Position numbers and translations under genes: made by a program. The notes below the pieces were generated by a model. It worked only from the letters and a program-made list of their open reading frames with translations, was not told the origin of the DNA and did not search any database. A stretch of 64,000 nucleotides of DNA, taken from Actinomycetota bacterium. Lineage in GTDB: Bacteria; Actinomycetota; Thermoleophilia; Solirubrobacterales; 70-9. The stretch spans positions 1 through 64,000 of the forward strand of contig JAFDWC010000001.1 of NCBI GenBank assembly GCA_018268655.1, in the 5' to 3' direction. Every line of letters begins with the position of its first letter. Within the stretch, counting starts at the first letter, position 1. Positions 1-64,000 of this stretch are shown piece by piece.

Positions 1-190
1 GCAGCGGCGTCCTCTTTTTCGCTTCGGAGCTCAAGCTCGGACGGCCGCTGCACTCCCCAGCGAAAAACCCAGCAAGCGGGGGGAGGCACCCCGTCCCCTA
101 TGGCGGTTTCTAGGGTCGGGGGTTGCGGGGGATGGGCGGTGGGGCTGCGGTGGATGGGCCGCTGGGGCTGCGACAGGCGGGCCTGCTCTC

Positions 191-233
191 CGCCATATCG
201 GCCGCTGGCGCTGCGCCATATCGGCCGCTGGCG
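191..233. repeat. Tandem 20-bp direct repeat
   Basis: Two exact copies of CGCCATATCGGCCGCTGGCG lie at 191-210 and 214-233, separated by CTG, just past the 3' end of the MarR gene. Nearer the window edge a 9-bp inverted repeat (15-23 and 59-67, TTTTTCGCT/AGCGAAAAA) could form a weak terminator for the leftward MarR transcript. No gene is convincing in 1-237. Confidence 0.7.
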
Positions 234-237
234 TCCC

Positions 238-831
238 TCAGTCCGTCACGCACCGCCCGCTGAAACCCGGATGCACCCCCCGCCCAATCTCCTGCACGTC
301 AACCACCTTCCCCAGCAACCCGAGCAGCTGCTCCCGCTCGTCCTCGCTCAGCCCCGCCGCCAGCTCCTCCTCGTGCAGTCGCGCCACCTCCCTCCCCCGC
401 GCCAGTGCCTCGCGGCCGGCCGGGGTCAGGTAGAGGGCGCGGACGCGGCGGTCCTTGGGCTTGGCGCGGCGTTCGACCAGGCCCCGCTGCTCGAGCTCGT
501 CGACGAATGCGACCATCCGGCTCGGCGGCGCCTGCACCGCCTTCGCGATCTCCTGCTGGGAGCGCCCCTCGGCGGCGTCGACCAGGTTGAGGACGCGGAA
601 CAGCGGCGGCTGCAGGTCGACCTCGGCGAGCCGCTCGGCGAAGCGGCGGGAGGCGTGGATCCCCACCTGCGAGAGCAGGAAGGCGAGGTTGGTGGGTGCG
701 TGGTCGCCGGCGAGCGGCGCCGCCGCGCCGTCCGCCAACTGCGCACGTTTCGAGAAGACAGGCCGCAGATCCGTTCCTACAGTGCGTCCATCGCCGTTTT
801 CGTCGCTCATCAGGCCGGTCCCGTCGCTCAT
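238..831 (-). CDS. MarR-family transcriptional regulator
   Basis: Winged-helix repressor of the MarR family (197 residues), probably controlling the divergent MMPL exporter. The core reads LAFLLSQVGIHASRRFAERL, then a recognition region (QQEIAKAVQAPPSRMVAFVDELEQRGLVERR) and the wing with the family signature DRRVRALYLTPAGREAL. The roughly 45-residue N-terminal extension is long for the family. A second ATG at 807 is an alternative start that would shorten it by eight residues. Short palindromes lie immediately upstream of the start (835-845, 891-904), as expected for an autoregulated divergent pair. MarR proteins usually sense small aromatic or lipophilic ligands, but the ligand here cannot be told. 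Confidence 0.85.
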   Translation of the reverse strand: MSDGTGLMSDENGDGRTVGTDLRPVFSKRAQLADGAAAPLAGDHAPTNLAFLLSQVGIHASRRFAERLAEVDLQPPLFRVLNLVDAAEGRSQQEIAKAVQAPPSRMVAFVDELEQRGLVERRAKPKDRRVRALYLTPAGREALARGREVARLHEEELAAGLSEDEREQLLGLLGKVVDVQEIGRGVHPGFSGRCVTD

Positions 832-834
832 TTG

Positions 835-904
835 AGACTGAGTCTAGCGATTTTTTCTGCTAAGAATGATTCCGAGCTTGAATCTCTCACAAGTTAAGCA
901 ACTT
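835..904. promoter_or_regulatory. Divergent MarR/MMPL promoter region with two palindromes
   Basis: AGACT-G-AGTCT (835-845) and AAGTT-aagc-AACTT (891-904) are perfect inverted repeats in the 120-bp gap between the MarR start (831) and the MMPL start (952). They are plausible MarR operators. A good Shine-Dalgarno (GGGAGG) sits before the MMPL ATG. Assignment as operator is inference from position and symmetry. Confidence 0.5.
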
Positions 905-951
905 TTGCTGACCCCAGCTCGCTGTTTCCGATCCCCGTCCCGGGAGGCACC

Positions 952-3105
952 ATGACCCGCAGTCTCGCCCGCATCGCCGACATCGCCTATCGCCACCGCG
1001 GCCGCATGGTCCTCGGCTGGATCGTTGCCACCGTCGTCCTGATCGGCCTCGGGACCAGCCTGGCCGGCGAGTACCACGCCGACTACAACACCCCCGGCTC
1101 CCAGTCCAAGCAGGCGAGCGACCTCACCCAGAGCGCCTTCAAGGGCTACTCGGGGCAGGAAATCTACGTCGTCTGGAAGGACCCGAACGGGGCCAAGAGC
1201 CCGGCCGCGCTGAAGGCGATGAGCCAATTCTTCACCGCCGCCGAAGCGGTCGAGCACGTCGGCCCGCACGGCCAGATCCGCGCCTCCAAAGACGGCACGA
1301 TCGCGACCACGACGCTGCCGCTCAACGTCCCCGGCTGGGAAGTGAAGAAGCAGCAGGGCGAAGAACTGATCGAGGCCGCCAACGCCGCCGCCGGCAACGG
1401 CCTCCAGGTCGAGCTCGGCGGCGAACCGATCTACGCCGCCCAGGAATCGACCAACCCCGAGGGGATCGGCTTCCTCGCGGCGGCGATCGTGCTGCTGATC
1501 GCCTTCGGCTCGCTGGTCGCGGCCGGGCTGCCGCTGGTGATCGCGCTGTTCGGCCTCGGCATCTCCTCCGGCGGCCTGATCGTCCTCCTCGCCAACGTGA
1601 TCGACGTCCCCAACTGGACCACCGCCGTCTCCGGTCTGATCGGGATCGGGGTCGGGATCGACTACGCGCTGCTCGTCCTCACCCGCTTCCGGACCTCGCT
1701 GAAGTCCGGCAAGGACCGCCACGACGCGGTGGTCGAGGCGGTGACGACCGCGGGCCGCAGCGTCATCATCGCCGGCTCGACCGTGGTGATCGCGATCCTC
1801 GGCCTCTTCCTCACCGGCCTCCCCTACATGTACGGGGTCGCGATCTCCGCCTCGCTGGCGGTGCTGGTGGTGATGATCGCCTCGATCAGCCTGCTGCCGG
1901 CGCTCCTCGCCTATCTCGGCCCGCGGGTCGACCGGCTGCGGATCCCCTTCCTCGGCCGCCGACTCGACAAGGTCGAAGGCGACGGCGACTCGCTCGCCGC
2001 GCGCTGGAGCCACACTGTCCAGCGCCACCCCTGGTTCGCCGCGATCAGCGCCACCGCGGTGCTGCTGGCGCTGGCGGCGCCGGCGCTGGGGATGCGGCTG
2101 GGCTTCCCCGACGCCGGCAACGACAAGGCCGGGACGATGACCCGCCAGGCCTACGACCTGATCAGCGAAGGCTTCGGCCCCGGCGCCAACGGCCCGCTGG
2201 TGATCGCCGCCGAAACGCCCGGCGCCGAAGCGCACACGGCCGTCGTCAAGCTGGCCGCGCAGCTGCGCGGCGAAGAAGGCATCGCCTACGTGCCGGCGCC
2301 CCAGTTCAACGGCGACGGCAGCGCCGCGCTGATCACCGTGATCCCGACCACCTCGCCCCAGGACGAAGCGACCCAGGACCTGGTCGACCACCTGCGCAAG
2401 GTGATGCCGGAAACCCTCGCCGGCTCCGGCGCCACCGCCTACCTCGGCGGCGTCACCCCGGCGCTCGAGGACCAGAGCGAATACATCACCGAACGGATGC
2501 CGATCTTCATCATCGGCGTCGTCGGGCTCTCCTTCCTGCTGCTCCTGGTCGCCTTCCACGCGCCGCTGGTCTCGCTGAAGGCGGCGATCATGAACCTGCT
2601 CTCGGTCAGCGCCGCCTACGGGGTGATGACCCTGGTCGCCCAGGGCGGCGCGGTCGGCAACCTGATCGGGATCGACCACGAAGTTCCGATCGCCCCGTTC
2701 ATGCCGGTGATGATGTTCGCGATCCTGTTCGGGCTCTCGATGGACTACGAGGTCTTCCTCGTCTCGCGGATCCGCGAGGAGTACCTGGTGGACGGCGACA
2801 CCCGGCGTGCGGTCGCCGACGGCCTCGCCAAGACCGCCCGCGTGATCACCGCCGCCGCGGCGATCATGGTCGTCGTCTTCCTCGCCTTCGTCGCCTCCCC
2901 GGAAGTGTTCCTGAAGCTGTTCGGGATCGGCCTCGCCGCCGCGATCTTCCTCGACGCGACCCTGGTGCGGATGGTCCTCGTGCCGGCGGTGATGCAGCTG
3001 CTCGGCCACCGCAACTGGTGGATCCCGAGCTGGCTCGAGCGGGCGCTGCCGCAGATCGACGTCGAGCCCGCGGCGCCGCAGCCGGCCGCCGAAGGATCCC
3101 GGTAG
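952..3105 (+). CDS. MMPL-family RND-type exporter
   Basis: Integral membrane exporter of the MMPL branch of the RND superfamily (717 residues), presumably proton-driven efflux of lipids or hydrophobic drugs. The two-fold repeat is visible: an N-terminal helix (VLGWIVATVVLIGLG), a first extracytoplasmic loop, a helix bundle with GIGVGIDYALLVLTRFR, a second loop (about residues 385-510), then a second bundle with FGLSMDYEVFLVSRIREEY. The paired GxxxDY motifs are the family's proton-relay hallmark. Length matches actinobacterial single-gene MMPLs. The start has GGGAGG four bases upstream. It is divergent from the MarR gene and followed after 63 bases by the LuxR-ATPase gene. GAA is used for Glu more than in neighbouring genes. 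Confidence 0.93.
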   Translation: MTRSLARIADIAYRHRGRMVLGWIVATVVLIGLGTSLAGEYHADYNTPGSQSKQASDLTQSAFKGYSGQEIYVVWKDPNGAKSPAALKAMSQFFTAAEAVEHVGPHGQIRASKDGTIATTTLPLNVPGWEVKKQQGEELIEAANAAAGNGLQVELGGEPIYAAQESTNPEGIGFLAAAIVLLIAFGSLVAAGLPLVIALFGLGISSGGLIVLLANVIDVPNWTTAVSGLIGIGVGIDYALLVLTRFRTSLKSGKDRHDAVVEAVTTAGRSVIIAGSTVVIAILGLFLTGLPYMYGVAISASLAVLVVMIASISLLPALLAYLGPRVDRLRIPFLGRRLDKVEGDGDSLAARWSHTVQRHPWFAAISATAVLLALAAPALGMRLGFPDAGNDKAGTMTRQAYDLISEGFGPGANGPLVIAAETPGAEAHTAVVKLAAQLRGEEGIAYVPAPQFNGDGSAALITVIPTTSPQDEATQDLVDHLRKVMPETLAGSGATAYLGGVTPALEDQSEYITERMPIFIIGVVGLSFLLLLVAFHAPLVSLKAAIMNLLSVSAAYGVMTLVAQGGAVGNLIGIDHEVPIAPFMPVMMFAILFGLSMDYEVFLVSRIREEYLVDGDTRRAVADGLAKTARVITAAAAIMVVVFLAFVASPEVFLKLFGIGLAAAIFLDATLVRMVLVPAVMQLLGHRNWWIPSWLERALPQIDVEPAAPQPAAEGSR

Positions 3106-3168
3106 CCCCCTCGGCGAATAGCCGATAGCTGGCCGCGCGACGGCGCCTATGATCCGCCGATCTGGGGA

Positions 3169-6021
3169 TTGGCGGCAAAGCCTCGGCTGCTCGAGCGCGA
3201 GGACGACGTGGCGGCGCTCGACGAGGCCCTGGCCCGGACCAGGGCCTCGTCGAGCGGCGGCTCGCTGCTGATCGAGGGCCCCGCCGGAGTCGGCAAGACG
3301 GCGCTGTTCGGCGAGCTCGAGCGGCGCGCCGCGGGCGGCGGCTACCTGGTCCTGCGGGCGCGCGGGTCCGAGCTCGAGCGTGAGTTCGGCTTCGGCATCG
3401 TGCGCCAGCTGCTGCAGCCGGTCCTGCGCCCGCTCGACGCCGAGCGGCGGCAGCGCCTGTTCTCCGGCCCGGCCGGGCCGGCGGCGGCGATCTTCGGCCT
3501 CGGCGGTGACGGGACGATCGAGGCCGCCGCCGCCGAGTCCTCGCTGTACGGGCTCTTCTGGCTGGTCGCGGGTCTGACCGAGCGCCAGCCGGCCCTGCTC
3601 GCGATCGACGACGCTCACTGGGGCGACGCCGCCTCGCTGCGGTTCGCCCACTACCTCGGCCGCCGCCTCGACGGCCTGCCGCTGCTGCTGGCGCTGGCCG
3701 CCAGGCCGCGCGAGCCCGGGGTCGAGGCGGAGATCCTGCGCGCCCTCGGCGCCGATCTCGAGCTGGCCGCGATCCGGCCCGCGCTGCTGAGCGAGGCCGG
3801 CACCGCGGCGATCGTCCGGGGGCGACTCGGCGACGACGCTCCGGCCGTGATCACCACCGCCTGCCACGAGGCGACCGGCGGCAACCCGCTCCTGATCCAG
3901 GAGCTGCTGGCGGAGCTCGACGCGGTCGCGGACGACGCCGCCCCCGCCTCGCCCGGCGAGATCGCGACGATGGGGCCGGAGCGGATCGCGACGGAGGTGA
4001 TCGAGAGGGCGGCGCGGCTCGACCCGCAGGGGCCGGAGGTCCTGCGCGCGATCGCCGTGCTCGGCGACGGTACCGACCTGGGCGCGGCCGCCCCGCTGGC
4101 CGGGATCGAGGTCGAGCTGGCGACCGCGATCTGCGCCGGGCTGACCGCGGCCTCGATCCTCGTCCACGACTCCGGCTACGCCTTCGTCCACCCCCTCCTC
4201 CGCAGCGCCGTCTACGAGGACGTCCAGCCCGCCCGGCGCTCAGCCCTGCACGCCCGCGCCGCCGACCTGCTCGCGGGCCGGGGCGCCGCCGCCGAGGAGG
4301 TCGCCGCCCACCTCCTGCTCTGCGAGCCCGGCAGCACCGCGATCGACGCCCTCGGGCTGCTCGCCCGCGCCGCCGAGGAAGCCACCGCGAGGGGCGCCCC
4401 CGACAGCGTCGTCGCATACCTGCGGCGAGCGCTCCCGGAGGCCCCCGGCGGCCCCGCCCGCGCCGAGTTCCTGCACCGGCTCGGCGGCGCCGAGGTGGCG
4501 CTGCGCGACCCCGCCTCGATCGAGCACCTTCGGCAGGCGGCCGAGCTGACCGCCGACCCAGCTGTCGCGCTCGACATCTCGATGCAGCTGATCGACGTGC
4601 TCTCGATCGCCGGCCAGTGGGAGGCGGCCGGGCAGGTGATCGACGCGGCGCTGTCCCGCTTCGGCGAGTCGGGGCTGCCGGGCGTGCTCGACCTCGAGGC
4701 CTACCGCTGCGCCTACCGCGGCTACGACCCCGCTCGCGTCGCCGAGTACGAGCGCGACCTGCCCCGGCTGCTGGAGCTGGTCGCCGGCCGCGACGACGAG
4801 GACTCGGCCCTGCTGCGCTGGGTCCTGGCCGGCGTCAGCTCGACCCGGGACAGCCCGCGCGCCCAGGTCCTCGAGCTGGTGGCGCCGTCCCGCCAGCGCT
4901 GGACGGCCGTCCGCCGCGGCCGGGACAGCTCGCACATCGGCCAGGCCGTGCTGGCGCTGCTGCTGGTCGATGCCGTCGCCGAGGGCACCCGGATGGCGGC
5001 GGACCTGAGCCGGGACGGGCGCCGCCGCGGGTCGCTGATGGCGATCGTTATCGGCGTCGGGGTCACGGCGGCGCTGGCCGCGCGGCACGGCGAGCTGGCG
5101 GCCTCGGAGGAGGACCTGAACGTCCTGCTCGAGCTGACCAGGGAGAACGAGCTGAGCCTGATGGCGCTGACCAGTGCGGTCCACTTCTGCCTCGAGACCC
5201 TGGTCGAGCGCAGGGGCCTCGCCGCGGTCGGAGACGAGCTCGACCTCCTCGAGCTGCCGCCCCCGTTCGGCGAGACCCTGACCGGCGGCATGGTGGCGGA
5301 GGTGTTGACCGCGGTGCGGGCCGCCCGCGGCGATCGCGCCGGCGCGCTCGAAGCGGCGTTGACGACGGAGCGCATCATGCGGCCGCTGCGGGCGGGGCCG
5401 CGCTTCAGCCGCTGGCGCTCACGGCTGGCGCTGGCGCTGCCGGCGGCCGAGCGGGCGCGAGCGCTGGAGCTTGCCGGGGAAGAGCTCGAGCTCGCGCGCC
5501 TGGTCGAATCGGCGCGCGCGGAGGGCGCCGCGCTGCGGGCCCTCGGGGCTCTCCGGGGCGGCGAGCCCGGGGTCGAGACGCTGCGGGAGTCGGTGACGGT
5601 GCTGCGGGACGAGGGGGCGCCGCTCGAGCTGGCCCGCTCGCTGGCCGAGCTCGGAGCCGCCCTGCGCCGCGCCAACCAACGGGCCGAAGCCCGAGAGCGC
5701 CTGCGCGAGGCCGCCGACCTCGCCCAGCGCTGCGGCGCCGAACGGCTCGAGGAGCGGGTCCGCGAGGAGCTGCGGATCGCCGGCGCGCGTCCCCGCCGGC
5801 AGGCCCTCTCGGGGGCCGCCTCGCTCACCCCCGGCGAGCACCGGGTCGCGGTCGCGGCGGCCGCCGGCGCCAGCAACCGCGACATCGCCCAGGACCTCTT
5901 CGTCTCCCTGCGCACGGTCGAGATGCACCTCACCAACACCTACCGCAAGCTCGACATCTCCTCGCGCTCGGAGCTCGCCGGGGCGATCGACGTCGGCTGC
6001 GGCGACTCGGCGACGGTCTGA
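3169..6021 (+). CDS. LuxR-family regulator with N-terminal AAA-type ATPase (LAL/MalT-like)
   Basis: Large signal-transducing transcription activator (950 residues). Walker A GPAGVGKT is at about 37-44 and Walker B with the LAL-type signature LAIDDAHWGD at about 143-152. A long helical TPR-like middle follows, and the C-terminal LuxR helix-turn-helix (LTPGEHRVAVAAAAGASNRD onward, with VSLRTVEMHLTNTYRKL) spans about 885-940. The start used is TTG because the conserved motif LLEREDDVAALDEAL begins right after it and no upstream ATG is available. Large ATPase regulators of this type are abundant in Thermoleophilia. Whether it activates the adjacent MMPL gene is unknown. Confidence 0.9.
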   Translation: MAAKPRLLEREDDVAALDEALARTRASSSGGSLLIEGPAGVGKTALFGELERRAAGGGYLVLRARGSELEREFGFGIVRQLLQPVLRPLDAERRQRLFSGPAGPAAAIFGLGGDGTIEAAAAESSLYGLFWLVAGLTERQPALLAIDDAHWGDAASLRFAHYLGRRLDGLPLLLALAARPREPGVEAEILRALGADLELAAIRPALLSEAGTAAIVRGRLGDDAPAVITTACHEATGGNPLLIQELLAELDAVADDAAPASPGEIATMGPERIATEVIERAARLDPQGPEVLRAIAVLGDGTDLGAAAPLAGIEVELATAICAGLTAASILVHDSGYAFVHPLLRSAVYEDVQPARRSALHARAADLLAGRGAAAEEVAAHLLLCEPGSTAIDALGLLARAAEEATARGAPDSVVAYLRRALPEAPGGPARAEFLHRLGGAEVALRDPASIEHLRQAAELTADPAVALDISMQLIDVLSIAGQWEAAGQVIDAALSRFGESGLPGVLDLEAYRCAYRGYDPARVAEYERDLPRLLELVAGRDDEDSALLRWVLAGVSSTRDSPRAQVLELVAPSRQRWTAVRRGRDSSHIGQAVLALLLVDAVAEGTRMAADLSRDGRRRGSLMAIVIGVGVTAALAARHGELAASEEDLNVLLELTRENELSLMALTSAVHFCLETLVERRGLAAVGDELDLLELPPPFGETLTGGMVAEVLTAVRAARGDRAGALEAALTTERIMRPLRAGPRFSRWRSRLALALPAAERARALELAGEELELARLVESARAEGAALRALGALRGGEPGVETLRESVTVLRDEGAPLELARSLAELGAALRRANQRAEARERLREAADLAQRCGAERLEERVREELRIAGARPRRQALSGAASLTPGEHRVAVAAAAGASNRDIAQDLFVSLRTVEMHLTNTYRKLDISSRSELAGAIDVGCGDSATV

Positions 6022-6034
6022 CCGCAGCCGCGGC

Positions 6035-6127
6035 TCAGAGGCATGTCGGCGTCGCCGCCGCGGCGCCGGCCGGAGCCAGCGCCGCGAGCAGCAGAGATCC
6101 GATCGCCAGCAGGCGGAAGAGCTTCAT
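6035..6127 (-). CDS. Orphan signal-peptide-like 30-residue ORF (uncertain)
   Basis: ATG-initiated 30-codon frame starting MKLFRLLAIGSLLLAALAPA and ending shortly after an AAAATPTC segment. It has the shape of a complete Sec signal peptide with almost no mature protein. It lies 17 bases downstream of the collagen-like gene on the same strand. No clear Shine-Dalgarno is seen. It may be a secreted micropeptide, the remnant of a truncated exported protein, or chance. Confidence 0.25.
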   Translation of the reverse strand: MKLFRLLAIGSLLLAALAPAGAAAATPTCL

Positions 6128-6144
6128 CCGCCGGGACGCACCCG

Positions 6145-6678
6145 CTACGGGATCAGGAACGAGAACTGGGCGTCGAGGGGCGTCCCGTCGTTCCAGATCC
6201 GCACCTCGAGCTCACCGGCGTTGCAGTCGATGTTCGACGACCTGATCTGGGCGATCGTTTTGCTGGTACCGCTGTTGGCGAAGTCGGCGCTGACGAGAAG
6301 GCTCGCGGTCGTCGGGTTGATGCCGGCGGCAGGGGTGATGCAGTAGATGCCTGTCGCCGCGTGGCGGACGGTCGCGTTCTTGCTGCGAGCCGCGATCAGG
6401 GTGCCCGCTTCGTTGGCGGTCTCGCCGTACGCCCGGGCCGAGCCGGGGGCGCCCGGGGCGCCGGCGGGCCCCGCCGGACCGACCGGTCCGGTCAGCGTCG
6501 CTTTGGCCTTCTGACTCAGTTTGGCCGGGGTCACCGCTTCCTTCTTCAGCGCCCTGGTGCCGATCGATTCCTTCGCGAACTGGGAGGCGGCAAAGGCGCT
6601 GCCGCCACCGACGACAAGGACGAGAGCGAGGGTGGAGACGACGTTGGCGTAGGTGAGGCGAGGGCGGAACCGGGTCAT
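6145..6678 (-). CDS. Exported collagen-like protein of Thermoleophilia type
   Basis: Hypothetical exported protein (177 residues). The N terminus RLTYANVVSTLALVLVVGGG followed by AFAAS is a signal-anchor type I know from many small Solirubrobacterales proteins. Next come a lysine/alanine-rich stretch (IGTRALKKEAVTPAKLSQKA), a short collagen-like run GPVGPAGPAGAPGAPGS (about 66-82) and a beta-rich C-terminal domain of about 95 residues with two cysteines (YCITPAAG, NIDCNAGE). It probably localises to the cell surface. Function unknown. A 24-bp element upstream (6741-6764) is repeated before the MauE-redoxin operon, suggesting shared control. Confidence 0.75.
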   Translation of the reverse strand: MTRFRPRLTYANVVSTLALVLVVGGGSAFAASQFAKESIGTRALKKEAVTPAKLSQKAKATLTGPVGPAGPAGAPGAPGSARAYGETANEAGTLIAARSKNATVRHAATGIYCITPAAGINPTTASLLVSADFANSGTSKTIAQIRSSNIDCNAGELEVRIWNDGTPLDAQFSFLIP

Positions 6679-6740
6679 GACGGCCTTTCGGATCGAGACG
6701 TACTAGTCCGGCCGCAGGCTCCCCGGCGACCGCCGCGCCC

Positions 6741-6764
6741 GCAACGTGGTCGGACCGAAGGATT
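6741..6764 (-). promoter_or_regulatory. Repeated 24-bp element, copy 1
   Basis: GCAACGTGGTCG-G-ACCGAAGGATT on the plus strand, 23 of 24 bases identical to 9016-9039. It lies 63 bases upstream of the collagen-like gene start, in the same orientation relative to the downstream gene as copy 2. The whole gap 6679-6953 otherwise holds only the doubtful ORF at 6772-6915. Likely a shared promoter or operator; which sigma factor or regulator uses it is unknown. Confidence 0.5.
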
Positions 6765-6771
6765 AAGGCGC

Positions 6772-6915
6772 TCAGCGCCCCACCAGCGCCCGCAGATGGT
6801 CGCCGAAGCCGACCCCGAAGACGACCCGGCGGTTGCCGCTGACGCCGATCCAGGGCACCGCCGCGGCGTTCGCCGGCAGGACCAGCGCGACCAGGAACAC
6901 GGCGGGGAACGCCAA
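6772..6915 (-). CDS. Possible 47-residue exported peptide (uncertain)
   Basis: TTG-initiated frame beginning LAFPAVFLVALVLPANAAA, a plausible signal peptide, followed by 28 residues (VPWIGVSGNRRVVFGVGFGD and tail). It begins 38 bases after the Cys-rich Tat protein ends, on the same strand, so it could be a fourth member of that operon. A GTG a few codons later is an alternative start. There is no Shine-Dalgarno and no recognised family, so it may not be real. Confidence 0.25.
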   Translation of the reverse strand: MAFPAVFLVALVLPANAAAVPWIGVSGNRRVVFGVGFGDHLRALVGR

Positions 6916-6953
6916 CCGCGGCAGCGGGGTTCGGCCCCGACCCAGGACCGACC

Positions 6954-7556
6954 TCAGCAGCAGGTGCAACCGATCACCCCGGCGCAGCAGATCGCCCCGC
7001 CTTCGACGTTGGCGCAGACGCAGCAGGCGTCGCCGCCGTAGCAGCAGAGCGTGTCCGTGCACTTGGTGGTCCCCGCGGCGCAGGCCGTTTCCCCGGCGCC
7101 GGGGATCGTCGGGCTCGGCTGCACTTCCGGCGGCGGGGCCGGATTGGAGCAGATCTTGGTCCGGCAGAGTTCGAGTTCGTAGATGAACTGCTGCCGGGCC
7201 TGGGCCTGGCAGGAGGTGTCCCTGGCGGCGGCCGCGGGCTTCATCGCTGGAGACTGCTTCGGCGGCTTTTTGCCCTTCTTGCCTTTCGGCGCCAGCAGCG
7301 AGCGCCCGCTCTGGTGTCCGAGGCAGTAGTTGAGGAAGGTGCCCCGCTGGTTGCTCTTCGTCGCCTCGGAGAAGCAGAGGAGGCAGGTGTCCGCCGCCAG
7401 TTTCTGCCGGACCCGGTTGGCCGCGTAGGTGGTCGCCCCGGGGGCGAAGGGCAGCACCGCGGTCGCCAGGGCGGCGCCCTTGACGACGGTGCGGCGGCTG
7501 CTGCGCGCGTCCGCAGCGGTGGCGACGTGCTTGGAGAAGCGGTCGAACCAGTGCAT
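6954..7556 (-). CDS. Tat-exported cysteine-rich protein (18 Cys)
   Basis: Hypothetical exported protein (200 residues). MHWFDRFSKHVATAADA is followed by the twin-arginine signal SSRRTVVKGAALATAVL and a signal-peptidase-like AxA site. The mature part has six spaced cysteines (including CLLC), a lysine/proline linker (PKGKKGKKPPKQ), and a C-terminal knot of twelve cysteines in 42 residues, with CC doublets in TLCCYGG, DACCVC, AICC and a terminal TCC. The layout recalls the methylamine dehydrogenase light chain (long Tat leader, disulfide-rich body). It lacks the tryptophans needed for a TTQ cofactor: the only Trp is residue 3. ATG overlaps the preceding stop as TGATG, giving translational coupling. 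Function unknown; the likely client of the upstream MauE-redoxin. Confidence 0.8.
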   Translation of the reverse strand: MHWFDRFSKHVATAADARSSRRTVVKGAALATAVLPFAPGATTYAANRVRQKLAADTCLLCFSEATKSNQRGTFLNYCLGHQSGRSLLAPKGKKGKKPPKQSPAMKPAAAARDTSCQAQARQQFIYELELCRTKICSNPAPPPEVQPSPTIPGAGETACAAGTTKCTDTLCCYGGDACCVCANVEGGAICCAGVIGCTCC

Positions 7557-7945
7557 CAGCGGATCCTCTCGCCGGCGCGGGCGAGGTCGGCGCCGCCGCG
7601 GGCGATCCGCCGTTTGGCGTTGCGAAGTTCCTTTTCGGCGGTCTCGCCGTTGGTTTCGTGGAGCGCCTGGAGGAAGTTGCCGAGCCCGGCGTCGAGCCGG
7701 GTCAGGGCGGCCAGGGCTTCGTCCTGGGGCACGGTGGTCCTGGTCTCGATTTCCTCGATCTGCCGCGAGAGCCCGGAGTAGAAGTCGCGCATCCGTTCGA
7801 GCGCGGCGATCGTCGCCGGGCTCGCCGCTTCCTCGTCCGAGGTCGCCGCCCGCAGCCCCGCACCCAGCCTGTTCGCCGCCCTGCCGAGGGTCGTGCTCGG
7901 GGTCTCGATCAGAGCCTTGATCCGGGCCGCGCCCGCGTCCGCCAT
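7556..7945 (-). CDS. Small helical hypothetical protein in MauE-redoxin operon
   Basis: 129-residue soluble, charged, probably all-helical protein without a signal peptide or cysteine. Recognisable stretches are MADAGAARIKALIETPSTTL, ALERMRDFYSGLSRQIEEIE and ALHETNGETAEKELRNAKRR. It matches no family I recognise. Both ends are coupled by TGATG overlaps, to the MauE-redoxin gene upstream and to the Tat Cys-rich gene downstream, so its role is very probably tied to that pair, for example as a chaperone holding the exported protein before Tat transport. That role is inference only. Confidence 0.75.
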   Translation of the reverse strand: MADAGAARIKALIETPSTTLGRAANRLGAGLRAATSDEEAASPATIAALERMRDFYSGLSRQIEEIETRTTVPQDEALAALTRLDAGLGNFLQALHETNGETAEKELRNAKRRIARGGADLARAGERIR

Positions 7946-8982
7946 CAGCCACTCCCCCCCACCTGGACCAACCGCAGCGGCTCCGCCGAGGCGGCGAGCA
8001 GCGGCGCGACCGCGGTGCTGCCCACGGCCGGCTCGCCGGCGACCCGCCCTTCCCGGTCGAGCACCAGCGCGCCGGGGAAGCCGTTGATGCCGAGCGCCCG
8101 CGCCCGCTCGAAGTCGTCGAGCAGAAGCACCGGGCCGAGCTCGTGCTGCGCCGCCTTGGCGGCGACGGCGGCGGGCTCGCCGAGGCTGATCACGACCGGC
8201 CGCGGATCGGCCAGCGGGTCGCGCTGCAGCCGCGCGACCTCCGCCAGCAGCGGCTCGCAGGCGCCGCAGCCGGGGTCGCTGAAGAAGAGGATCAGGCCGC
8301 GGCCGTCGTCCAGCAGCTCGTCGAGCTCGACCACGTCGCCGTCGAGCGTCGGCAGCGCGAAGCCGGGCGTCAGCTCGCCGACCGGGAGGCCGCGCGGGGC
8401 GCCGCCGCCGCTGGCGCCGGGGCCATCCGCGGCAACCGCCGCCAGCTCGGCGACGAGCCGGCCGTTCTGCTTCATCAGCTGCCAGGAGAAGGCGAGGTTG
8501 ACCGCCGCTGCCAGCAGCGCCAGGCCAGCCAGGATCCCGACCGCGGCGGTCGCGTCGAGGTCGCCGATCCAGGCCAGGGCGCCCGGGCCCGGCTCGCTCC
8601 AGCCGGCGACGGCGACGAACCCGGCGAGGGCCATGAGGGCGACATTGCGGGCGAGCGTCCAGCGGCTGACGTGGCTCGGGGCGAGCGCCCCGAAGCAGTT
8701 GCACTCGACCTCCTCGCCGCTGCGGAGGACGCGGGCGACGCCGACCGTGAAGGCGGCGAGCAGGAGGAAGGCGCCGAGGCCGGCCCAGGGCGCGGTCGCC
8801 GCCGGTAGCAGGCCGAGCGCGATCGCCAGCTCGGCCAGCGGCAGGGCGATCGCGAGCGGCCTCCGCAGCGCCGCGCCGACCCCGAACTTGGCGAGCGTCG
8901 CCTCGGTCCGATCGCGTCGCGCCAGCTTGCCGACGCCGGCGACCACGAAGATGGCGGCGAGCAGAAGCCGGGCGACGAGCAC
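7945..8982 (-). CDS. MauE/DoxX-like membrane protein fused to redoxin domain
   Basis: Fusion of a four-helix MauE-type membrane domain and a periplasm-facing redoxin (345 residues). The N-terminal half has VARLLLAAIFVVAGVGKLAR and the MauE cysteine motif ECNCFGAL, then helices to about residue 160. The C-terminal half is an AhpC/MauD-like redoxin (GELTPGFALPTLDGDVVELD, then FFSDPGCGACEPLLAEVARL with a CxxC site, and NGFPGALVLDREG with the cis-Pro region). MauE and MauD are needed for disulfide formation in the methylamine dehydrogenase light chain; here they are one protein. GTG at 8982 is preferred because the frame's upstream start (9030) lies inside the repeated 24-bp element. It is coupled to two downstream genes. 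Confidence 0.85.
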   Translation of the reverse strand: MLVARLLLAAIFVVAGVGKLARRDRTEATLAKFGVGAALRRPLAIALPLAELAIALGLLPAATAPWAGLGAFLLLAAFTVGVARVLRSGEEVECNCFGALAPSHVSRWTLARNVALMALAGFVAVAGWSEPGPGALAWIGDLDATAAVGILAGLALLAAAVNLAFSWQLMKQNGRLVAELAAVAADGPGASGGGAPRGLPVGELTPGFALPTLDGDVVELDELLDDGRGLILFFSDPGCGACEPLLAEVARLQRDPLADPRPVVISLGEPAAVAAKAAQHELGPVLLLDDFERARALGINGFPGALVLDREGRVAGEPAVGSTAVAPLLAASAEPLRLVQVGGSG

Positions 8983-9015
8983 GATCGAGAACGGTCCCGC
9001 CCTCAGCCGGTCGGC

Positions 9016-9039
9016 GCAACGTGGTCGCACCGAAGGATT
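9016..9039 (-). promoter_or_regulatory. Repeated 24-bp element, copy 2
   Basis: GCAACGTGGTCG-C-ACCGAAGGATT, differing from 6741-6764 at one base. It lies 34 bases upstream of the GTG at 8982 and about 50 bases past the hydrolase stop. Two near-identical copies in front of two neighbouring genes, both for exported or export-related proteins, suggest a regulatory site. Confidence 0.5.
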
Positions 9040-9091
9040 TGGACCCCCCAGCGCTCCGGACTATCCGAACAGATGCGGGCTCGCGCGGCGC

Positions 9092-9754
9092 TCAGGACAG
9101 GTCGAGCTCGCGGCGATAGGCCTCGAGCCGCTCGGCGAGCTGGCGCGGCTGGCTGAGGGCCGGGCAGTGGCCGCTGTCGATCTCGTCGGGCTCGATTCCC
9201 AGACGCGCTCGCACCACCCCGCGCAGCCAATCCGGCGGGAACATCCGGTCCCGCCCGCACAGCAGGTAACGGGTCGGCACCTCCGGCCAGGCCTCGAGCG
9301 GCCAGGGCTCCGCCCCGGGCGCGTCCGCCTGGTGGCGGCCCCGCTTCATCGCCTCGGCGGCGACCAGCTCAGGCACGTCCTCGTAGAAGATCTCGGTCTC
9401 TCCTTCTCCATCGGGGCCCGGATAGCCGGTGTTGGCCGGCCAGTCGTCCCCGCACTCTCCCGGCGCGGGGACCATCCCGGCGACCAACACCAGGAGCCCG
9501 ACGGCAACCCGGGCGCAGACCAACGGCGCGGTGAAGCCGCCCAGCGACTGGGCGACGAGGATCAGGTCGGGGCCTTCGCGCCCGGCGACCGCCGCGACGA
9601 CCGCGTCGGCGTAGTCGGGGAACCCCGCTCGATCGTCCTCGCACGGCAGGTCCATCGCGATCGCCTCCTGCCCGCGAGCGCGCAGCTCGGGCTCGAGCAG
9701 GTGCCAGTAGAAGGCGCTGTCGCCGGCACCGTGGATGAGCGCGTAGGTCGCCAC
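9092..9754 (-). CDS. Alpha/beta hydrolase
   Basis: Cytoplasmic alpha/beta-hydrolase fold esterase-type enzyme (220 residues). The oxyanion segment IHGAGDSAFYWHLLEPELRA is at the N terminus, the nucleophile elbow AQSLGGFTAPL supplies Ser at about residue 69, and a late SGHCPALSQP gives the catalytic His. CGRDRMFP supplies the likely Asp region. The small size and HGAG start resemble the salicylate-esterase/hydroxynitrile-lyase-like branch. GTG start at 9754. It stands upstream of the MauE-redoxin operon on the same strand with a 50-base gap, so co-transcription is possible but not indicated by function. Substrate unknown. Confidence 0.85.
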   Translation of the reverse strand: MATYALIHGAGDSAFYWHLLEPELRARGQEAIAMDLPCEDDRAGFPDYADAVVAAVAGREGPDLILVAQSLGGFTAPLVCARVAVGLLVLVAGMVPAPGECGDDWPANTGYPGPDGEGETEIFYEDVPELVAAEAMKRGRHQADAPGAEPWPLEAWPEVPTRYLLCGRDRMFPPDWLRGVVRARLGIEPDEIDSGHCPALSQPRQLAERLEAYRRELDLS

Positions 9755-9965
9755 CGAGATTCCCTACCCAGCTTGCCCAGAAGCTACCGGCAACCGGCCG
9801 GGGCCTAACCCTGCCCTGAAGCGGCCGCTTGCGCACTTCACACAACCGTTCTCGCCACTTACACCGACTACGGGGACTCACCGTCGAGCGGGATCGGCGA
9901 GGTATCGTCACGGACCGGACCCCAGCTGTGGATGGACCCTTTACTTCAGACAGGTAACGAACCGT

Positions 9966-10979
9966 TTGATCAACCTATTCTCTGACACTCAGACTCAACC
10001 CTCGGCGCCAATGCGCGAAGCGATCGCGACGGCCGAGGTCGGCGACGAGCAGCGCGGCCTCGACCCGACGGTCAACGCACTGCAGGAGAAGGTCGCCGAG
10101 TTACTCGGCCAGGAGGCGGCCCTGTTTCTGCCGTCGGGGACGATGTGCAACCAGATCGCTCTCCGTCTGCACACGCGGCCGATCGGCGACGAGATCTACC
10201 TGCACCGCAACTCACATCCCGTCGGCGCCGAGGCAGCCGGCGCCTCGGTCCTCGCCGGTGCCCAGATCCTCACGTTCGACGGCGATGCCGGCATGTTCAC
10301 AGCGGCCGACCTGGAAGCGGTCCTGCGCGATCCGAGCGATCGCAACGAACCGCGCTCACGCCTCGTCTGCCTCGAGCAGACCACGGTGCTGGGCGGTGGA
10401 CGCGTCTGGCCGCTGGCGGAGATCGAGGCGGTGCTGGACGTCGCCACCGCGAACGGTCTCCGCAGCCACCTCGACGGCGCCCGCCTGCTCAACGCCGTGG
10501 TCGCCTCCGGGGTCAGCGCGGCGGCCTACGCCGGCGGCTTCGACACCGCCTGGATCGATTTCTCGAAGGGGCTTGGCGCCCCGGTTGGCGCCTGCCTCGC
10601 CGGCTCGCGCGAGCTGATCGACGAAGCCTGGCGCTACAAGCAGATGTACGGCGGCGCGATGCGCCAAGCGGGGATCATCGCGGCCGCCGCTCTCTGGGCA
10701 CTCGAACACAACGTCGAGCGTCTCGCCGAGGACCACGCCAACGCCCGCACCCTCGCCGAGGGACTGGCGGACATCCCCGGCGTCGTCATCGACCCGACCA
10801 CGGTCGAAACAAACATCGTCATCTTCGAAGTTCCCGACGCGGCGGGCCTCACCGCCGGGCTTCTCGCGCGGGAGATCGAACTCAGTCGCTTCGGGAACCG
10901 CCTTCGTGCCGTCACCCACCTCGACGTCGACGCCGCCGCGATCGAGCAGACGCTGGCAGCCGTCCGCGAGTTGATCTGA
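9966..10979 (+). CDS. Threonine-aldolase-family PLP enzyme
   Basis: PLP-dependent beta-hydroxy-amino-acid aldolase of fold type I (337 residues), in known members cleaving L-threonine or allo-threonine to glycine and acetaldehyde. The family start [20 protein letters not shown], the substrate/PLP pocket [30 protein letters not shown] and the Schiff-base lysine in [11 protein letters not shown] (about residue 201) are all present. TTG start; the frame has no better start and the first residues are conserved. It is followed after 44 bases by an amidase and is convergent with the RidA/ABC operon. It might instead act on another 3-hydroxy amino acid supplied by that transporter. Confidence 0.88.
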
Positions 10980-11023
10980 ACCTCGCCGATGGGCTCGATG
11001 CGGCAGTCAGACCGTCGACCGAA

Positions 11024-12481
11024 GTGATCGACGGCGCGGATCAAACAGGCACCCCACCTTGGAGCCTCACTCTGTCCGGGGCGTCCCGCGCGATCGCCGC
11101 CGGTCATCTCAGTTGCGCCGATCTCGCGCGGTCGGTCCTCACCCGGATCGAGACAACCGAGCCGGAGATCCATGCGTATGAGTACGTCTCCTCTGATTCG
11201 CTACTGGCGGAGGCCGAGCGCGCTGACGTCGAGTTGAACGAGTCGGGCCCGCGCGGACCCCTGCACGGCATACCGTTCGCGATCAAGGACATCGTCGATG
11301 TCGCCGGGTTGGCGACGACAGCCAGCTCGCCTTCTCGCCGTGGCCTGGTGCCGGCGGCGGATGCTGAGGTGGTGAGGCGACTCCGGGCGGCGGGCGCGCT
11401 GATCTGTGGAAAGACCGTCACCGATGAGTTCGGGCTGGGTGTCGAAAGCCCGCCCACCCGCTCGCCGTGGGATCGGGATCGCATACCGGGCGGGTCGAGC
11501 GGTGGATCGGGTGCCGCCGTCGCCGCGGACTCCTGCATCGCCGCGATCGGCGCCGACACCGCCAGCTCGATCCGGCTGCCCGCCGCGATCTGCGGGATCG
11601 TCGGGCTCAAGCCGACCTACGGTCGGGTCAGCAAGCGCGGGGCGATCCCGGTCGCATGGAGCTGCGATCACATCGGCCCGATGACAAAGACGGTCGCGGA
11701 TTGCGCGCGCGTCCTCCAGGTCATCGCGGGCCCCGACCCGGCGGACCCGGCGTCGGCCTCGCGAGAGCCCCCGAACTGGCTCGCCTCGCTCGAGCGTGGC
11801 GTCTCCGGGCTCAGGATCGGGGTGCCGCGAACGGGCTTCTTCGAGCCCTGCGACGGCGAGGTGGAGAGCCTCGTCCGGGAGGCGATCGCCGCGCTCGTGG
11901 CGGAGGGAGCCGAAGCCGTCGACGTCGACATTCCCCACATCGATCTGGTGCTGCCGGTCGCCTTGGTCATCACCCTGGTCGAGAGCGCCGCGTACCATCG
12001 TCCTTGGCTCGAGCAGCGACGGGGAGAGTACGGCGAGCAGGTACGGACGCTGCTCGACGCGGGCGCGCTGGTGCCAGGCCCGAATTACATCGACGCGCAA
12101 CGTGCCCGCAGGGTGATCGCCGCTTCGGTCCGCCGGACGTTCGACGACCATCGGCTCGACCTGCTGGCGACGCCGGCAGCCCCGGTGCTCGCCCCACGGG
12201 TCGGCGAAAAGACGGTCGCGATCGGCGCTGGCGAGCCACAGTCGGCGATGCTCGCCCTGGCGCGAAACCTCGCCCCCTTCAACCTCACCGGGCAGCCCGC
12301 GCTCAGCCTTCCCTGCGGCTTCAGCCGGGGCCAACCGGTCGGACTGCAACTGGTCGCGCGCCCGTTCGACGAGGCGACGATCTTTGGCGCCGGGAATGCC
12401 TACGAGTCGATCACCACCTGGCACCTCTCGAAGCCAGTGATCCCGTCGCCCCCCACCCGCGGCACGACTCCGCCTCGGTGA
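11024..12481 (+). CDS. Amidase-signature-family amidase
   Basis: Amidohydrolase of the amidase-signature family (485 residues), cleaving a carboxamide or a C-N bond in a small molecule. The catalytic Lys is in PFAIKDIVDVAG, the cis-Ser in the glycine/serine loop PGGSSGGSGAAVAA, and the nucleophile Ser in GADTASSIRLPAAICGIVGL (the usual TGGS is replaced by TASS). The C-terminal QPALSLPCGF and GLQLVARPFDEATI segments are typical. The open frame runs much farther upstream inside the aldolase gene; GTG at 11024 gives the normal family length. Probably co-transcribed with the aldolase. Substrate unknown; atzF- or gatA-like roles cannot be excluded. Confidence 0.85.
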   Translation: MIDGADQTGTPPWSLTLSGASRAIAAGHLSCADLARSVLTRIETTEPEIHAYEYVSSDSLLAEAERADVELNESGPRGPLHGIPFAIKDIVDVAGLATTASSPSRRGLVPAADAEVVRRLRAAGALICGKTVTDEFGLGVESPPTRSPWDRDRIPGGSSGGSGAAVAADSCIAAIGADTASSIRLPAAICGIVGLKPTYGRVSKRGAIPVAWSCDHIGPMTKTVADCARVLQVIAGPDPADPASASREPPNWLASLERGVSGLRIGVPRTGFFEPCDGEVESLVREAIAALVAEGAEAVDVDIPHIDLVLPVALVITLVESAAYHRPWLEQRRGEYGEQVRTLLDAGALVPGPNYIDAQRARRVIAASVRRTFDDHRLDLLATPAAPVLAPRVGEKTVAIGAGEPQSAMLALARNLAPFNLTGQPALSLPCGFSRGQPVGLQLVARPFDEATIFGAGNAYESITTWHLSKPVIPSPPTRGTTPPR

Positions 12482-12496
12482 GCCCCTGGCGGCCGC

Positions 12497-13108
12497 CTAC
12501 GGCACGCGGGAAGAATCGACGCAGATCAATCTCATCGGCTCGGTCTCGCTGCCGTTGCGCAGTAGGTGCGGCCTTTCGGCCGAGTAACAGGCAGCGTCAC
12601 CAACGCGCAGCCAGCGCGGCTGCGAACCATCCAGTTCGAGCACGAGTTCCCCCTCGAGGACGAACAGAAACTCATGGCCGGCGTGTTGACCGTAGTCCCA
12701 GCGGCCGGCGCCGGGCTCGAACTCGACCAACATCGGCATCATCGCGCGGCTCGGATTCGAACTGAGAACGAAGATGTTGATGCCCTCGGACGGAGATTGC
12801 AGCATCTGCCTCTCGCCCACGGGAACGACCTCTGGATCGGCGCCGTGCAGGTCCGGCAGCAGATCCGCCAGCGACACACCGTAGAACTGCATCAGCCTGA
12901 TCAGCCGCCCGATCGTGATGTCGGAACGTTCGTTCTCCACCAGGGAGAGAAACGACACCGAGATCTGGGTGGCCTCGGCAACCTCGGCAAGCGTCAAGCC
13001 GCGTTCGCGGCGCAGGGTCCGAAGACCGACGCCGATCGCCCCTTCGCTCTGCGCTGGGGAGCCTTCTACATCCTGCACCTGCCTACTGTCCTTGGTCGTA
13101 GCCGTCAC
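12497..13108 (-). CDS. XRE-family regulator with cupin sensor domain
   Basis: Transcription regulator (203 residues) with an N-terminal XRE helix-turn-helix (LRTLRRERGLTLAEVAEATQ, then SFLSLVENERSDITIGRL) and a C-terminal small cupin (HAGHEFLFVLEGELVLELDG, then SAERPHLLRNGS). This architecture is common for regulators of amino-acid, amine or sugar catabolic operons, with the cupin binding the inducer. It is the last gene of the leftward RidA/ABC operon, 48 bases after RidA, and is convergent with the amidase (15-base gap). It probably controls this island. Confidence 0.9.
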   Translation of the reverse strand: MTATTKDSRQVQDVEGSPAQSEGAIGVGLRTLRRERGLTLAEVAEATQISVSFLSLVENERSDITIGRLIRLMQFYGVSLADLLPDLHGADPEVVPVGERQMLQSPSEGINIFVLSSNPSRAMMPMLVEFEPGAGRWDYGQHAGHEFLFVLEGELVLELDGSQPRWLRVGDAACYSAERPHLLRNGSETEPMRLICVDSSRVP

Positions 13109-13156
13109 CGCCCCGGATCTTACTCAAGCCCCTTTGCGCTCCACACACCCTGGATT

Positions 13157-13567
13157 TCAGGCATCGTGCCCACCGCTCTTCACCGCGCCGGATGCAATCG
13201 CGTCCAGCTCGACCTCGACCAGGCAGTCCTCGGGTATCAGCTCGGCCACTGAGAGGGTCGTGTTGGCGGGGTCGACACCGGCGAAGATCTCACCGTGCAC
13301 CTTGATCGGACCGAGCCAGTCCGCCCCTGCCAACAGGTATATCCGCGTGCGCACGACATCCTCGCGACGCGCCCCGAGGGCCTCCGCCGCGTCAAGCGCG
13401 CGCTGAAACGCCTCGCGGGTCTGGTTTGCGGAATCGCCGGGGAAGAGGGCCTTCCCACTCTCATCGAGCGCTGCCGTGCCGCTCACCGCGACCACGTCCC
13501 CCAGCCGCGCAGCGCGCGAGTAGGACGCCATCTCCTCGAACCTACTTCCGCTCCTGACTCTGTCCAT
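13157..13567 (-). CDS. RidA/YjgF-family deaminase
   Basis: Trimeric RidA-like protein (136 residues) that in characterised members hydrolyses reactive enamine/imine intermediates made by PLP or flavin enzymes. Family segments AARLGDVVAVSGTAALDESG, TRIYLLAGADW and a C-terminal ECLVEVELDAIA-like strand (here EDCLVEVELDAIA) are visible. ATG at 13567 is chosen because GGAGG sits eight bases upstream; the GTG at 13576 overlaps that Shine-Dalgarno. It follows the ATPase gene by 47 bases in the ABC operon. Its presence fits a pathway using the nearby PLP enzymes and FAD oxidase. Confidence 0.88.
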   Translation of the reverse strand: MDRVRSGSRFEEMASYSRAARLGDVVAVSGTAALDESGKALFPGDSANQTREAFQRALDAAEALGARREDVVRTRIYLLAGADWLGPIKVHGEIFAGVDPANTTLSVAELIPEDCLVEVELDAIASGAVKSGGHDA

Positions 13568-13614
13568 CCACCGCACCTCCGACTGTATTTGCGACCGTAA
13601 GTAAGAGTCTGCTT

Positions 13615-14367
13615 TCAGTGCTCGTCGGCCGCGGCGTCGACGTCCCTAGGCCGACCGCCGAGATAGAGCTCGGCGATGGCGGGGTCGGACAGCAGCTCCA
13701 CGCCCGTGCCCTCGAAGCGAGCCTGCCCCAGGTCCAGGACGTAGCCGCGGTCCGCCATGCCCAGCGCCCGCCGTGCGTTCTGCTCGACCATCAACACCGT
13801 CGCCCCCGCCTCGCGAACCTCTTCGATCTTCTCCCAGACGATCTCCACGACACCCGGATCGACCCCAGCGGACGGCTCATCCAGCAACAGCAGGTGGGGC
13901 GCGGGGATCAGCGCCCGCGCCATCGCCAGCATCTGTCGCTCGCCGCCGGAGAGGATCTCGGCCGGCTGACGACGCCGCTCCGCCAACCTGGGGAAGAGGG
14001 CGAATATCCGCTCCTTGGCCGGTCCGATCTCGACCCCCGGAAACGGCATCGCGCCGACCTCTAGGTTCTCCTCGACGGTGAGGCGCGGGAAGATGTTCTC
14101 GCGCTGCGGCACGTAGCCGACGCCGCGGCGGGCGATCGCGTGGGGCTTGGAGCCGGTCACGTCTTCGCCGGCGATCGAGATCCGCCCCCGCCTGACCTCG
14201 ACCAGCCCGCAGAGGCACTTGATCAAGGTCGACTTCCCGGCCCCGTTCGGCCCGATCACCACCACCATCTCGCCCTGCTCGATCCGCAGGTCCACCCCGC
14301 GGACGATGTCCACACCCGGCCGGTAGCCGGCGACGAGATCCTCCACGCTCAGGATCGGCCCGCTCAC
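13615..14367 (-). CDS. livF: Branched-chain-type ABC transporter ATPase (LivF-like)
   Basis: ATP-hydrolysing subunit (250 residues) of a branched-chain amino acid type importer. Walker A GPNGAGKSTLIK, Q-loop, signature LSGGERQMLAMARAL and Walker B LLLLDEPSAGVDP are complete, and RRGVGYVPQRENIFPRLTVE is typical of LivF. The GTG start (GTGA) overlaps the LivG stop by four bases. The open frame continues far upstream inside livG and that part is a shadow. It is the fifth gene of a seven-gene operon. The symbol reflects family only; the substrate need not be a branched-chain amino acid. Confidence 0.92.
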   Translation of the reverse strand: MSGPILSVEDLVAGYRPGVDIVRGVDLRIEQGEMVVVIGPNGAGKSTLIKCLCGLVEVRRGRISIAGEDVTGSKPHAIARRGVGYVPQRENIFPRLTVEENLEVGAMPFPGVEIGPAKERIFALFPRLAERRRQPAEILSGGERQMLAMARALIPAPHLLLLDEPSAGVDPGVVEIVWEKIEEVREAGATVLMVEQNARRALGMADRGYVLDLGQARFEGTGVELLSDPAIAELYLGGRPRDVDAAADEH

Positions 14368-15230
14368 TCGTCGTCCCCTCCCAAAACTCCGTCGGCGACG
14401 GTGCCGTTGGGTTTGCCGAGACCGAGGTAGGCGTTGAGAACCCGCTCCTCGCCGCGGATCAGATCGGGTGTCCCGGCGGCGATCACGGTGCCGCCCGCCA
14501 TCACCACCACCTGCTCGGCGTGTCGCATCACCGTCTCGAGGTCGTGCTCGACGAAGAGGATGGTCAGCCCGTGACGGTCGCGGGCCTCCTCGATGTGCTT
14601 CATCAGAGCCAGGCCCATCGTCGGGTTGACTCCGGCGAGCGGCTCGTCGAGCAGCAGCACGCGGGGCCTCATCATCAGGGCCCTGGCCATCTCCAGCAGC
14701 TTGCGCTGGCCGCCCGAGAGGGTGCCTGCTCGCTCGTCCGCCTTGCTGGCGAGGTCGAAGCCCGCCAGCAGCTCCAGCGCCTGCTCGCGAACCTCCCTCT
14801 CGCGCTTTCGCGCGCTCAGCGGGCGCAGCCACATCGACGTCAACCCCTCGCCGGGATGGTCCACCGCTCCCACCAGCATGTTGTCGAGGACCGAGAGCGC
14901 GGCGAAGATCCTGGTCATCTGAAAGGTGCGAACTACTCCCCAGCGCGCCACCTTCTCCGGTGGGTTGCCGGATATCTTCCGGCCCAGGTGGGTGACGCTG
15001 CCGCTGTCCGGCTTGAGGAAGCCGCTGATGAGATCGAACATCGTCGTCTTCCCGGCGCCGTTGGGGCCGATCAGGGCGGAAACCGAGCCCTCGGCGACGG
15101 AGAAGCTCGCATCACGCACGGCGGCCACGCCGCGAAACGCTTTCGATACCTGCTCGACCGAGATCGCGAGGCCCTCACGGCTCTGGTCGGCACCGGCCCC
15201 GCCGGCAACCCCCGAAGCGGAAGCGCTCAC
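14364..15230 (-). CDS. livG: Branched-chain-type ABC transporter ATPase (LivG-like)
   Basis: Second ATPase (288 residues) of the importer. Walker A IGPNGAGKTTMFDLISGFLK, signature LSGGQRKLLEMARALMM, Walker B VLLLDEPLAGVNPTMG and the LivG-type tail GTPDLIRGEERVLNAYLG are all present. About 25 extra N-terminal residues precede the usual start of the domain. GTG start, overlapping the LivM stop by four bases. It pairs with LivF on the cytoplasmic face of LivH/LivM. Confidence 0.92.
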   Translation of the reverse strand: MSASASGVAGGAGADQSREGLAISVEQVSKAFRGVAAVRDASFSVAEGSVSALIGPNGAGKTTMFDLISGFLKPDSGSVTHLGRKISGNPPEKVARWGVVRTFQMTRIFAALSVLDNMLVGAVDHPGEGLTSMWLRPLSARKREREVREQALELLAGFDLASKADERAGTLSGGQRKLLEMARALMMRPRVLLLDEPLAGVNPTMGLALMKHIEEARDRHGLTILFVEHDLETVMRHAEQVVVMAGGTVIAAGTPDLIRGEERVLNAYLGLGKPNGTVADGVLGGDDE

Positions 15231-16183
15231 CTTCCCCCTGCCCCTTCGCTCCTGCGCCCGAATATCCCCTGCGGTCGCCAGACGGCGAAGGCGATCAGGA
15301 TCGCCCCGATCAGGACGAACCGCAGCGCCGCGAATTTCGCTTCCGAGAGCGGCAGTTCCAGAGTGGTCGTCGCTTCCAGCACGAACTGCAGGCCGACCAC
15401 CCCGACCAGCACGCCCCAGTAGCTCCCGAGCCCACCCACCAACAGCATCGCCAGGGCGATGAAGGTGACTTCGGGGAGGAAGGATTCCGTGCTCAGGGAG
15501 CTGAGATCGAGGACGAGGAGATAGCCGGCGATCGAAGCCAGGAACGCCGCGATCGCGAGCGACTGCAGCTTGCAGCGGAAGACCGGCTTGCCGAGCGCGC
15601 GAGCCGCGTTTTCATCCTCCCTGATCGCCTCCAGCACCCGGCCCCACGGCGTCCGTTGCAGCAACATCAGCAACCCGAGGGCGATCAGCAACAGCGCCGC
15701 GCCGACGAGCAAAAGTGGCACCAGGTAGTAGGCCGGCCCGAGGCCGAGGGCGCTGCTGATCGAGTTCGACAGCTTCTGCCATTCGGAATTGAATCCAATC
15801 AAGCCTTCGGTCCCGCCCGTGAGGCTGTGCAGGTTCTGGATCGTGTAGCGAACCACTTCCGCCGCGGCGATCGTCGCGATCGCGAAATAGTCACCGCGCA
15901 GCCTCAGCGTCGATATGCCCAGGACCAAGGCGAAGGCGATCGCGATCGCACTCGACACCGGCAGGGCGAGCCACAGCGACCAGTGGGCGCGGACGATGAG
16001 CACGCCCATCGCGTAGGCGCCCACCGCCATGAACCCGGCCTGGGCGAAGTTGTAGATGCCGGTGAAGCCGATGTTGAGCTGAAGGCCAGCGGTCAGCAGC
16101 CCGTAGATCGTGGCGAGGAGGCCGACCCCGATCCAGAACTGGACGTCGACCACATACGAGAGATCAGCCAGCAGGTTCGGCAT
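15227..16183 (-). CDS. livM: Branched-chain-type ABC transporter permease (LivM-like)
   Basis: Integral membrane permease (318 residues). Hydrophobic helices and the LivM segments LQLNIGFTGIYNFAQAGFMA, ISTLRLRGDYFAIATIAAAE and the cytoplasmic coupling loop WGRVLEAIREDENAARALGK are visible. The start ATG at 16183 overlaps the LivH stop as TGATG; the upstream extension of the open frame is discarded. It pairs with LivH to form the transmembrane channel. Confidence 0.92.
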   Translation of the reverse strand: MPNLLADLSYVVDVQFWIGVGLLATIYGLLTAGLQLNIGFTGIYNFAQAGFMAVGAYAMGVLIVRAHWSLWLALPVSSAIAIAFALVLGISTLRLRGDYFAIATIAAAEVVRYTIQNLHSLTGGTEGLIGFNSEWQKLSNSISSALGLGPAYYLVPLLLVGAALLLIALGLLMLLQRTPWGRVLEAIREDENAARALGKPVFRCKLQSLAIAAFLASIAGYLLVLDLSSLSTESFLPEVTFIALAMLLVGGLGSYWGVLVGVVGLQFVLEATTTLELPLSEAKFAALRFVLIGAILIAFAVWRPQGIFGRRSEGAGGR

Positions 16184-17262
16184 CAGACTCGCCCAGCCGA
16201 TCCGAACACTCCGTTGGGACGGAGGATCAAGGTCAGGATCAGGACGCCGAAGATCACCACCGGCTTCCATTCACCCCCGACGAACAACGTCGACCACTCC
16301 TGGGCCAGGCCGAGTATCACGCCGCCCACGATCGCGCCATAGGGGTTACCGACGCCGCCGAGGAGAACCGCCGCGAACAGCGGCAGCAGCAGGGCGAAGC
16401 CGAACTGGGGATTGAAGGCGCCCGTCGAGAGCGCGTACATCGCGCCCGCAAGGCCGGCCAGCCCCCCGCCGACGGCCCACACGATCACGATCAGGCGGCG
16501 GGTGTCGAACCCGGTCGTCTCGGCGAGGTCGAGGTTGTCGGCCAACGCCCGCAGCTGTTTGCCGAGGTTGGTGTACCGGAGCGCCAGCGCGGTCGCGATC
16601 AAGACGGCGTACGCGACGAGCGAGGTGATCAGGATGGTTCGGCCGATTCGCACCCCGCCACCAAGCGAGAGGCCGGTCGTGACGTTGGCCCGGAACGAGT
16701 GTATTTCGGGTCCAGCGACGAACTGGATTCCGTACCTGATCACGAACGCGAGCCCGATCGCGGCGAGGATCAGCTGCAGGCCGGTGGCGCCCCGGGTGCG
16801 CATCGGGCGCCACAGCGTCAGCTCGAGAGCGACCGAGAGGGCGGCGGTGGCAACGAACCCGAACAGCACCGACGGAATCAGCGGAAGCCCGAGCCCGACG
16901 TTAAGCAACAGCGCGCTGTAGGCGCCGAAGGTGAGGAAGTCCCCCTGCGCGAAGTTGATGAAGCGCAGGATCCCGTAGACGAAGCTGAGCCCGACCGCTC
17001 CGAGGGCGAGATATCCACCCGTCACCAGCCCATCAACGGTTGTCTGCAGAAGTGGTTGACGTCCCTCGATGATCCCGAAAACCACTCCGAGTAAGACGAA
17101 CGCTCCTACCGCCAACGCCGCCTTGGCAAGCAGCGGCGTTCCCGCGGCGACGGGAGGAGCCGCGGCGGGAGCCCCCGCCGCGGCCACGGCTGCCCCTCCG
17201 CCGGCCTGGGCCGGACGGCCGCCGCTGAAAGCGCGACGGCCGCCGCCCCCCTCCTCGGTCAC
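16183..17262 (-). CDS. livH: Branched-chain-type ABC transporter permease (LivH-like)
   Basis: Integral membrane permease (359 residues). The LivH motif TVDGLVTGGYLALGAVGLSF with YGILRFINFAQGDFLTFGAY and the coupling loop KQLRALADNLDLAETTGFDT are clear. It carries an unusual extra N-terminal segment of about 45 residues rich in Ala, Gly and Pro before the first helix. GTG start overlapping the binding-protein stop by four bases; because the overlap fixes the start, the low-complexity extension appears genuine. Confidence 0.92.
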   Translation of the reverse strand: MTEEGGGGRRAFSGGRPAQAGGGAAVAAAGAPAAAPPVAAGTPLLAKAALAVGAFVLLGVVFGIIEGRQPLLQTTVDGLVTGGYLALGAVGLSFVYGILRFINFAQGDFLTFGAYSALLLNVGLGLPLIPSVLFGFVATAALSVALELTLWRPMRTRGATGLQLILAAIGLAFVIRYGIQFVAGPEIHSFRANVTTGLSLGGGVRIGRTILITSLVAYAVLIATALALRYTNLGKQLRALADNLDLAETTGFDTRRLIVIVWAVGGGLAGLAGAMYALSTGAFNPQFGFALLLPLFAAVLLGGVGNPYGAIVGGVILGLAQEWSTLFVGGEWKPVVIFGVLILTLILRPNGVFGSAGRV

Positions 17263-18566
17263 TTTTCGATCAACTTGCCACCGGCAGTGAGTTCCAACTG
17301 GCCAACCTGTACCAACTTGCCGTTTTTGTATTCGGTCACCGCGGCGATGGTGCTAGTCGGGTCGCCGTTTTCGTCGAAGGGCGTGCTGCCGCTGAGGGCG
17401 TTGTAGAAGATCGGCTTGCCCGCCTTGATCGCTTCGAACGCCTGACGGAGCTGCCCGTAGGTGAATTCGGGAGCACCCTTCTTCGTCACTTCGGGAATCT
17501 GCTTTGCGATCGCGCTTCCTTCGCTGGATTTGGCCGCGGCCGCCGCCAGCATGCAGATCACCGCACCGTCGTAGTTGTTCTGGCTGTAGGGCTGCATCTT
17601 CTTCGGTTCCAGCGAGGAGCTCGCGAAGGCCTTTTCGAAGCCTTCGAGAGCCTTGCCGCCGGGGGGCACGCCGGGGTTGACGAAGTGAGCTCCTTCGAGC
17701 GCCGCGGGCGGCGTTCCCGGGGGGATTTCCGAGGGGAAGCCCGAGGTCGAGTAGAGCTTGGAGGCGTCGAAGGATCCGGTCCGCAGCAGCGCGGCACCGA
17801 CCTTGGCGTAGGTACCGGGTTCGTCGAAGATGACGAAGGCCGCCGGGTTGTTGGCAACGATCTTGGCCGCTTCCGCGTCATAGCTGGTGGCGTTCGGGTT
17901 GTACAGGACGGGGCCCTGCGTTTCACCACCCCGTTCCTGCCAGGCTTCGACGAATGCTTCCGCCGCCGGAGCGCCGTAGCTGTCGTCCCGCGCTGCCACC
18001 GAGATCAGCTTTCCCTTAGCCCCGCCGAGGACGTTGACCAGGTAGTCGGCGAGCATCTGGTCGCCGAAGGCATCGGAGGGAATCGTCCTGAAGGTGAATC
18101 CGCCCTTCGCGTGCAGTTCGCTGTACAGCGGGCTGGTGGTCGCGGGGGTGATCTGCGGGACTTCGCCGGGGATCGTCACGCCTTCGGCCATCGGAATCGA
18201 GAAGGCGAGCCCGCCGAGGACGCAGTTGGATCCTTCGGCGACCAGTTTCCTCGTCGCGGCCACCGCGGTCTGCGGCGAGGACCCTTCGTCGGCGGCGCTG
18301 ATGTCGGCGTTGAAGCTGAGGCCGGCTTCCTTCGCAGCGGCGTTGCCTTCTTCGACCGCGATCTTCGCCGCCTTGTCCCACGAGGGCCCGAATTCGGCCG
18401 CCGGCCCCGTCAGCGCCACCACGTCGCCGATCTTCAGGCTGGTGCTGCCGCTGCCGCCCGAGCTGGAACCACCGCTTTCTTCCGACCCGCCGCCGCATGC
18501 GGCCAAGCCAAGCGCGAGCGCGATAAGGCCCACAGCCAGAGCGGAGATTTTTGAGGATAGTCGCAT
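17259..18566 (-). CDS. ABC transporter substrate-binding lipoprotein (LivJ/K-like)
   Basis: Exported ligand-binding lipoprotein (435 residues) feeding LivHMGF. The start ATG at 18566 has GGAGG nine bases upstream and gives MRLSSKISALAVGLIALALG followed by lipobox LAAC, then a Ser/Gly linker. The periplasmic-binding-protein type 1 fold begins SLKIGDVVALTGPAAEFGPS. Other features are RKLVAEGSNCVLGG and AEAFVEAWQERGGETQGP. Glu and Lys are mostly GAA and AAA, unlike the flanking oxidase gene, perhaps reflecting high expression. Ligand unknown: the neighbours suggest an amino acid, hydroxy amino acid or amide. Confidence 0.9.
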   Translation of the reverse strand: MRLSSKISALAVGLIALALGLAACGGGSEESGGSSSGGSGSTSLKIGDVVALTGPAAEFGPSWDKAAKIAVEEGNAAAKEAGLSFNADISAADEGSSPQTAVAATRKLVAEGSNCVLGGLAFSIPMAEGVTIPGEVPQITPATTSPLYSELHAKGGFTFRTIPSDAFGDQMLADYLVNVLGGAKGKLISVAARDDSYGAPAAEAFVEAWQERGGETQGPVLYNPNATSYDAEAAKIVANNPAAFVIFDEPGTYAKVGAALLRTGSFDASKLYSTSGFPSEIPPGTPPAALEGAHFVNPGVPPGGKALEGFEKAFASSSLEPKKMQPYSQNNYDGAVICMLAAAAAKSSEGSAIAKQIPEVTKKGAPEFTYGQLRQAFEAIKAGKPIFYNALSGSTPFDENGDPTSTIAAVTEYKNGKLVQVGQLELTAGGKLIEK

Positions 18567-18613
18567 CCCTTGTGGCCTCCAATTCAGCATTTTGGTGACG
18601 TGAGGACTCCCTG

Positions 18614-18668
18614 TGAACCAGATTTGTGATCAGGACTCACAAAGATCTTGGTCCTGGTTCAGTATAAT
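18614..18668. promoter_or_regulatory. Divergent promoter with nested inverted repeats
   Basis: TGAACCAG (18614-18621) pairs with CTGGTTCA (18654-18661), and inside it TTTGTGA (18623-18629) pairs with TCACAAA (18637-18643). Immediately next is a perfect TATAAT on the plus strand (18663-18668), which reads TATACT on the minus strand (18666-18661). This can serve the oxidase operon rightward (128 bases to its ATG) and the ABC operon leftward (95 bases). The two palindromes are candidate operators, perhaps for the XRE-cupin protein. Confidence 0.6.
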
Positions 18669-18795
18669 GAAGGCGAAGACCCACTGCAAGTGAAGTTAGT
18701 GGACAGCCACGAGCGTTTGCAGGACACGCGGGAACTGATCGGACGGCCGCGCGAAGCGATGCTCGCGCTCGACCAGAGAAGGAGCGGGCAAGAGA

Positions 18796-19953
18796 ATGAG
18801 CGAAGGCAATCGAGCGTCACGCTCCTACGACGTCGCGGTCGTCGGCGCCGGGATCATCGGCCTCTCGGTGGCGCTCCACCTGCTCGAGGCCGGCGAGCAG
18901 TCGGTCTGCGTCGTCGAGCGGACCGGGGTCGCGGCCGGCGCCTCCGGCGTCCAGCCCGGCGGCGTGCGCCAGCAGTGGAGCTCACGAGTCAACTGCCTGC
19001 TGGCCCAGGAGTCGGTGCATTTCTATCTCGACATCGCCAACCGCCTCGACAACCGCGTCCAGCCGGTGCTGGAGCAGTGCGGATACATCTTCCTCGCCCA
19101 CTCGGAGGATCGCCTCAGCCGCCTCGCCGCCGACGTCGCCCTCCAGAACGAGTTCGGAGTCCCGAGCGAGATCGTCGACCCTGACCAAGCGGCCGAACGC
19201 GTGCCCGACCTCCAGATCGAGACCGTCGTCGGCGCCGCCTGGTGCCAAGAAGACGGGTACTTCGACCGCCCCCAGGCGGTCGTCGCCGGCTTCGCCGAGG
19301 CGGCCGAGCGCCACGGGGCGGTGCTCCACCAGGCCGAGGTCGAGCGCGTCGAGCCGGACGGGCAGAGCTGGCAACTCTCGCTTGCCGGCGGCGACCGGCT
19401 CGGCGCCGGGCGGGTCGTACTGGCGACCGGCTACGACTCCCCCGCCCTGCTCGAGCCGCTCGGGATCGAGGTGCCGATCGGCAAGGAGCTCCGCTCGCTG
19501 TTCCTCAGCGAGCCGATCAGGGACCGCCTGCTCGACCCGATGGTCGCCTCGGGCGAGCGATCGTTTGCCGCCAAGCAGCTCGCCGACGGGCGCGTCCTCG
19601 CCAGCGACACCACGGTCGACGCGACCGAACAGCGCGACCACGACGCGCGCCGGCTGGCGGTCCGCACCAACATCGAGGAGCTGCTGCCGCGGCTGCAGTA
19701 CGTCTCCTTCCCGATCGTCGCCGACGGCTTCTACGACGTCACCCCCGACCACCAGCCGATCATCACCGAGGTCCAACCGAGCCTCTGGGTCGCCGCCGGC
19801 TTCAGCGGCCACGGGTTCATGCTGGCGCCGGCGATCGGTCGCCGCGTCGCCGGCCTGCTCCAGGATCGCCCCGTGGACGACCTGCTCGACGCCTTCTCGC
19901 TGGAGCGCTTCTCGCGGCCGATCACGATCGACGAGACCGAGTGGGTGGTCTGA
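18796..19953 (+). CDS. FAD-dependent amino acid/amine oxidase (DAO family)
   Basis: Flavoprotein of the D-amino acid oxidase / sarcosine oxidase / glycine oxidase family (385 residues), expected to oxidise a C-N bond to an imine. The dinucleotide motif YDVAVVGAGIIGLSVALHLL is at about residues 11-30. VAAGASGVQPGGVRQQWSSR is the typical post-Rossmann region (no evident covalent-flavin Cys). The C-terminal motif DGFYDVTPDHQPIITEVQPS and AAGFSGHGFMLAPAIGR are diagnostic. It is the first rightward gene from a divergent promoter shared with the ABC importer, and is coupled to the next gene by TGATG. RidA in the facing operon would remove its imine product. Confidence 0.9.
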   Translation: MSEGNRASRSYDVAVVGAGIIGLSVALHLLEAGEQSVCVVERTGVAAGASGVQPGGVRQQWSSRVNCLLAQESVHFYLDIANRLDNRVQPVLEQCGYIFLAHSEDRLSRLAADVALQNEFGVPSEIVDPDQAAERVPDLQIETVVGAAWCQEDGYFDRPQAVVAGFAEAAERHGAVLHQAEVERVEPDGQSWQLSLAGGDRLGAGRVVLATGYDSPALLEPLGIEVPIGKELRSLFLSEPIRDRLLDPMVASGERSFAAKQLADGRVLASDTTVDATEQRDHDARRLAVRTNIEELLPRLQYVSFPIVADGFYDVTPDHQPIITEVQPSLWVAAGFSGHGFMLAPAIGRRVAGLLQDRPVDDLLDAFSLERFSRPITIDETEWVV

Positions 19954-21131
19954 TGCCCGCCACCGGCAACTTCGACGTCGCCGACGTCCGCCGTCGCTTC
20001 AGCTCGCTCGGCGACGGGTTCGCCTTCTTCGACAGCCCCGGCGGCACCCAGACCCCCGACCTGGTCGGGGAGGCGATGGCGGAGACGGCGCGCTGTTCCA
20101 GCGCCAACCTGGGCGCGCCGTATCCGACCAGCCGCCGGGTCGGCGAAATCCTCGACCGCGCCGAGGCCAGCACCGCGGCGCTGTTCGGCTGCGCGCCGCA
20201 GGAGATCACCTTTGGCACCAACATGACCTCGCTCAACTTCGCCCTCTCCCGCGCCGTCGCCCGCGATTGGCGTGAGGGAGATCGGGTCGTCGTCTCGGCT
20301 CTCGACCACGAGGCGAACGTCGCGCCCTGGCACGCGCTGGCGGAGGACCTGGGGCTCGACCTGCAGACGGTCGCGCTCAACCCCGACACCACCCTCAACC
20401 TCGACGATTTGAGGGAGAAGCTCGACGAGCGGACCAGGCTGGTGGCCTTCACCGCGGCCTCCAACGCCCTCGGCACGCTGACCCCGGTGTCAGAGATCAG
20501 CCGGCTCGCCCACGAGGTCGGCGCGCTCAGCTGGGTGGACGCGGTCCACTACGCCGCCCATTACCCGGTCTCGGTGGCGGACCTTGGGGCCGACGTCCTG
20601 ATCTGCTCGGCCTACAAGTTCTGCGGCCCCCACCTCGGGATGGCCTACGTCCGCGAGGAGCTCGCCCGCGGCTGGCGGCCGTACCGGGTGCGGATCCCGG
20701 CGCCGACGACGGGGCGCGGGCTTGCCACCGGCACCTTTCCGTTCGAGCTCCTCGCCGGCCTGATCGCAACCGTCGACTATCTCGACGAAGTCGGCGGGAT
20801 GGCCGCGATCGCCTCCTACGAGCTGGAGCTGATGGACCACCTGCTGGCAACGCTGCCGAGCAACGTGACCGTCTACGGGCTGGCCGGCAGCGAGGGACGC
20901 GCACCGACGATGCTGATCAACGTCGCCGGCGTTCCAGCCGCCGCGGCCGCCCAGCGGCTGGCTGAGCGCGGCATCGGTGTTTGGAGTAGCGACAACTGGT
21001 ACTGCCTCGGCCTCTGGGACCAGCTCGACACCGGCGGCAGCTCGGTGCGCGTCGGGCTCGCCCACTACAACACCGTGGCCGAGGTCGATCGGCTCGTCGC
21101 CGAGCTCGGGCAGCTCTCCCCCAGCGCCTGA
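19953..21131 (+). CDS. Cysteine-desulfurase-like class V PLP aminotransferase-fold enzyme
   Basis: PLP enzyme (392 residues) of the cysteine-desulfurase-like subgroup. FFDSPGGTQTPDLVGEAMAE starts the domain, SALDHEANVAPWHALAE and VDAVHYAAHYPVSV form the cofactor site, and the lysine is in ICSAYKFCGPHLGMAY. No mobile-loop cysteine of the SufS/IscS kind is seen near the C terminus (SSVRVGLAHYNTVAEVDRL), so sulfur transfer is doubtful. A lyase or aminotransferase role in the same catabolic route is more likely. ATG overlaps the oxidase stop as TGATG. Confidence 0.85.
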   Translation: MPATGNFDVADVRRRFSSLGDGFAFFDSPGGTQTPDLVGEAMAETARCSSANLGAPYPTSRRVGEILDRAEASTAALFGCAPQEITFGTNMTSLNFALSRAVARDWREGDRVVVSALDHEANVAPWHALAEDLGLDLQTVALNPDTTLNLDDLREKLDERTRLVAFTAASNALGTLTPVSEISRLAHEVGALSWVDAVHYAAHYPVSVADLGADVLICSAYKFCGPHLGMAYVREELARGWRPYRVRIPAPTTGRGLATGTFPFELLAGLIATVDYLDEVGGMAAIASYELELMDHLLATLPSNVTVYGLAGSEGRAPTMLINVAGVPAAAAAQRLAERGIGVWSSDNWYCLGLWDQLDTGGSSVRVGLAHYNTVAEVDRLVAELGQLSPSA

Positions 21132-21143
21132 CCCGCCGCCCGG

Positions 21144-21767
21144 CTAGTCCTCATCGGCGTCGAGCCCCAGCGTGGCGGAAACCGCTTCGAGGTGCGCGCG
21201 CATCGCCGCTTCGGCTGCCGGCGCGGCTTCGGCGCGGATCGCCCCGACCAGGGCCTCGAGGTCGACCAGCGCCCCGCTTCGCATCTGCGGCTCGGAGACC
21301 GTGCGGGTGCGCGAGTAGCGGAGGAGGTCGGAGAGGGCGTCGAGCATGATCCGCAGCGGGTCGTTGCGGGCGGCCGCGAGCACGGCGCCGTGCAGGCTCA
21401 GGTCGGCGCTGGCAAAGCGCTCGGGCTGCGACTCGGTCGCCCGCAGCTCGGCCAGCCGCCGCTCGAACAGGCGCAGGTCCTCGTCGTCGCGGCGAGCCGC
21501 GGCGAGGCCGGCCGCGTAGGGCTCGAGCCGGAGGCGGACCTCGAGCAGGTCGCCGAGGTCGACCGTGGTCAGGTAGTGGCCGGAGCCGCGGCGCGCTTCG
21601 AGCAGGCCGAGCGCGCCCAGCCGGCGCAGGCCCTCGCGCAGGCGAGCGCGCGAGATCCCGAGCTCGGCGGCGAGCGCGCGCTCGGCGGGAAGCCGGTCGC
21701 CGGGGCGGAGCCCCCGTTCGTCGAGCAGGGCCCGCAGCCGATCGCTGACCTCGTCGCCCTGGGCCAC
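21144..21767 (-). CDS. FadR-type GntR-family regulator
   Basis: GntR-family repressor (207 residues), FadR/FCD branch. The winged helix is at the N terminus (LRPGDRLPAERALAAELGIS, RARLREGLRRLGALGLLEAR, RRGSGHYL), followed by an all-helical ligand domain containing DLSLHGAVLAAARNDPL. GTG start at 21767, only 25 bases from the divergent FAH gene, with two palindromes in and over that gap, so it very probably represses both genes. FCD proteins sense small organic acids. Confidence 0.9.
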   Translation of the reverse strand: MAQGDEVSDRLRALLDERGLRPGDRLPAERALAAELGISRARLREGLRRLGALGLLEARRGSGHYLTTVDLGDLLEVRLRLEPYAAGLAAARRDDEDLRLFERRLAELRATESQPERFASADLSLHGAVLAAARNDPLRIMLDALSDLLRYSRTRTVSEPQMRSGALVDLEALVGAIRAEAAPAAEAAMRAHLEAVSATLGLDADED

Positions 21768-21775
21768 CGCGGCGA

Positions 21776-21808
21776 GTATATTGGCCTGACCAATGTGGTC
21801 TGACCAAT
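21776..21808. promoter_or_regulatory. Compact bidirectional promoter/operator
   Basis: ATTGG-CCTGA-CCAAT (21780-21794) and TGGTC-T-GACCA (21796-21806) are back-to-back palindromes of the TGGTCnGACCA type bound by FadR-like GntR proteins. TATATT (21777-21782, plus) and TATACT (21780-21775, minus) overlap. Each -10 lies about 7-10 bases from a start codon (21793 plus, 21767 minus), so both messages are probably leaderless. Confidence 0.6.
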
Positions 21809-22458
21809 TTCAAAGGCCCGGCAAGATCGTCGCGATCGGGCTCAACTTCATGGATCACATCCGCGAGGCGAAGATGGACGTGCCGGCGCAGCCGCTGGTC
21901 TTCACCAAGTTCGTCAGCAGCGTGATCGGCGACGGCGAGGAGATCGTGATCGACCGCGAGCTGACCCAGCGGGTCGACTGGGAGGTCGAGCTCGGGGTGG
22001 TCGTCGGCCGGCCGATGAGCCGGGTCGCGGTCGACGACGTCGCCGAGCACATCCGCGGCTACACGGTCGCCAACGACGTCTCCGCCCGCGACGTCCAGTT
22101 CGGCGACGGCCAGTGGGTGCGCGGCAAGAGCCTCGACACCTTCTGTCCCCTGGGGCCGCGCCTGGTCCCGGCCGCCGAGATCGCGGACCCGCAGGCGCTC
22201 GGCCTCCGCACCCGGGTCAACGACGAGACCGTCCAGGACTCGAGCACCGCGGAGATGATCTTCGGGGTCGCCGAGCTGCTCTCGTTCTGCTCGCACTCGT
22301 TCCGGCTCGAGCCCTGGGACGTCGTCCTCACCGGCACTCCCTGGGGCTGCGGCGAGTTCATGGACCCGGTCCGCTCGCTGCAGCACGGCGACGTCGTCGA
22401 AGTCGAGGTCGACGGGATCGGCACCCTGCGCAACCCGGTCCGCGAGCTCGGGCGCTGA
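21793..22458 (+). CDS. Fumarylacetoacetate-hydrolase-family protein
   Basis: FAH-superfamily enzyme (221 residues), known members hydrolysing or isomerising/decarboxylating acylpyruvates and related diketo acids. PGKIVAIGLNFMDHIREA starts the domain. VDWEVELGVVVGRPMSRV carries the metal-binding ExE motif with a later Asp in VANDVSARDVQ. GKSLDTFCPLGPRLVP and LTGTPWGCGEF complete the signature. ATG at 21793 falls inside the operator, with no room for a leader. It is divergent from its presumed FadR-type repressor. Confidence 0.88.
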   Translation: MWSDQFQRPGKIVAIGLNFMDHIREAKMDVPAQPLVFTKFVSSVIGDGEEIVIDRELTQRVDWEVELGVVVGRPMSRVAVDDVAEHIRGYTVANDVSARDVQFGDGQWVRGKSLDTFCPLGPRLVPAAEIADPQALGLRTRVNDETVQDSSTAEMIFGVAELLSFCSHSFRLEPWDVVLTGTPWGCGEFMDPVRSLQHGDVVEVEVDGIGTLRNPVRELGR

Positions 22459-22533
22459 GCACGGGGCGAAACTTCGCATTCCCACCCGGTGATGTCTCTG
22501 GACACCGCGCAGCGGCCAGCGTATGGTCCCCGT

Positions 22534-22938
22534 GTGGATCGGCTAGGCGACGCGGAACGCAACCTGAAAGAGAGCGAAGCGGAGTTCAGCGCGGCGGCTG
22601 AGGACTTCGTCGCGCGCCCCCAGTTCGTCAGCCTCCTCGCCTTCGCGGCCGGGAACCTGGCGGCGACGACGAGGATCGCGACCGACGTCTTCGACCTGGC
22701 GCTGCGGAACCTGCGCCTCGCCGGCCGGCAGGACGTCGTCTCGCTGGCCAAGCAGCTCGGCCGCACCGAGGACAAGCTGGAGCGGGTCCTGCAGGAGATC
22801 GAGGGACTGAGGGCGGAGGCCGGCCGAGCGGCGGCCGCGCGGGCGGAGAGCCCGACGGTCGAGCGGCTCGAGCCTCGGGCGAGGAAAAGCCGCCCGCAGC
22901 GCAGCCCGGATCCGGACCGGCAGGCCTCGACGGAATGA
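22534..22938 (+). CDS. PhaE-like subunit / PHA granule-associated helical protein
   Basis: Small helical protein (134 residues) directly before PhaC and overlapping it by four bases (ATGA). The core SAAAEDFVARPQFVSLLAFA and ATTRIATDVFDLALRNLRLA, then KQLGRTEDKLERVLQEIEGL, is amphipathic, and the tail is Lys/Arg/Pro-rich. Position and the helical pattern suggest the second subunit of a class III synthase or a granule-binding protein. The frame opens upstream with GTG (22489) or ATG (22492). GTG at 22534 is taken because the similarity-like region begins there, but no Shine-Dalgarno supports any of them. Confidence 0.65.
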   Translation: MDRLGDAERNLKESEAEFSAAAEDFVARPQFVSLLAFAAGNLAATTRIATDVFDLALRNLRLAGRQDVVSLAKQLGRTEDKLERVLQEIEGLRAEAGRAAAARAESPTVERLEPRARKSRPQRSPDPDRQASTE

Positions 22939-23996
22939 GCCGGCTGGCGCAGCTCGGACGAGCTCCCCGGGCCGCTCTGGAGTTCACCAACATCCTGCTC
23001 ACGACATCCGACGCGGAGATCGGATGCACCCCGCGGGACCTGGTCTGGTCGCACCGCAAGACCTCGCTCTATCGCTACCGCTCGGCGAACCGCCGGCACC
23101 CGATCCCGATCCTGCTCGTCTTCGCCCTGATCAACCGGCCGGAGATCTTCGACCTGCGGCCCGGCCAGTCGCTGGTCGAGGACCTGCTCGCGGCGGGGTT
23201 CGACGTCTACCTCCTCGACTGGGGCGAACTGGACGAGGAGGACGGGGAGATGGGCCTCGCCGAGTTCGTCTGCGACGAGCTGCACTGGGCGGTGCGCGAG
23301 ACCCTGTACAGCTCCGGGCAGGAGGAGCTGACGCTGGTCGGATGGTGCATCGGCGGAACCCTGGTGACGATGTACCTCGGGCTCGAAGACGAGGACGGCC
23401 ATGTCTCGCCGGTGCGCAACGCGATGCTGCTGACGACGCCGATCGAAGCCGGTGGCACGCTCTACCTGAAGTGGGTCGGGGGCAAGGAGTTCGACGTCGA
23501 CTTCATCGCCGACAACTTCACCGTCGTCCCCGGCGGCGGCATCGACCTCGCCAACAAGCTGATGAAGCCGGTGAAGAACCTCTCGACCACCTACCGCCAG
23601 CTTTGGGAAAAGGTCCTCGCTGGCGAAGCCGATCGGGTCGGCTACCAGTCGATGGCAAAGTGGGTCGCCGCCAATCCGCCATTCCCGTCGAAGGCCTTCC
23701 GCGAGTGGGTCACCTGGATCTACAAGGAGAACCGGCTGGCGCCAGGCAAGGTCGAACTGCGTGGCCGGCGGGTCGACCTCCGCCGGATCGATCAGAACCT
23801 CCTGGTCGTCACGGCCGGATCGGACCACATCACCCCCCGCGAGGGCACCGAACCCGTGCTCGACCTCGTCTCGAGCGAGGACGTCACCCACCTCGCGCGA
23901 CCCGGCGGCCACATCGGCCTGGTGGCCGGATCGAAGGCGAAGCGAGAGCTCTGGCCGTCGCTGGTGAGCTGGCTCGAGGAGAGGTCCGCGGCCTGA
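22935..23996 (+). CDS. phaC: Class III polyhydroxyalkanoate synthase (PhaC)
   Basis: PHA synthase catalytic subunit (353 residues, the usual class III length), polymerising 3-hydroxyacyl-CoA on the surface of storage granules. The lipase-like box carries Cys instead of Ser (VGWCIGGTL, nucleophile about residue 138). The catalytic Asp is in TAGSDHITP and the His in PGGHIGLVAGS. ILLVFALINRPEIFDLRPGQ and VYLLDWGELDEEDGEMGL are class III segments. It is followed by reductase and dehydrogenase genes in the same direction. Confidence 0.92.
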   Translation: MSRLAQLGRAPRAALEFTNILLTTSDAEIGCTPRDLVWSHRKTSLYRYRSANRRHPIPILLVFALINRPEIFDLRPGQSLVEDLLAAGFDVYLLDWGELDEEDGEMGLAEFVCDELHWAVRETLYSSGQEELTLVGWCIGGTLVTMYLGLEDEDGHVSPVRNAMLLTTPIEAGGTLYLKWVGGKEFDVDFIADNFTVVPGGGIDLANKLMKPVKNLSTTYRQLWEKVLAGEADRVGYQSMAKWVAANPPFPSKAFREWVTWIYKENRLAPGKVELRGRRVDLRRIDQNLLVVTAGSDHITPREGTEPVLDLVSSEDVTHLARPGGHIGLVAGSKAKRELWPSLVSWLEERSAA

Positions 23997-24039
23997 TGCC
24001 CCTGGGCCACCGCAATCCAAACAGAGATTGGAGAGCATC

Positions 24040-24867
24040 ATGAACGGAATGACCGCTGCCGCTGAGAGCAGCTCGAAAGAACGGTCGTCGGGCCTCGAGG
24101 GCCGGGTCGCTTTCGTCACCGGCGGCACGCGCGGGATCGGCGCCGCGATCGGGATGAGGCTCGCCTCCGACGGAGCCTCGGTGGCTGCCGGATACAGCCG
24201 CGACCGGGAAACCGCCGAACGCTGGGCGGAGGAGACGGCCAAGTGCGACGTTCCGGTCAGCCTCCACCAGGGCAACGTCGGCTCGGCCGAAGACTGCCGC
24301 CGGACCGTCCAGGAGGTGCTCGACGAGCACGGCCGGCTCGACATCCTGATCAACAACGCCGGCATCACGATCGACCGGACGATGCTGAAGATGGACGACG
24401 AAGACTGGTACCGGGTGCTCGCGGTCAACCTCTCCGGGGCCTTCTTCCTCTCAAAGGCCGTGTTGCCCCATTACCTGGAGCGCGGCAGCGGCCGGATCAT
24501 CAACATCTCCTCGATCGTCGGCGAGATGGGGAACATCGGCCAGGCCAACTACGCCGCATCGAAGTCGGGGCTCTTCGGCCTGACCAAGACGATCGCCCGC
24601 GAATCGGCCTCGCAGCTCGAGCGCTCCGGACGGCGCGACCCCGACGGCCCTGGGGTGACCGTCAACACCGTGACCCCCGGCTTCATCGCGACCGAAATGC
24701 TGGAAGGAATCCCGGACAAGGTCATGGACAGAATCACCAGCCAGATTCCGCTGGGACGGTTGGGCCGTCCGGAGGAGGTCGCCCGGGTCGTCCACTTCCT
24801 CGCCTCGGATGAGTCGAGCTACATCACGGGTCAGATCTGGGCGGTCAACGGCGGGATGGACATGTGA
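24040..24867 (+). CDS. phaB: Acetoacetyl-CoA reductase (PhaB-like SDR)
   Basis: NAD(P)H-dependent short-chain dehydrogenase (275 residues) reducing acetoacetyl-CoA to 3-hydroxybutyryl-CoA for PhaC. The cofactor motif VAFVTGGTRGIGAAIGMRLA, the NNAG motif ILINNAGITIDRTMLKM and the catalytic Ser/Tyr/Lys in ISSIVGEMGNIGQANYAASK are as in PhaB/FabG. ATG at 24040 has GGAGAG four bases upstream. An insert (SQLERSGRRDPDGPGV) before the C-terminal strand is unusual. The stop overlaps the next gene's GTG by four bases. Confidence 0.9.
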   Translation: MNGMTAAAESSSKERSSGLEGRVAFVTGGTRGIGAAIGMRLASDGASVAAGYSRDRETAERWAEETAKCDVPVSLHQGNVGSAEDCRRTVQEVLDEHGRLDILINNAGITIDRTMLKMDDEDWYRVLAVNLSGAFFLSKAVLPHYLERGSGRIINISSIVGEMGNIGQANYAASKSGLFGLTKTIARESASQLERSGRRDPDGPGVTVNTVTPGFIATEMLEGIPDKVMDRITSQIPLGRLGRPEEVARVVHFLASDESSYITGQIWAVNGGMDM

Positions 24868-25598
24868 GCAGGGTCGCGGTTGTAACCGGGGCCGCGAGCG
24901 GGATCGGTGCGGCGATAGCGACTCACCTCGCCGCCGAGGGATGGGACGTCTTCGGGGTCGATCTCGAGCAATCGCGCCTCGAGGTCGAGGGCATCGGCGC
25001 CGACCTCACCGAGCGCGCCGGCAACCAGGCGGCGATCACGGCGGCGGTCGAGCGGTTCGGCCGGATCGACGCGGTGATCGCCAACGCCGGCTTCCAGCAC
25101 GTCGCCCCGATCACCGAGATGCCGGAGGACAAATGGGACGCGATCATCGCCCTGCTCCTGACCAGTCCGTTCCTCCTCGCCAAGTACGCCTGGCCGCACC
25201 TGGTCGAATCGGGGCAGGGCCGGTTCGTCGTCATCGCCTCCGCCCACGCGCTGTCCGCCTCGCCGTTCAAGGCGCCCTACGTCTCCGCCAAGCACGGCGT
25301 CCTCGGCCTGGTCAAGACCCTGGCGATCGAGGGGGCGCCGGACGGGATCACCGCCAACGCGATCTGCCCCGCCTACGTGCGAACCCCCCTGGTCGAGGCG
25401 CAGATAGCCGACCAGGCTCGGGTGCACGGGATCCCCGAGGACAGGGTGCTGGAGGAGGTCATCCTCGCCCGCCAGCCGATCAAGCGACTGATCGAGCCCG
25501 CCGAGGTGGCGGCGACCGTCTCCTTCCTGCTGGGACCGAACGGAGCCTCCTTCAGCGGCGCGCCGGTGACCATGGACCAGGGCTGGACCGCGAGCTGA
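24864..25598 (+). CDS. bdhA: 3-hydroxybutyrate dehydrogenase
   Basis: SDR enzyme (244 residues) interconverting 3-hydroxybutyrate and acetoacetate, the step after PHA mobilisation. VAVVTGAASGIGAAIATHLA is the NAD site. The catalytic stretch IASAHALSASPFKAPYVSAK is the hallmark of 3-hydroxybutyrate dehydrogenases. ICPAYVRTPLVEAQIADQAR and the QPIKRLIEPAEVA tail also match. GTG start overlaps the phaB stop (GTGA). Confidence 0.9.
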   Translation: MSRVAVVTGAASGIGAAIATHLAAEGWDVFGVDLEQSRLEVEGIGADLTERAGNQAAITAAVERFGRIDAVIANAGFQHVAPITEMPEDKWDAIIALLLTSPFLLAKYAWPHLVESGQGRFVVIASAHALSASPFKAPYVSAKHGVLGLVKTLAIEGAPDGITANAICPAYVRTPLVEAQIADQARVHGIPEDRVLEEVILARQPIKRLIEPAEVAATVSFLLGPNGASFSGAPVTMDQGWTAS

Positions 25599-25623
25599 GA
25601 TCGGGTCCGGGTAGGCTGGGCGC

Positions 25624-25959
25624 ATGACCGATACCAGGGCTTCGGCACTCGGCGAGTGGATCCGCGCCCAGCGCGAGATGCAGGACCTCTCGATGCGTCA
25701 GATGGCGAATCTGGCGGGGATCTCGAACCCGTACCTCTCGCAGATCGAGCGTGGCCTGCGAGCTCCCTCGGAGCAGGTTCTGGAAGCGATCGCGAGCGCC
25801 CTGCGGACCTCCGCCGACTCGCTCCGCGAGGAAGCGGGCGTGGCGAAGGAGACGGACGACGGGCCGTCGGCGGTGGTCGACGCGATCAACTCGGACCCGA
25901 GGCTGAGCGCCGCCCAGCGCCGGGCGATGCTCGAGATCTACGACGCCTTCACGGCCTGA
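25624..25959 (+). CDS. XRE-family regulator of the PHA locus
   Basis: Short helix-turn-helix protein (111 residues): EWIRAQREMQDLSMRQMANL, AGISNPYLSQIERGLRAPSE and a C-terminal SAAQRRAMLEIYDAFTA tail. Small XRE proteins of this shape often sit beside actinobacterial PHA genes and may regulate granule proteins. The last 22 bases overlap the convergent Cys-type hydrolase gene. Confidence 0.85.
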   Translation: MTDTRASALGEWIRAQREMQDLSMRQMANLAGISNPYLSQIERGLRAPSEQVLEAIASALRTSADSLREEAGVAKETDDGPSAVVDAINSDPRLSAAQRRAMLEIYDAFTA

Positions 25960-27119
25960 TCGGCCTGGCTGCTGGCGAGCTCGCCCAGCATCGGCGCCCA
26001 GTGCTCGCTGAGGGCCTCCCTGCCCATGAAGAGCCCGAGGTGGCCGCCGGTGGTCAGCGTCTGCTTGACCTGATCAGCCGGCGTGCTGACCGCCTCGGCG
26101 AGGGCGAACACCTGCGCCGGGGGCGTGATGTGGTCCTTGGCGCCGGCGATCAGATTCACCGGGCACTCGATCCGGGCGAGGTCGACGGTCTCGCCGCCGA
26201 TCGTCAGCTTGCCGGAGAGCAGCTCGTTGTTGGCGAAGAGGTGCTCGACGATCCAGAGGTAGAACTCTCCCGGGATGTCCTGGGTGTGCTTGAACCAGTC
26301 TTCGAAGTGACTGTAGTTGGCGACGTAGCTGGAGTCGCCGACGTTCAGCAGCAGCTCGCTCTGGCGTCCGATCTCGGAGTCCGGCTGCATCATGATGAAG
26401 CTGCCGAGCATGTACTCCCCCTTCAGCACGCCGCCGCCCGAGGCAACCAGCGAGCGGTAGAAGCCGAGGTCCCCACCGGGAGTCAGCGCCTGCAGCGCCG
26501 AGTGGATGATCGGCTCGCCGCCGTGGAAGTCGATCGGCGCGCCGGCGATCGTCAGGCTGCGGACGCGGGCCGGATTGAGGGCGGCGTAGATGGTCGCCAG
26601 CCAGCCGCCCTGGCAGTCGCCGATCAGGTTGACCGGCTCGCCGATGTGGTCGATCGCGCGGTCGATCGAGAGCAGGTAGTCGTCGATCGAGGCGTCCCTG
26701 TTCCCCGCGTCGGCGCCGATCCAATCGAGCGAGTAGGCGCGGTTCATGCCGGACTCGAGCACCGTCCTCATCTGGCTCTGGTTCGGGGAGTAATCGACGA
26801 TGCAGGAGTCGTGCCCCGCCTGCGGGGGAAGCACGAGGCCGGGGGCGATGCCCCGATCCGGCCCCGCCACCGAGAAGTCGCGCAGCCTCGCGACCGAGTC
26901 CTCGAGGCAGATCGAGTGGGGCGTGTGCCACTCGGGGGGCTTGCGATCGGACATCGCGACCACCCACTTGGTCAGGTCGCTGGCCACCTCCCAGGGCAGG
27001 CGACGATCGCTCACCACTGCCGAGAAGTAGCCGAAGGTGCCGTCGATCGCTGCCTTCCAGCCGTCGAAGGCGAGGTCCATCGAAACCTCGTTGAAGCTTG
27101 GCGGGCAGGTCCTGCTCAT
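25938..27119 (-). CDS. Cys-nucleophile PHA synthase/depolymerase-like alpha/beta hydrolase
   Basis: Alpha/beta-hydrolase (393 residues) of the PHA synthase/intracellular depolymerase group. The elbow is LIGDCQGGWLATIYAAL (Cys about residue 169), the Asp is in AGAKDHITPPAQ and the His in TTGGHLGLFMG. The Cys box GDCQGG differs from the GWCIGG box of the PhaC gene on the other strand, so this may be a second polymerase or, more likely, a granule depolymerase. AAGGAG is four bases before the ATG. It lies downstream of the phasin gene with a long hairpin between them. Confidence 0.75.
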   Translation of the reverse strand: MSRTCPPSFNEVSMDLAFDGWKAAIDGTFGYFSAVVSDRRLPWEVASDLTKWVVAMSDRKPPEWHTPHSICLEDSVARLRDFSVAGPDRGIAPGLVLPPQAGHDSCIVDYSPNQSQMRTVLESGMNRAYSLDWIGADAGNRDASIDDYLLSIDRAIDHIGEPVNLIGDCQGGWLATIYAALNPARVRSLTIAGAPIDFHGGEPIIHSALQALTPGGDLGFYRSLVASGGGVLKGEYMLGSFIMMQPDSEIGRQSELLLNVGDSSYVANYSHFEDWFKHTQDIPGEFYLWIVEHLFANNELLSGKLTIGGETVDLARIECPVNLIAGAKDHITPPAQVFALAEAVSTPADQVKQTLTTGGHLGLFMGREALSEHWAPMLGELASSQADQAVKAS

Positions 27120-27195
27120 GAAGCTCTCCTTGGCCGGAAGGCGGAGCGGACACCCTATCCGCTGGCGGCGGCGGACCGAGGGCAGCGTTACCGCA

Positions 27196-27269
27196 CGCCT
27201 TCATCCGGGCCTTCGCCTCGGTGCTGGGCGCTCGGGGCGCCCAACCTCCGAGGAGGCCCGGATGAGGCG
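27196..27269. terminator. Long composite hairpin between phasin and hydrolase genes
   Basis: TCATCCGGGCCT (27201-27212) pairs perfectly with 27254-27265, with CGCC/GGCG outside, CCTCGG/CCGAGG (27216-27221/27248-27253) and TGGGCGC/GCGCCCA (27225-27231/27237-27243) inside. The structure covers nearly the whole gap on the transcript. With no U-tract it may be a partial terminator or an RNA-stabilising element that lets phasin be expressed more than the downstream enzyme. Confidence 0.65.
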
Positions 27270-27283
27270 GTCAGCAATTACAG

Positions 27284-27544
27284 CTAGGCGAGGACCTTGC
27301 GGGTCGCGGCGGTGGTCGCCTTGGCGACGTCGACGGCGAGGTCGGCCTGGACGTTGACGAGGTCGCGGACGCCCTCGATCTTCGACTGCTCGGCGAGCTT
27401 GCGCTGGAAGTCGGCGACCTCGGTGACGGCGGTCTCGTAGCCGTCGAGGTAGAGCTTCCCGACCTTGCTGCCGATCTCGGCGAACTGGTCGTTGAGCTTG
27501 ACGAACTGGTCGAACGGGGCGGTGGTGGCGGCGGTGGTTGCCAT
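27284..27544 (-). CDS. Phasin-like PHA granule protein
   Basis: Small amphipathic helical protein (86 residues): APFDQFVKLNDQFAEIGSKV, GKLYLDGYETAVTEVADFQR, KLAEQSKIEGVRDLVNVQAD. It resembles phasins that coat PHA granules. ATG at 27544 has AAGGAG seven bases upstream; the upstream extension of the frame is not used. It heads a leftward unit with the Cys-type hydrolase, and its family and context agree with the PHA genes on the other side. Confidence 0.8.
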   Translation of the reverse strand: MATTAATTAPFDQFVKLNDQFAEIGSKVGKLYLDGYETAVTEVADFQRKLAEQSKIEGVRDLVNVQADLAVDVAKATTAATRKVLA

Positions 27545-27682
27545 TCTTTTTCTCCTTGCGAACGAACGGGATCTGATCTGCAAGCAAGTTAGCAAGTATC
27601 TGGCTAATTTGCAAGCACTCTGGCGCGAGTCCCGGCGGAGGCCTCGTTGTCACAATTTCCGTCCTGGCGGGAGGAACGGGTG

Positions 27683-28252
27683 ATGGATGCATTCGAGCGC
27701 CTCAGCGACGAGGAGCTGCTGGCCGCGACGCGGCGTCAGCCGGAGGCGTTCGCCGCCTTCTACCGGCGTCATGAGAAGGCGATGCTGGTCTTCTTCCTGC
27801 GCCGCTGCGCCGGTGCCGAGGTTGCCGCCGACCTGACCGCCGAGGTCTTCACCGCCGCCCTCGGATCCGCTCGCCGGTTTCGCCCCGGCGCGGCGCCGGC
27901 GGTCGCCTGGTTGTACGGGATCGCGAGGAACAAGCTCGCCTCCTCGCGCAGCCGGGGCCGGGTCGAGGAACGGGCACGGCGGCGCCTCGGGGCCGAACCG
28001 CTCGTCCTCACCGACGGCGCGATCGAACGCGTCGAGGCCCTGGCCGATGCCGAGCGCGCCGCCGAGGTCCTCGCCGAGCTTCTGCGGCAGCTGCCGCCCG
28101 AGCAGCGCCAGGCGCTCCGCTCCCACATCGTCGAGGAACGCGACTACGAGGAGGTCGCCGGTGACCTCGAGTGCTCGCAGGCGGTCGTCCGCCAGCGGGT
28201 CTCCCGCGGCCTTCGGACCCTGCGAGCGAGGTTTGAGGAGGGATCGGCATGA
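27683..28252 (+). CDS. RNA polymerase sigma-70 factor, ECF type
   Basis: ECF sigma factor (189 residues). Region 2 is visible as FAAFYRRHEKAMLVFFLRRC, AADLTAEVFTAAL and FRPGAAPAVAWLYGIARNKL, and region 4 as LPPEQRQALRSHIVEERDYE followed by QAVVRQRVSRGL. ATG at 27683 has GGGAGG eight bases upstream; GTG at 27680 is equally possible. It overlaps the next gene by four bases, forming a sigma/anti-sigma-type pair. Confidence 0.88.
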   Translation: MDAFERLSDEELLAATRRQPEAFAAFYRRHEKAMLVFFLRRCAGAEVAADLTAEVFTAALGSARRFRPGAAPAVAWLYGIARNKLASSRSRGRVEERARRRLGAEPLVLTDGAIERVEALADAERAAEVLAELLRQLPPEQRQALRSHIVEERDYEEVAGDLECSQAVVRQRVSRGLRTLRARFEEGSA

Positions 28253-28944
28253 GAGATGCCAGCAACGACCACCCACAGCCGGCGGTGCTGCCGGAGCTGG
28301 AGCAGATCCTGGTGCGCGCCGCCCGGCGGCGGGCGGCGGGCCGTCGCCTGCCTCGGCGGCGCGGCGTCCTCGTCGCGCTTGCCGCGAGCCTGGTCCTCGC
28401 CGCCGGCGCGGCGGCGGCGGGCGGCGTCTTCACGGTCTCCTCCGGCCACACCGCCCACGGCACCTACGTGGTCGAGCGACGGCCGGTGCCGGCGCCGGCG
28501 GCTGGCGAACCCGCCGCGGGCACGGTCTGCCTGCAGCTCGTATATGACGACCGCGCGCCCTCCTACGGCTGCGGCAACGCACCCACCGCCGCGGCGCCGT
28601 TCGGGCTGCTGGTGGCCGATCCGCTCGAGGAAGGCTCGAGGGAACGGGTCGTCTACGGGCTGGTCGCCGGCGACATCGCGCGCGTCGCCGTGCTCGGCAA
28701 GGGTGGTCAGCGCACCGGGGCACGGACGGAGCGCAAGCAGGGGCTGCCGGGCCGCTTCTTCGCGGTCGCCGTCCCCCACCTCGGGCGGATCGAGGTGGTC
28801 GGGTACGACGGGAACGGCAGGCAGGTGGGGCGGATCGGCAGCCTCGCCCGGCCCGACCACCCGCCGCTCTCCAAGGCCGAAGCCGTCGATCAGGGCGACC
28901 CGGCCGGGTTCGCGCCGACCGCCTCGCCGCAGCGGCGCTCCTGA
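28249..28944 (+). CDS. Membrane protein paired with ECF sigma factor (putative anti-sigma)
   Basis: 231-residue protein with a cytoplasmic N-terminal segment of about 45 residues (LPELEQILVRAARRRAAGRR), one transmembrane helix (VLVALAASLVLAAGAAAAGG) and an external domain with two cysteines (AGTVCLQLV, SYGCGNAP). No HxxxCxxC zinc motif is present, so it is not a classical ZAS anti-sigma factor. Coupling (ATGA) to the sigma gene is the reason for the proposed role. Confidence 0.65.
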   Translation: MRDASNDHPQPAVLPELEQILVRAARRRAAGRRLPRRRGVLVALAASLVLAAGAAAAGGVFTVSSGHTAHGTYVVERRPVPAPAAGEPAAGTVCLQLVYDDRAPSYGCGNAPTAAAPFGLLVADPLEEGSRERVVYGLVAGDIARVAVLGKGGQRTGARTERKQGLPGRFFAVAVPHLGRIEVVGYDGNGRQVGRIGSLARPDHPPLSKAEAVDQGDPAGFAPTASPQRRS

Positions 28945-29053
28945 TTGCGGCCGTCGCCTCCGCTCGGCGCGGCCGGCGACAATCGATACCGTCTGATCGA
29001 CGGGACGTTTGCCAACCACTGAAGGCCGGACTCGGCCGATCGGACGGTGAGAG

Positions 29054-29422
29054 ATGATCGAGCGAATCGACGGTGCCCCGGACGGCGTGACCGCCCTGCG
29101 GGCGGACGGCGAGGTATCTGCCGACGACTACAGGCAGGTCCTCGAGCCGGCGCTGAGGGAGGCGGCGGAGTCCGGGAGCATCCGCCTCCTCTACGTGCTG
29201 GGACCGGACTTCGCGATGCAGCCCGCGGCGATGGCCCAGGACGCCAAGGTCGGGCTCGAGTTTGGGATCGGCCACCACTCGGCCTGGGAGCGGACCGCGA
29301 TCGTGACCGATTCCGAGTGGGTCGCGCGATCGATCGCCGCCTTCGCCTGGATGGTGCCCGGTGAGATCCATGTCTTCAAGCTCGGCGAAGAGGACGCCGC
29401 CAGGACCTGGGTCGCGGCCTGA
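29054..29422 (+). CDS. SpoIIAA-like (STAS/SEC14-type) protein
   Basis: Small soluble protein (122 residues) resembling the SpoIIAA-like family: EVSADDYRQVLEPALREAAE, SIRLLYVLGPDFA, RTAIVTDSEWVARSIAAFAW and MVPGEIHVFKLGEEDAARTW. Such proteins are widespread and poorly understood, possibly binding lipids or regulators. Followed by a cupin gene 16 bases later in the same direction. No catalytic function can be assigned. Confidence 0.8.
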   Translation: MIERIDGAPDGVTALRADGEVSADDYRQVLEPALREAAESGSIRLLYVLGPDFAMQPAAMAQDAKVGLEFGIGHHSAWERTAIVTDSEWVARSIAAFAWMVPGEIHVFKLGEEDAARTWVAA

Positions 29423-29437
29423 CCCGAAACCGGACCG

Positions 29438-29839
29438 ATGCCGTTCACCCTCAGGAACCTGAAGGAGGACCTCGAGGACGTCGGGTCCAATTTCGATGGC
29501 TCGCCGGACCTCGAGTTCCGTCTGGCGACCGCGGCGCTCGGGCTCGAGCAATCCGGCCTGAGCTACCAGCGCATCCCACCGGGCTATCGCTTTCCGTACG
29601 GCCACACCCACAGGACGCAGGAGGAGGTGTACGTGGTCCTGGGCGGGAGCGGGCGGATGAAGCTCGACGGGGTGATCGTCGAGCTGAGGGAATGGGACGC
29701 GGTGCGGGTCCCGCCCGGGACCTGGCGCGGCTACGAGGCGGGGCCGGGGGGCCTCGAGATCCTCGTCATCGGCGCCCCCAGCCTCGGCGACGCTCCGCGC
29801 GAGGACGTCGAAGGCCAGCGCGACTGGTGGGCTGATTAG
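29438..29839 (+). CDS. Cupin-domain protein
   Basis: Single-domain cupin (133 residues). Motif 1 is PYGHTHRTQEEVYVVLGGSG, motif 2 is VRVPPGTWRGYEAGPGGLEI, where the final metal-binding His is replaced by Tyr. A metal may still bind through HTH and Glu. Possibly a small isomerase or sensor. Likely co-transcribed with the SpoIIAA-like gene. Confidence 0.82.
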   Translation: MPFTLRNLKEDLEDVGSNFDGSPDLEFRLATAALGLEQSGLSYQRIPPGYRFPYGHTHRTQEEVYVVLGGSGRMKLDGVIVELREWDAVRVPPGTWRGYEAGPGGLEILVIGAPSLGDAPREDVEGQRDWWAD

Positions 29840-29876
29840 CGGCAGCCCGAGACGGCCTCGCGGCCGCTCGCGGTCC

Positions 29877-30053
29877 TCATCGCCCTCGGCGGCGGCGCCG
29901 CCAGCGGCCGCGCAGCCGCTCGAGGTCGTCCCCGGCCCCGAGTGCCCTCCAGGCGATCGCCGCGGCAATGAGGATGCCGATGATGCTGATCGTCCAGCTG
30001 GCTGTGGTCATCGCCGTCACCGCCTCGGCGGCGATCGGGGTTCGCGCGGTCAT
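29877..30053 (-). CDS. Small single-pass membrane protein (58 residues)
   Basis: Short ORF starting MTARTPIAAEAVTAMTTASW, with a transmembrane helix WTISIIGILIAAAIAWRALG and a very basic tail (RLRGRWRRRRRGR). AGGAG lies five bases before the ATG, which supports translation. It sits between the cupin gene (convergent) and the HxlR gene (upstream, same strand). Function unknown. Confidence 0.55.
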   Translation of the reverse strand: MTARTPIAAEAVTAMTTASWTISIIGILIAAAIAWRALGAGDDLERLRGRWRRRRRGR

Positions 30054-30095
30054 CGGGCTCCTCTCTGCGAGCGCTCCTCCCTCCGACCCCCGCCG

Positions 30096-30464
30096 CTACC
30101 CGTCCTGGCCGCGCTGAAGCGCGAGTGCCCCGCTCCTCTCCCATTCCTGGGACCAACCGAGCAGCGGCGAGAGCGCCGCTTCCAGTCGCTCGCCGAGGGG
30201 GGTGAGCCGGTAGACCCCGTCCTCGCCGGTCTCGACGATGCCCGCCTCGATCAGCTCCCCCAGCCGCCGGCTGAGCACGCTCGAGGACATGTCGTCGCAG
30301 CTCCGCTTCAGCTCCCGGAAGCGCCGCGGCTGCTGCTGGAGCTCCCAGATGACCCGCAGCGTCCAGCGGCGGCCGAGCAGGTCCATCGCGGCCATCATCG
30401 GCCGCCCCGTCCGCGACCCGCGAACGGGGCTTCCGGGGCTGGGCGTGCGGGCTCGGCTGGGCAT
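30096..30464 (-). CDS. HxlR-family transcriptional regulator
   Basis: Winged-helix regulator (122 residues) with the HxlR signature: DLLGRRWTLRVIWELQQQPR, RFRELKRSCDDMSSSVLSRR and LTPLGERLEAALSPLLGW. The typical N-terminal Cys sensor (CPV) is absent; the N terminus is PSRARTPSPGSPVRGSR instead. It is divergent from a DUF3237 gene across a perfect 27-bp palindrome. Confidence 0.88.
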   Translation of the reverse strand: MPSRARTPSPGSPVRGSRTGRPMMAAMDLLGRRWTLRVIWELQQQPRRFRELKRSCDDMSSSVLSRRLGELIEAGIVETGEDGVYRLTPLGERLEAALSPLLGWSQEWERSGALALQRGQDG

Positions 30465-30474
30465 GCCCGCTAAT

Positions 30475-30501
30475 CTAGTGGTTCTAATTTAGAACCACTA
30501 G
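30475..30501. promoter_or_regulatory. 27-bp perfect palindrome, putative HxlR operator
   Basis: CTAGTGGTTCTAA (30475-30487), central T, TTAGAACCACTAG (30489-30501): a 13-bp perfect inverted repeat filling the 52-bp divergent gap between the HxlR start (30464) and the DUF3237 start (30517). It is AT-rich compared with its surroundings and almost certainly the operator for this pair. Confidence 0.75.
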
Positions 30502-30516
30502 ACCTGGAGGTGCCGG

Positions 30517-30972
30517 ATGCTCGAGCTCACCCACGAGATGACCTTCCGGGAGCGGATCGAGGGCCCGCTCGGTCCGACCGAAAGCTCTCCGCCGCGCCTC
30601 TGCTGGCAGATCGCCGAGGCGACCCTCAGCGGGCCGAGGATCGCGGCGAAGCTGGCGATGCCGGGCCTCGACTGGATCCGCGTCGAGCCCGACGGCACCA
30701 GGCGGCAGGACCAGCGCGCCCAGTTCCTCACCGACGACGGCGTCGCGATCCTGATGCGCTACGACGCCGCGATCATCCGCGCCGACCCCGGCTTCGCCGC
30801 CGCGCTCGCGGCTGGCGAGGAGACCGCCTTCGGCGCCCAGTACATGTGCATGGCCCCGCTGTTCGACGTCGCCGATCCTGAGTACGGGTGGTTGACCCAC
30901 AACCTCTTCGTCGCCCGCGGCCGACTCGCCGGTCCGAGGGAAATCGAGTACGAGATCCACCGGCTCGTTTAG
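30517..30972 (+). CDS. DUF3237-family protein
   Basis: 151-residue cytoplasmic protein of the DUF3237 beta-barrel family, whose function is not established. Family-like segments are GPRIAAKLAMPGLDWIRVEP, DGVAILMRYDAAII, GAQYMCMAPLFDVADPEYGW and LTHNLFVARGRLA. GGAGG precedes the ATG by six bases. Because HxlR regulators usually respond to electrophiles or oxidised compounds, this may act on a small toxic or aromatic molecule; that is inference. Confidence 0.85.
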   Translation: MLELTHEMTFRERIEGPLGPTESSPPRLCWQIAEATLSGPRIAAKLAMPGLDWIRVEPDGTRRQDQRAQFLTDDGVAILMRYDAAIIRADPGFAAALAAGEETAFGAQYMCMAPLFDVADPEYGWLTHNLFVARGRLAGPREIEYEIHRLV

Positions 30973-31140
30973 CCGTGGGGGCGACCGACGCGACCTGGGG
31001 CCGGCGGCCCAGATGGGGCCTGTCACGTTTCCACGCCACCGGGCGTCAAGTGGGGCAATGGGAGGAGCACGAGACGATCAAGATCCGAGGCGGCCGAGGC
31101 CCGTGGCTGGGTCGCGGGATGAACGCCGGGTGACGGCGTG

Positions 31141-32133
31141 ATGCGCGCGGTCGTTTTCGACGCTCCCGCGCCCGACGCCAGCACGACCAGGGTGGCCGAG
31201 GTCACCGTGCCGGAGCCCGGTCCGGGCGAGGTGGAGATCGACGTCGTCGCCGCTGGGATCAACTTCATCGACGTCATGGCCAGGCGAGGCGACCCCGGAT
31301 ACGCCGGCGCGTGGCCCTTCGTCCCCGGACTCGAGGCGGCCGGCACCGTGCTGGCACTCGGACCCGGCGTCGAGGGGCTCACGCCCGGCGACCGGGTGGC
31401 CGCCTTCGTCGGCTCCGGGGGGCTGGCCGAGGTGGCCGTCGCCTCGGCGCGGCTGATGGCTCCCATTCCCGACGGGATCTCGTGGGCGGCGGCCGCCGCC
31501 GCGGGTGGGGCACTGACGACCGCGATCCTGCTGGTCCAGGACGTCGCGCGGCTCCGTTCGGGCGAGACACTCGTCGTCCACTCGGCCGGTGGCGGCGTCG
31601 GCCAGGCGCTCGCGCAGGCTGCCCGGGCGGCCGGCGCCGCCACCGTGGTCGGGACCGTCGGGCGCCCTGAGCGCGTGGAGGCGGCACGCGCCGCCGGTTA
31701 CGACGCGGTTCTGGTCCGCGACGATCGGCTTGTCGATGCCGTGCGCGACCGCACCGGCGGCCGCGGCGCCGACGTCATCCTCGACCCCCAGGGGACCGCC
31801 CTGCTGGACGCCGACCTCGCCGTCGCCGCGCCGGGAGCGCGGATCGTGCTCTTCGGCAACGCCGCGGGCCGCGCCCTCGACCCCCTCCCCGCCGGGCAGC
31901 TCTTCGCGCTCAACGCCTCGATCGCCGCCTTCAGCCTCTCGCGAATGGCCCGACAGCTCCCGGACCGCGTCGGGGCCGCGCTGTCCCGGGCGCTCGCCGC
32001 GCTCGCCGACGGGACCCTCTCTGTGAAGCCGATCGAGATCGCCGGCCTCGGCGGCGTCGCAGGAGTGCACGACGAGCTCGCCGCCGGGCGCGGAGCGGGC
32101 AAGCGGGTCGCCGTGCTCCGCAACGCCGGCTGA
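31141..32133 (+). CDS. Zinc-independent quinone oxidoreductase (MDR family)
   Basis: NADPH-dependent medium-chain reductase (330 residues) of the quinone oxidoreductase branch. MRAVVFDAPAPDASTTRVAE, VVAAGINFIDVMARRGDPGY and the nucleotide motif VHSAGGGVGQALAQAARAAG are visible. DVILDPQGTALLDADLAVAA and LPAGQLFALNASIAAFSLS follow. No structural-zinc cysteines. The ATG at 31141 directly follows a GTG at 31138; either can serve. The preceding 168 bases hold nothing recognisable. Confidence 0.88.
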   Translation: MRAVVFDAPAPDASTTRVAEVTVPEPGPGEVEIDVVAAGINFIDVMARRGDPGYAGAWPFVPGLEAAGTVLALGPGVEGLTPGDRVAAFVGSGGLAEVAVASARLMAPIPDGISWAAAAAAGGALTTAILLVQDVARLRSGETLVVHSAGGGVGQALAQAARAAGAATVVGTVGRPERVEAARAAGYDAVLVRDDRLVDAVRDRTGGRGADVILDPQGTALLDADLAVAAPGARIVLFGNAAGRALDPLPAGQLFALNASIAAFSLSRMARQLPDRVGAALSRALAALADGTLSVKPIEIAGLGGVAGVHDELAAGRGAGKRVAVLRNAG

Positions 32134-32160
32134 CTCACCGCTCCGCGACGCGGACGATGC

Positions 32161-32385
32161 TCAGTTACCGGACCGCAACCGCGGGATCGCCCAACCGAGC
32201 AGGGCGCCGAGCAGGGCCGCGATCGCCAGGGCGACGATCAGCGGCATGTTCACGGTGGCGATGATCAGGTGGACGCGGACCGATTGGAGATTGAGCAGGA
32301 AGAAGAGGGCGAGAAGGATCGCGACGAGGATCAGCAGGACCTGCTTGAAGCCGCTCCGCCCCCCGCTTTTCCGCTCCGCGGCCAC
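32161..32385 (-). CDS. LapA-domain (DUF1049) small membrane protein
   Basis: Two-helix inner-membrane protein (74 residues): FKQVLLILVAILLALFFLLN, LQSVRVHLIIATVNMPLIVA and LLGALLGWAIPRL, matching the lipopolysaccharide assembly protein A domain pattern (NLQSVRVHL, then GALLGW). In Gram-positives its role is unknown. GTG start at 32385. Transcribed with the secreted protein gene upstream, 24 bases away. Confidence 0.8.
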   Translation of the reverse strand: MAAERKSGGRSGFKQVLLILVAILLALFFLLNLQSVRVHLIIATVNMPLIVALAIAALLGALLGWAIPRLRSGN

Positions 32386-32409
32386 CGGCGCAGGATAGAC
32401 AGCCGACGA

Positions 32410-32985
32410 TCACCGGATCGTCAAGCGCCATCGGGGCGAAGCCGGGGCGGAGATCAGGGCCCCCTTCCTCCCGGCCGCGCAGACGTCGCACCAGATCACG
32501 AAGGCGTAGGCGCCCGGGCGCAGCTCGGGGACCTCGAAGTGCAGGAGATAGCGGGGCGGCTTCCCGGATTCGGGATCGTTGCCCCCGGGCGGCGGCACCG
32601 CGCGGCCGAGGAAGGCGTAGGGCGCCCGGTGGGGCGGCGCGAACGTCGTGCGTGGCGGGCAGACGGTGCGCCCGGGGCAATCGCCGAGCTCGAGGGCGCG
32701 GGCGCGGGGCAGGATCGAGATGCCGAACCAGGAGGGTGGGTCCTCCCTCGTCCCCAGCATGCACGGCCCGTGCTCGAACCCCTTCGGATGGCGTTCGCCC
32801 CTGGGCCCCTCACAGGGCGGGAAGCAGAAGCCGCAGGCCAGGGTGAGGCTCACCGGCGTGCCCGGCGCGCCGCCGTGGCGGCTGACAGATTCGACCCCCA
32901 CGGCGGCGTGGGCACCGGCCGCGAGGGCAGCTGACACGAGTAGGGCGGCCGCCGCTGCGACGAGGGCTGACGTTCGACTTCTCAT
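32410..32985 (-). CDS. Secreted hypothetical protein with paired cysteines
   Basis: Exported protein (191 residues) with signal peptide MRSRTSALVAAAAALLVSAA ending at AHA. The mature part is proline-rich with eight cysteines (CGFCFPPC, GPCMLG, GDCPGRTVC, IWCDVC) that look like disulfide pairs, and a beta-type core (YLLHFEVPELRPGAYAFVI). ATG at 32985 has GGAG seven bases upstream. Unrelated to known families as far as I can tell. Confidence 0.7.
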   Translation of the reverse strand: MRSRTSALVAAAAALLVSAALAAGAHAAVGVESVSRHGGAPGTPVSLTLACGFCFPPCEGPRGERHPKGFEHGPCMLGTREDPPSWFGISILPRARALELGDCPGRTVCPPRTTFAPPHRAPYAFLGRAVPPPGGNDPESGKPPRYLLHFEVPELRPGAYAFVIWCDVCAAGRKGALISAPASPRWRLTIR

Positions 32986-33103
32986 CCTGGCTCCTTTCAC
33001 CACCCAATCACGGTGGGTCTCTGACCGCCACTACAACCCTCGCTCGGGATCGGTTCCGTGATTTCAGGAACCGACCGGCGGCGGCGCCTGTAGAAGGGGG
33101 TGA

Positions 33104-33661
33104 GTGCGAGAGAGCGGGAGCGCCGAGGACGAGGATCTGATCACCCAGGTCAGGGAGGGTCACGTGCATGCCTACGAAGGGCTGGTCGAGCGGCACCAGA
33201 CGATCGCCTTCCGGGTCGCCTGGCTGATCACCCGCTCGACGCCCGACGCCGAGGAGGCCGCCCAAGACGGCTTCGTCAAGGCGTACCGAAACCTCGACCG
33301 CTTCCAGTCGGGGAAGCCGTTCCGGCCCTGGCTGCTGCAGATCGTCGCCAACGAGGCCCGCAACCGCAGGGCCTCCGAGCAGCGGCGCGAGCGGCTTGCG
33401 CTGCGGGCGGGGCGGGAGCCGGCGCTGAGGTCGGGGCCGGGCGCGGATGTCGCCGCCGTTGCGAGCGAGGAGCGCCGCGCCCTGCTCGCCGCGATCGGCC
33501 GCCTCGACGAGCGCGACCAGTCGATCATCGCTGCGCGCTTCTTCCTCGAGCTCAGCGAGGCCGAGGCGGCGATGGCGCTCGGCATCCGGCGGGGCACCGT
33601 CAAGTCGCGCCTGAACCGCGCCCTCGGCCGCCTGCGAAAGGAGCTGGAGAGAGATGCCTGA
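33104..33661 (+). CDS. ECF RNA polymerase sigma factor
   Basis: Sigma-70 ECF factor (185 residues). Region 2 reads HVHAYEGLVERHQTIAFRVA with DAEEAAQDGFVKAYRNLDRF and FRPWLLQIVANEARNRRA. Region 4 reads LDERDQSIIAARFFLELSEA and GIRRGTVKSRLNRALGRLRK. GTG start. It overlaps the following membrane protein by eight bases (ATGCCTGA), a sigma/anti-sigma arrangement. Confidence 0.9.
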   Translation: MRESGSAEDEDLITQVREGHVHAYEGLVERHQTIAFRVAWLITRSTPDAEEAAQDGFVKAYRNLDRFQSGKPFRPWLLQIVANEARNRRASEQRRERLALRAGREPALRSGPGADVAAVASEERRALLAAIGRLDERDQSIIAARFFLELSEAEAAMALGIRRGTVKSRLNRALGRLRKELERDA

Positions 33662-34427
33662 CCTGGAGCAGCAGCTGCGCCGGCTGGGCGAGAGCGTCGA
33701 TTACCCGTCGACCCCGGCGCTCGCGCCCCGGGTCGGCGCCGAGCTGCGGGCCGCCGCCACCCGTCCAGCTGACCGGCGCCGTCCCACCCGCCTGCGCCTG
33801 GCGCTGCTCATCGCCGCGGCCGTCCTCCTGCTCGCCGCCGCCGCGGCCGCGGCGGTCCCGGCGACGCGCCACGCCCTGCTCGAACTCCTCAGCCTGCGCG
33901 GGGAGTCGGTGGAACGAGTGCCGGCGCTGCCTGCGAACGCGAGGGCTCGGCCGGGCTGGCGCCTCGGGCACCCCACCACCCTGGCCGCGGCCAGCCGCAG
34001 GCTCTCCTTCACGCCGCTGATGCCACGGTCTGTCGGGGACCCGAATGGCGTCTTCCTCGACTCGCAGGTCCCGGGCCACAGCCTGAACCTCACCTACCCT
34101 CCGCAGGCGGGGCTACCGCGCTCGCGGCTGACCGGCGTCGGCCTCCTCGTCGCCGAGCTCAACGGCGACCTCGCGCCCACCTCCTTCGGCAAGCTCGTGC
34201 CGCGCGGGGCCCGGGTCGAGCGGTTCACGATCGACGGACACCTCGCGCTCTGGGTCGACGGCCTCCACGTCTTCTTCTTCAAGGCCGCCGACCACGTCTT
34301 CCACGTCGACCGCTCACGCCTCGCCGCCAACGCGCTCCTCATCCAGCGGGGGAACGTGCTGGTGCGACTGGAGGGCGGGTTCGACAAGGCGACCGCGGTG
34401 GCAATCGCTCGGACCCTTGCCCCCTGA
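33654..34427 (+). CDS. Membrane protein paired with ECF sigma factor (putative anti-sigma)
   Basis: 257-residue protein with a short cytoplasmic N terminus (MPDLEQQLRRLGESVDYPST), one transmembrane helix (LRLALLIAAAVLLLAAAAAA) and a long external domain of DUF4367 appearance (GWRLGHPTTLAAASRRLSFT, FLDSQVPGHSLNLTYP, VDGLHVFFFKAADHVFHVDR). No ZAS zinc motif. The 8-base overlap with the sigma gene suggests it is the membrane regulator of that factor. Confidence 0.7.
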   Translation: MPDLEQQLRRLGESVDYPSTPALAPRVGAELRAAATRPADRRRPTRLRLALLIAAAVLLLAAAAAAAVPATRHALLELLSLRGESVERVPALPANARARPGWRLGHPTTLAAASRRLSFTPLMPRSVGDPNGVFLDSQVPGHSLNLTYPPQAGLPRSRLTGVGLLVAELNGDLAPTSFGKLVPRGARVERFTIDGHLALWVDGLHVFFFKAADHVFHVDRSRLAANALLIQRGNVLVRLEGGFDKATAVAIARTLAP

Positions 34428-34454
34428 GATGGTCCCCGCAGACCCCGTCGGCGC

Positions 34455-35288
34455 CTACTGTCGGGTGTCGACGAGGTCCGCTTCGAGCTGGGCGACCGCA
34501 TCTCGGATCGACCGCGCCGGGGGCATCGCCGGCGCCTGAACTTCGACCCGATCCCCGGTCGCGAGGCGCCCCGATCGTGAGATCGTCGCGTAGGCACCGG
34601 CACACCCCTGGTTCCCGAAGGCGCCAAGGTCGATCCGGTGCTCGGCGACGATCGTCCGCAGGATCGCCGGGTCGGCGGGAAGGCCGTCGTGCGCCCTGGT
34701 CGGAACCACACAGCGCGGCGTCGGAATCTCGACCTTGATTTCGAGGCCGGACGGCGCCCGCAGCGTTCCCCCGACGAGGGCGTCCTCGGCGAAACCGTCC
34801 CGCTCCTCGCCGTCGTCGAGGAGGAGATTGGCGCGGAAGCGATGCACCCCCCACTCCGATGACGGCGCCGCCCGGCGCAGGCGCCCCAGGGTGCTGGTGG
34901 TGATCAGGTGCAGCGGCGCCAGGTCGTGGTGGGCACCTGTCGCTCCCAGCCGCCCCTCCCCCCGATCACGGTGGGGCTCGAGCGCGACCGGCCGTTCGAG
35001 CAGGTCCGAGAGCGCCGGCTCAATCTCGTCCCCGACCACCGCGCGGCCGTCCGGCAGGGTGACCCGCAGCGGCAGGCGCTCGTCGCTCACCTCCAGAAAC
35101 TCGGCGCGACAGGCGCGCAGGCGCGGGTCGGTGGGACCGCGCTTGTTGGCGATCCGCTGACCGGTACCGGTGTCGACGACCACCCAGCCTCGGTCACCTC
35201 TGAGCCCGGAGGGGCCGACCTCCACCGCGTCCAGCGACTCGCCGAGCATGGCCTTGACCGGGTAGCGCAGCAGCGCCAGCACACCCAT
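34455..35288 (-). CDS. MOSC-domain protein
   Basis: 277-residue protein with the MOSC N-terminal beta-barrel (LLRYPVKAMLGESLDAVEVG, LRGDRGWVVVDTGTG) and a MOSC domain (APLHLITTSTLGRLRRA, FRANLLLDD, EIPTPRCVVPTRAHDG, GNQGCAGAYATISRSGRLAT). MOSC proteins handle sulfur or molybdenum-cofactor-linked substrates such as N-hydroxylated compounds. The ATG at 35288 begins the conserved region; an upstream TTG (35327) would add thirteen residues. Confidence 0.82.
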   Translation of the reverse strand: MGVLALLRYPVKAMLGESLDAVEVGPSGLRGDRGWVVVDTGTGQRIANKRGPTDPRLRACRAEFLEVSDERLPLRVTLPDGRAVVGDEIEPALSDLLERPVALEPHRDRGEGRLGATGAHHDLAPLHLITTSTLGRLRRAAPSSEWGVHRFRANLLLDDGEERDGFAEDALVGGTLRAPSGLEIKVEIPTPRCVVPTRAHDGLPADPAILRTIVAEHRIDLGAFGNQGCAGAYATISRSGRLATGDRVEVQAPAMPPARSIRDAVAQLEADLVDTRQ

Positions 35289-35343
35289 CGGGCCCGGATT
35301 CTGGCGCACCGCTTCGTCGGCCCGCAATGGAACGATCTTCGAG

Positions 35344-35381
35344 GGGGGCCTGAGGCCCCTCGAGAGGGGGCTTGAGCCCCC
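35344..35381. terminator. Tandem GC-rich hairpins upstream of secreted protein gene
   Basis: Two consecutive hairpins: GGGGCC-TGA-GGCCCC (35345-35359) and GGGGGCT-TG-AGCCCCC (35366-35381). They lie between the MOSC start (35288, minus) and the secreted protein start (35420, plus), so a simple terminator role is odd. They could be a transcription barrier between divergent units or a 5' leader structure of the rightward message. Confidence 0.5.
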
Positions 35382-35419
35382 TTCAAATCGTCCGGATCGT
35401 CTGGAAGCGTGCCCCGTAC

Positions 35420-36358
35420 ATGAACCGTGCGCGCAAGCTCCTCGCTCCGTCCATCCTCAGCTGCGCCCTGCTGGCGGCGCTCGTTCTCGCCGGGACCGCG
35501 TCGGCCGAGATCCGGGTCGGCGAAGCGACCGCGCCGGTGAACCCGGCGATCGACCCGTCCGCCAGCATCACCGCGGCGAAAGCGGAATACAACTCGGACA
35601 CCGGAACCGTGGCCTTCGCCGTGACCACGGCGGCGGCGCCGTCGCCGGAAACCAAAGGGAAACCGTCCCCACTGGAAATGGGGGCCGCGCTGGCCAATCC
35701 GAGCTCCTGCAACAACGCCGCGGTCGGCAGCACCACCTCCTTCCCCACCTTCGCCTTCCAGTACAGCTACGTGCAGCCGCTGTTGGTGATCTGGAGGCTG
35801 CAGGAATCGGCCAGCGTGGAACCCACGTTCCCCGAAACCGTCGGCCAGGCGACGCGATCGGTCAGCGGGACGACGACGACCTTCACCGCCACGGTGCCCA
35901 GAGCCGCCAACCTTCCCTTCAGCTGCGCGGTCGCCCTCGTCCACGAAGGCGTGGCCGGCGTCGAAGGCAGGCCGATCGAACCGCTGGTCTTCCCGCTCGC
36001 CGTCGCGAAGCCGCCGGCCCCGCCGGCCCCCGCGCCCCAGCCATCCGCCGTCCTCTCGATCGCGAAGTCGAAACCGCTGAAGCTGACGGCCGGCAAGTGG
36101 ACGAAGGTCCGGATCAAGGTGGCCAACACCGGCAGCGCAACGGCGGCGACGGGCTCGCTGCGGCTGAAGGCGCCGAAAGGCGTCCTCGTCAAGCCGGCAA
36201 AGCAGAGGCTGCCGACGCTGGCGCCGGGCGGGACCTGGACGGTCTCGGCCAAGGTTCAGCTGACCGCGAAGGCCAAGAAGAGGTCGACGGTCTCGCTGAC
36301 CGCGGTCGCCGGGACCGCCACCGCCAAGGGCTCGCTCGTCCTCAAGCGCCAGGGCTGA
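35420..36358 (+). CDS. Secreted beta-rich hypothetical protein
   Basis: Exported protein (312 residues). Signal peptide MNRARKLLAPSILSCALLAA continues to TASAE. The N-terminal domain (to about 190) contains Asn- and Thr-rich strands and one Cys pair (SSCNN, FSCAVALV). A proline-rich linker (KPPAPPAPAPQPSA) leads to a C-terminal CARDB-like immunoglobulin-type domain (VRIKVANTGSATAATGSLRL, GVLVKPAKQRLPTLAPGGTW) rich in lysine. Glu is mostly GAA. The last 17 bases overlap the convergent metallo-hydrolase gene. Function unknown. Confidence 0.75.
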   Translation: MNRARKLLAPSILSCALLAALVLAGTASAEIRVGEATAPVNPAIDPSASITAAKAEYNSDTGTVAFAVTTAAAPSPETKGKPSPLEMGAALANPSSCNNAAVGSTTSFPTFAFQYSYVQPLLVIWRLQESASVEPTFPETVGQATRSVSGTTTTFTATVPRAANLPFSCAVALVHEGVAGVEGRPIEPLVFPLAVAKPPAPPAPAPQPSAVLSIAKSKPLKLTAGKWTKVRIKVANTGSATAATGSLRLKAPKGVLVKPAKQRLPTLAPGGTWTVSAKVQLTAKAKKRSTVSLTAVAGTATAKGSLVLKRQG

Positions 36359-37151
36359 GCGCTTCCCCGTCCCCAAAGTCGAGGCGATCGGCCAGCCCGG
36401 CGGCCGAGAACGCGGCGGCGAGAGCCTCTCTTCCCTCGCTGTAGTGCGACCAACCCTCGCAGTGGGCGGGGACGACCCGACTCGCGCCGAGGATGCGCGC
36501 GGCCTCCGCCGCCCCCTCGCTGTCGAAGACGATCAGCCCTCCGTCGAAGAGGGCGGGAAAGCTCACCGCGCCCGCAAACAGGACCGCGGTGCCCACCGGG
36601 CCGCACCGCTCGGCGATCTCCCGCACCGCGTCGAGCGAGGCGTTGTCCCCGCTCACGTACATGGTCGGCAGGCCGTCGGCGCTGAGGACGAAGCCGATCA
36701 CGTGGCCGGTGACCGGCTCGACCTGGTCGGGCCTGCCGGGGCCGTGGATCGCGGGGACCCCGGTGACGGTGACGGAGCCGCCGCCGGGCCGATCGAGCGC
36801 GACCGGCTGCCACTCGGCGAGCCCCTTCGCGGAGCCGCCCAGGCGCCCGGCGGCACCGGTGGTGGTGAGCGTGAGCGGGCTCCGGCCGAGCAGCTCGCGG
36901 CCCGATTCGTCGAGGTTGTCCGGGTGCTGATCGTGGGAGAGGAGGACGACGTCGATGCGGCCGATTTCCGCAGGACCGGCCGGCGGAGGCGCGGTCTTGG
37001 TCAGCAGTGGGCCCCCCGGGCGCTGATGGTCACCCGGCTGGTCGAAGGTCGGGTCGGTGAGGAATCGCAGACCGCCGTACTCGAAGAGGACGGTCGGCCC
37101 GCCGAGGACGCGGATCGGAATCTCCTGGTCAGGGACCTGCGACGAAGTCAT
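36342..37151 (-). CDS. Metallo-beta-lactamase-fold hydrolase
   Basis: MBL-fold protein (269 residues) of the UlaG/L-ascorbate-6-phosphate-lactonase-like branch. ILGGPT-type start (IRVLGGPTVLFEYGGLRFLT), metal motif LLSHDQHPDNLDESGRELLG (a His-x-x-His-Pro-Asp variant of HxHxDH), VPAIHGPGRP, YVSGDNASLDAVREI and PAHCEGWSHYSEGREAL. The unusual motif could change metal binding. ATG at 37151 is chosen; the upstream open frame overlaps the flavoprotein gene. It ends the leftward amine cluster. Confidence 0.82.
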   Translation of the reverse strand: MTSSQVPDQEIPIRVLGGPTVLFEYGGLRFLTDPTFDQPGDHQRPGGPLLTKTAPPPAGPAEIGRIDVVLLSHDQHPDNLDESGRELLGRSPLTLTTTGAAGRLGGSAKGLAEWQPVALDRPGGGSVTVTGVPAIHGPGRPDQVEPVTGHVIGFVLSADGLPTMYVSGDNASLDAVREIAERCGPVGTAVLFAGAVSFPALFDGGLIVFDSEGAAEAARILGASRVVPAHCEGWSHYSEGREALAAAFSAAGLADRLDFGDGEALSPGA

Positions 37152-37168
37152 GGCATGCCGCGGCGACC

Positions 37169-39277
37169 TCAGGTCGACCGGTCGATCCCGGTGACCTCGC
37201 GACGGAACGGCACGGTGTCGCCTCGGTCGCTCGGCTCGTCGAGCTCCTCGGCGTAGCGGCGGCCTTCCCAGACGGCGGCGGCGATCGTCCCCGGGCACCA
37301 GCAGTCGCCGACCGCCCGCACCGACCGCAGGCCCGCGTCGCCCCATTCGGCGCGGCGCTCCAGCAGCTCGTTGTGGAGGGCGTCCTCGGGGAGTCGCGCG
37401 GTGACGAGGACGGCGGCGTCCGCCGGCAGCTGCCGCTCGCGATCGGTGAAGACGCAGCTGGTGAGGACGCCGTCAGCGGTGGTCGCGGTGACGGCTCGGG
37501 AGGCGATGATCTCGACCTCGAGCTCGAGCAGGCGCCGCTGGATCCGGTGCTGCTCCATCGTCGCCATCGTCCAGTTGGAGACGGCGTGGGCGGGCGTCAC
37601 GATCGCGACCCGGCGGCCGTCGCCGGCGAGCAGCTCGGCGAGCACCCCGCCCATGTAGTAGTGGTCGTCGTCGAAGATCACCACGCGCTCGCCCTCCGGC
37701 AGCCGGCCGGCCATCAGGTCGTCGGGGGTGAATACCGGCAGCGCCGGGTCGAGCGGGATCGGACGGGTGTGGTGGCGACCGACGCCGTCCCCGCGCCAGC
37801 GGGCGCCGGTGGCGATCGCGACGTGGTCGAAGTCGTAGCCGAGGATCTCCTCCGCGCTGACCAGGCTCTGGGCCCGCTCCACGTTCGGCAGCCGGGCGAT
37901 CTGCTCCTGGCGGTAGTCGGCGACGCGGACGTAGCTCGCCATGCCGGGCAGCCGGGCCTCGGACGCGGCGCGACCGCCGAGGCCGTCGGAAGCCTCGGCG
38001 AGGATCACCTCATAGCCGCGGTGACCCAGCGCCTGCGCCGCCTCGAGGCCGGCGGGGCCGCCGCCGACCACCAGCACCTTCGATTCGGTCGCGCGCGGGC
38101 GGATCCGCTCGGGGTGCCAGCCGCGGCGCCACTCCTCCCCCATCGTCGGGTTCTGGGTGCAGCGGATCGGCGACATCGTGAAGTCCCCGGCGACGCAGAT
38201 GTTGCAGCCGATGCACTCGCGGATGTCCTCGAAGCGCCCCTCTTCGATCTTGCGGGGCAGGAACGGGTCGGCGATCGAGGGGCGGGCGGCGCCGATCAGG
38301 TCGAGCACGCCGCTGTTGACCATCCGCACCATCGTGTCCGCCGAGGTGAAGCGGCCGACGCCGACGACCGGCTTGGAGGTGAGCGCCTTCAGGCCCCGGA
38401 CGTACCCCTCCTGTTCGGCCTCCTCGCCGAAGCGGGCGGTGACCGAGTCGTCCTCCCAGGCCCCGAGGACGAAGTCCCAGAGGTCGGGCAGCGCACCGAG
38501 CTCCCCGATCACCTCTTCGATGTCCCCGCGCGTGATCCCCTCGTCGCCGAGCAGCTCGTCGACCGTGATGCGGCAGGCCACGGCAACACGGCCGGCCGCC
38601 TCCTCGAGCGTGTCCTCGAGGATCTCGCGCAGCAGCCGCATCCGGTTCTCGCCGGAACCGCCGTAGGCGTCGGTGCGGTCGTTGTAGCGGCGCGAGAGGA
38701 AGTGGTGGATCCCGCCCAGCGCGTGGCCGGCGTAGACGTAGACGAGGTCGTAGCCGGCCGCGATCGAGCGGCGGACCGCGGCCCGGTGCCAACGGCGCAG
38801 GTCGGCGATGTCGTCGAGGTCCATCCGCCGGGCCTGGACCGGATCGGTGGTGAAGGTGGCGACCGGCAGGTGCGCCGGGCCCATCGGGGCCGTCCGGCTG
38901 TAGAAGTTCGGCCCGTTCATCCCGTTGTAGGCCAGCTCGATCCCGGCCAGCGAGCCGTGCTCGTGGATCCGGTCGGCGACCAGGGCCAGCGCCGGGATGT
39001 CCTTGTCGTCCCAGATCCGCGCCTCGATGAACGGCGTGATGTCCGAGGAGTAGTGGATCTCCGCCTGCTCGGTGCAGATCACGGCCCAGCCGCCTTCGGC
39101 CTTGACCGCGCGCATCTCCGCGTGCGCGCTGACGTCCCGGTACCCCATGCCGTTGCAATGCGGGACCTGGAAGAAGCGGTTGCGGGCGCGGACGGGGCCG
39201 ATCTGCACCGGCTCGAACAGCACGTCGTACCGCGGCGGCCGCCGGGTCGTCGGCTCGCTGACCGTCTGCCCACTCAT
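37169..39277 (-). CDS. Iron-sulfur flavoprotein amine dehydrogenase, histamine-dehydrogenase-like
   Basis: Old-yellow-enzyme barrel plus [4Fe-4S] plus ADP-binding domains (702 residues), closely following trimethylamine dehydrogenase (TMADH). YDVLFEPVQIGPVRARNRFF and QVPHC give the Cys (41) for 6-S-cysteinyl-FMN. YVYAGHA gives catalytic Tyr182 and His185. CIGCNIC and RCTQNPTMGEEWRRGWHPE supply the cluster cysteines (355, 358, 361, 373). LVVGGGPAGLEAAQALGHRG is the second nucleotide fold. The aromatic bowl of TMADH is altered: Tyr60 is Gln71 and Trp355 is Asp365, with a Trp near 274. This is the pattern I recall for histamine dehydrogenase. Electrons would go to an ETF or cytochrome, none of which is in the window. 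20-odd bases separate it from the metallo-hydrolase. Confidence 0.85.
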   Translation of the reverse strand: MSGQTVSEPTTRRPPRYDVLFEPVQIGPVRARNRFFQVPHCNGMGYRDVSAHAEMRAVKAEGGWAVICTEQAEIHYSSDITPFIEARIWDDKDIPALALVADRIHEHGSLAGIELAYNGMNGPNFYSRTAPMGPAHLPVATFTTDPVQARRMDLDDIADLRRWHRAAVRRSIAAGYDLVYVYAGHALGGIHHFLSRRYNDRTDAYGGSGENRMRLLREILEDTLEEAAGRVAVACRITVDELLGDEGITRGDIEEVIGELGALPDLWDFVLGAWEDDSVTARFGEEAEQEGYVRGLKALTSKPVVGVGRFTSADTMVRMVNSGVLDLIGAARPSIADPFLPRKIEEGRFEDIRECIGCNICVAGDFTMSPIRCTQNPTMGEEWRRGWHPERIRPRATESKVLVVGGGPAGLEAAQALGHRGYEVILAEASDGLGGRAASEARLPGMASYVRVADYRQEQIARLPNVERAQSLVSAEEILGYDFDHVAIATGARWRGDGVGRHHTRPIPLDPALPVFTPDDLMAGRLPEGERVVIFDDDHYYMGGVLAELLAGDGRRVAIVTPAHAVSNWTMATMEQHRIQRRLLELEVEIIASRAVTATTADGVLTSCVFTDRERQLPADAAVLVTARLPEDALHNELLERRAEWGDAGLRSVRAVGDCWCPGTIAAAVWEGRRYAEELDEPSDRGDTVPFRREVTGIDRST

Positions 39278-39375
39278 CTCCCGGACGATATTTTCCCCCG
39301 CCGGGGTCCGGCCAACGCCCATTGACGAACCATTGGATCGACCACGTCGATCTTGCGCCGCCCGGCGCGCCGCAT

Positions 39376-40584
39376 CTAGGCGTCCCACAGAACCGGCAGT
39401 CGCTTGGCGCCGCGAACCGCCCAGCCGTGGACGACCGGCTCGCGGTCGGGATCCAGGCGCAGGTTCGGCAGCCGGGAGAAGATCTCCTCGATGCAGACCC
39501 TGCCCAGCTGGCGGGCGACGTAGTGGCCGACGCAGAGGTGCTCGCCGTAGCCGAAGGAGACGTGGGCGCGGGTCCGCTCGCGGAAGAGGTCGTAGGTGTC
39601 GGGGTCCTCGAAGACCGTCTCGTCGCGGTTGGCCGAGCCGAGGCAGAGGGCGATCTCGGTCCCGGCCGGGACCAGCAGCCCGCCGAGCTCGACATCCTCG
39701 GTGGTCAGCTTCTCGGTCATGTTGAAGGGAGCGATCCAGCGCAGTCCCTCCTGCTCGGCCTGCATCGCCAGCTTCGCCGGCTCGGCGGCGACCGCGGCGG
39801 CCTGCTCGGGCCGGCCGAGGAGGCCGTAGAGCGCGTTGGCGGTGCCGTGGGCGGGCTCCTGGAAGCCGCCGACGATCATCAGCCCGACGTTGCCGATCAC
39901 CTCCTCGATCGAGCGGACCTCTCCCGCGGGCATCCCGTGGGTGAAGATCATCGTCAGCGTCGTCTCGTCTTCGCGGCGGCGGATCTGCTCGAGGCGGCCG
40001 GCCATGTAATCGCGGATCTCGTCCTTGATCTCCTCGCCGCGGGCGGTGATCTCCTGATTCCCGCCGCGGTCGACGAGGTACTCCCCGAGCGCGTTGAACC
40101 AGCGCGAGAGCGTCTCGTTGTCGACGTCGCCGAAACCCATCACGTCGCCGATCGAGCGCAGCGCGATCGGCTCCAGCAGCTCGGTGTTGGCATCGGCGGC
40201 GCCGCGCTCGCGGATCGCCTCGAGGTGGCGGACCGTCGTCTCCCGGAGGATCGAGTCGACGTAGCCGGTCACCGCGCGGGGACGGAAGCGGACGTCGAGC
40301 GGCGCTCGCGACTCCCTGTGCTCGGCGCCCATCAGCGACATCACGTTGGGGTCGCCGTAGACGAGGTGGAAGACGTCCTGGGTCGGCCCGAAGGCCTGGT
40401 CGTTGTCGCCGGCCTCGCGGCAGAGCTCGTAGGGCGTGATCCAGAGCCGCTCGGTCTCCGGGACCCAGGCGATCGGCGTCTCGCGCCGCATCCGCCGGTA
40501 GAGCGGATACGGATCGGCTTCGATCTCCTCGAGCCGAGCCTCGACGACGACGTCGGTGGCGATCGCGGGGACCCTGGTGCCCAT
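39376..40584 (-). CDS. Cytochrome P450
   Basis: Soluble bacterial P450 (402 residues). The heme-binding motif is FGYGEHLCVGHYVAR (Cys near residue 348). The ExxR is in EGLRWIAPF and the I-helix reads IVGGFQEPAHGTANAL. The I-helix Thr of the usual AGxDTT motif is replaced by Pro/Ala, so oxygen activation may rely on the substrate or another residue. ATG at 40584 has GGAGAG upstream; earlier parts of the open frame are a shadow of the permease gene. It follows the permease by 20 bases, so it is very likely co-transcribed. Redox partners are not present. Confidence 0.9.
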   Translation of the reverse strand: MGTRVPAIATDVVVEARLEEIEADPYPLYRRMRRETPIAWVPETERLWITPYELCREAGDNDQAFGPTQDVFHLVYGDPNVMSLMGAEHRESRAPLDVRFRPRAVTGYVDSILRETTVRHLEAIRERGAADANTELLEPIALRSIGDVMGFGDVDNETLSRWFNALGEYLVDRGGNQEITARGEEIKDEIRDYMAGRLEQIRRREDETTLTMIFTHGMPAGEVRSIEEVIGNVGLMIVGGFQEPAHGTANALYGLLGRPEQAAAVAAEPAKLAMQAEQEGLRWIAPFNMTEKLTTEDVELGGLLVPAGTEIALCLGSANRDETVFEDPDTYDLFRERTRAHVSFGYGEHLCVGHYVARQLGRVCIEEIFSRLPNLRLDPDREPVVHGWAVRGAKRLPVLWDA

Positions 40585-40604
40585 CCGGCTCTCCAGCCGC
40601 TGCT

Positions 40605-42161
40605 TCAGGCCCGTTTGCGGGGGAGGACCGCCTCGCCCCCGGCCACCGCGACCTCGGCGGCCAGCCGCGCTTCGCGGCGCCGTTCCATCTTCGCCCACCA
40701 GAGGCCGACCACGGTGAGGCCGACGATCACCGCGAGGGTGCCCAGCGTCAGCGCCTCGAACTTGCCCCTCGAGACGCCCCATTCTTCGGCGAAGTCGTAT
40801 TCGAGGCCCAGCACCGACTCGAGCGTGCCCGGGAAGACCGCAACCCAGCTGCCGAGGACGACGAAGAAGGTCGCCGAGATGGTCCCGAGGCGCAGCCCCC
40901 ACTCGCCGCCGGGCACGACGAACGGGCGCTCGACGTCGGGGTACTTGCGGCGGAGGACCCAGCAGGCCGGGTAGATGATGATGTAGGACATCAGCACGGT
41001 GGAGATCGCCACCGTGAGCACGATCGAGAAGGTGGTCGCGGCGCTGCCCGAGTTCAGTTGCTGGGCGACGATCACGAAGGCGGTCGCAACCGCCCCCGAC
41101 ATCAGGTTGACCCGCATCGGGGTGCCGAAGCGCTTGCTGAAGGTGCCGAACCAGCGCGGAAACGCCCCATCCATCGCCGCCGCCGCGAGCAGCCGGTCCG
41201 AGCCCATCATCCAGGCGGCGCCCTGGGTCAGCAGGGTGAAGACGAAGAGGACGGCGGCCACCTTGACGAGGACGCCCTGCAGCGACCCGTAGACGCTGAA
41301 GGTGTCGTTGACGGCCGACATGAAGCCGCTGACGCCGGTGATCTGATCGACCGGGACGACGAGCAGGATCGAGAGGATCGGGATCAGGTAACAGAAGGCC
41401 GAGGCGAAGGCCGAGCGGGTGATGTAGCGGGGGATGTCGTGCTGGGCGTTCCTCATCTCCTCGCTCGCCGCGGTGCCGCACTCGAACCCGCTGATCGCGA
41501 AGACGAGGACCGGCACCGCCGCGATGAAGCCGGCGAGGGTCGGGCTGAAGCCGCTGATGCCGTAGCCGTGGACCCCGTGCTCGATCGCGTAGATGACCAC
41601 GGTGACCGTGACGATGACGAGGACTCCGACCTTGACGAAGGCGCCGATCGAGGGGATCCACTTGCCGCGCTTCAGCGAGATCACCGCGACCAGGATCCCG
41701 GTCCAGACGAAGATCAGTTTGAACAGCCAGTCGCCGAGCGAGCCTTCCGGCATCGAGATCAGGTTTTCGTTGACGGCGGCGGCCGAGAGGAAGCAGAGCG
41801 ATCCGCCCAGCCAGAGCGGGTTGGTGATCCAGTAGAGCATCGCCCCGAGCGCCGACCAGAAGCGCCCGAAGGCGAGCTTCATCCAGACGTAGGGTCCCCC
41901 CTCCTCGGCGAAGGCGCCTCCCATCTCCGACATAAGGAAGGCGTAGGGGATGACGAACAGCGGGACCAGGATCAGCATCCAGGTGAAGGTCTGGCCGCCG
42001 AAGCTCGAGATTTCGCCGAGGACGTCGAGCGAGACCACCGTCGCGATCCCGAAGAAGACGAGGTCGAAGAGATTCAGGCTCTTGACCAGGTTCTTCTTCT
42101 GTTCCTGCTCGAAACTGCTGTCCGGGTCGATCGCGCCGAGCCCGTCCGGTTCACTGCTCAT
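40605..42161 (-). CDS. APC-family amino acid/amine permease
   Basis: Twelve-helix secondary transporter (518 residues). LNLFDLVFFGIATVVSLDVL and MGGAFAEEGGPYVWMKLAFG are consensus APC helices 1-3. FAISGFECGTAASEEMRNAQ and GSDRLLAAAAMDGAFPRWFG are typical of the amino acid/glutamate-GABA antiporter branch. A charged N terminus (DPDSSFEQEQKKNLVKSLNL) and C-terminal tail face the cytoplasm. AGAGGAG before the ATG. With the neighbouring amine dehydrogenase, import of a basic amine is plausible. Confidence 0.9.
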   Translation of the reverse strand: MSSEPDGLGAIDPDSSFEQEQKKNLVKSLNLFDLVFFGIATVVSLDVLGEISSFGGQTFTWMLILVPLFVIPYAFLMSEMGGAFAEEGGPYVWMKLAFGRFWSALGAMLYWITNPLWLGGSLCFLSAAAVNENLISMPEGSLGDWLFKLIFVWTGILVAVISLKRGKWIPSIGAFVKVGVLVIVTVTVVIYAIEHGVHGYGISGFSPTLAGFIAAVPVLVFAISGFECGTAASEEMRNAQHDIPRYITRSAFASAFCYLIPILSILLVVPVDQITGVSGFMSAVNDTFSVYGSLQGVLVKVAAVLFVFTLLTQGAAWMMGSDRLLAAAAMDGAFPRWFGTFSKRFGTPMRVNLMSGAVATAFVIVAQQLNSGSAATTFSIVLTVAISTVLMSYIIIYPACWVLRRKYPDVERPFVVPGGEWGLRLGTISATFFVVLGSWVAVFPGTLESVLGLEYDFAEEWGVSRGKFEALTLGTLAVIVGLTVVGLWWAKMERRREARLAAEVAVAGGEAVLPRKRA

Positions 42162-42268
42162 CCGTCGCTCCTCTCGGTATTCCCCGGGCCCCGCACCTCG
42201 ACGTCAGGGCGCGCGGCCTCGTTCCCACCACACACCCTCTCTGCTGGGGCGCCGTCGCGCGAGCGAAA

Positions 42269-43231
42269 TCAGCGCTGAGTTGCGGCGGAAAAATCGATGC
42301 TCTGCGTCGCTCCGGCTGGCAGGCCCGGAAATTCCTCCGCGGCGATCAGGTCGCGGCAGTACTGGGCGAAGGCCTCGGTCAGCCGGGTCGAGGTCGCCGA
42401 GGCCAGCACCGCGAGGCCCAGCAGCATCGCCCGCGGCTCGCCGTCGATGCGGACGCTGCGCAGCGGGGTGCCGTCGAGGGCGACCTCGGTCACCGGGCGA
42501 GCGTTGACGATCGTGTAGCCGAAGCCGTTGGCGACGAGGGTGCGGATCACCTCGGGGTTGCGCGAGCGCTGGGCGACGGTCGGCCGCAGCCCGGCCACCT
42601 GGAAGAGCGCGTAGAAGTATTCGCGGCTGTGGGGCAGGTCGAGCAGGACCAGGGGCAGTTTCGCCAGCTCCCGCAGGCCGACCGAGTCGGCGCGGGCCAG
42701 CGGGTGGTCGGCGGGGAAGACCGCGTAGGGCGGCAGGGCGGCCAGGGGCTCGAAGGCGATGTCGCGCTCGAGGTCGAGGTCATAGGTCATCGCCAGGCTC
42801 AGGCCGCCTTCCCGCAGCCGGTCGAAGATCTCCTGCTGGCCCGAGGCGCTGAGGCGAACGTGGACGCCCGGGTTGCGCTCTTTGAAGTCGCGGGCGAGGC
42901 GGGGGGTGATCAGCGGCGCCAGGGTCACCAAACAGCCGAGATCGAGGACTCCGCTCAGCTCGTCGGTCAGCTCGGAGGCGAAGCGCTCGAGGTCCCCGGC
43001 TTCCTGGAGCAGGGCGCGGGCGCGCTCGGCGAAGCGCCGCCCCTCGGGGGTCGGCGAGACGCCCTGGGCGTGGTGGCGGATCAGCAGCTGCACACCCAGC
43101 GCCTTTTCGAGCTGGGCGATGGCGGCGGAGACCGACGACTGGGCGACCGGGATCGTCAGCGCCGCCTCGGTGATGCTGCCGGTCTCGCAGGTGGTGACGA
43201 AGTACTCGAGCTGGCGCATCGTGAATAGCAC
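42269..43231 (-). CDS. LysR-family transcriptional regulator
   Basis: LysR activator (320 residues). The N-terminal winged helix is MRQLEYFVTTCETGSITEAA with VAQSSVSAAIAQLEKALGVQ and LLIRHHAQGVSPTPEGRRFA. The co-inducer domain includes VLDLGCLVTLAPLITPRLAR and LPLVLLDLPHSREYFYALFQ. It lies between the DUF1028 gene and the permease, transcribed in the same direction as both, and is the obvious candidate regulator of the amine cluster. Confidence 0.92.
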   Translation of the reverse strand: MLFTMRQLEYFVTTCETGSITEAALTIPVAQSSVSAAIAQLEKALGVQLLIRHHAQGVSPTPEGRRFAERARALLQEAGDLERFASELTDELSGVLDLGCLVTLAPLITPRLARDFKERNPGVHVRLSASGQQEIFDRLREGGLSLAMTYDLDLERDIAFEPLAALPPYAVFPADHPLARADSVGLRELAKLPLVLLDLPHSREYFYALFQVAGLRPTVAQRSRNPEVIRTLVANGFGYTIVNARPVTEVALDGTPLRSVRIDGEPRAMLLGLAVLASATSTRLTEAFAQYCRDLIAAEEFPGLPAGATQSIDFSAATQR

Positions 43232-43339
43232 GCGCCAGTGATACCAGCGGCGCTGTATTCGCTCAAGCGAGCTTCTTCGCGCGCTTGGCGCGGAATTGGC
43301 GATGCGCGGTCAGGTTCAGATCCCGCGCTTCGCCCCCTC

Positions 43340-44035
43340 CTACTCGGCCGGGTCTCCCGGCACGCCGTAGGCCGGCGCTCCGGACGGGTCGAGCGCCCGG
43401 ACCACGTAGTCGTCGCGCTGCGGCTCCCACACCGACCACAGCCGGCGCAGCTCCGCCACCGGCCCGCCGTCGGGGTCGAAGTCGACCCGCAGGTTGGTGA
43501 TCGGCCACTCCGCCTCGCCGCTGCCCGACGCCAGCAGGCCGGCCGAGTGGACCGGCCCGGCCTCGCCGCCGAGCTCGATCCCCGCCTCCAACCCGAGCAG
43601 CAGGCGCTCCTCCAGCTCGGCCTCGGGGTCGCCTGCTTCGAAGGATGCGACCGCCGCCTCCAGCACCGCCAGGGAGGCGAGCAGGTTGCCGGCGGCGACG
43701 CAGCCCGCTCCCGGACGGTCGCCGTTGATGCCGAGCGACTCGGTGCCGCTGTGGGCGGCGGAGCGGCCCTCGCCGTCGACCACCGCGAGCTGGCGGTACT
43801 CGACGTTCGGCGCCGCGGCGACGACGGCCTCGACCGCGGCGGCGGCGTCCCTGCCCTCGCGCAGGGCGTCGAGGAGGGCGGGGCCGAGGCGCGGGTCGGT
43901 GACGTTCTGGGTGGTCGCGACGCCGACCCCGGTGGCTACGTAGGCGCAGCGCGAGGGCACCGCCGGGCTTGAGGAGGTGAGGGCGATCCCGAAGCGGCCG
44001 GTCCGCTGGCAGCGGCCGAGGAGCGAGAAGGTCAT
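43340..44035 (-). CDS. DUF1028-family (Ntn-hydrolase-like) protein
   Basis: 231-residue protein of the DUF1028 family: MTFSLLGRCQRTGRFGIALT, SSSPAVPSRCAYVATGVGVA, TTQNVTDPRLGPALLDALRE and AGNLLASLAVLEAAVASFEA. The family resembles Ntn hydrolases; its reaction is not established. ATG overlaps the RidA-like stop by four bases, so it is the third gene of the monooxygenase-RidA-DUF1028 set. DUF1028 and RidA neighbours recur in nitrogen-compound degradation loci, from general knowledge. Confidence 0.85.
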   Translation of the reverse strand: MTFSLLGRCQRTGRFGIALTSSSPAVPSRCAYVATGVGVATTQNVTDPRLGPALLDALREGRDAAAAVEAVVAAAPNVEYRQLAVVDGEGRSAAHSGTESLGINGDRPGAGCVAAGNLLASLAVLEAAVASFEAGDPEAELEERLLLGLEAGIELGGEAGPVHSAGLLASGSGEAEWPITNLRVDFDPDGGPVAELRRLWSVWEPQRDDYVVRALDPSGAPAYGVPGDPAE

Positions 44036-44457
44036 CCCTCGCCCTCCCCGCCCAGCACCGCGGTGGCGTCGATCTCGACCAGCCACTCCGGACGCGCCAG
44101 GGAGCTGACGACGATCCCGGTCGAGACCGGATGGACGCCCTTCAGCCAGCGCCCCATGACCCGGTAGACCGGCTCGCGGAAGCGTGGATCGGTCAGGTAG
44201 ACGACCACCTTGACGATGTGCTCGAGGCCGCCGCCGGCCTCCTTCATCAGCATCTCGATGTTCGCCATCGCCTGCTCGGCCTGGGCCTCGACGTCGCCGA
44301 TGCCGACGTTCTCGGAGGTCTCCAGGTCCTGGCCGATCTGGCCCCGCAGGTAGACCGTGTCGCCGGCGACGACGGCCTGGCAGAGGTCGTTGTCGAGGTT
44401 CTGCTCCGGATAGGTCTCGCGGGTGTTGAACTTGCGGATCCGGCGGTGGACGGTCAT
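44032..44457 (-). CDS. RidA-family protein
   Basis: RidA/Rid-superfamily protein (141 residues): RKFNTRETYPEQNLDNDLCQ, AVVAGDTVYLRGQIGQDLET, VVYLTDPRFREPVYRVMG and RPEWLVEIDATAVLG. It probably hydrolyses imine or enamine intermediates made by the partner enzymes. Both ends are four-base overlaps (ATGA), upstream with the flavin monooxygenase and downstream with the DUF1028 gene. It differs from the RidA at 13157 in having a longer N terminus. Confidence 0.88.
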   Translation of the reverse strand: MTVHRRIRKFNTRETYPEQNLDNDLCQAVVAGDTVYLRGQIGQDLETSENVGIGDVEAQAEQAMANIEMLMKEAGGGLEHIVKVVVYLTDPRFREPVYRVMGRWLKGVHPVSTGIVVSSLARPEWLVEIDATAVLGGEGEG

Positions 44458-45716
44458 GCGACCGTCAGCTTCCCACGGTAGGCGCGATACGCGCGCTGGA
44501 TCGTGATCTGGTCGGCGAGGAAGCGAGCGTCGTGCCAGACCCCCCAGATGAACGAGGACCCGCGGCGGGAGAGCCAGGGCAAGCCGAGGAAGTAGACGCC
44601 GGGCTCCGAGGAGACGCCCCGTCGGTGCCTCGGGTTTCCGTTGGCGTCGAAGGCGTCCACCCGGAGCCAGCCGTAGTCGGTGCTGAAGCCGGTCGCCCAG
44701 ACGATCGAGCGGACGCCCGCCTCGGCGAGGTCGAGCTCGGCGAGCGGGTGGGTGACCGAGGAGGGCATCCCCCCCAGCCGCCTGGCGTCCGGCTCCTCCG
44801 GCAGGTCGAGACCGGTGCGGGCCAGGTAGGCGTCGGCTTCGTCCAGCAGGGACAGGTAGCTGGCATCGCCCTGGGCGATGCTCTCGCCGAGGTCGGGGGC
44901 GAAGCGGACCGTGCCGCCATCGAAGGCGGAGGTCAGGCCGACCAGCTTGATCCCGCGCTCGTCGAGCTCGCGGAAGTCGACCGTGCGGCCACCGTCGCGC
45001 CCGCTCACCGCGATCGTCACGTGCTCCTTGCCCTCCGGCGGCGCCTCGGCGTCCCACTGCCCGAGGACTCCCAGCCACCAGACGAAGTCACGACCGCGGT
45101 AGCTGCGCGGGGGACGATCGTGGGGGCCGACCGAGAGGTAGACGCCGCGGCCGGCTCCCAGCAGCTCCTCCGCGATCTGCACCCCGGAGGACCCGGCGCC
45201 GACCACCAGCACGGCGCCATCGGGCAGCTGCCCCGGGTTGCGGTAGCCGCTCGAGTGCAGCTGCGTCAGCCCGGGCTCGTCGGGAGCGATCGGCGGGATC
45301 TGCGGGACCTGGAAGGGCCCGGTGGCAGCAACCACGTAATCGGCATCGATCGTGCCGGCGGTCGTCTCGGCCCGGAAGCCGGGACCGCCCTCCTCCCTTC
45401 GCACCGAGGTCACCTCGACCCCGCACCGGATCGGTGCGGCGATCTTCTCCGCGTAGGCCTCGAGGTATTCGGCGACCTGATCCTTCGAGGCGAAGCCATC
45501 CGGATCGAGGCCGGCGAACTCCAGCGTCGGGAAGCGATCGTGCCAGGCGGGTCCGTTGGCGACCAGGGAATCCCACCGCTCCGAGCGCCAGCGCTCGGCG
45601 ATCCGCTGCCGCTCGAGGATCAGGTGCGGCACCTCGGCGGCGCTCAGGTGCTCGCTCATCGCCAGGCCGGCCTGGCCGCCACCGACGATCAGCACCTCGA
45701 CCTTCTCCCTCGGCAT
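44454..45716 (-). CDS. Flavin-dependent monooxygenase (FMO/NAD(P)-FAD oxidoreductase)
   Basis: Two-dinucleotide-domain FAD enzyme (420 residues). VEVLIVGGGQAGLAMSEHLS is the FAD site. VLVVGAGSSGVQIAEELLGA is the NADPH site. SIVWATGFSTDYGWLRVDAF is the FMO/ATG-type motif, and YFLGLPWLSRRGSSFIWGV is the C-terminal signature of the CzcO-type branch. ATG at 45716 (MPREKVE) has GGAG five bases upstream. It leads the three-gene unit and probably oxygenates a nitrogen or carbonyl compound. Confidence 0.88.
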   Translation of the reverse strand: MPREKVEVLIVGGGQAGLAMSEHLSAAEVPHLILERQRIAERWRSERWDSLVANGPAWHDRFPTLEFAGLDPDGFASKDQVAEYLEAYAEKIAAPIRCGVEVTSVRREEGGPGFRAETTAGTIDADYVVAATGPFQVPQIPPIAPDEPGLTQLHSSGYRNPGQLPDGAVLVVGAGSSGVQIAEELLGAGRGVYLSVGPHDRPPRSYRGRDFVWWLGVLGQWDAEAPPEGKEHVTIAVSGRDGGRTVDFRELDERGIKLVGLTSAFDGGTVRFAPDLGESIAQGDASYLSLLDEADAYLARTGLDLPEEPDARRLGGMPSSVTHPLAELDLAEAGVRSIVWATGFSTDYGWLRVDAFDANGNPRHRRGVSSEPGVYFLGLPWLSRRGSSFIWGVWHDARFLADQITIQRAYRAYRGKLTVA

Positions 45717-45884
45717 GTCCGCTCCGCTCGTATCCACGCGATGACGATTCGCTTGCTGTCTCGAACCCGTCCGCGCATCGTCGCGGCCCATCCGCCGGGC
45801 GCACAACTGACGTTTCCGTCGCCGTGGCCATATTTTTTCGATGCAGGGACCCGGGCCGCTCGGGGCCCGACGCTGAGGGTGTCG

Positions 45885-46667
45885 CTACCGGTACTCGACC
45901 TTGATCGAGCTGAAGCTGAGCGAGACGCTCTCGGCCACCGTGCCGGCGCCGGCCTTGCCCTGGCCCTTGTCGGTGCCGTAGGAGTCGACCCTCGCGCCGG
46001 TGAGGATGATGGTCTGCGGCCCGCCTTGCGCGGCCGCACGCACGGTCATCACCGCGGTCTTGATGTGCTGGCCGTTGACGCACAGCTTCATCAGGGTCGG
46101 CGAGGCTTTGTCGAGCGGCTTGACGATCTGGATGCCGCGCGCCGCGGCGTTGGGTCCGCCGACGAGCTGCCAGGCGAGGACGGGGAACGAGGTCCCACCA
46201 CCGCTGCCGAGGGTCATCGTCGCGACCGGAGATCCGCCGGGCACGGCCTGCAGCGGCGGGATCGGCCTCGCCGGCGCGGTCAGCGTCTTGCCGTCGCCCA
46301 GCGTGAAGGTCCGGCCGTCGATCGAGACCGTCGTCCCGGCCGGTCCGCTCGCCCCCTGGGCCCCGGGGGATCCGGCGACGCCCTGGGGGCCGGCTGGACC
46401 GGTCACGTTCCAGCTCAGCGCGTGCTCGGCCTGCGCGGGGGCGCCGGCCGGGTTGCAGGTCTGACCGGCCGACGGATCGATGATCCGGACGTTCGGGCCG
46501 GCGGCGACGGGCGTCGTCCCGTCCTGCTGCACCTCATAGCAGGCGTGGATAACCCCGTCGTTTCCGGGCACGGCCGCGATCGCCGCCGCCGACGCGCCAG
46601 CCGCCGCCGCGACGACCAGCATCAGCACGGTCCTTCCGGTCCGACCGGTCAGCTCCCGGACCCTCAT
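45885..46667 (-). CDS. Exported protein with collagen-like linker and Hcp-like C-terminal domain
   Basis: Secreted or surface protein (260 residues). It has a signal-type helix (TVLMLVVAAAAGASAAAIAA), a small Cys domain (IHACYEVQQDGTTPVAAGPN, GQTCNPAG), a collagen-like run GPAGPQGVAGSPGAQGASGP and a C-terminal domain resembling the Hcp tube protein of type VI secretion (FPVLAWQLVGG, IVKPLDKASPTLMKLCVNGQ, HIKTAVMTVRAA, VAESVSLSFSSIKVEYR). No other T6SS gene is present. Probably a repurposed Hcp fold displayed outside the cell. Function unknown. Confidence 0.8.
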   Translation of the reverse strand: MRVRELTGRTGRTVLMLVVAAAAGASAAAIAAVPGNDGVIHACYEVQQDGTTPVAAGPNVRIIDPSAGQTCNPAGAPAQAEHALSWNVTGPAGPQGVAGSPGAQGASGPAGTTVSIDGRTFTLGDGKTLTAPARPIPPLQAVPGGSPVATMTLGSGGGTSFPVLAWQLVGGPNAAARGIQIVKPLDKASPTLMKLCVNGQHIKTAVMTVRAAAQGGPQTIILTGARVDSYGTDKGQGKAGAGTVAESVSLSFSSIKVEYR

Positions 46668-46756
46668 ACGGCAGGCCAGCCTACCGAGTGACCACCGAGT
46701 GGCAGAGCGACGATCGACGGATGTCTGACGGCGCCCCGGGCCTGCCGCGGAGGCGA

Positions 46757-46770
46757 TATACCCGGGTATA
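46757..46770. promoter_or_regulatory. 14-bp palindrome TATACCCGGGTATA, putative TA autoregulatory operator
   Basis: Perfect palindrome 20 bases before the antitoxin ATG (46791). TATA boxes at both ends could be part of the -10. Position and symmetry match operators bound by ribbon-helix-helix antitoxins. Confidence 0.5.
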
Positions 46771-46790
46771 CAGGCGGCCTGGCAAAGGTC

Positions 46791-47000
46791 ATGGTCTCCC
46801 TTCCCGACGATCTCCTCGCCGAGGTCGATGCCGAGGCGCGGCGCGGCGGCACGACCGCAGCGCCGTCATGCGGGAGTTCGCCGACGCCGCGCTGCGCCGA
46901 CGCCGCGAGGGCCGGGCAGCGGCCATTCGGTCGCTGCTCAGCGACGTCACGCCCCACGGCGGTCGGGCCGCGGAGCAGGTGAAGGCGACGCGGCCGGTCC
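46791..47000 (+). pseudogene. VapB-like ribbon-helix-helix antitoxin, frameshifted
   Basis: MVSLPDDLLAEVDAEARRGGTT in one frame continues as RSAVMREFADAALRRRREGR in the next. The join needs one base inserted near 46854-46856 (ACCGC should be ACCCGC), a single-base deletion in a C-run. AAAGG is a weak Shine-Dalgarno before the ATG. A clean stop overlapping the toxin start is also missing in this frame, hinting at another indel. Either a decaying gene or a sequencing error in C-runs. Confidence 0.6.
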
Positions 47001-47410
47001 GTGACGGCGCTGCTCCTCGACGCGAGCGTCCTGCTCGCGGCCTTCGATCCCGCCGACGATCACCATCAGCCGGCACGAGCGCTGCTGGAAGACGACGAGA
47101 CCACGCTGGCCACCCTCGACCTCGCCCGCTATGAGGTCGTGAACGTCGCCGTTCGGGCGTGGCGAGCCCCCACTCCGCACCGTCGCTGCTCGCCGTGATC
47201 GAGAGGCTTGCCGACGACGGTGGGGTGCTCGCATCCACCCACACCCTCCTGACGAGGGCGGCCGACATCGCCGACCGGCACGCGATCTCCGTCCACGACG
47301 CCGCCTACGCAGCCGCCTCCGATCAAGGAGGCCATCGCCTGGTCAGCTGCGACGAGCGCGACCTGGTCTCGAAGGGCCTTGCGTCGCTTCCCGCCGACCT
47401 CCAGGCCTGA
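47001..47410 (+). pseudogene. PIN-domain (VapC-like) toxin, frameshifted
   Basis: GTG ACG start gives LLLDASVLLAAFDPADDHHQ and DLARYEVVNVAVRAW, then a one-base shift within the C-run 47167-47171 leads to PSLLAVIERLADDGGVLAST, AISVHDAAYAAASDQGGHRL and VSCDERDLVSKGL. Together these carry the PIN acidic residues (Asp, Glu, two Asp). The coding pattern is otherwise intact, so the toxin may be functional if the C-run is miscalled. Confidence 0.65.
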
Positions 47411-47467
47411 CTCAGCGCGCCGCCGGGCTCGGGCCAGGCGCCGCCGATCGACCGACGGCAGCTCCGC

Positions 47468-48082
47468 TCACGGTTCGTGTTCGACGACGAATTCGAGGTG
47501 CTTGATCGCTTCTGGGAAGTCCTTCTGCTCAGCTTCCCGTTCATGCCGGTAGTCGGCGAGCTGCCCGGCAACCGAGCAATCGAGCCGGGCGAGGTGTTCG
47601 GCGGCGATCTTGAGGCCGCCCTCGACGCCCATCTTCCGCTCGAAGAAGTCGTGCGAGAGGAGGTCTGAGGTGCTGCCGACGATATAGACGAACTTCGGGT
47701 TCGAGTAAGAGTGCCGCCGCCCGTCGAGCGCCTGTGCGGCCGTGTCGAGGTCCGCCCACAGCGCTTCCAGCTTTTCGGCCACCGGGATGAACCCTCGCAC
47801 CGCCTTCTTGAACGGCGGCCGCGCCTGCGCCGGGGCGCGCTTCACCGCGACGCAGCCCTTCGCGAAGCTTTCGACCCCCTGGCGATAGGTCTCGTCCGCC
47901 TTGTCGGCTTCCGCCTCCCAATGGGTGAAGAACTCGATGTCGCCTTTCTTGATCCGGCCTTTCCCTTCGTGGGCCGGCAGCGGGCCGGGCGCCGTCGGGA
48001 TACCGGAGGCGGCCGCGGCGACGACGGAGAGGCAGAGGACCAGGACGGCTGCGAGAAGCACGGTCGCGGGCAAGCGGTTCAA
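47468..48082 (-). CDS. Exported hypothetical protein
   Basis: 204-residue protein with a Sec signal peptide (NRLPATVLLAAVLVLCLSVV, to AAAASG) and a helical, lysine/glutamate-rich mature chain (GDIEFFTHWEAEADKADETY, RQGVESFAKGCVAVKRAPAQ, GVEGGLKIAAEHLARLDCSV) with two cysteines. The TTG start at 48082 is chosen because GGAAGGA lies just upstream, though a GTG at 48136 is possible. Ends with EFVVEHEP. Not recognised. Confidence 0.7.
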   Translation of the reverse strand: MNRLPATVLLAAVLVLCLSVVAAAASGIPTAPGPLPAHEGKGRIKKGDIEFFTHWEAEADKADETYRQGVESFAKGCVAVKRAPAQARPPFKKAVRGFIPVAEKLEALWADLDTAAQALDGRRHSYSNPKFVYIVGSTSDLLSHDFFERKMGVEGGLKIAAEHLARLDCSVAGQLADYRHEREAEQKDFPEAIKHLEFVVEHEP

Positions 48083-48225
48083 GGCGATCCTTCCTGTCGA
48101 GGGCGCGCGGGGCGACTGGGTGACGGAATCTCTCACCGCGGTGTCGAGTTGGCAAGGAATGGGCTGAGGAAGCGCCGCGGCCGGCGCCTAGCCCGGCGGT
48201 TGAGCCGTGCGAGACGGCCGTACTC

Positions 48226-51135
48226 TCATCTGTACTCGAGGTGGTTGGCCGCCTCCTGTTCGGTGCTGCCGAGGCGTCGGAGGATCGCGAGCGCCTCGGA
48301 GAGCTTCGCCTCGGCCGAGGCCTCATCGCCACGCTCGCGGTCGAACAGGGCCGAGGCGCGCAGGATGTGCGCCTCGCCGTACGGGAACGGCATCGCTCGC
48401 GCCCGCTCGAGTCCCTCCCGATGGACGGCATCGGCGAGGTCCGGCGTACCCAGGGGCGCCGCGACCGACCCCATGACTTCGAGCGCCGGGATCCCGTGGA
48501 GCCAGCCTTCGCTTCGGCGCGCCGCCGCGACGGCACGCTCGGCGTAGGGGCGGGCGCTCGCCGGGTCGCCGAGCTCGAGGTGGGCGGCGCCGAGGGTCGT
48601 CAGCAGCGGGATCGAGTAGCTCCAGGGGAGGTCCTTGGCGTGAAGTGGCTGCAGCCTCGCGACGGCCGCCTCTGGGCGGCCTTCGAGCAGGTCGAGGTGG
48701 GCGAGGTGCACTGCCGCGGCGTGCTCCACGTAGGCGATGCGCATCGACCGCGCGGAGCGGACGGACGCCTGCAGACGGAGGTGCGCCTCATGCCAGCGGC
48801 CGTCCCAGATGAGCAGCTTTGCGATCACCGGCCCGACCCGAACCGAGGAGGTCGAGGGGGCATGGCCGTCCAGGCTGGCCTGGGCCCGAGCGAGGAGCCG
48901 GCGGCCCGACTCCCAGTCTCCTCGCACGTAATCGCCGACCGCGAGGAGCACGGTGTGAACGGCGGCGACGATCTGATCGCCGGCCGACTCGGCCACGCGC
49001 AGCATTCGTTCGCTGAGCGCGCGGCTCGGTTGCAGCGCGCCCATCGACACGTACACCGCGCTGAGCAGCGTCGCGATCTCGGCGGCCGCGTCGTCCCCCT
49101 CCGCGGACGGACCTGCCGGGATCGTCGTCTCGAGGAGAACGGCCGCCTCCCGAAGGCTGCCGGAGTGGATCAACGCGGCACCCTGGAGCCGCCTTCCGAC
49201 CAGCCGCAGCCGCTTGTTGCCGGTTGCCCGGCCGACCCGATCTAGCGACCGACCGACGGTCGTCATCCGCTTGAAGGACCCCTGCGCGAACAGCAGCCGG
49301 CCCAGCCCCTCCCACCGAAGGATCGCGCCCTCGGAGGTCGTCCCGGTCGTCTTCAGCTCGCTGCCTTCGACGAGGCCTACCACCCTCTCGAGGGCGTCGT
49401 CGCCGATGCCGCGACGGAAGTGCGCCTCCGCCAGCCGGCCGGTCAGCCGGTGCACCGAGTCCACCTCGTCGGCGGCTCGATACCGCTCGAGTGCCGACTC
49501 GAGCGCGGAGATCGCCTCGTCGTATCGCCCCACCCGGTAGAGCGCGAGCCCGAGCTTCTCGCCGATCGCCGCGGTCTCCCTGGATCTGCCCAGCTCGCGC
49601 AGCCGATCGATCGCCTGCTGGAAGAACTCGGCGGCGGCGGCGTAGGCGACGCGCTGCTGTGCCTGATCGCCGGCCAGCTCGAAGTAGTCGATGGCCCTGT
49701 CGGGATCGTCGCTCGAGGCGAAGTGAAAGGCGAGCAACTCGGCCCGCGGCGGGCTTTCGCTCGCCAGCGTCTCGGCGACCCGGCGGTGCAGCAACCGGCG
49801 GCGACCAGCCGAGAGGCCCGCCTCGATCGTCTCCCGGATCAGATCATGTGTGAAGCGATACTCCCCCTCCGGATCCTCCGCGAGCAGACGAGCCGCCGTC
49901 GCCATCTCTAGCGCCTCGACGACTTCGTCGTCGGACCGGCTGCCCGCCCGCACCAGCAGTGCGTGCGAGACGTCGCCGCCGCCGATCGCCGCCACCGCAA
50001 GCAGCTCCTGCGCCGTCTCGGGTAGGGCGAGCAGCCGCTGGCCGATGACCTGCTTCACCGTCCATGGCAGCGTCAGTTCCTGCGCTCCCTGATCGGCGGA
50101 CAGCTGGTCCTCGACGAAGCTGACCAGGAAGAACGGCACGCCGCCGGCCCGGCGCACGAGCGCCGGCATCAGCGCCTGCGCCTCATCCAGCTGAGTCGAG
50201 AGCTCGAGCACCAGTTGCCCGGCCTCCTGATCGGAGAGCGGCTCGAGGTCGAGGACACGGACCTGCGAGGCCCTGGCAAGGTCGGCGACCAGGTCGCCGA
50301 GTCGACTCCCCGCAACCGGTTCGGAATCGCGGTACGCGCCGAGCACGCGGATCGGCGGCGACCCGGCCTGCGCCTGCAGCGCGGCGATCAGGTCAAGTGC
50401 ATCCGGCCCCGCCCACTGAAGGTCGTCGAGGACGAGCAGCAACCCGCCCTCGCCGGCGACGGCGCGCAGGAGACGGGCCACCTCGGCGAACAGCAGCAGT
50501 CGCCGTTGCTGTGGCTGGGCATCGAGAGCGAGACGCCGGTCCGACGCCGCGAGCTCCGGCAGCATCTGGCCGAGTGCGTCGGCCCGCTCGAGCGCCGCCG
50601 TGCGATCGTCAGCGGGCAGTTGCGCGAGCAGGTGGCTCAGCGCGCTCGTCAGCGGCGCGTAGGGATCCTGTGCGCGCCGCTGGCAGCCCCCCGTCGCCAC
50701 CCGCCAGTCAATCTGCTCGGCCCGCGAGGCCGCGTACTCCAGCAGTCGTGACTTCCCGATCCCCGGCTCACCGGCAAGCAGCAGCACCGGCGGACCGGCC
50801 CCTGCGAGGTGTTGGCGGATCTCGGCCAGCTCGCGCTCACGCCCGACCAGCGGACGAACGGGTGGACCGGGCTCGCCGCGATGCTCCCCGGTCGTCTGCA
50901 GCCGTGCACGGTCCTCATCCCCCAGCTCGAGGACTGCCGCAAGACGATCGGCCGCGGCGGAGGAGATCGGCCGCTGGCCCCGCTCCAGCTTGCCGACGTA
51001 GTTGGCGGTATACCCGCAGCGATCGCCCAACTCCTCCTGCGTCAGCCCGGCCCGCTGGCGATATCGCCGAAGCAGCTCCCCCGACGACCGCGCCCCATCC
51101 CCCGCAAACGACCCTCTGGGCGCGCCGTCGTTCAC
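48226..51135 (-). CDS. XRE-AAA ATPase-TPR regulator
   Basis: Large signalling/transcription protein (969 residues). The N-terminal XRE helix-turn-helix spans about 21-72 (LLRRYRQRAGLTQEELGDRC, TANYVGKLERGQRPIS). The ATPase has Walker A GEPGIGKS (122-129) and Walker B LVLDDLQWAG (about 234-243). A TPR-like C-terminal half follows (PDRAIDYFELAGDQAQQRVA onward). It is the same domain plan as the LuxR ATPase at 3169 but with XRE in front. Possibly senses an intracellular ligand. It is divergent from the small ORF at 51222. Confidence 0.88.
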   Translation of the reverse strand: MNDGAPRGSFAGDGARSSGELLRRYRQRAGLTQEELGDRCGYTANYVGKLERGQRPISSAAADRLAAVLELGDEDRARLQTTGEHRGEPGPPVRPLVGRERELAEIRQHLAGAGPPVLLLAGEPGIGKSRLLEYAASRAEQIDWRVATGGCQRRAQDPYAPLTSALSHLLAQLPADDRTAALERADALGQMLPELAASDRRLALDAQPQQRRLLLFAEVARLLRAVAGEGGLLLVLDDLQWAGPDALDLIAALQAQAGSPPIRVLGAYRDSEPVAGSRLGDLVADLARASQVRVLDLEPLSDQEAGQLVLELSTQLDEAQALMPALVRRAGGVPFFLVSFVEDQLSADQGAQELTLPWTVKQVIGQRLLALPETAQELLAVAAIGGGDVSHALLVRAGSRSDDEVVEALEMATAARLLAEDPEGEYRFTHDLIRETIEAGLSAGRRRLLHRRVAETLASESPPRAELLAFHFASSDDPDRAIDYFELAGDQAQQRVAYAAAAEFFQQAIDRLRELGRSRETAAIGEKLGLALYRVGRYDEAISALESALERYRAADEVDSVHRLTGRLAEAHFRRGIGDDALERVVGLVEGSELKTTGTTSEGAILRWEGLGRLLFAQGSFKRMTTVGRSLDRVGRATGNKRLRLVGRRLQGAALIHSGSLREAAVLLETTIPAGPSAEGDDAAAEIATLLSAVYVSMGALQPSRALSERMLRVAESAGDQIVAAVHTVLLAVGDYVRGDWESGRRLLARAQASLDGHAPSTSSVRVGPVIAKLLIWDGRWHEAHLRLQASVRSARSMRIAYVEHAAAVHLAHLDLLEGRPEAAVARLQPLHAKDLPWSYSIPLLTTLGAAHLELGDPASARPYAERAVAAARRSEGWLHGIPALEVMGSVAAPLGTPDLADAVHREGLERARAMPFPYGEAHILRASALFDRERGDEASAEAKLSEALAILRRLGSTEQEAANHLEYR

Positions 51136-51221
51136 CTGTACAGCCTAGATTGTCCACGTCGTTTGTCCACCACTGTCCCTGGACGGCGCGCGGGGCCGGG
51201 ATCAGGCTGCCGAAGGTCCTC

Positions 51222-51536
51222 ATGCCGCTCTTCGTCGCCCAACATCGGCACCCGCCTGAAAGCTGCTCTGCCTTCCTGTCCGAATCGGAGCTGCTCTCCC
51301 GTGTCTCCGCCACGGCGGCGGCCCGGCACGGGATCGGCATCGAGGCCGAGGCGTTGATCGAGGTCGAGCATCGACTGCTGCTCGTCGTCGAGGCGGCGGA
51401 GCAGGAGACGGTCGAGGGATTCCTCGGCTTCCTGCGCCAGTCGGGCGAGCTCGAGGTGCTGCCGGCATCGACGGTCGAGGAAGCGGTCGAACGCCTGCAC
51501 GTATTGGACGAATCGAAGGAGAGAGGCGATGAGTAG
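51222..51536 (+). CDS. Small DUF4242-like (dimeric alpha/beta) protein
   Basis: 104-residue soluble protein: MPLFVAQHRHPPESCSAFLS, ATAAARHGIGIEAEALIEVE, HRLLLVVEAAEQETVEGFLG. The alternating strand/helix pattern resembles small dimeric alpha/beta-barrel proteins such as DUF4242 or DUF3303; the exact family is uncertain. A weak GAAGG precedes the ATG. The stop overlaps the next start by eight bases, so it is the first gene of the exported set. Confidence 0.65.
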   Translation: MPLFVAQHRHPPESCSAFLSESELLSRVSATAAARHGIGIEAEALIEVEHRLLLVVEAAEQETVEGFLGFLRQSGELEVLPASTVEEAVERLHVLDESKERGDE

Positions 51537-53136
51537 AGCTGGGAAGCCGAGGTTTGGTCGGATCGTCGTGACAGGGCTCGCCGTGATCGCAACGACCGCC
51601 GGCCTCTGCGCGCAGGCGCAGACGGCCCCGGCGTCGGCGAGCGCGGCGCGGGTGCCGACCGACAACCCGCCGTGGTATCCGTCGCTGCAGGCGTTCGAGC
51701 ACTACGACTCCGCGCGCTCGCACGTCTTCTCCGAGGCGACGTTCGACGGCTCGTTGACCGGCCCGAACCGCGTCGATCTCCAACGGTCCCGCCCAGGCGC
51801 GTACCCGTCCGGTTACAACACCGCGTACCTCGATTCCAAGGACATGTTCATCCAGGGCGGCAGCTACGGCAACATCAAGGGCTCGATCGGCCCCTACGTC
51901 GCGAAGGTGAACCCGCGGACGCTGCGGCCGATCTGGTACACGCAGCTGCGCAACACCCGCAGGACCAGGGAGTGGGACTACCCCGGCGGCATGGCGATCA
52001 TGGACGACGGATTCATCTATGTGGTGTCCGGCTACCGGATCTACAAAGTGAGCCCGAAGCACGGGCGGGTGGTGAAAACGCTGAGGCTGCCGACCATGGT
52101 CCACATGCGGAACAACTACCCCGAAACACCGCCCACGTATGACGAAGAAACGTGGACTCAGGACGCGCGCAACACCTCGTACAACGGCATCAACGCGCTC
52201 CCCGACGGGACGATCATCCTGAAGTCGCTCTACCGCCAGGCGGGCTGCAAGCGCAACGGGCCCTCCGCGATCCTCAACTGCCCGAAGACCAGGGACGTTC
52301 CGGCGTCGATCCTGGTCTCGGTGGATCCGAAAACGATGCGGATCCGCGACAAAATCACGCTGCCCGCGTTCGCCGGCGCGAGGCCGACGATCACCCGGTA
52401 CCACGGCGTCGACTACGTGTACCTGCTGGAGAACACCTCCAGCCCCGTGCGGTACTCGGTGAAGAACGGGCAGTTCACCCTGGACGAAAGCTGGACGCCG
52501 CCGGCGCTTCCGGCGAAATACGAAAATCAGACGACGGGCGGGTCGCTGATCATCATGAACAACTGGGTTCTGGGCGCGACGAACAGCGTCCCCGCCGGCG
52601 GCCACCTGACGATGTTTGCGATCAACCAGAACGATGCCTCCGATGTCCTCTACTCGCAGCCCTACGCAAACGACCCGGTCCCGCCGCTGCTCTCCCGCGC
52701 ATTCGAAAAGGCGGCCGCCGGTGAAACCCAGGCGGTCAGCTGGGCGGGGATGTCGCTTGAGGCAGATCCGGCAAACGGCCTGTTCTACGGAGTGGAGACG
52801 CTCGCCCGCAAGGTCGCGGCGTTCAGGATCGGGCCCGAAGGCATCGAAACGGTCTGGGAAAAACCCCAGACCACGACCGAGTGGGCGACGCTGATCGGTC
52901 CGAAGGACCATCGCATCTGGGTCGGCACGAACATCCCCGGCGCCCAGATCCCGGGCCAGAACCACAACGACACCATCGTCTACCGCGACGCCGCCACCGG
53001 TCGCCTGCTCGCGGTCTCGGGACGGGTGCCCGCGATGACGCCGGGAAGCGCGATCCAGCCCGGCTACAACGGCAGCGTCTTCTTCCCCGGAGCCAAGGGC
53101 ACCCTGGTCAAGGCGACCCCGCATCCGGCGGGCTGA
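51529..53136 (+). CDS. Exported beta-propeller-like protein
   Basis: Secreted protein (535 residues). Signal peptide RIVVTGLAVIATTAGLCAQA. Repeated strand motifs (KDMFIQGGSYGNIKGSIGPY, YVVSGYRIYKVSPKHGRVVK, YNGINALPDGTIILKSLYRQ, NNWVLGATNSVPAGGHLTMF) resemble PQQ/beta-propeller blades. Glu is mostly GAA and Lys often AAA, as in other exported proteins here. Not identified further: it could be an enzyme or a surface-binding protein. Confidence 0.75.
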   Translation: MSRAGKPRFGRIVVTGLAVIATTAGLCAQAQTAPASASAARVPTDNPPWYPSLQAFEHYDSARSHVFSEATFDGSLTGPNRVDLQRSRPGAYPSGYNTAYLDSKDMFIQGGSYGNIKGSIGPYVAKVNPRTLRPIWYTQLRNTRRTREWDYPGGMAIMDDGFIYVVSGYRIYKVSPKHGRVVKTLRLPTMVHMRNNYPETPPTYDEETWTQDARNTSYNGINALPDGTIILKSLYRQAGCKRNGPSAILNCPKTRDVPASILVSVDPKTMRIRDKITLPAFAGARPTITRYHGVDYVYLLENTSSPVRYSVKNGQFTLDESWTPPALPAKYENQTTGGSLIIMNNWVLGATNSVPAGGHLTMFAINQNDASDVLYSQPYANDPVPPLLSRAFEKAAAGETQAVSWAGMSLEADPANGLFYGVETLARKVAAFRIGPEGIETVWEKPQTTTEWATLIGPKDHRIWVGTNIPGAQIPGQNHNDTIVYRDAATGRLLAVSGRVPAMTPGSAIQPGYNGSVFFPGAKGTLVKATPHPAG

Positions 53137-53142
53137 CGCGGC

Positions 53143-54678
53143 GTGAGCCCGTCACCGTCGTCCCACGCGTCAGCGAGATTCGCGAGGCGAGCGCTGTGCG
53201 CGGCGGCGGTGTGCGGGCTCCTCCTCGCCGCCTTCGTCGCCACGGCGTCCGCCAGGTCGGGCCAGGCCCGGATCGCGCCCGTGTTCCCAGGCTGCGCCTG
53301 GGCCCTGGAGTCGACGCCGTCGTTGGCGAACGTGGCCGGTCCCGACCCAAATGCGACGTACTGGACGACGCCGTTCAAGACCGACCGCCCCTTTCGCTCG
53401 TTGACGATCAGGGGCACCTATCCAGAGGCACGCAATATCTCCTTCGTCGTCTACAACAGCAGCGGCGGAGACTTCACCGAGAAGGTCCGGGGCAAGACGG
53501 TCGGCTCGGCGCTCACGGATTACGAAATCGCTCCGGACCGTGGATCGGTCAACCCATGGCAGGTCGACTCGGTCCCGCCCGGTCGCGGGATGAACTTCAC
53601 GGTGCGGATACGACGGGGTGTGACCGCGGGCGAGCAGAAGCGACTCAACGCCATACCCATGGTCGACACCGAACCGGTGGAACAGAACCCGATAGCTCCC
53701 GAAGACGTCGGCTTCGTCACCTTCCGCACCTACGTTCCCTCCGGCGGCAACAAGACGGTCAAGCTCCCGACGGTGATCGTCAACAGGACGGTCGAGCGTC
53801 ACGGTCGCCACTCCCGGCCCCGGGTCGCCCACATCCAGCTGCCGACCTGCAACTCGGCCCGCATCGCCCACGCGGCCAAGGTTTCAGGTGCGCTGAAGCA
53901 GATCGCCGCCAAGGTCAAAGGTGAAGCGGTGCCGACGACGCCCGTCACCCCGTGCACCGTCGACGGCCAGCCGCGCTACAGCAACGGCTGCGCCAAGCCG
54001 CTCGAATGGAGCCAGTCCTCCTCCGACCAGGTCGGTGCCCTCTTCCCGGACCCGAGCAACGCCTACATCTCGATGTATTTCTATCCGTCGCCGGGGACCG
54101 TGGTGGTGACCAGGGGCCTGATGCCGACGACCCCGCGAGCTGCGGGCAGCGGCGAGCTGGGCAACTCGATCGGCGCCACTCCGGTCGACTGGACCGCGGC
54201 GCCACTGCCCTACCAGCTCCGCTACTGGTCGGTGAACAACTATCTGCTGAAGGAGCCCTACCCGGTCGTCACCGAAGGTGTCGGGCCGAACCGCCGCTAC
54301 GGTGGCACCGCGGACTACCAGACCGCGGTTGACGCCAACGGCTACTACACGGTCGTCTCCTCCCTGCCCGGCGACAAGCCGTCGAGCGCCTCCCTCGCCG
54401 CGAACTCCGCAACCTGGATTCCGATGCAGGGGGACCAGCCCTCGGTAGCGGAGTCGCAGTGGATGCGGAACATGATGGGCGAAAGCTTCCAGTACGCGAT
54501 CCAGCAGATCCCCCACGCCGCCTCCCCGACCGAATACATCCCGAGCTCGGTCGTCGCCCAGGTGATGGGCCCCTACTACCCGACCTCCGCCCAGTGCCCG
54601 GTGTCCGTCTTCGAAGCCCAGGGAACAGGCGGCTGCCTCGCCGTCAGCTCCCCGGCAACGGGGCCCACCGGGGACTAG
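53143..54678 (+). CDS. Exported hypothetical protein, partner of beta-propeller protein
   Basis: Secreted protein (511 residues). Signal peptide RRALCAAAVCGLLLAAFVAT to ASA. N-terminal beta domain (FRSLTIRGTYPEARNISFVV, NSSGGDFTEKVRGKTVGS) and a C-terminal domain with Cys residues (TPCTVDGQPRYSNGCAKP, AQCPVSVFEAQGTGGC). GTG start six bases after the previous stop, with no gap for a separate promoter. The region up to residue 190 is reminiscent of DUF1214-type folds, but weakly. Confidence 0.7.
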   Translation: MSPSPSSHASARFARRALCAAAVCGLLLAAFVATASARSGQARIAPVFPGCAWALESTPSLANVAGPDPNATYWTTPFKTDRPFRSLTIRGTYPEARNISFVVYNSSGGDFTEKVRGKTVGSALTDYEIAPDRGSVNPWQVDSVPPGRGMNFTVRIRRGVTAGEQKRLNAIPMVDTEPVEQNPIAPEDVGFVTFRTYVPSGGNKTVKLPTVIVNRTVERHGRHSRPRVAHIQLPTCNSARIAHAAKVSGALKQIAAKVKGEAVPTTPVTPCTVDGQPRYSNGCAKPLEWSQSSSDQVGALFPDPSNAYISMYFYPSPGTVVVTRGLMPTTPRAAGSGELGNSIGATPVDWTAAPLPYQLRYWSVNNYLLKEPYPVVTEGVGPNRRYGGTADYQTAVDANGYYTVVSSLPGDKPSSASLAANSATWIPMQGDQPSVAESQWMRNMMGESFQYAIQQIPHAASPTEYIPSSVVAQVMGPYYPTSAQCPVSVFEAQGTGGCLAVSSPATGPTGD

Positions 54679-54703
54679 GTCCCCGGGGCGCGCTCGAAGT
54701 GCG

Positions 54704-54744
54704 TTGGGCGCCTTTCTTTCGCATACCGAAGGAAAGGCGCCCAA
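54704..54744. terminator. Long perfect hairpin, bidirectional terminator
   Basis: TTGGGCGCCTTTC (54704-54716) pairs with 54732-54744 exactly, extended by TTC/GAA and a T-G pair, with loop GCATACC. It lies in the gap between the convergent secreted protein gene (ends 54678) and the SDR gene (ends 54838). There is no U-tract on the plus side, so it may stop transcription from both directions through its stability alone. Confidence 0.7.
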
Positions 54745-54837
54745 AAACGCTGCCGTGTGCGTCATCCAGGTGGACCTGGTCGTGGAATCAACCGTCAAGC
54801 GACCCCGGTCGCCGCCGCCAACCGAGGCTCACACCGC

Positions 54838-55530
54838 CTACCAGGGCAGGGGTCGTCCGTCGCGGAAGAAGCCGCCGGTGGGGCCGTCGTCGTCGAGCAA
54901 GCAGGCCCAGACCACGCTGCGGGCGCCCTCGGCGACGGGGCGGCCACCGCCGCCCATGTCGGTCGCGGTCCACCCCGGGCAGACGCTGTTGACCAGGACC
55001 CCGGCGCGGCGCAGCTCGGCGGCGAGCATCCGGGTCAGCCCGTTCAGCGCCAGCTTCGAGGTGTGGTAGGCGGGCAGGCCGCCGCCCATCTCGGTGATCG
55101 CGCCGCCCCCGCTGGAGACGTTGACCAGGCGGCCGTGCGGGCTTGCCCTCAACAGCGGCGCGAAGGCCTGAGCCATTCGCCAGGCACCGAAGAGGTTGGT
55201 CTCGAGCGCGCGGCGGACGCGATCGAGATCGGCGCCGAGCGCGGTGGTGTCGGTGTCATAGTCGATCGCGGCGTTGTTGACGAGCACGTCCAGGTGATCG
55301 AGCCGGGCGGCGAGCGCCGCGACGCTGGCCGGGTCAGCGACGTCGAGCGGGGCGGCGCGAACCTCGCCGTCGCCGGCCATCGCCGCGGCGACCGCCTCGG
55401 CGCGCGCCGGGTCCCGCGCGGTGAGCCAGACCGTCATCCCGGCCTGGGCGAGCTGCCGGCAGACCTCGACGCCCAGCCCCCGTGCGCCGCCGGTGACCAG
55501 CGCCGTGCCAGCAGTCGACGTCGACTTCAT
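54838..55530 (-). CDS. Short-chain dehydrogenase/reductase
   Basis: SDR (230 residues) with cofactor motif ALVTGGARGLGVEVCRQLAQ, NNAA in VLVNNAAIDYDTDTTALGAD, catalytic Ser and Tyr-x-x-x-Lys in NVSSGGGAITEMGGGLPAYH/TSK, and C-terminal VNSVCPGWTATDMGGGGRPV. This resembles the carbonyl-reductase-like SDR branch. ATG overlaps the previous SDR stop (ATGA). Earlier parts of the long frame are shadows of that SDR. Confidence 0.88.
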   Translation of the reverse strand: MKSTSTAGTALVTGGARGLGVEVCRQLAQAGMTVWLTARDPARAEAVAAAMAGDGEVRAAPLDVADPASVAALAARLDHLDVLVNNAAIDYDTDTTALGADLDRVRRALETNLFGAWRMAQAFAPLLRASPHGRLVNVSSGGGAITEMGGGLPAYHTSKLALNGLTRMLAAELRRAGVLVNSVCPGWTATDMGGGGRPVAEGARSVVWACLLDDDGPTGGFFRDGRPLPW

Positions 55531-56270
55531 CGGAAGATCGGGCTCGAGAGGCCGAAGGCGTCGATCGAGGTGCCGGTCAGCGCCCCGCTGGCGTCGGAGG
55601 CGAGGAAGAGCGCCAGCTCCGCGATCACCCGCGCCGACATCGGGTCGAATTTGCCCGATCCCCTGGCCCCGAACAGTTCCCGGAACCCGTCGGTGTCGAC
55701 GCCGCCCGGGCAGATGCAGGTGACGTCTATCCCGTGCTGCTTGACCTCGGCGGCGAGGCAGCCGGTGAAGTTGATGATCGCCGCCTTCGAGGCCTTGTAG
55801 GGCGTCTGACCGGCGTTCGGGTGCTTGCCGCCGATGCTCGAGAGGTTGATGATCTTGCCGGCGGACTGGGAGATCATCACCGGCAGCACCGCGTGGCAGA
55901 GGGCCACCACCGAGAGGAGGTTGACCTCCATCACCTCGCGCCAAACGCCGAAGTCGAAATCGACCAGGTTCGTTTTCGGGTAGATCATTCCCGCGTTGTT
56001 GACGAGCACGTCGACCCGGCCGAACTCGGCGACCGCCTGCGCGGCGATCCCGCGGACCTCCTCCTCGACCGTCATGTCGGCGGTGACGACGAGGCAGGAG
56101 CGGTCGAGTGCGGTGACCTCGCCCGCCAGCTCCTGCAGTCGCTCGGTCGAGCGGGCGGTTGCGACCAGGTCGGCCCCTTCCCGCGCCATCGCCATCGCGA
56201 TCGCCCGGCCGATGCCGCGGCTCGCGCCGGTCACGACCGCGACCTTTCCAGCCAGTTCCCCTTTGCTCAC
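55527..56270 (-). CDS. Short-chain dehydrogenase/reductase (FabG-like)
   Basis: SDR (247 residues). VAVVTGASRGIGRAIAMAMA, VLVNNAGMIYPKTNLVDFDF, NLSSIGGKHPNAGQTPYKAS (catalytic Ser, Tyr, Lys) and CICPGGVDTDGFRELFGARG. GTG start with AAAGGAG five bases upstream. It begins a two-gene leftward unit facing the ThDP gene across a 300-bp gap, so it may share the TTGTCGACA control site. Substrate unknown. Confidence 0.88.
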   Translation of the reverse strand: MSKGELAGKVAVVTGASRGIGRAIAMAMAREGADLVATARSTERLQELAGEVTALDRSCLVVTADMTVEEEVRGIAAQAVAEFGRVDVLVNNAGMIYPKTNLVDFDFGVWREVMEVNLLSVVALCHAVLPVMISQSAGKIINLSSIGGKHPNAGQTPYKASKAAIINFTGCLAAEVKQHGIDVTCICPGGVDTDGFRELFGARGSGKFDPMSARVIAELALFLASDASGALTGTSIDAFGLSSPIFR

Positions 56271-56530
56271 GTCTGCTCCTTTCTGCCGAGGACGGAGGCA
56301 ATAGCTTCCTCCAGGCCTTATGCCGGGGGCATGCGCCGCCCGTCGCGGCAGCCCCGCCGCGCGGGAGTGGCCCGAGCGCCCCGGCGCGCGGGGAGGCCGG
56401 CGAGCTCGCTGACTTCCGCCGAACAATTCCGCACCGTCCTACCGGCGCCAAATCCCAGCAGGACACCTCGGACCACTGGCGCCGCGCCGCACCATTGGCA
56501 AGACAAGCTGACACCGAGCGGATACATTTG

Positions 56531-56539
56531 TTGTCGACA
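56531..56539. promoter_or_regulatory. TTGTCGACA site upstream of ThDP gene
   Basis: TTGTCGACA with palindromic core TGTCGACA (56532-56539), 31 bases before the ThDP-enzyme ATG. It is the same core as at 63101-63109 and 63189-63196 near the GntR regulator, so a likely GntR operator. The rest of the 300-bp gap (56271-56570) holds no recognisable gene. GAGGAGAGG is the Shine-Dalgarno. Confidence 0.6.
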
Positions 56540-56570
56540 GTCGGCAATCTTCAAGTGAGGAGAGGTTTCC

Positions 56571-58172
56571 ATGCGTGAGCGCGAGGAGAGCGTCGGAGAG
56601 GCGACGGTCCGAATGCTGGCCGAAGCCGGGACCGAGGTTTCCTTCGGCATCCCCGGCATCCACACGCTCGAGCTCTTTCGCGGGCTCCACTCCGCCGGGG
56701 TCCGCCACGTCCTCAACCGCAGCGAGCAGGGCGCGGTCTTCGCCGCCGATGGATATGCGCGGGTGACCGGGAGACCTGGGGTCTCCCTCCTCATCTCGGG
56801 TCCCGGCGTCACCAATGCCGCGACGCCGATCGCCCAGGCCTACCACGACTCGGTCCCGCTTCTGATCGTGTCGACCGTGGTCCCCGAGTCGGAACGGTCG
56901 CGGCGCTGGGGCGCCCTGCACGAGCTCCCCGACCAGGGGGCGACGATGGCGAGCCTGACCGCCTTCAGCGAGCACATCGAGGATCCGGAGGCCCTGCCCG
57001 AGGCGTTCGCCCGGGCGTTCCGGCTGTTCGAGTTCGGCCGACCGCGCCCGGTGCACATCGAGATTCCGATCGACCTGCTCGGCCGCCCCGCCCCCTCCCT
57101 CTCCTACCGGCCACCGCGAGGGGAGCGGCCGGCGCCGGCCGCCGGCGACGCGAACGCGGCGGCGTCGAGGCTCGCGGCGGCCGCCAGACCGAAGATCCTG
57201 CTCGGAGGCGGGGCGCTCGACGCCGGGGCGGCGGCGCGGAGGGTGGCAGAGCGGATCGGGGCGCCGGTCGCGCTCACCCTGAACGCCAAGGGCGCGCTGC
57301 CCGACGAGCATCCGTTGAGCCTCGGGACCACCTTGCCGACGGAGGCCACGATCAGGGCGCTCGCCGACGCCGACGTCCTGCTGGCGGTGGGCACCGAGTT
57401 CTCGCCGATCGATTCCTACTACTCGCCCGCGGGGATCGAGCCGCGCGGCGAGTTGATCCGCGTCGACATCGACCCCGCCCAGATGGACGCCGCGTTCGCG
57501 CCGGCGATCCCGATCGTCGCCGACGCCGCGCTCGGCCTCGGTGCGATCGACGCGGCGCTCGCGGGGCTGACGGTTGGCCCCGATCACGACGGCGTCGAGG
57601 AGGCGGCCCGCATTCGAGGCGAAGTCACGTGGTGGCCGCGCGCCGAGCCGTTGCTCCCCCTGATCGAGGCGATCGGAACGGCTCTGCCGCCCGACCACGT
57701 CGTCGCCTGCGACTCGACCCAGCTCGCCTACATCGGCCAGAACCTCTGGCCCGGCGGGCGGCCTCGGTCGTGGCTGATCCCGGCCGGCCTCGGGACCCTC
57801 GGCCCGGCGCTGCCGATGGCGATCGGCGGCGCGGTGGGGCGTCCGCAGGCGACCGCGCTCTGCGTGATCGGCGACGGGGGGCTCCTGTTCACGATCGGTG
57901 AGATGGCGGCGGCGGCGTCACTCAGGCTCCCGCTGGTGATGCTCCTCTGGAACAACGACGGCTACGAAGAGATGCGCGACGAGATGGACGAGCTCGGCAT
58001 CCCCCAGATCGGGACCGAGGCCAGCGCGGAGGACTACGGAACGATCGCCGCCGGCTTCGGCTGGGCGAGATTCCGGCCGGGGAGCGTCGAGGAGGTGGTC
58101 GCGACGCTGACCGATTGCCGCTCCCCCGCGCGGCCGACCGTGATCGAGCTCACCCCGGACCTGCTGGCGTGA
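56571..58172 (+). CDS. ThDP-dependent decarboxylase/synthase (AHAS/AruI-like)
   Basis: Thiamine-diphosphate enzyme (533 residues). PYR domain SFGIPGIHTLELFRGLHSAG with the catalytic Glu in NRSEQGAVFAADGYARVTGR (residue 52), middle domain, then the PP domain with the ThDP/Mg motif CVIGDGGLLF through WNNDGYEEMRD. The FGIPGxHTxELxRGL start is typical of 5-guanidino-2-oxopentanoate decarboxylase (AruI-type) annotations, though other 2-oxoacid decarboxylases fit too. It heads an operon with a GlcD-type oxidase (TGATG overlap). Confidence 0.82.
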   Translation: MREREESVGEATVRMLAEAGTEVSFGIPGIHTLELFRGLHSAGVRHVLNRSEQGAVFAADGYARVTGRPGVSLLISGPGVTNAATPIAQAYHDSVPLLIVSTVVPESERSRRWGALHELPDQGATMASLTAFSEHIEDPEALPEAFARAFRLFEFGRPRPVHIEIPIDLLGRPAPSLSYRPPRGERPAPAAGDANAAASRLAAAARPKILLGGGALDAGAAARRVAERIGAPVALTLNAKGALPDEHPLSLGTTLPTEATIRALADADVLLAVGTEFSPIDSYYSPAGIEPRGELIRVDIDPAQMDAAFAPAIPIVADAALGLGAIDAALAGLTVGPDHDGVEEAARIRGEVTWWPRAEPLLPLIEAIGTALPPDHVVACDSTQLAYIGQNLWPGGRPRSWLIPAGLGTLGPALPMAIGGAVGRPQATALCVIGDGGLLFTIGEMAAAASLRLPLVMLLWNNDGYEEMRDEMDELGIPQIGTEASAEDYGTIAAGFGWARFRPGSVEEVVATLTDCRSPARPTVIELTPDLLA

Positions 58173-59542
58173 TGGACGCCGCCCGGCTCGCCGCGGGCCT
58201 CGGGGCGCTGGGGCTCGACGGCGCCGTCTCGACCGGTGACTCGGATCGCACGCTGCACTCCGAGGACCTGACCTTCCACCGACCGCACCGTCCCGACGTC
58301 GTCGTCTTCGCCCGCACCACCACCGACGTCAGCCAGGTGCTCCGATTCGCCGACGATCATCGCGTCCCGGTCGTCCCGTTCGGTGCCGGATCGAGTCTCG
58401 AGGGGCACGTGATCCCAATCGAGGGCGGGATCTCCATCGACCTGACCGGCCTCGACGAGATCGTCGCGATCAGGCCGAGCGAGCTGACCGTGACCGCGGG
58501 CGCCGGGGTCACCCGCCTGACCCTGGAGCGCCGCCTCGGCGAGCACGGCCTCTTCTTCCCCGTCGACCCCGGCGCCGACGCGTCGCTGGGCGGCATGGCG
58601 GCGACCGACGCGGCGGGGACGATGACGGTCCGCTACGGGAAGATGCGCCAACAGGTGCTGGGGCTGGAGGCGGTGCTCGCGGGGGGCAAGGTGATCCGGA
58701 CCGGCAGCCGGGCGACGAAGACCTCGGCCGGTTACGACACCACCGGGCTCCTGGTCGGCTCGGAGGGGACCCTCGGGGTGATCACGGAGCTGACGCTGCG
58801 CGTGCGCGGGATCCCGGCGGCGCAGGCCGTTGTCCGCGCGACGATGCCCGATGTGTCGGCGGCCTGCGCGGCGGCCTGCTCGATCGTCGCTACCGGTATC
58901 GACGCCCTGCGGATCGAGCTGCTCGACGACTGGGAGGTCGAAGCCATGAATCTCTACGCCGACACCGGGTTCCCCGCGGGCGCCCTCCTCTTCGTCGAGG
59001 TCGCGGGCTCCGCGCCCCAGGTCGACTCCGAAGTCGAGGAGGCAAAGGAGATGCTGCGCGAAGCCGGGGCGACGAACCTCGAGGAGGAGCGCGACCCAAC
59101 CCGGCGTGCCCGACTGTGGCGGGCCCGCCACGAGATCTTCTTCGCCGAGAAGGCGATGGCACCCGGGAAAGCATCGCTCTCGACCGACACCTGCGTGCCG
59201 CTGGGGGAGCTCGACGGCGCCCTCCGACGCGCACGCGAGGCGATCGACCGACTCGACCTCGTCGGCGGGATCTCCGCCCACGCCGGCGACGGCAACTTCC
59301 ACGTCGCCCTCCTGGTCGACCCGGACGACGCCGAGGAGATGACGAGAGTCGACCGGCTGACCGCGGAGCTGGTCGACCACGCCCTCGCCCACGGCGGCAC
59401 CTGCACCGGCGAGCACGGGATCGGCCTCGGCAAGATCGAGTTCCTCGAACGCGAGCACGGTGACCAGCTGGAGCTGATGCGGGCGATCAAGCGGGCCTTC
59501 GATCCCAACGGCGTGATGAACCCCGGCAAGGTCCTGGCCTAA
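58172..59542 (+). CDS. FAD-binding oxidase, D-lactate dehydrogenase/GlcD-like
   Basis: FAD-dependent dehydrogenase (456 residues) of the VAO fold. The FAD domain contains VVPFGAGSSLEGHVIPIEGG, PGADASLGGMAATDAAGTMT and VLAGGKVIRTGSRATKTSAG; YDTTGLLVGSEGTLGVITEL is diagnostic. The C-terminal His motif is GISAHAGDGNFHVALLV, with GTCTGEHGIGLGKIEFLERE. It likely oxidises a 2-hydroxyacid to a 2-oxoacid. ATG overlaps the ThDP stop as TGATG, so the two enzymes probably act in sequence. Confidence 0.9.
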   Translation: MDAARLAAGLGALGLDGAVSTGDSDRTLHSEDLTFHRPHRPDVVVFARTTTDVSQVLRFADDHRVPVVPFGAGSSLEGHVIPIEGGISIDLTGLDEIVAIRPSELTVTAGAGVTRLTLERRLGEHGLFFPVDPGADASLGGMAATDAAGTMTVRYGKMRQQVLGLEAVLAGGKVIRTGSRATKTSAGYDTTGLLVGSEGTLGVITELTLRVRGIPAAQAVVRATMPDVSAACAAACSIVATGIDALRIELLDDWEVEAMNLYADTGFPAGALLFVEVAGSAPQVDSEVEEAKEMLREAGATNLEEERDPTRRARLWRARHEIFFAEKAMAPGKASLSTDTCVPLGELDGALRRAREAIDRLDLVGGISAHAGDGNFHVALLVDPDDAEEMTRVDRLTAELVDHALAHGGTCTGEHGIGLGKIEFLEREHGDQLELMRAIKRAFDPNGVMNPGKVLA

Positions 59543-59545
59543 CCG

Positions 59546-59561
59546 CCGCCCGTTAGGGCGG
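59546..59561. terminator. Hairpin overlapping convergent stop codon
   Basis: CCGCCC-GTTA-GGGCGG. The loop contains the stop codon of the leftward EamA gene (59553-59555), just past the GlcD-type gene stop (59542). A compact bidirectional terminator. Confidence 0.5.
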
Positions 59562-60467
59562 GGCGGGCGCTGGAGCCGCGGGCATCGACGCGCCGATGCT
59601 GGCGACGATGACCAGGGCGATGCCGCCGAGAGCGAGGATCCCCGGCTTCTGGCCGAGGAGAAGGAGTCCGGCGAGCATCGCGACCGCGGGCTCGAAGCTC
59701 ATCAGGATGCCGAAGATGCGTTGCGGCATCCGGCGGAGCGCCAGGTTCTCCATCGTGTAGGGGAGCCCGGTGGCGATGATCGCGGTGAGGATCGCCAGCA
59801 GGAGGATCGGCGCGGTGAGCGAGGCGTAGCCGCCCGAGGCGATGCCGGCCGGAAGCCAGAGAACCGCGGCGACCACGCACGCCAGGGCGAGGCCGTGCAC
59901 CCCGTCGAACTGGCGGCCTGCCCGGGCGGCCAACACGATGTAGGTGCCCCAGGCGACGGCGTTCCCGGCCGCGCAGGCGAGGCCGATGGCATCGACGGAG
60001 GGGCCCTCACCGCCGCTGGCCTGGGCGAGCAGGATGACCCCGGCGAGGGCCAGCAGCGGCCAGGCGAGATCGCGGCGACGCCGTGAGGAGGCGGCGGCGA
60101 CGGTCAGCGGGCCGAGGAGGGAGACGGTGACGGCGACGCTCAGCGGCAGGCGGTCGACCGCCTCGTAGATCAGCCCGCCCATCGCGGCGACGACGAGGCC
60201 GTACACCAGCACCAGGCGAATCTCCGCCGAGCCGAGATGACGGGGCGGTCGGAGGAAGACGACGAGGAAGATGCTCCCGAACAGCAGGCGGAGGGACGTC
60301 GAGGTCGGCACGCCGAGGTGGTGGATCAGAACGAGCCCGAGGGCGTTGCCCCCCTGCAGCATCACCATCGAGCCGAAGGCGAGCAGGTAGGCGCTCCCCA
60401 GCGCCTCCCGCGGCGCCGCGGCGGCGGTCGAGGCGCAGCCGCTCGATGCTTGCTCGGTGGCCGCCAT
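59553..60467 (-). CDS. EamA-family (DMT) transporter
   Basis: Ten-helix drug/metabolite transporter (304 residues) with two EamA repeats: LGVPTSTSLRLLFGSIFLVV, GLIYEAVDRLPLSVAVTVSL and, in the second half, GLACAAGNAVAWGTYIVLAA, PYTMENLALRRMPQRIFGIL, SFEPAVAMLAGLLLLGQKP. Probably exports or imports a small metabolite of this locus. 25 bases after the M24-family gene, same strand. Confidence 0.88.
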   Translation of the reverse strand: MAATEQASSGCASTAAAAPREALGSAYLLAFGSMVMLQGGNALGLVLIHHLGVPTSTSLRLLFGSIFLVVFLRPPRHLGSAEIRLVLVYGLVVAAMGGLIYEAVDRLPLSVAVTVSLLGPLTVAAASSRRRRDLAWPLLALAGVILLAQASGGEGPSVDAIGLACAAGNAVAWGTYIVLAARAGRQFDGVHGLALACVVAAVLWLPAGIASGGYASLTAPILLLAILTAIIATGLPYTMENLALRRMPQRIFGILMSFEPAVAMLAGLLLLGQKPGILALGGIALVIVASIGASMPAAPAPAPP

Positions 60468-60492
60468 CGGGCGAACCGTCCAGCTCAGCCGG

Positions 60493-61683
60493 CTACCCGA
60501 TCACGCGCAGCCCGCGCGGGAACGGCGGCGAGAGGAGGTCGAACCCGCCGTCGCGGACGACCACCTCTTCCTCGCTGACGAACCAACCGACGCCGGGGAT
60601 CTCGAGGTTCGGCTCCAGGCAGATGACCTCGCCCGAGCGGAGCGTCGTCTCGTCGTCGGGCGAGAGCGAGGGCGGCTCGGGCATCTCCAGCCCGAGCCCA
60701 TGCCCCACCCGCGAGTAGATCGTCTCGCCGTCACCAAGGAGCGCCCTCGCGACCTCGCTGACCTTCGCCCCGGCGCGCACCGAGGCCCGCCCCCGGTCGA
60801 GCCCGTCGACGATCTCCTGGTAGGCCTCCGCCTCCGCCTCGGTCGGCTCGACGCTCGTGTACATGCGGTTGAAGTCGGCGAAATAGCCGCCGTTCAGCTG
60901 CAGGCAGATGTCGACGAAGAGCGACTGGCCGCGCTCCCAGGTGCGGTTGGTCGGGCCGCCCAGGGGCGCCCGGTCGATGCCGGCGATGATGCCCGAGTAG
61001 CCGATCTTCTCGGCGCCGGCCTCGTATGAGGCGAGGCGGATGAGGCGGTTGAGATCGCGCTCGCTCATGCCGATCTCCGCCGCCGCGGCGAACGCCCGGT
61101 GCGCCGCCTCGGCGACCTCGGCGGCCAGCGCCATCTGCCCGATCTCCCACTCCGACTTGACCCGCCGCAGCTCCCAGAGGATGCCCGACGCGTCGCGGAC
61201 CTCGCCGAGCTCCTGGCCGAGCGCGTCGAACGCCAGCGGCGTGAAGCCGGGGATGAAGTGCCAGCTCAGCTCCATCCCGACCACGCGCGCGCCGACCCGG
61301 CGGAGGTGGGCCGCGACGGCCCGCGCGGCGGGCAGCTGGTATTCGATCTGCAGGTGGCCGTCCACGTCGAGGGCGTCCGGACCCGTATAGGGCTCGACGT
61401 CGACGTCGATCGCGTCGAGCCCGACGCTGGTCGCCTCGCCGACGTGACAGATCACCACCGGGCGCGCGGGCGGCGCGAAGACCACCGCCAGCGGCTTGGA
61501 CAGGTTGCCGAAGAAGGTCGTCTCGTAACCGGTCAGGTAGAAGTCGTTGGCCTCGCTGGCGACGACGACCGCGTCGAGGCCCGCCGACTCCATGCGCTTC
61601 GCCAGCAGCTGCCGCCGGTTGACGATCTCGGCGGCGAGGGCCTCGCGGTCCACCCCGGTGCTCGGCTTCAGCGTCGCGCTCAT
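60493..61683 (-). CDS. M24-family metallopeptidase (Xaa-Pro aminopeptidase/creatinase-like)
   Basis: Pita-bread-fold enzyme (396 residues). The N-terminal domain (VVVASEANDFYLTGYETTFF) precedes a metal site made of Asp residues in FVDICLQLNGGYFADFNRMY, His in SRVGHGLGLEMPEPPSLSPD, Glu in CLEPNLEIPG and Glu in VSEEEVVVRDGG. It could be an aminopeptidase-P-like or creatinase-like amidino/amide hydrolase. ATG overlaps the M20 stop (ATGA). Context with guanidino-type enzymes makes a creatinase-like role worth testing. Confidence 0.85.
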   Translation of the reverse strand: MSATLKPSTGVDREALAAEIVNRRQLLAKRMESAGLDAVVVASEANDFYLTGYETTFFGNLSKPLAVVFAPPARPVVICHVGEATSVGLDAIDVDVEPYTGPDALDVDGHLQIEYQLPAARAVAAHLRRVGARVVGMELSWHFIPGFTPLAFDALGQELGEVRDASGILWELRRVKSEWEIGQMALAAEVAEAAHRAFAAAAEIGMSERDLNRLIRLASYEAGAEKIGYSGIIAGIDRAPLGGPTNRTWERGQSLFVDICLQLNGGYFADFNRMYTSVEPTEAEAEAYQEIVDGLDRGRASVRAGAKVSEVARALLGDGETIYSRVGHGLGLEMPEPPSLSPDDETTLRSGEVICLEPNLEIPGVGWFVSEEEVVVRDGGFDLLSPPFPRGLRVIG

Positions 61684-62876
61684 GCGGCGCTCCCGTCTCC
61701 GCAGAGGTCCTCGATCAGCTTTGCGTAGATGCGGCTGGAGCGGACCAGCTCGTCGACCGGCACGTGCTCCTCCCGGGTGTGGGCGAAGTCCTCGTTGCCG
61801 GGGCCGATCCCGATCGTCGGGATGCCCGCGGCCGCCATGAAGGTCGCATTGACGCCGAAGCGCCAGGTGCCGAGCGGGGGCCTGGCCCCGGTCACGGCCT
61901 CGACCGCGGCGCTGCCCCGACGGACGAGCTCGTGGTCGGGCTCGATCGACATTAGCGGATAGATGTTCTCCAGCTCGACCGTCGCCTCGAAACCGGTGTC
62001 CGCGGCCACCCGCTCGACCACCTCGGCGATCTCGGCAAGGCAGCCCTCCGGCGTCTCGCCGGGGATATAGCGGCGGTCGAGTCGGATCGTGCAGCTGTTG
62101 GGCACGACCGCGACGGCGGAGGTCGGCTCGCTGGAGATCCCGGTGACCGTGATCGTCCCCCGGCCGAAGAGATCGTCGGCAGGGAGCCGGTCGGGCATCG
62201 CCTCGAAGGCCTGCAGGAAGGGAACGGCGCGGAACACCGCGTTGAGGCCGTCTTCCGGCGTCGAGGCATGGCTCGAGCGACCGGCGACCGTGACGTCGAC
62301 CTGGATCTTCCCCCGGTGGCCGAGGTAGACGTCGAGGCCGGTCGACTCCGAGCTGAGCCCGAACTCGGCCCGGACCCCGCGCTCCAGCAGGGCCGGGACG
62401 CCCAACGGCGAGTCGGTCTCCTCCTGCACGTCGGCGGTGAACACGAACGTCCCCTCCGTCAGGCGGGCAGGGTCGAGAAACGCCGCGGCGAAGGCGCCGG
62501 CGGTGACGTTCGCCTTCATGTCGCAGCTGCCCCGGCCGCGGATCGCGAGCCGGGGGCCGTCCGGCCCGGCCACCTCGACCAGCCGCGGGTCGTAGGGGTC
62601 CTCCATCCCGGCCGGGGGCACGTGGTCGAGGTGTCCGTTGAACATCAGCCGGTCCGGGCCTCGGCCCAGCCGGGCCACGACGTTGCCCTGCTCGTCGACC
62701 TCGACGTCGCGATAGCCGAGCCGCTCGAGGCGGGCCGCCAGCTTCCGGGACACCTCGGCCTCCTCGCCGGTGAGGCTCGGCGTCGCCACCATCTCCTGGG
62801 CGAAGCGGACGAGCTCCGCCTCCTCGGGCCCGAGGACGCCGAGGGCGTCGGCGCCGACCTCGCGGAGCTCCGTCAC
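61680..62876 (-). CDS. M20-family amidohydrolase (ArgE/DapE-like)
   Basis: Zinc-dependent deacylase/peptidase (398 residues). Metal site MFNGHLDHVPPAG, GRGSCDMKANVTAGAFAAAF, the Glu pair in FTADVQEETDSPLG, LSSESTGLDVYLGHRG and the C-terminal His in GNEDFAHTREEHVPVDELV. The lid domain contains VAGRSSHASTPEDGLNAV. The GTG at 62876 overlaps the tautomerase stop (GTGA). Likely removes an acyl group from an N-acyl amino acid or dipeptide. Confidence 0.88.
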   Translation of the reverse strand: MTELREVGADALGVLGPEEAELVRFAQEMVATPSLTGEEAEVSRKLAARLERLGYRDVEVDEQGNVVARLGRGPDRLMFNGHLDHVPPAGMEDPYDPRLVEVAGPDGPRLAIRGRGSCDMKANVTAGAFAAAFLDPARLTEGTFVFTADVQEETDSPLGVPALLERGVRAEFGLSSESTGLDVYLGHRGKIQVDVTVAGRSSHASTPEDGLNAVFRAVPFLQAFEAMPDRLPADDLFGRGTITVTGISSEPTSAVAVVPNSCTIRLDRRYIPGETPEGCLAEIAEVVERVAADTGFEATVELENIYPLMSIEPDHELVRRGSAAVEAVTGARPPLGTWRFGVNATFMAAAGIPTIGIGPGNEDFAHTREEHVPVDELVRSSRIYAKLIEDLCGDGSAA

Positions 62877-63061
62877 GTACGGACCTTCCCGCCGAAGCCC
62901 CAATGCTTGGGCGAGACGCCGTCCAGGACGACCCAGGTCTCGTCGCGGACAGGCTCCCCGTAGACCTCGACCATTGCCTCGGTCAGACGCTCGATCAGGA
63001 GATTCGACTTCTCCTCGTCCGCGAAGCGGCCCTCAAATGCCTTGACCTCGATCAGCGGCAT
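62873..63061 (-). CDS. 4-oxalocrotonate tautomerase-family protein
   Basis: 62-residue tautomerase starting with MPLIEVKAFEGRFADEEKSN, so Pro2 becomes the catalytic N-terminal proline after Met removal. The family Arg region reads GEPVRDETWVVLDGVSPKHW, with GFGGK near the end. AAAGGAG is six bases before the ATG. It is the first gene of a leftward operon with M20, M24 and probably EamA. It keto-enol tautomerises a small dicarbonyl acid; substrate unknown. Confidence 0.88.
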   Translation of the reverse strand: MPLIEVKAFEGRFADEEKSNLLIERLTEAMVEVYGEPVRDETWVVLDGVSPKHWGFGGKVRT

Positions 63062-63100
63062 CCTCTGCTCCTTTCCGTCGCCATTATTGGCGTATCAGTA

Positions 63101-63109
63101 TTGTCGACA
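63101..63109. promoter_or_regulatory. TTGTCGACA site upstream of tautomerase operon
   Basis: Palindromic core TGTCGACA in GTATTGTCGACAG (63098-63110), 40 bases upstream of the tautomerase start (63061, minus). It belongs to the same motif group as 56531-56539. Confidence 0.6.
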
Positions 63110-63188
63110 GTAGACGAAAGTTCAACGAGGATCGTCGATGCTCCGGAAGCCGCTCAGAATCACTCTCACGCCTCACCGCGAACGTATA

Positions 63189-63196
63189 TTGTCGAC
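63189..63196. promoter_or_regulatory. TTGTCGAC site overlapping gntR -10
   Basis: TATATT (63185-63190) runs into TTGTCGAC (63189-63196), and the ATG of the GntR gene follows at 63202. The operator overlaps the -10, so the GntR protein probably represses itself and the message is close to leaderless. Confidence 0.55.
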
Positions 63197-63201
63197 GGGC
63201 C

Positions 63202-63906
63202 ATGGCAACTTCGGCGCGTAAGCCAATGCGACCCCTGAGCGCCGATTCCCTGGTCGGCCTCGCCTACGACTCGATCCGCCAGTCGATCCTCTCGGGCCAG
63301 TTCAAACCCGGGGAGCACCTGGTCGAGAGCCGCATCGCGGCCGAGCTCGGGATCAGTCGCGCGCCGGTCCGCGAGGCGATGCAGCGGCTCAGCCAGGAGG
63401 CCCTCACGGTGGAGAAACCGCGCCGTGGAAGCTTCGTGCGGGAAGTCGACGCGAAGGACTTCGTCGACATCTACAACTCGCGCATCGCGATCGAGAGCAC
63501 CGCGATCAGGCTGGCCGTCCGCGACGGCGCCTCGCTGGCGCCGATCGAAAAGACGATCGACGCCCTCGCCAAGGCCGCCCAACGGGGCGACGTCGCCAAG
63601 ACCGTGGACCTCGAGCTCAAGGTCCACGAGCAGATCTGCGAGGCGTCGGGCAACCAGTACATCGCCCTGATCTTCCGCTCGCTCGCCGGGCCGATCCGGG
63701 TGGCCCTGGGGATGGACGACGCGGCCTACGAAAACCTCGAGGACGTCGCGACCGAGCACCTGCCCCTGCTGGAGGCGATGCGCTCGGGGGACGCCACGCT
63801 GGCCGCGCGGACGATGGAAGCTCACATCGTCTCGACGGTCGGCCCCGTCCTCGAGCGTCTCGGCGGCGATCCCGATGACTTCCTGACCCAGACCGAGGAG
63901 ATGTAG
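63202..63906 (+). CDS. GntR/FCD-family transcriptional regulator
   Basis: GntR-family repressor (234 residues), FCD branch. Winged helix LVGLAYDSIRQSILSGQFKP, GEHLVESRIAAELGISRAPV, REAMQRLSQEALTVEKPRRG. FCD ligand domain with AIESTAIRLAVRDG, DLELKVHEQICEASGNQYIA (metal His) and DVATEHLPLLEAMRSGDATL plus MEAHIVST. Together with TTGTCGAC sites it probably controls the tautomerase operon, the ThDP operon and the following ureohydrolase gene. Confidence 0.92.
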   Translation: MATSARKPMRPLSADSLVGLAYDSIRQSILSGQFKPGEHLVESRIAAELGISRAPVREAMQRLSQEALTVEKPRRGSFVREVDAKDFVDIYNSRIAIESTAIRLAVRDGASLAPIEKTIDALAKAAQRGDVAKTVDLELKVHEQICEASGNQYIALIFRSLAGPIRVALGMDDAAYENLEDVATEHLPLLEAMRSGDATLAARTMEAHIVSTVGPVLERLGGDPDDFLTQTEEM

Positions 63907-64000
63907 ATGCCCGAATTCCAGCCGATCGACTCGTCCGTGATCCCGCGCGATGCGGACGTCGCGACCTTCATGCGCCTGCCGCGCGTGCACGATCTCGACG
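63907..64000 (+). CDS. Agmatinase-family ureohydrolase, N-terminal fragment
   Basis: Cut off by the window end. ATG one base after the GntR stop, with GAGGAG upstream. The translated start MPEFQPIDSSVIPRDADVAT then FMRLPRVHDLD resembles the N terminus of agmatinase/guanidinobutyrase-type ureohydrolases, where PRFAGVATFMRLP is typical. Only about 31 residues are visible, so the manganese site cannot be checked. If right, it would hydrolyse a guanidino compound. Confidence 0.6.
   Translation, partial: MPEFQPIDSSVIPRDADVATFMRLPRVHDLD

What the first reader, a model, noticed from the sequence alone, without database searches (positions are those of the whole stretch)
6954..9039. Three-gene MauE-redoxin / helical protein / Tat-exported 18-Cys protein module
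A fusion of a MauE-type membrane domain (ECNCFG motif) and a CxxC redoxin is coupled by TGATG overlaps to a 129-residue helical protein and then to a Tat-exported protein with 18 cysteines, twelve of them in the last 42 residues. Known MauE/MauD pairs mature the disulfides of the methylamine dehydrogenase light chain, which is also Tat-exported and Cys-rich. No methylamine dehydrogenase gene is visible and the client lacks the tryptophans for TTQ. This looks like a self-contained disulfide-maturation system with a dedicated client of unknown function.
Basis: partly seen in the sequence, partly recalled or inferred. Interest (0 to 1): 0.75.

Follow-up and report, generated by a model that had tools for sequence, protein, structure and literature searches.

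The report
MauE-redoxin pair with Tat-exported client
Three overlapping genes in a soil actinobacterium encode a membrane thiol-redox enzyme, a small helical protein and an exported protein packed with 18 cysteines, and a survey of relatives shows that this enzyme type repeatedly sits next to different cysteine-packed exported proteins, so it probably makes their disulfide bonds, perhaps before they leave the cell.

Summary
On the minus strand, a MauE-redoxin fusion, a 129-residue helical protein and a 200-residue Tat-signal protein with 18 Cys (12 in the last 42 residues) are joined by two TGATG overlaps. Three other Solirubrobacterales genomes keep the same gene order and all 18 Cys. A second MauE-redoxin locus in this genome, and many fusions elsewhere in the class, also sit beside Tat-signal Cys-rich proteins, of unrelated families (PLA2-like, disintegrin-like, PqqD-fused, others). 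With one automatic filter: 25 of 43 MauE loci against 0 of 18 redoxin-only loci; 3 of 7 held-out loci; about 1 per 570 kb of background. Two loci fuse enzyme and client in one ORF. So the MauE-redoxin is most likely a portable disulfide-making unit with interchangeable clients. This works like MauE/MauD on MauA, but the client is not MauA (no TTQ tryptophans, no Pfam match). Charge patterns (35 of 35 MauE proteins, Paracoccus MauE included; ResA-type controls mostly reversed) predict that the redox centres face the cytoplasm, so folding would precede Tat export. That, and disulfide formation itself, is inferred, not shown. A 2020 study already noted mauE beside Cys-rich genes in Streptomyces. 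Client function is unknown.

The parts
7945..9030 (-). MauE-redoxin fusion gene (361 aa by longest ORF; more likely start GTG at 8982)
8611..8985 (-). MauE membrane domain, with CxCFG motif (ECNCFG) in the loop after TM3 (about 8692-8703)
8038..8382 (-). Redoxin domain (AhpC-TSA / ResA-like), CxxC (CGAC) at about 8257-8268
7556..7945 (-). 129-aa helical protein, predicted five-helix bundle, no Cys, no signal peptide, no family
6954..7556 (-). 200-aa Tat-signal client, 18 Cys
7419..7556 (-). N-terminal HWFD motif plus twin-arginine signal (SSRRTVVKGAALATAVLPF...)
6957..7082 (-). C-terminal Cys-rich domain, C-x6-C-x4-CC-x5-CC-x-C-x8-CC-x5-C-x-CC
9015..9039 (.). 25-bp element (24/25 identical to 6740-6764) just upstream of the likely fusion start; the two copies are the only ones in the held genome

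Best explanation
The MauE-redoxin fusion is a membrane-bound thiol-oxidising unit dedicated to the co-encoded Tat-signal Cys-rich protein. The MauE domain (CxCFG) would pass electrons from thiols towards the membrane carriers. The redoxin CxxC would form or rearrange disulfides in the client. The client's multi-disulfide fold then passes Tat quality control and is exported. The small helical protein probably binds the client or its N-terminal region. Shown here: anatomy, conserved gene order, invariant cysteines, statistical linkage of MauE-redoxin to Tat-signal Cys-rich proteins, and enzyme-client fusions. Inferred: disulfide chemistry, direction of electron flow, side of the membrane, role of the helical protein.
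For: Same three genes in order in four genomes with all 18 Cys kept. Second MauE-redoxin locus in the same genome with its own different Tat-signal Cys-rich protein. 25/43 MauE loci against 0/18 redoxin-only loci have a Tat-signal Cys-rich ORF within 1.5 kb, Fisher p 8e-6; with the same filter left unchanged, 3/7 loci from outside the class, and 1 weak hit in 260 kb of random sequence. Clients elsewhere include folds that are disulfide-bonded in animals: PLA2G12 E 1e-13, disintegrin E 5e-35. Enzyme and client in a single ORF without a plausible internal start in two loci. The Paracoccus mau cluster has the same order mauE-mauD-mauA, and MauA begins with a similar FD...SRR Tat region. TatC is present.
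Against: No biochemistry. About 40% of MauE loci have no detected client (some lie at contig ends, others do not). The genome also has a VKOR, so a general disulfide oxidase exists. CC and CxCC motifs would also suit metal binding. The middle protein is not conserved as one family between loci. The filter was tuned on loci already seen; only the 7-locus set was held out. Loci are related by descent, so counts are not fully independent.
Confidence: 0.66

Rival explanations
1. The redox work is done outside, after export: the redoxin domain faces the cell exterior like ResA or DsbA and oxidises or proof-reads the client once Tat has delivered it.
For: The redoxin domain resembles ResA structures, E 1e-7; extracytoplasmic action is the usual expectation for disulfide oxidoreductases (general knowledge). 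Some Tat cargo can be exported without preformed disulfides (PMC6708511).
Against: All 35 scorable MauE proteins have K/R in the loops that would then lie outside. ResA-type control redoxins mostly show the opposite pattern around their TM. In the enzyme-client fusions the RR-hydrophobic segment follows the redoxin, which fits redoxin inside and client outside.
Confidence: 0.28
2. The client is a metal-binding (metallothionein-like) exported protein and the MauE-redoxin keeps its cysteines reduced for metal loading before Tat export.
For: CC, CxC and CxCC motifs in the C-terminal domain; Tat is the route for cofactor-loaded proteins (PMC6708511).
Against: Clients of other MauE-redoxin loci include PLA2-like and disintegrin-like proteins, whose cysteines form disulfides in animals. 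Spacing of Cys differs freely among clients.
Confidence: 0.14
3. The client is a RiPP-like precursor: its Cys-rich tail is the product, released after modification, and MauE-redoxin is a tailoring enzyme.
For: decRiPPter listed three Streptomyces families with mauE (one also with mauD) and precursors of at least 8 Cys as candidate RiPPs (PMC7794033). In genus g36 the Cys-rich partner carries a PqqD-like peptide-chaperone domain.
Against: Here no protease, exporter or other tailoring enzyme was recognised next to the trio, export is by a Tat signal, and the whole 200-aa protein, not only the tail, is conserved.
Confidence: 0.12
4. The neighbourhood is incidental: MauE-redoxin serves general thiol homeostasis and the Cys-rich gene is a passenger.
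For: Many MauE loci lack a detected client.
Against: Linkage statistics with controls, TGATG overlaps, single-ORF fusions, conserved order in four genomes.
Confidence: 0.05

Closest known systems
MauE/MauD maturation of methylamine dehydrogenase light chain MauA (Paracoccus denitrificans mau cluster, NC_008688)
   Same: MauE followed by a CxxC redoxin, then a Tat-signal Cys-rich protein; same gene order E-D-A; same five-TM charge pattern; MauA N-terminus has a comparable FD...SRR region.
   Different: MauE and redoxin are fused here; a helical gene is inserted; the client has no Me-amine-dh_L match, no TTQ tryptophans and a different Cys pattern; no light-chain gene was found in the genome.
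decRiPPter candidate families with mauE/mauD homologues in Streptomyces (PMC7794033)
   Same: mauE (one family also mauD) near a gene for a Cys-rich protein (at least 8 Cys), without other mau genes.
   Different: Only listed as candidates in Streptomyces; no Tat client, helical partner, fusion, linkage statistics or topology described in the passages read.
ResA/TlpA thiol-disulfide oxidoreductases
   Same: Redoxin fold and CxxC.
   Different: ResA-type controls mostly carry K/R before the TM (redoxin outside) and have no Tat-signal Cys-rich neighbour.
VKOR/DsbB disulfide generators
   Same: Small helical membrane partner of a thioredoxin-fold protein, proposed source of disulfides; fusions with Trx domains are known (general knowledge).
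   Different: Different family (MauE/DoxX); predicted opposite face for the cysteines; this genome has its own VKOR.

Membership tests
MauE (PF07291) | Profile match over the curated cut-off, five TM helices, CxCF motif | tested here: met
   96.1 bits against cut-off 27; five TM and CxCFG
MauD (TIGR02661) | Equivalog score of at least 188.6 bits | tested here: not met
   32.2 bits: related redoxin, not MauD proper
Methylamine dehydrogenase light chain MauA (PF02975) | Profile match | tested here: not met
   No match for the client or anywhere in the held genome; the positive control in Paracoccus gives E 3.6e-54
Methylamine dehydrogenase light chain MauA (PF02975) | Two tryptophans for the TTQ cofactor | tested here: not met
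   Only W3, in the signal region
Tat substrate | Twin-arginine, hydrophobic core and polar end; Tat translocase in the genome | tested here: met
   Conserved RR plus hydrophobic stretch; TatC present. Actual export not testable here
MauE-MauD type disulfide-maturation system | The enzyme pair is required for disulfides of a co-encoded exported Cys-rich protein | not testable with these tools
   Needs deletion and mass spectrometry; only genetic linkage shown
RiPP cluster | Short precursor, modification enzyme, leader protease or exporter | tested here: not met
   No such genes recognised beside the trio in the window; client is a 200-aa Tat-signal protein

The most novel reading that the evidence does not exclude
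MauE/MauD-type systems, the classical one of Paracoccus included, are cytoplasm-facing disulfide factories: they oxidatively fold Cys-rich proteins inside the cell so that the Tat translocase, which prefers folded cargo, can export them. Bacteria would thus have a natural counterpart of engineered cytoplasmic disulfide systems, with interchangeable clients including PLA2-like and disintegrin-like proteins.
Probability: 0.4. Interest if true: 0.82.

Novelty: new variant of a known kind. Interest (0 to 1): 0.62.

Why it matters
How Cys-rich proteins acquire disulfides and still pass the Tat gate, which favours folded cargo, is not settled, and the exact roles of MauE and MauD have stayed unclear (as PMC7794033 notes, citing a 1997 study). 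This locus and its relatives turn that into a testable rule: a portable enzyme unit with swappable clients, in lineages without methylamine dehydrogenase, and with a predicted side of action opposite to ResA-type enzymes. It could also give a bacterial tool for making disulfide-rich proteins through Tat.

Tried and rejected
AlphaFold of the Cys-rich client from four sequences: pLDDT 45, pTM 0.24, uninformative, so no fold search was made. Helical protein: a five-helix bundle, pLDDT 79; the PDB fold search gave nothing below E 0.045 and only generic bundles. Client profile against PDB: only weak, probably chance matches, the best ones over the signal region. Pfam, NCBIfam and PHROGs: nothing for client or helical protein. 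Plasmids, phages and viral contigs: no relatives, so no sign of a phage or plasmid element. Homology of helical proteins between loci: only weak (E 0.0018 to the fused helical domain of the C8 type, probability 15%; none to the G142 type). The G087 match is spurious. A methylamine dehydrogenase reading was rejected. Counting third-position changes only in codons of identical residues is circular as a selection test; the invariant Cys with changing Cys codons is the usable part. The 25-bp flanking repeat has no flanking counterpart among the largest repeats shown for six related loci, so an insertion boundary is not supported.

Full report
WHAT IS THERE. On the minus strand the window holds three genes in a row: a MauE-redoxin fusion (7945-9030, start more likely 8982), a 129-residue helical protein (7556-7945) and a 200-residue protein with a twin-arginine signal and 18 cysteines, 12 of them in the last 42 residues (6954-7556). 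Both junctions are TGATG. MauE scores 96.1 bits against a cut-off of 27, and the redoxin part matches AhpC-TSA and, more weakly, MauD (32 bits against a cut-off of 188.6). The other two proteins have no family in Pfam, NCBIfam or PHROGs.

CONSERVATION. Each has the same three genes in the same order. The three relatives are 32-40% identical to the window's protein and keep all 18 Cys (one pair is shifted by a gap in the alignment), an N-terminal HWFD motif and the RR signal. G114 writes 8 of its Cys as TGT where the window uses TGC only, so the residue, not the DNA, is what is kept.

A GENERAL PAIRING. The same genome has a second fusion on contig C8: MauE-redoxin plus a C-terminal helical domain, followed directly by a Tat-signal-like protein with 14 Cys of a different pattern. 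Searching the order and the class with fusion profiles and reading neighbours shows Tat-signal Cys-rich partners of many kinds: other WFD-type proteins (14-25 Cys), long proteins with tens of Cys, PLA2-like proteins, and PqqD-like domains fused to a Tat signal and a Cys-rich tail. Outside the class a 613-residue partner with 78 Cys matches disintegrin (E 5e-35) and another matches PLA2G12 (E 1e-13).

TEST OF THE PAIRING. An automatic filter (ORF with RR or a close variant plus hydrophobic core, at least 9 Cys, coding-like GC3, within 1.5 kb) finds a partner at 25 of 43 MauE loci, 23 on the same strand, against 0 of 18 loci of redoxins without MauE, and none in 312 kb farther away (Fisher p 8e-6). 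The filter was adjusted after seeing some loci, so it was then applied unchanged to seven loci from outside the class: 3 of 7, against one weak hit in 260 kb of random regions. Two further loci (L066, L115) carry enzyme, RR-hydrophobic segment and Cys-rich part in a single ORF with no plausible internal start.

WHICH SIDE OF THE MEMBRANE. Counting K and R in loops, all 35 scorable MauE proteins have more in loop 1, the CxCF loop and the segment after TM5 than in loops 2 and 4 (density 0.170 against 0.075, Wilcoxon p 8e-10; the proteins are related, so p is nominal). Paracoccus MauE, taken from the annotated mau cluster, shares this pattern, and Paracoccus MauD has its charges after its single TM. 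ResA-type control redoxins with a TM mostly show the reverse, K/R before the TM. By the positive-inside rule the CxCFG loop and the redoxin face the cytoplasm. This fits Tat: PhoA and antibody fragments were exported only when disulfides formed beforehand, though some proteins pass without them (PMC6708511). It is a prediction, not a measurement.

MECHANISM PROPOSED. Shown: gene order, conservation, linkage, fusions. Inferred: the redoxin oxidises or isomerises client thiols, MauE reoxidises it towards the membrane carriers, the helical protein escorts the client, and Tat exports the folded product. What the client does outside is unknown; its structure could not be predicted (pLDDT 45).

COMPARISON WITH THE KNOWN. 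The nearest system is MauE/MauD acting on MauA, which has the same gene order. The client is not MauA: no profile match, with a working positive control, and only one Trp, in the signal region. The pairing was partly foreseen: decRiPPter listed three Streptomyces families with mauE, one also with mauD, and Cys-rich precursors, as candidate RiPPs (PMC7794033). New here are the Tat clients of many families, the controls, the enzyme-client fusions and the topology prediction. Verdict: new variant of a known kind.

LIMITS. The held genome is 79% complete. Many MauE loci lack a visible client. Helical proteins of different loci are not clearly homologous. The genome also has a VKOR.

Noticed in passing
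6740-6764 and 9015-9039: A 25-bp element (24/25 identical, same orientation), the only two copies in the held genome, flanks the trio and lies 61 bp and about 32 bp upstream of the likely starts of two minus-strand units (the 177-aa gene 6145-6678 and the fusion). Probably a shared promoter or operator element; an insertion boundary is less likely.
   Followed up: partly
L066 3977-5308 and L115 1089-2987: Single ORFs that join MauE, redoxin, an RR-hydrophobic segment and a Cys-rich domain, i.e. enzyme and client in one chain.
   Followed up: partly
L052, L053, L054, L064, L109, L111: In one genus, PqqD-like domains (near TIGR04353, HPr-rel-A system) are fused to a Tat signal and a Cys-rich tail near MauE-redoxin: a possible peptide-maturation system that uses Tat.
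   Followed up: partly
L150 3034-4875: 613-aa Tat-signal protein with 78 Cys matching the disintegrin family (E 5e-35), 139 bp before a MauE gene cut by the contig end.
   Followed up: no
L107 3748-4578 and L149 6342-7124: Tat-signal PLA2G12-like proteins next to MauE-redoxin fusions in two distant lineages.
   Followed up: partly
L056, L057, L060: Split MauE plus redoxin with a 10-Cys Tat-signal protein beside conjugation-like and recombinase-like genes, in two copies in one genome: probably on an integrative element.
   Followed up: no
L007/L010 (G114:C18): A second, lone Cys-rich C-terminal domain of the window's family at a contig end.
   Followed up: no
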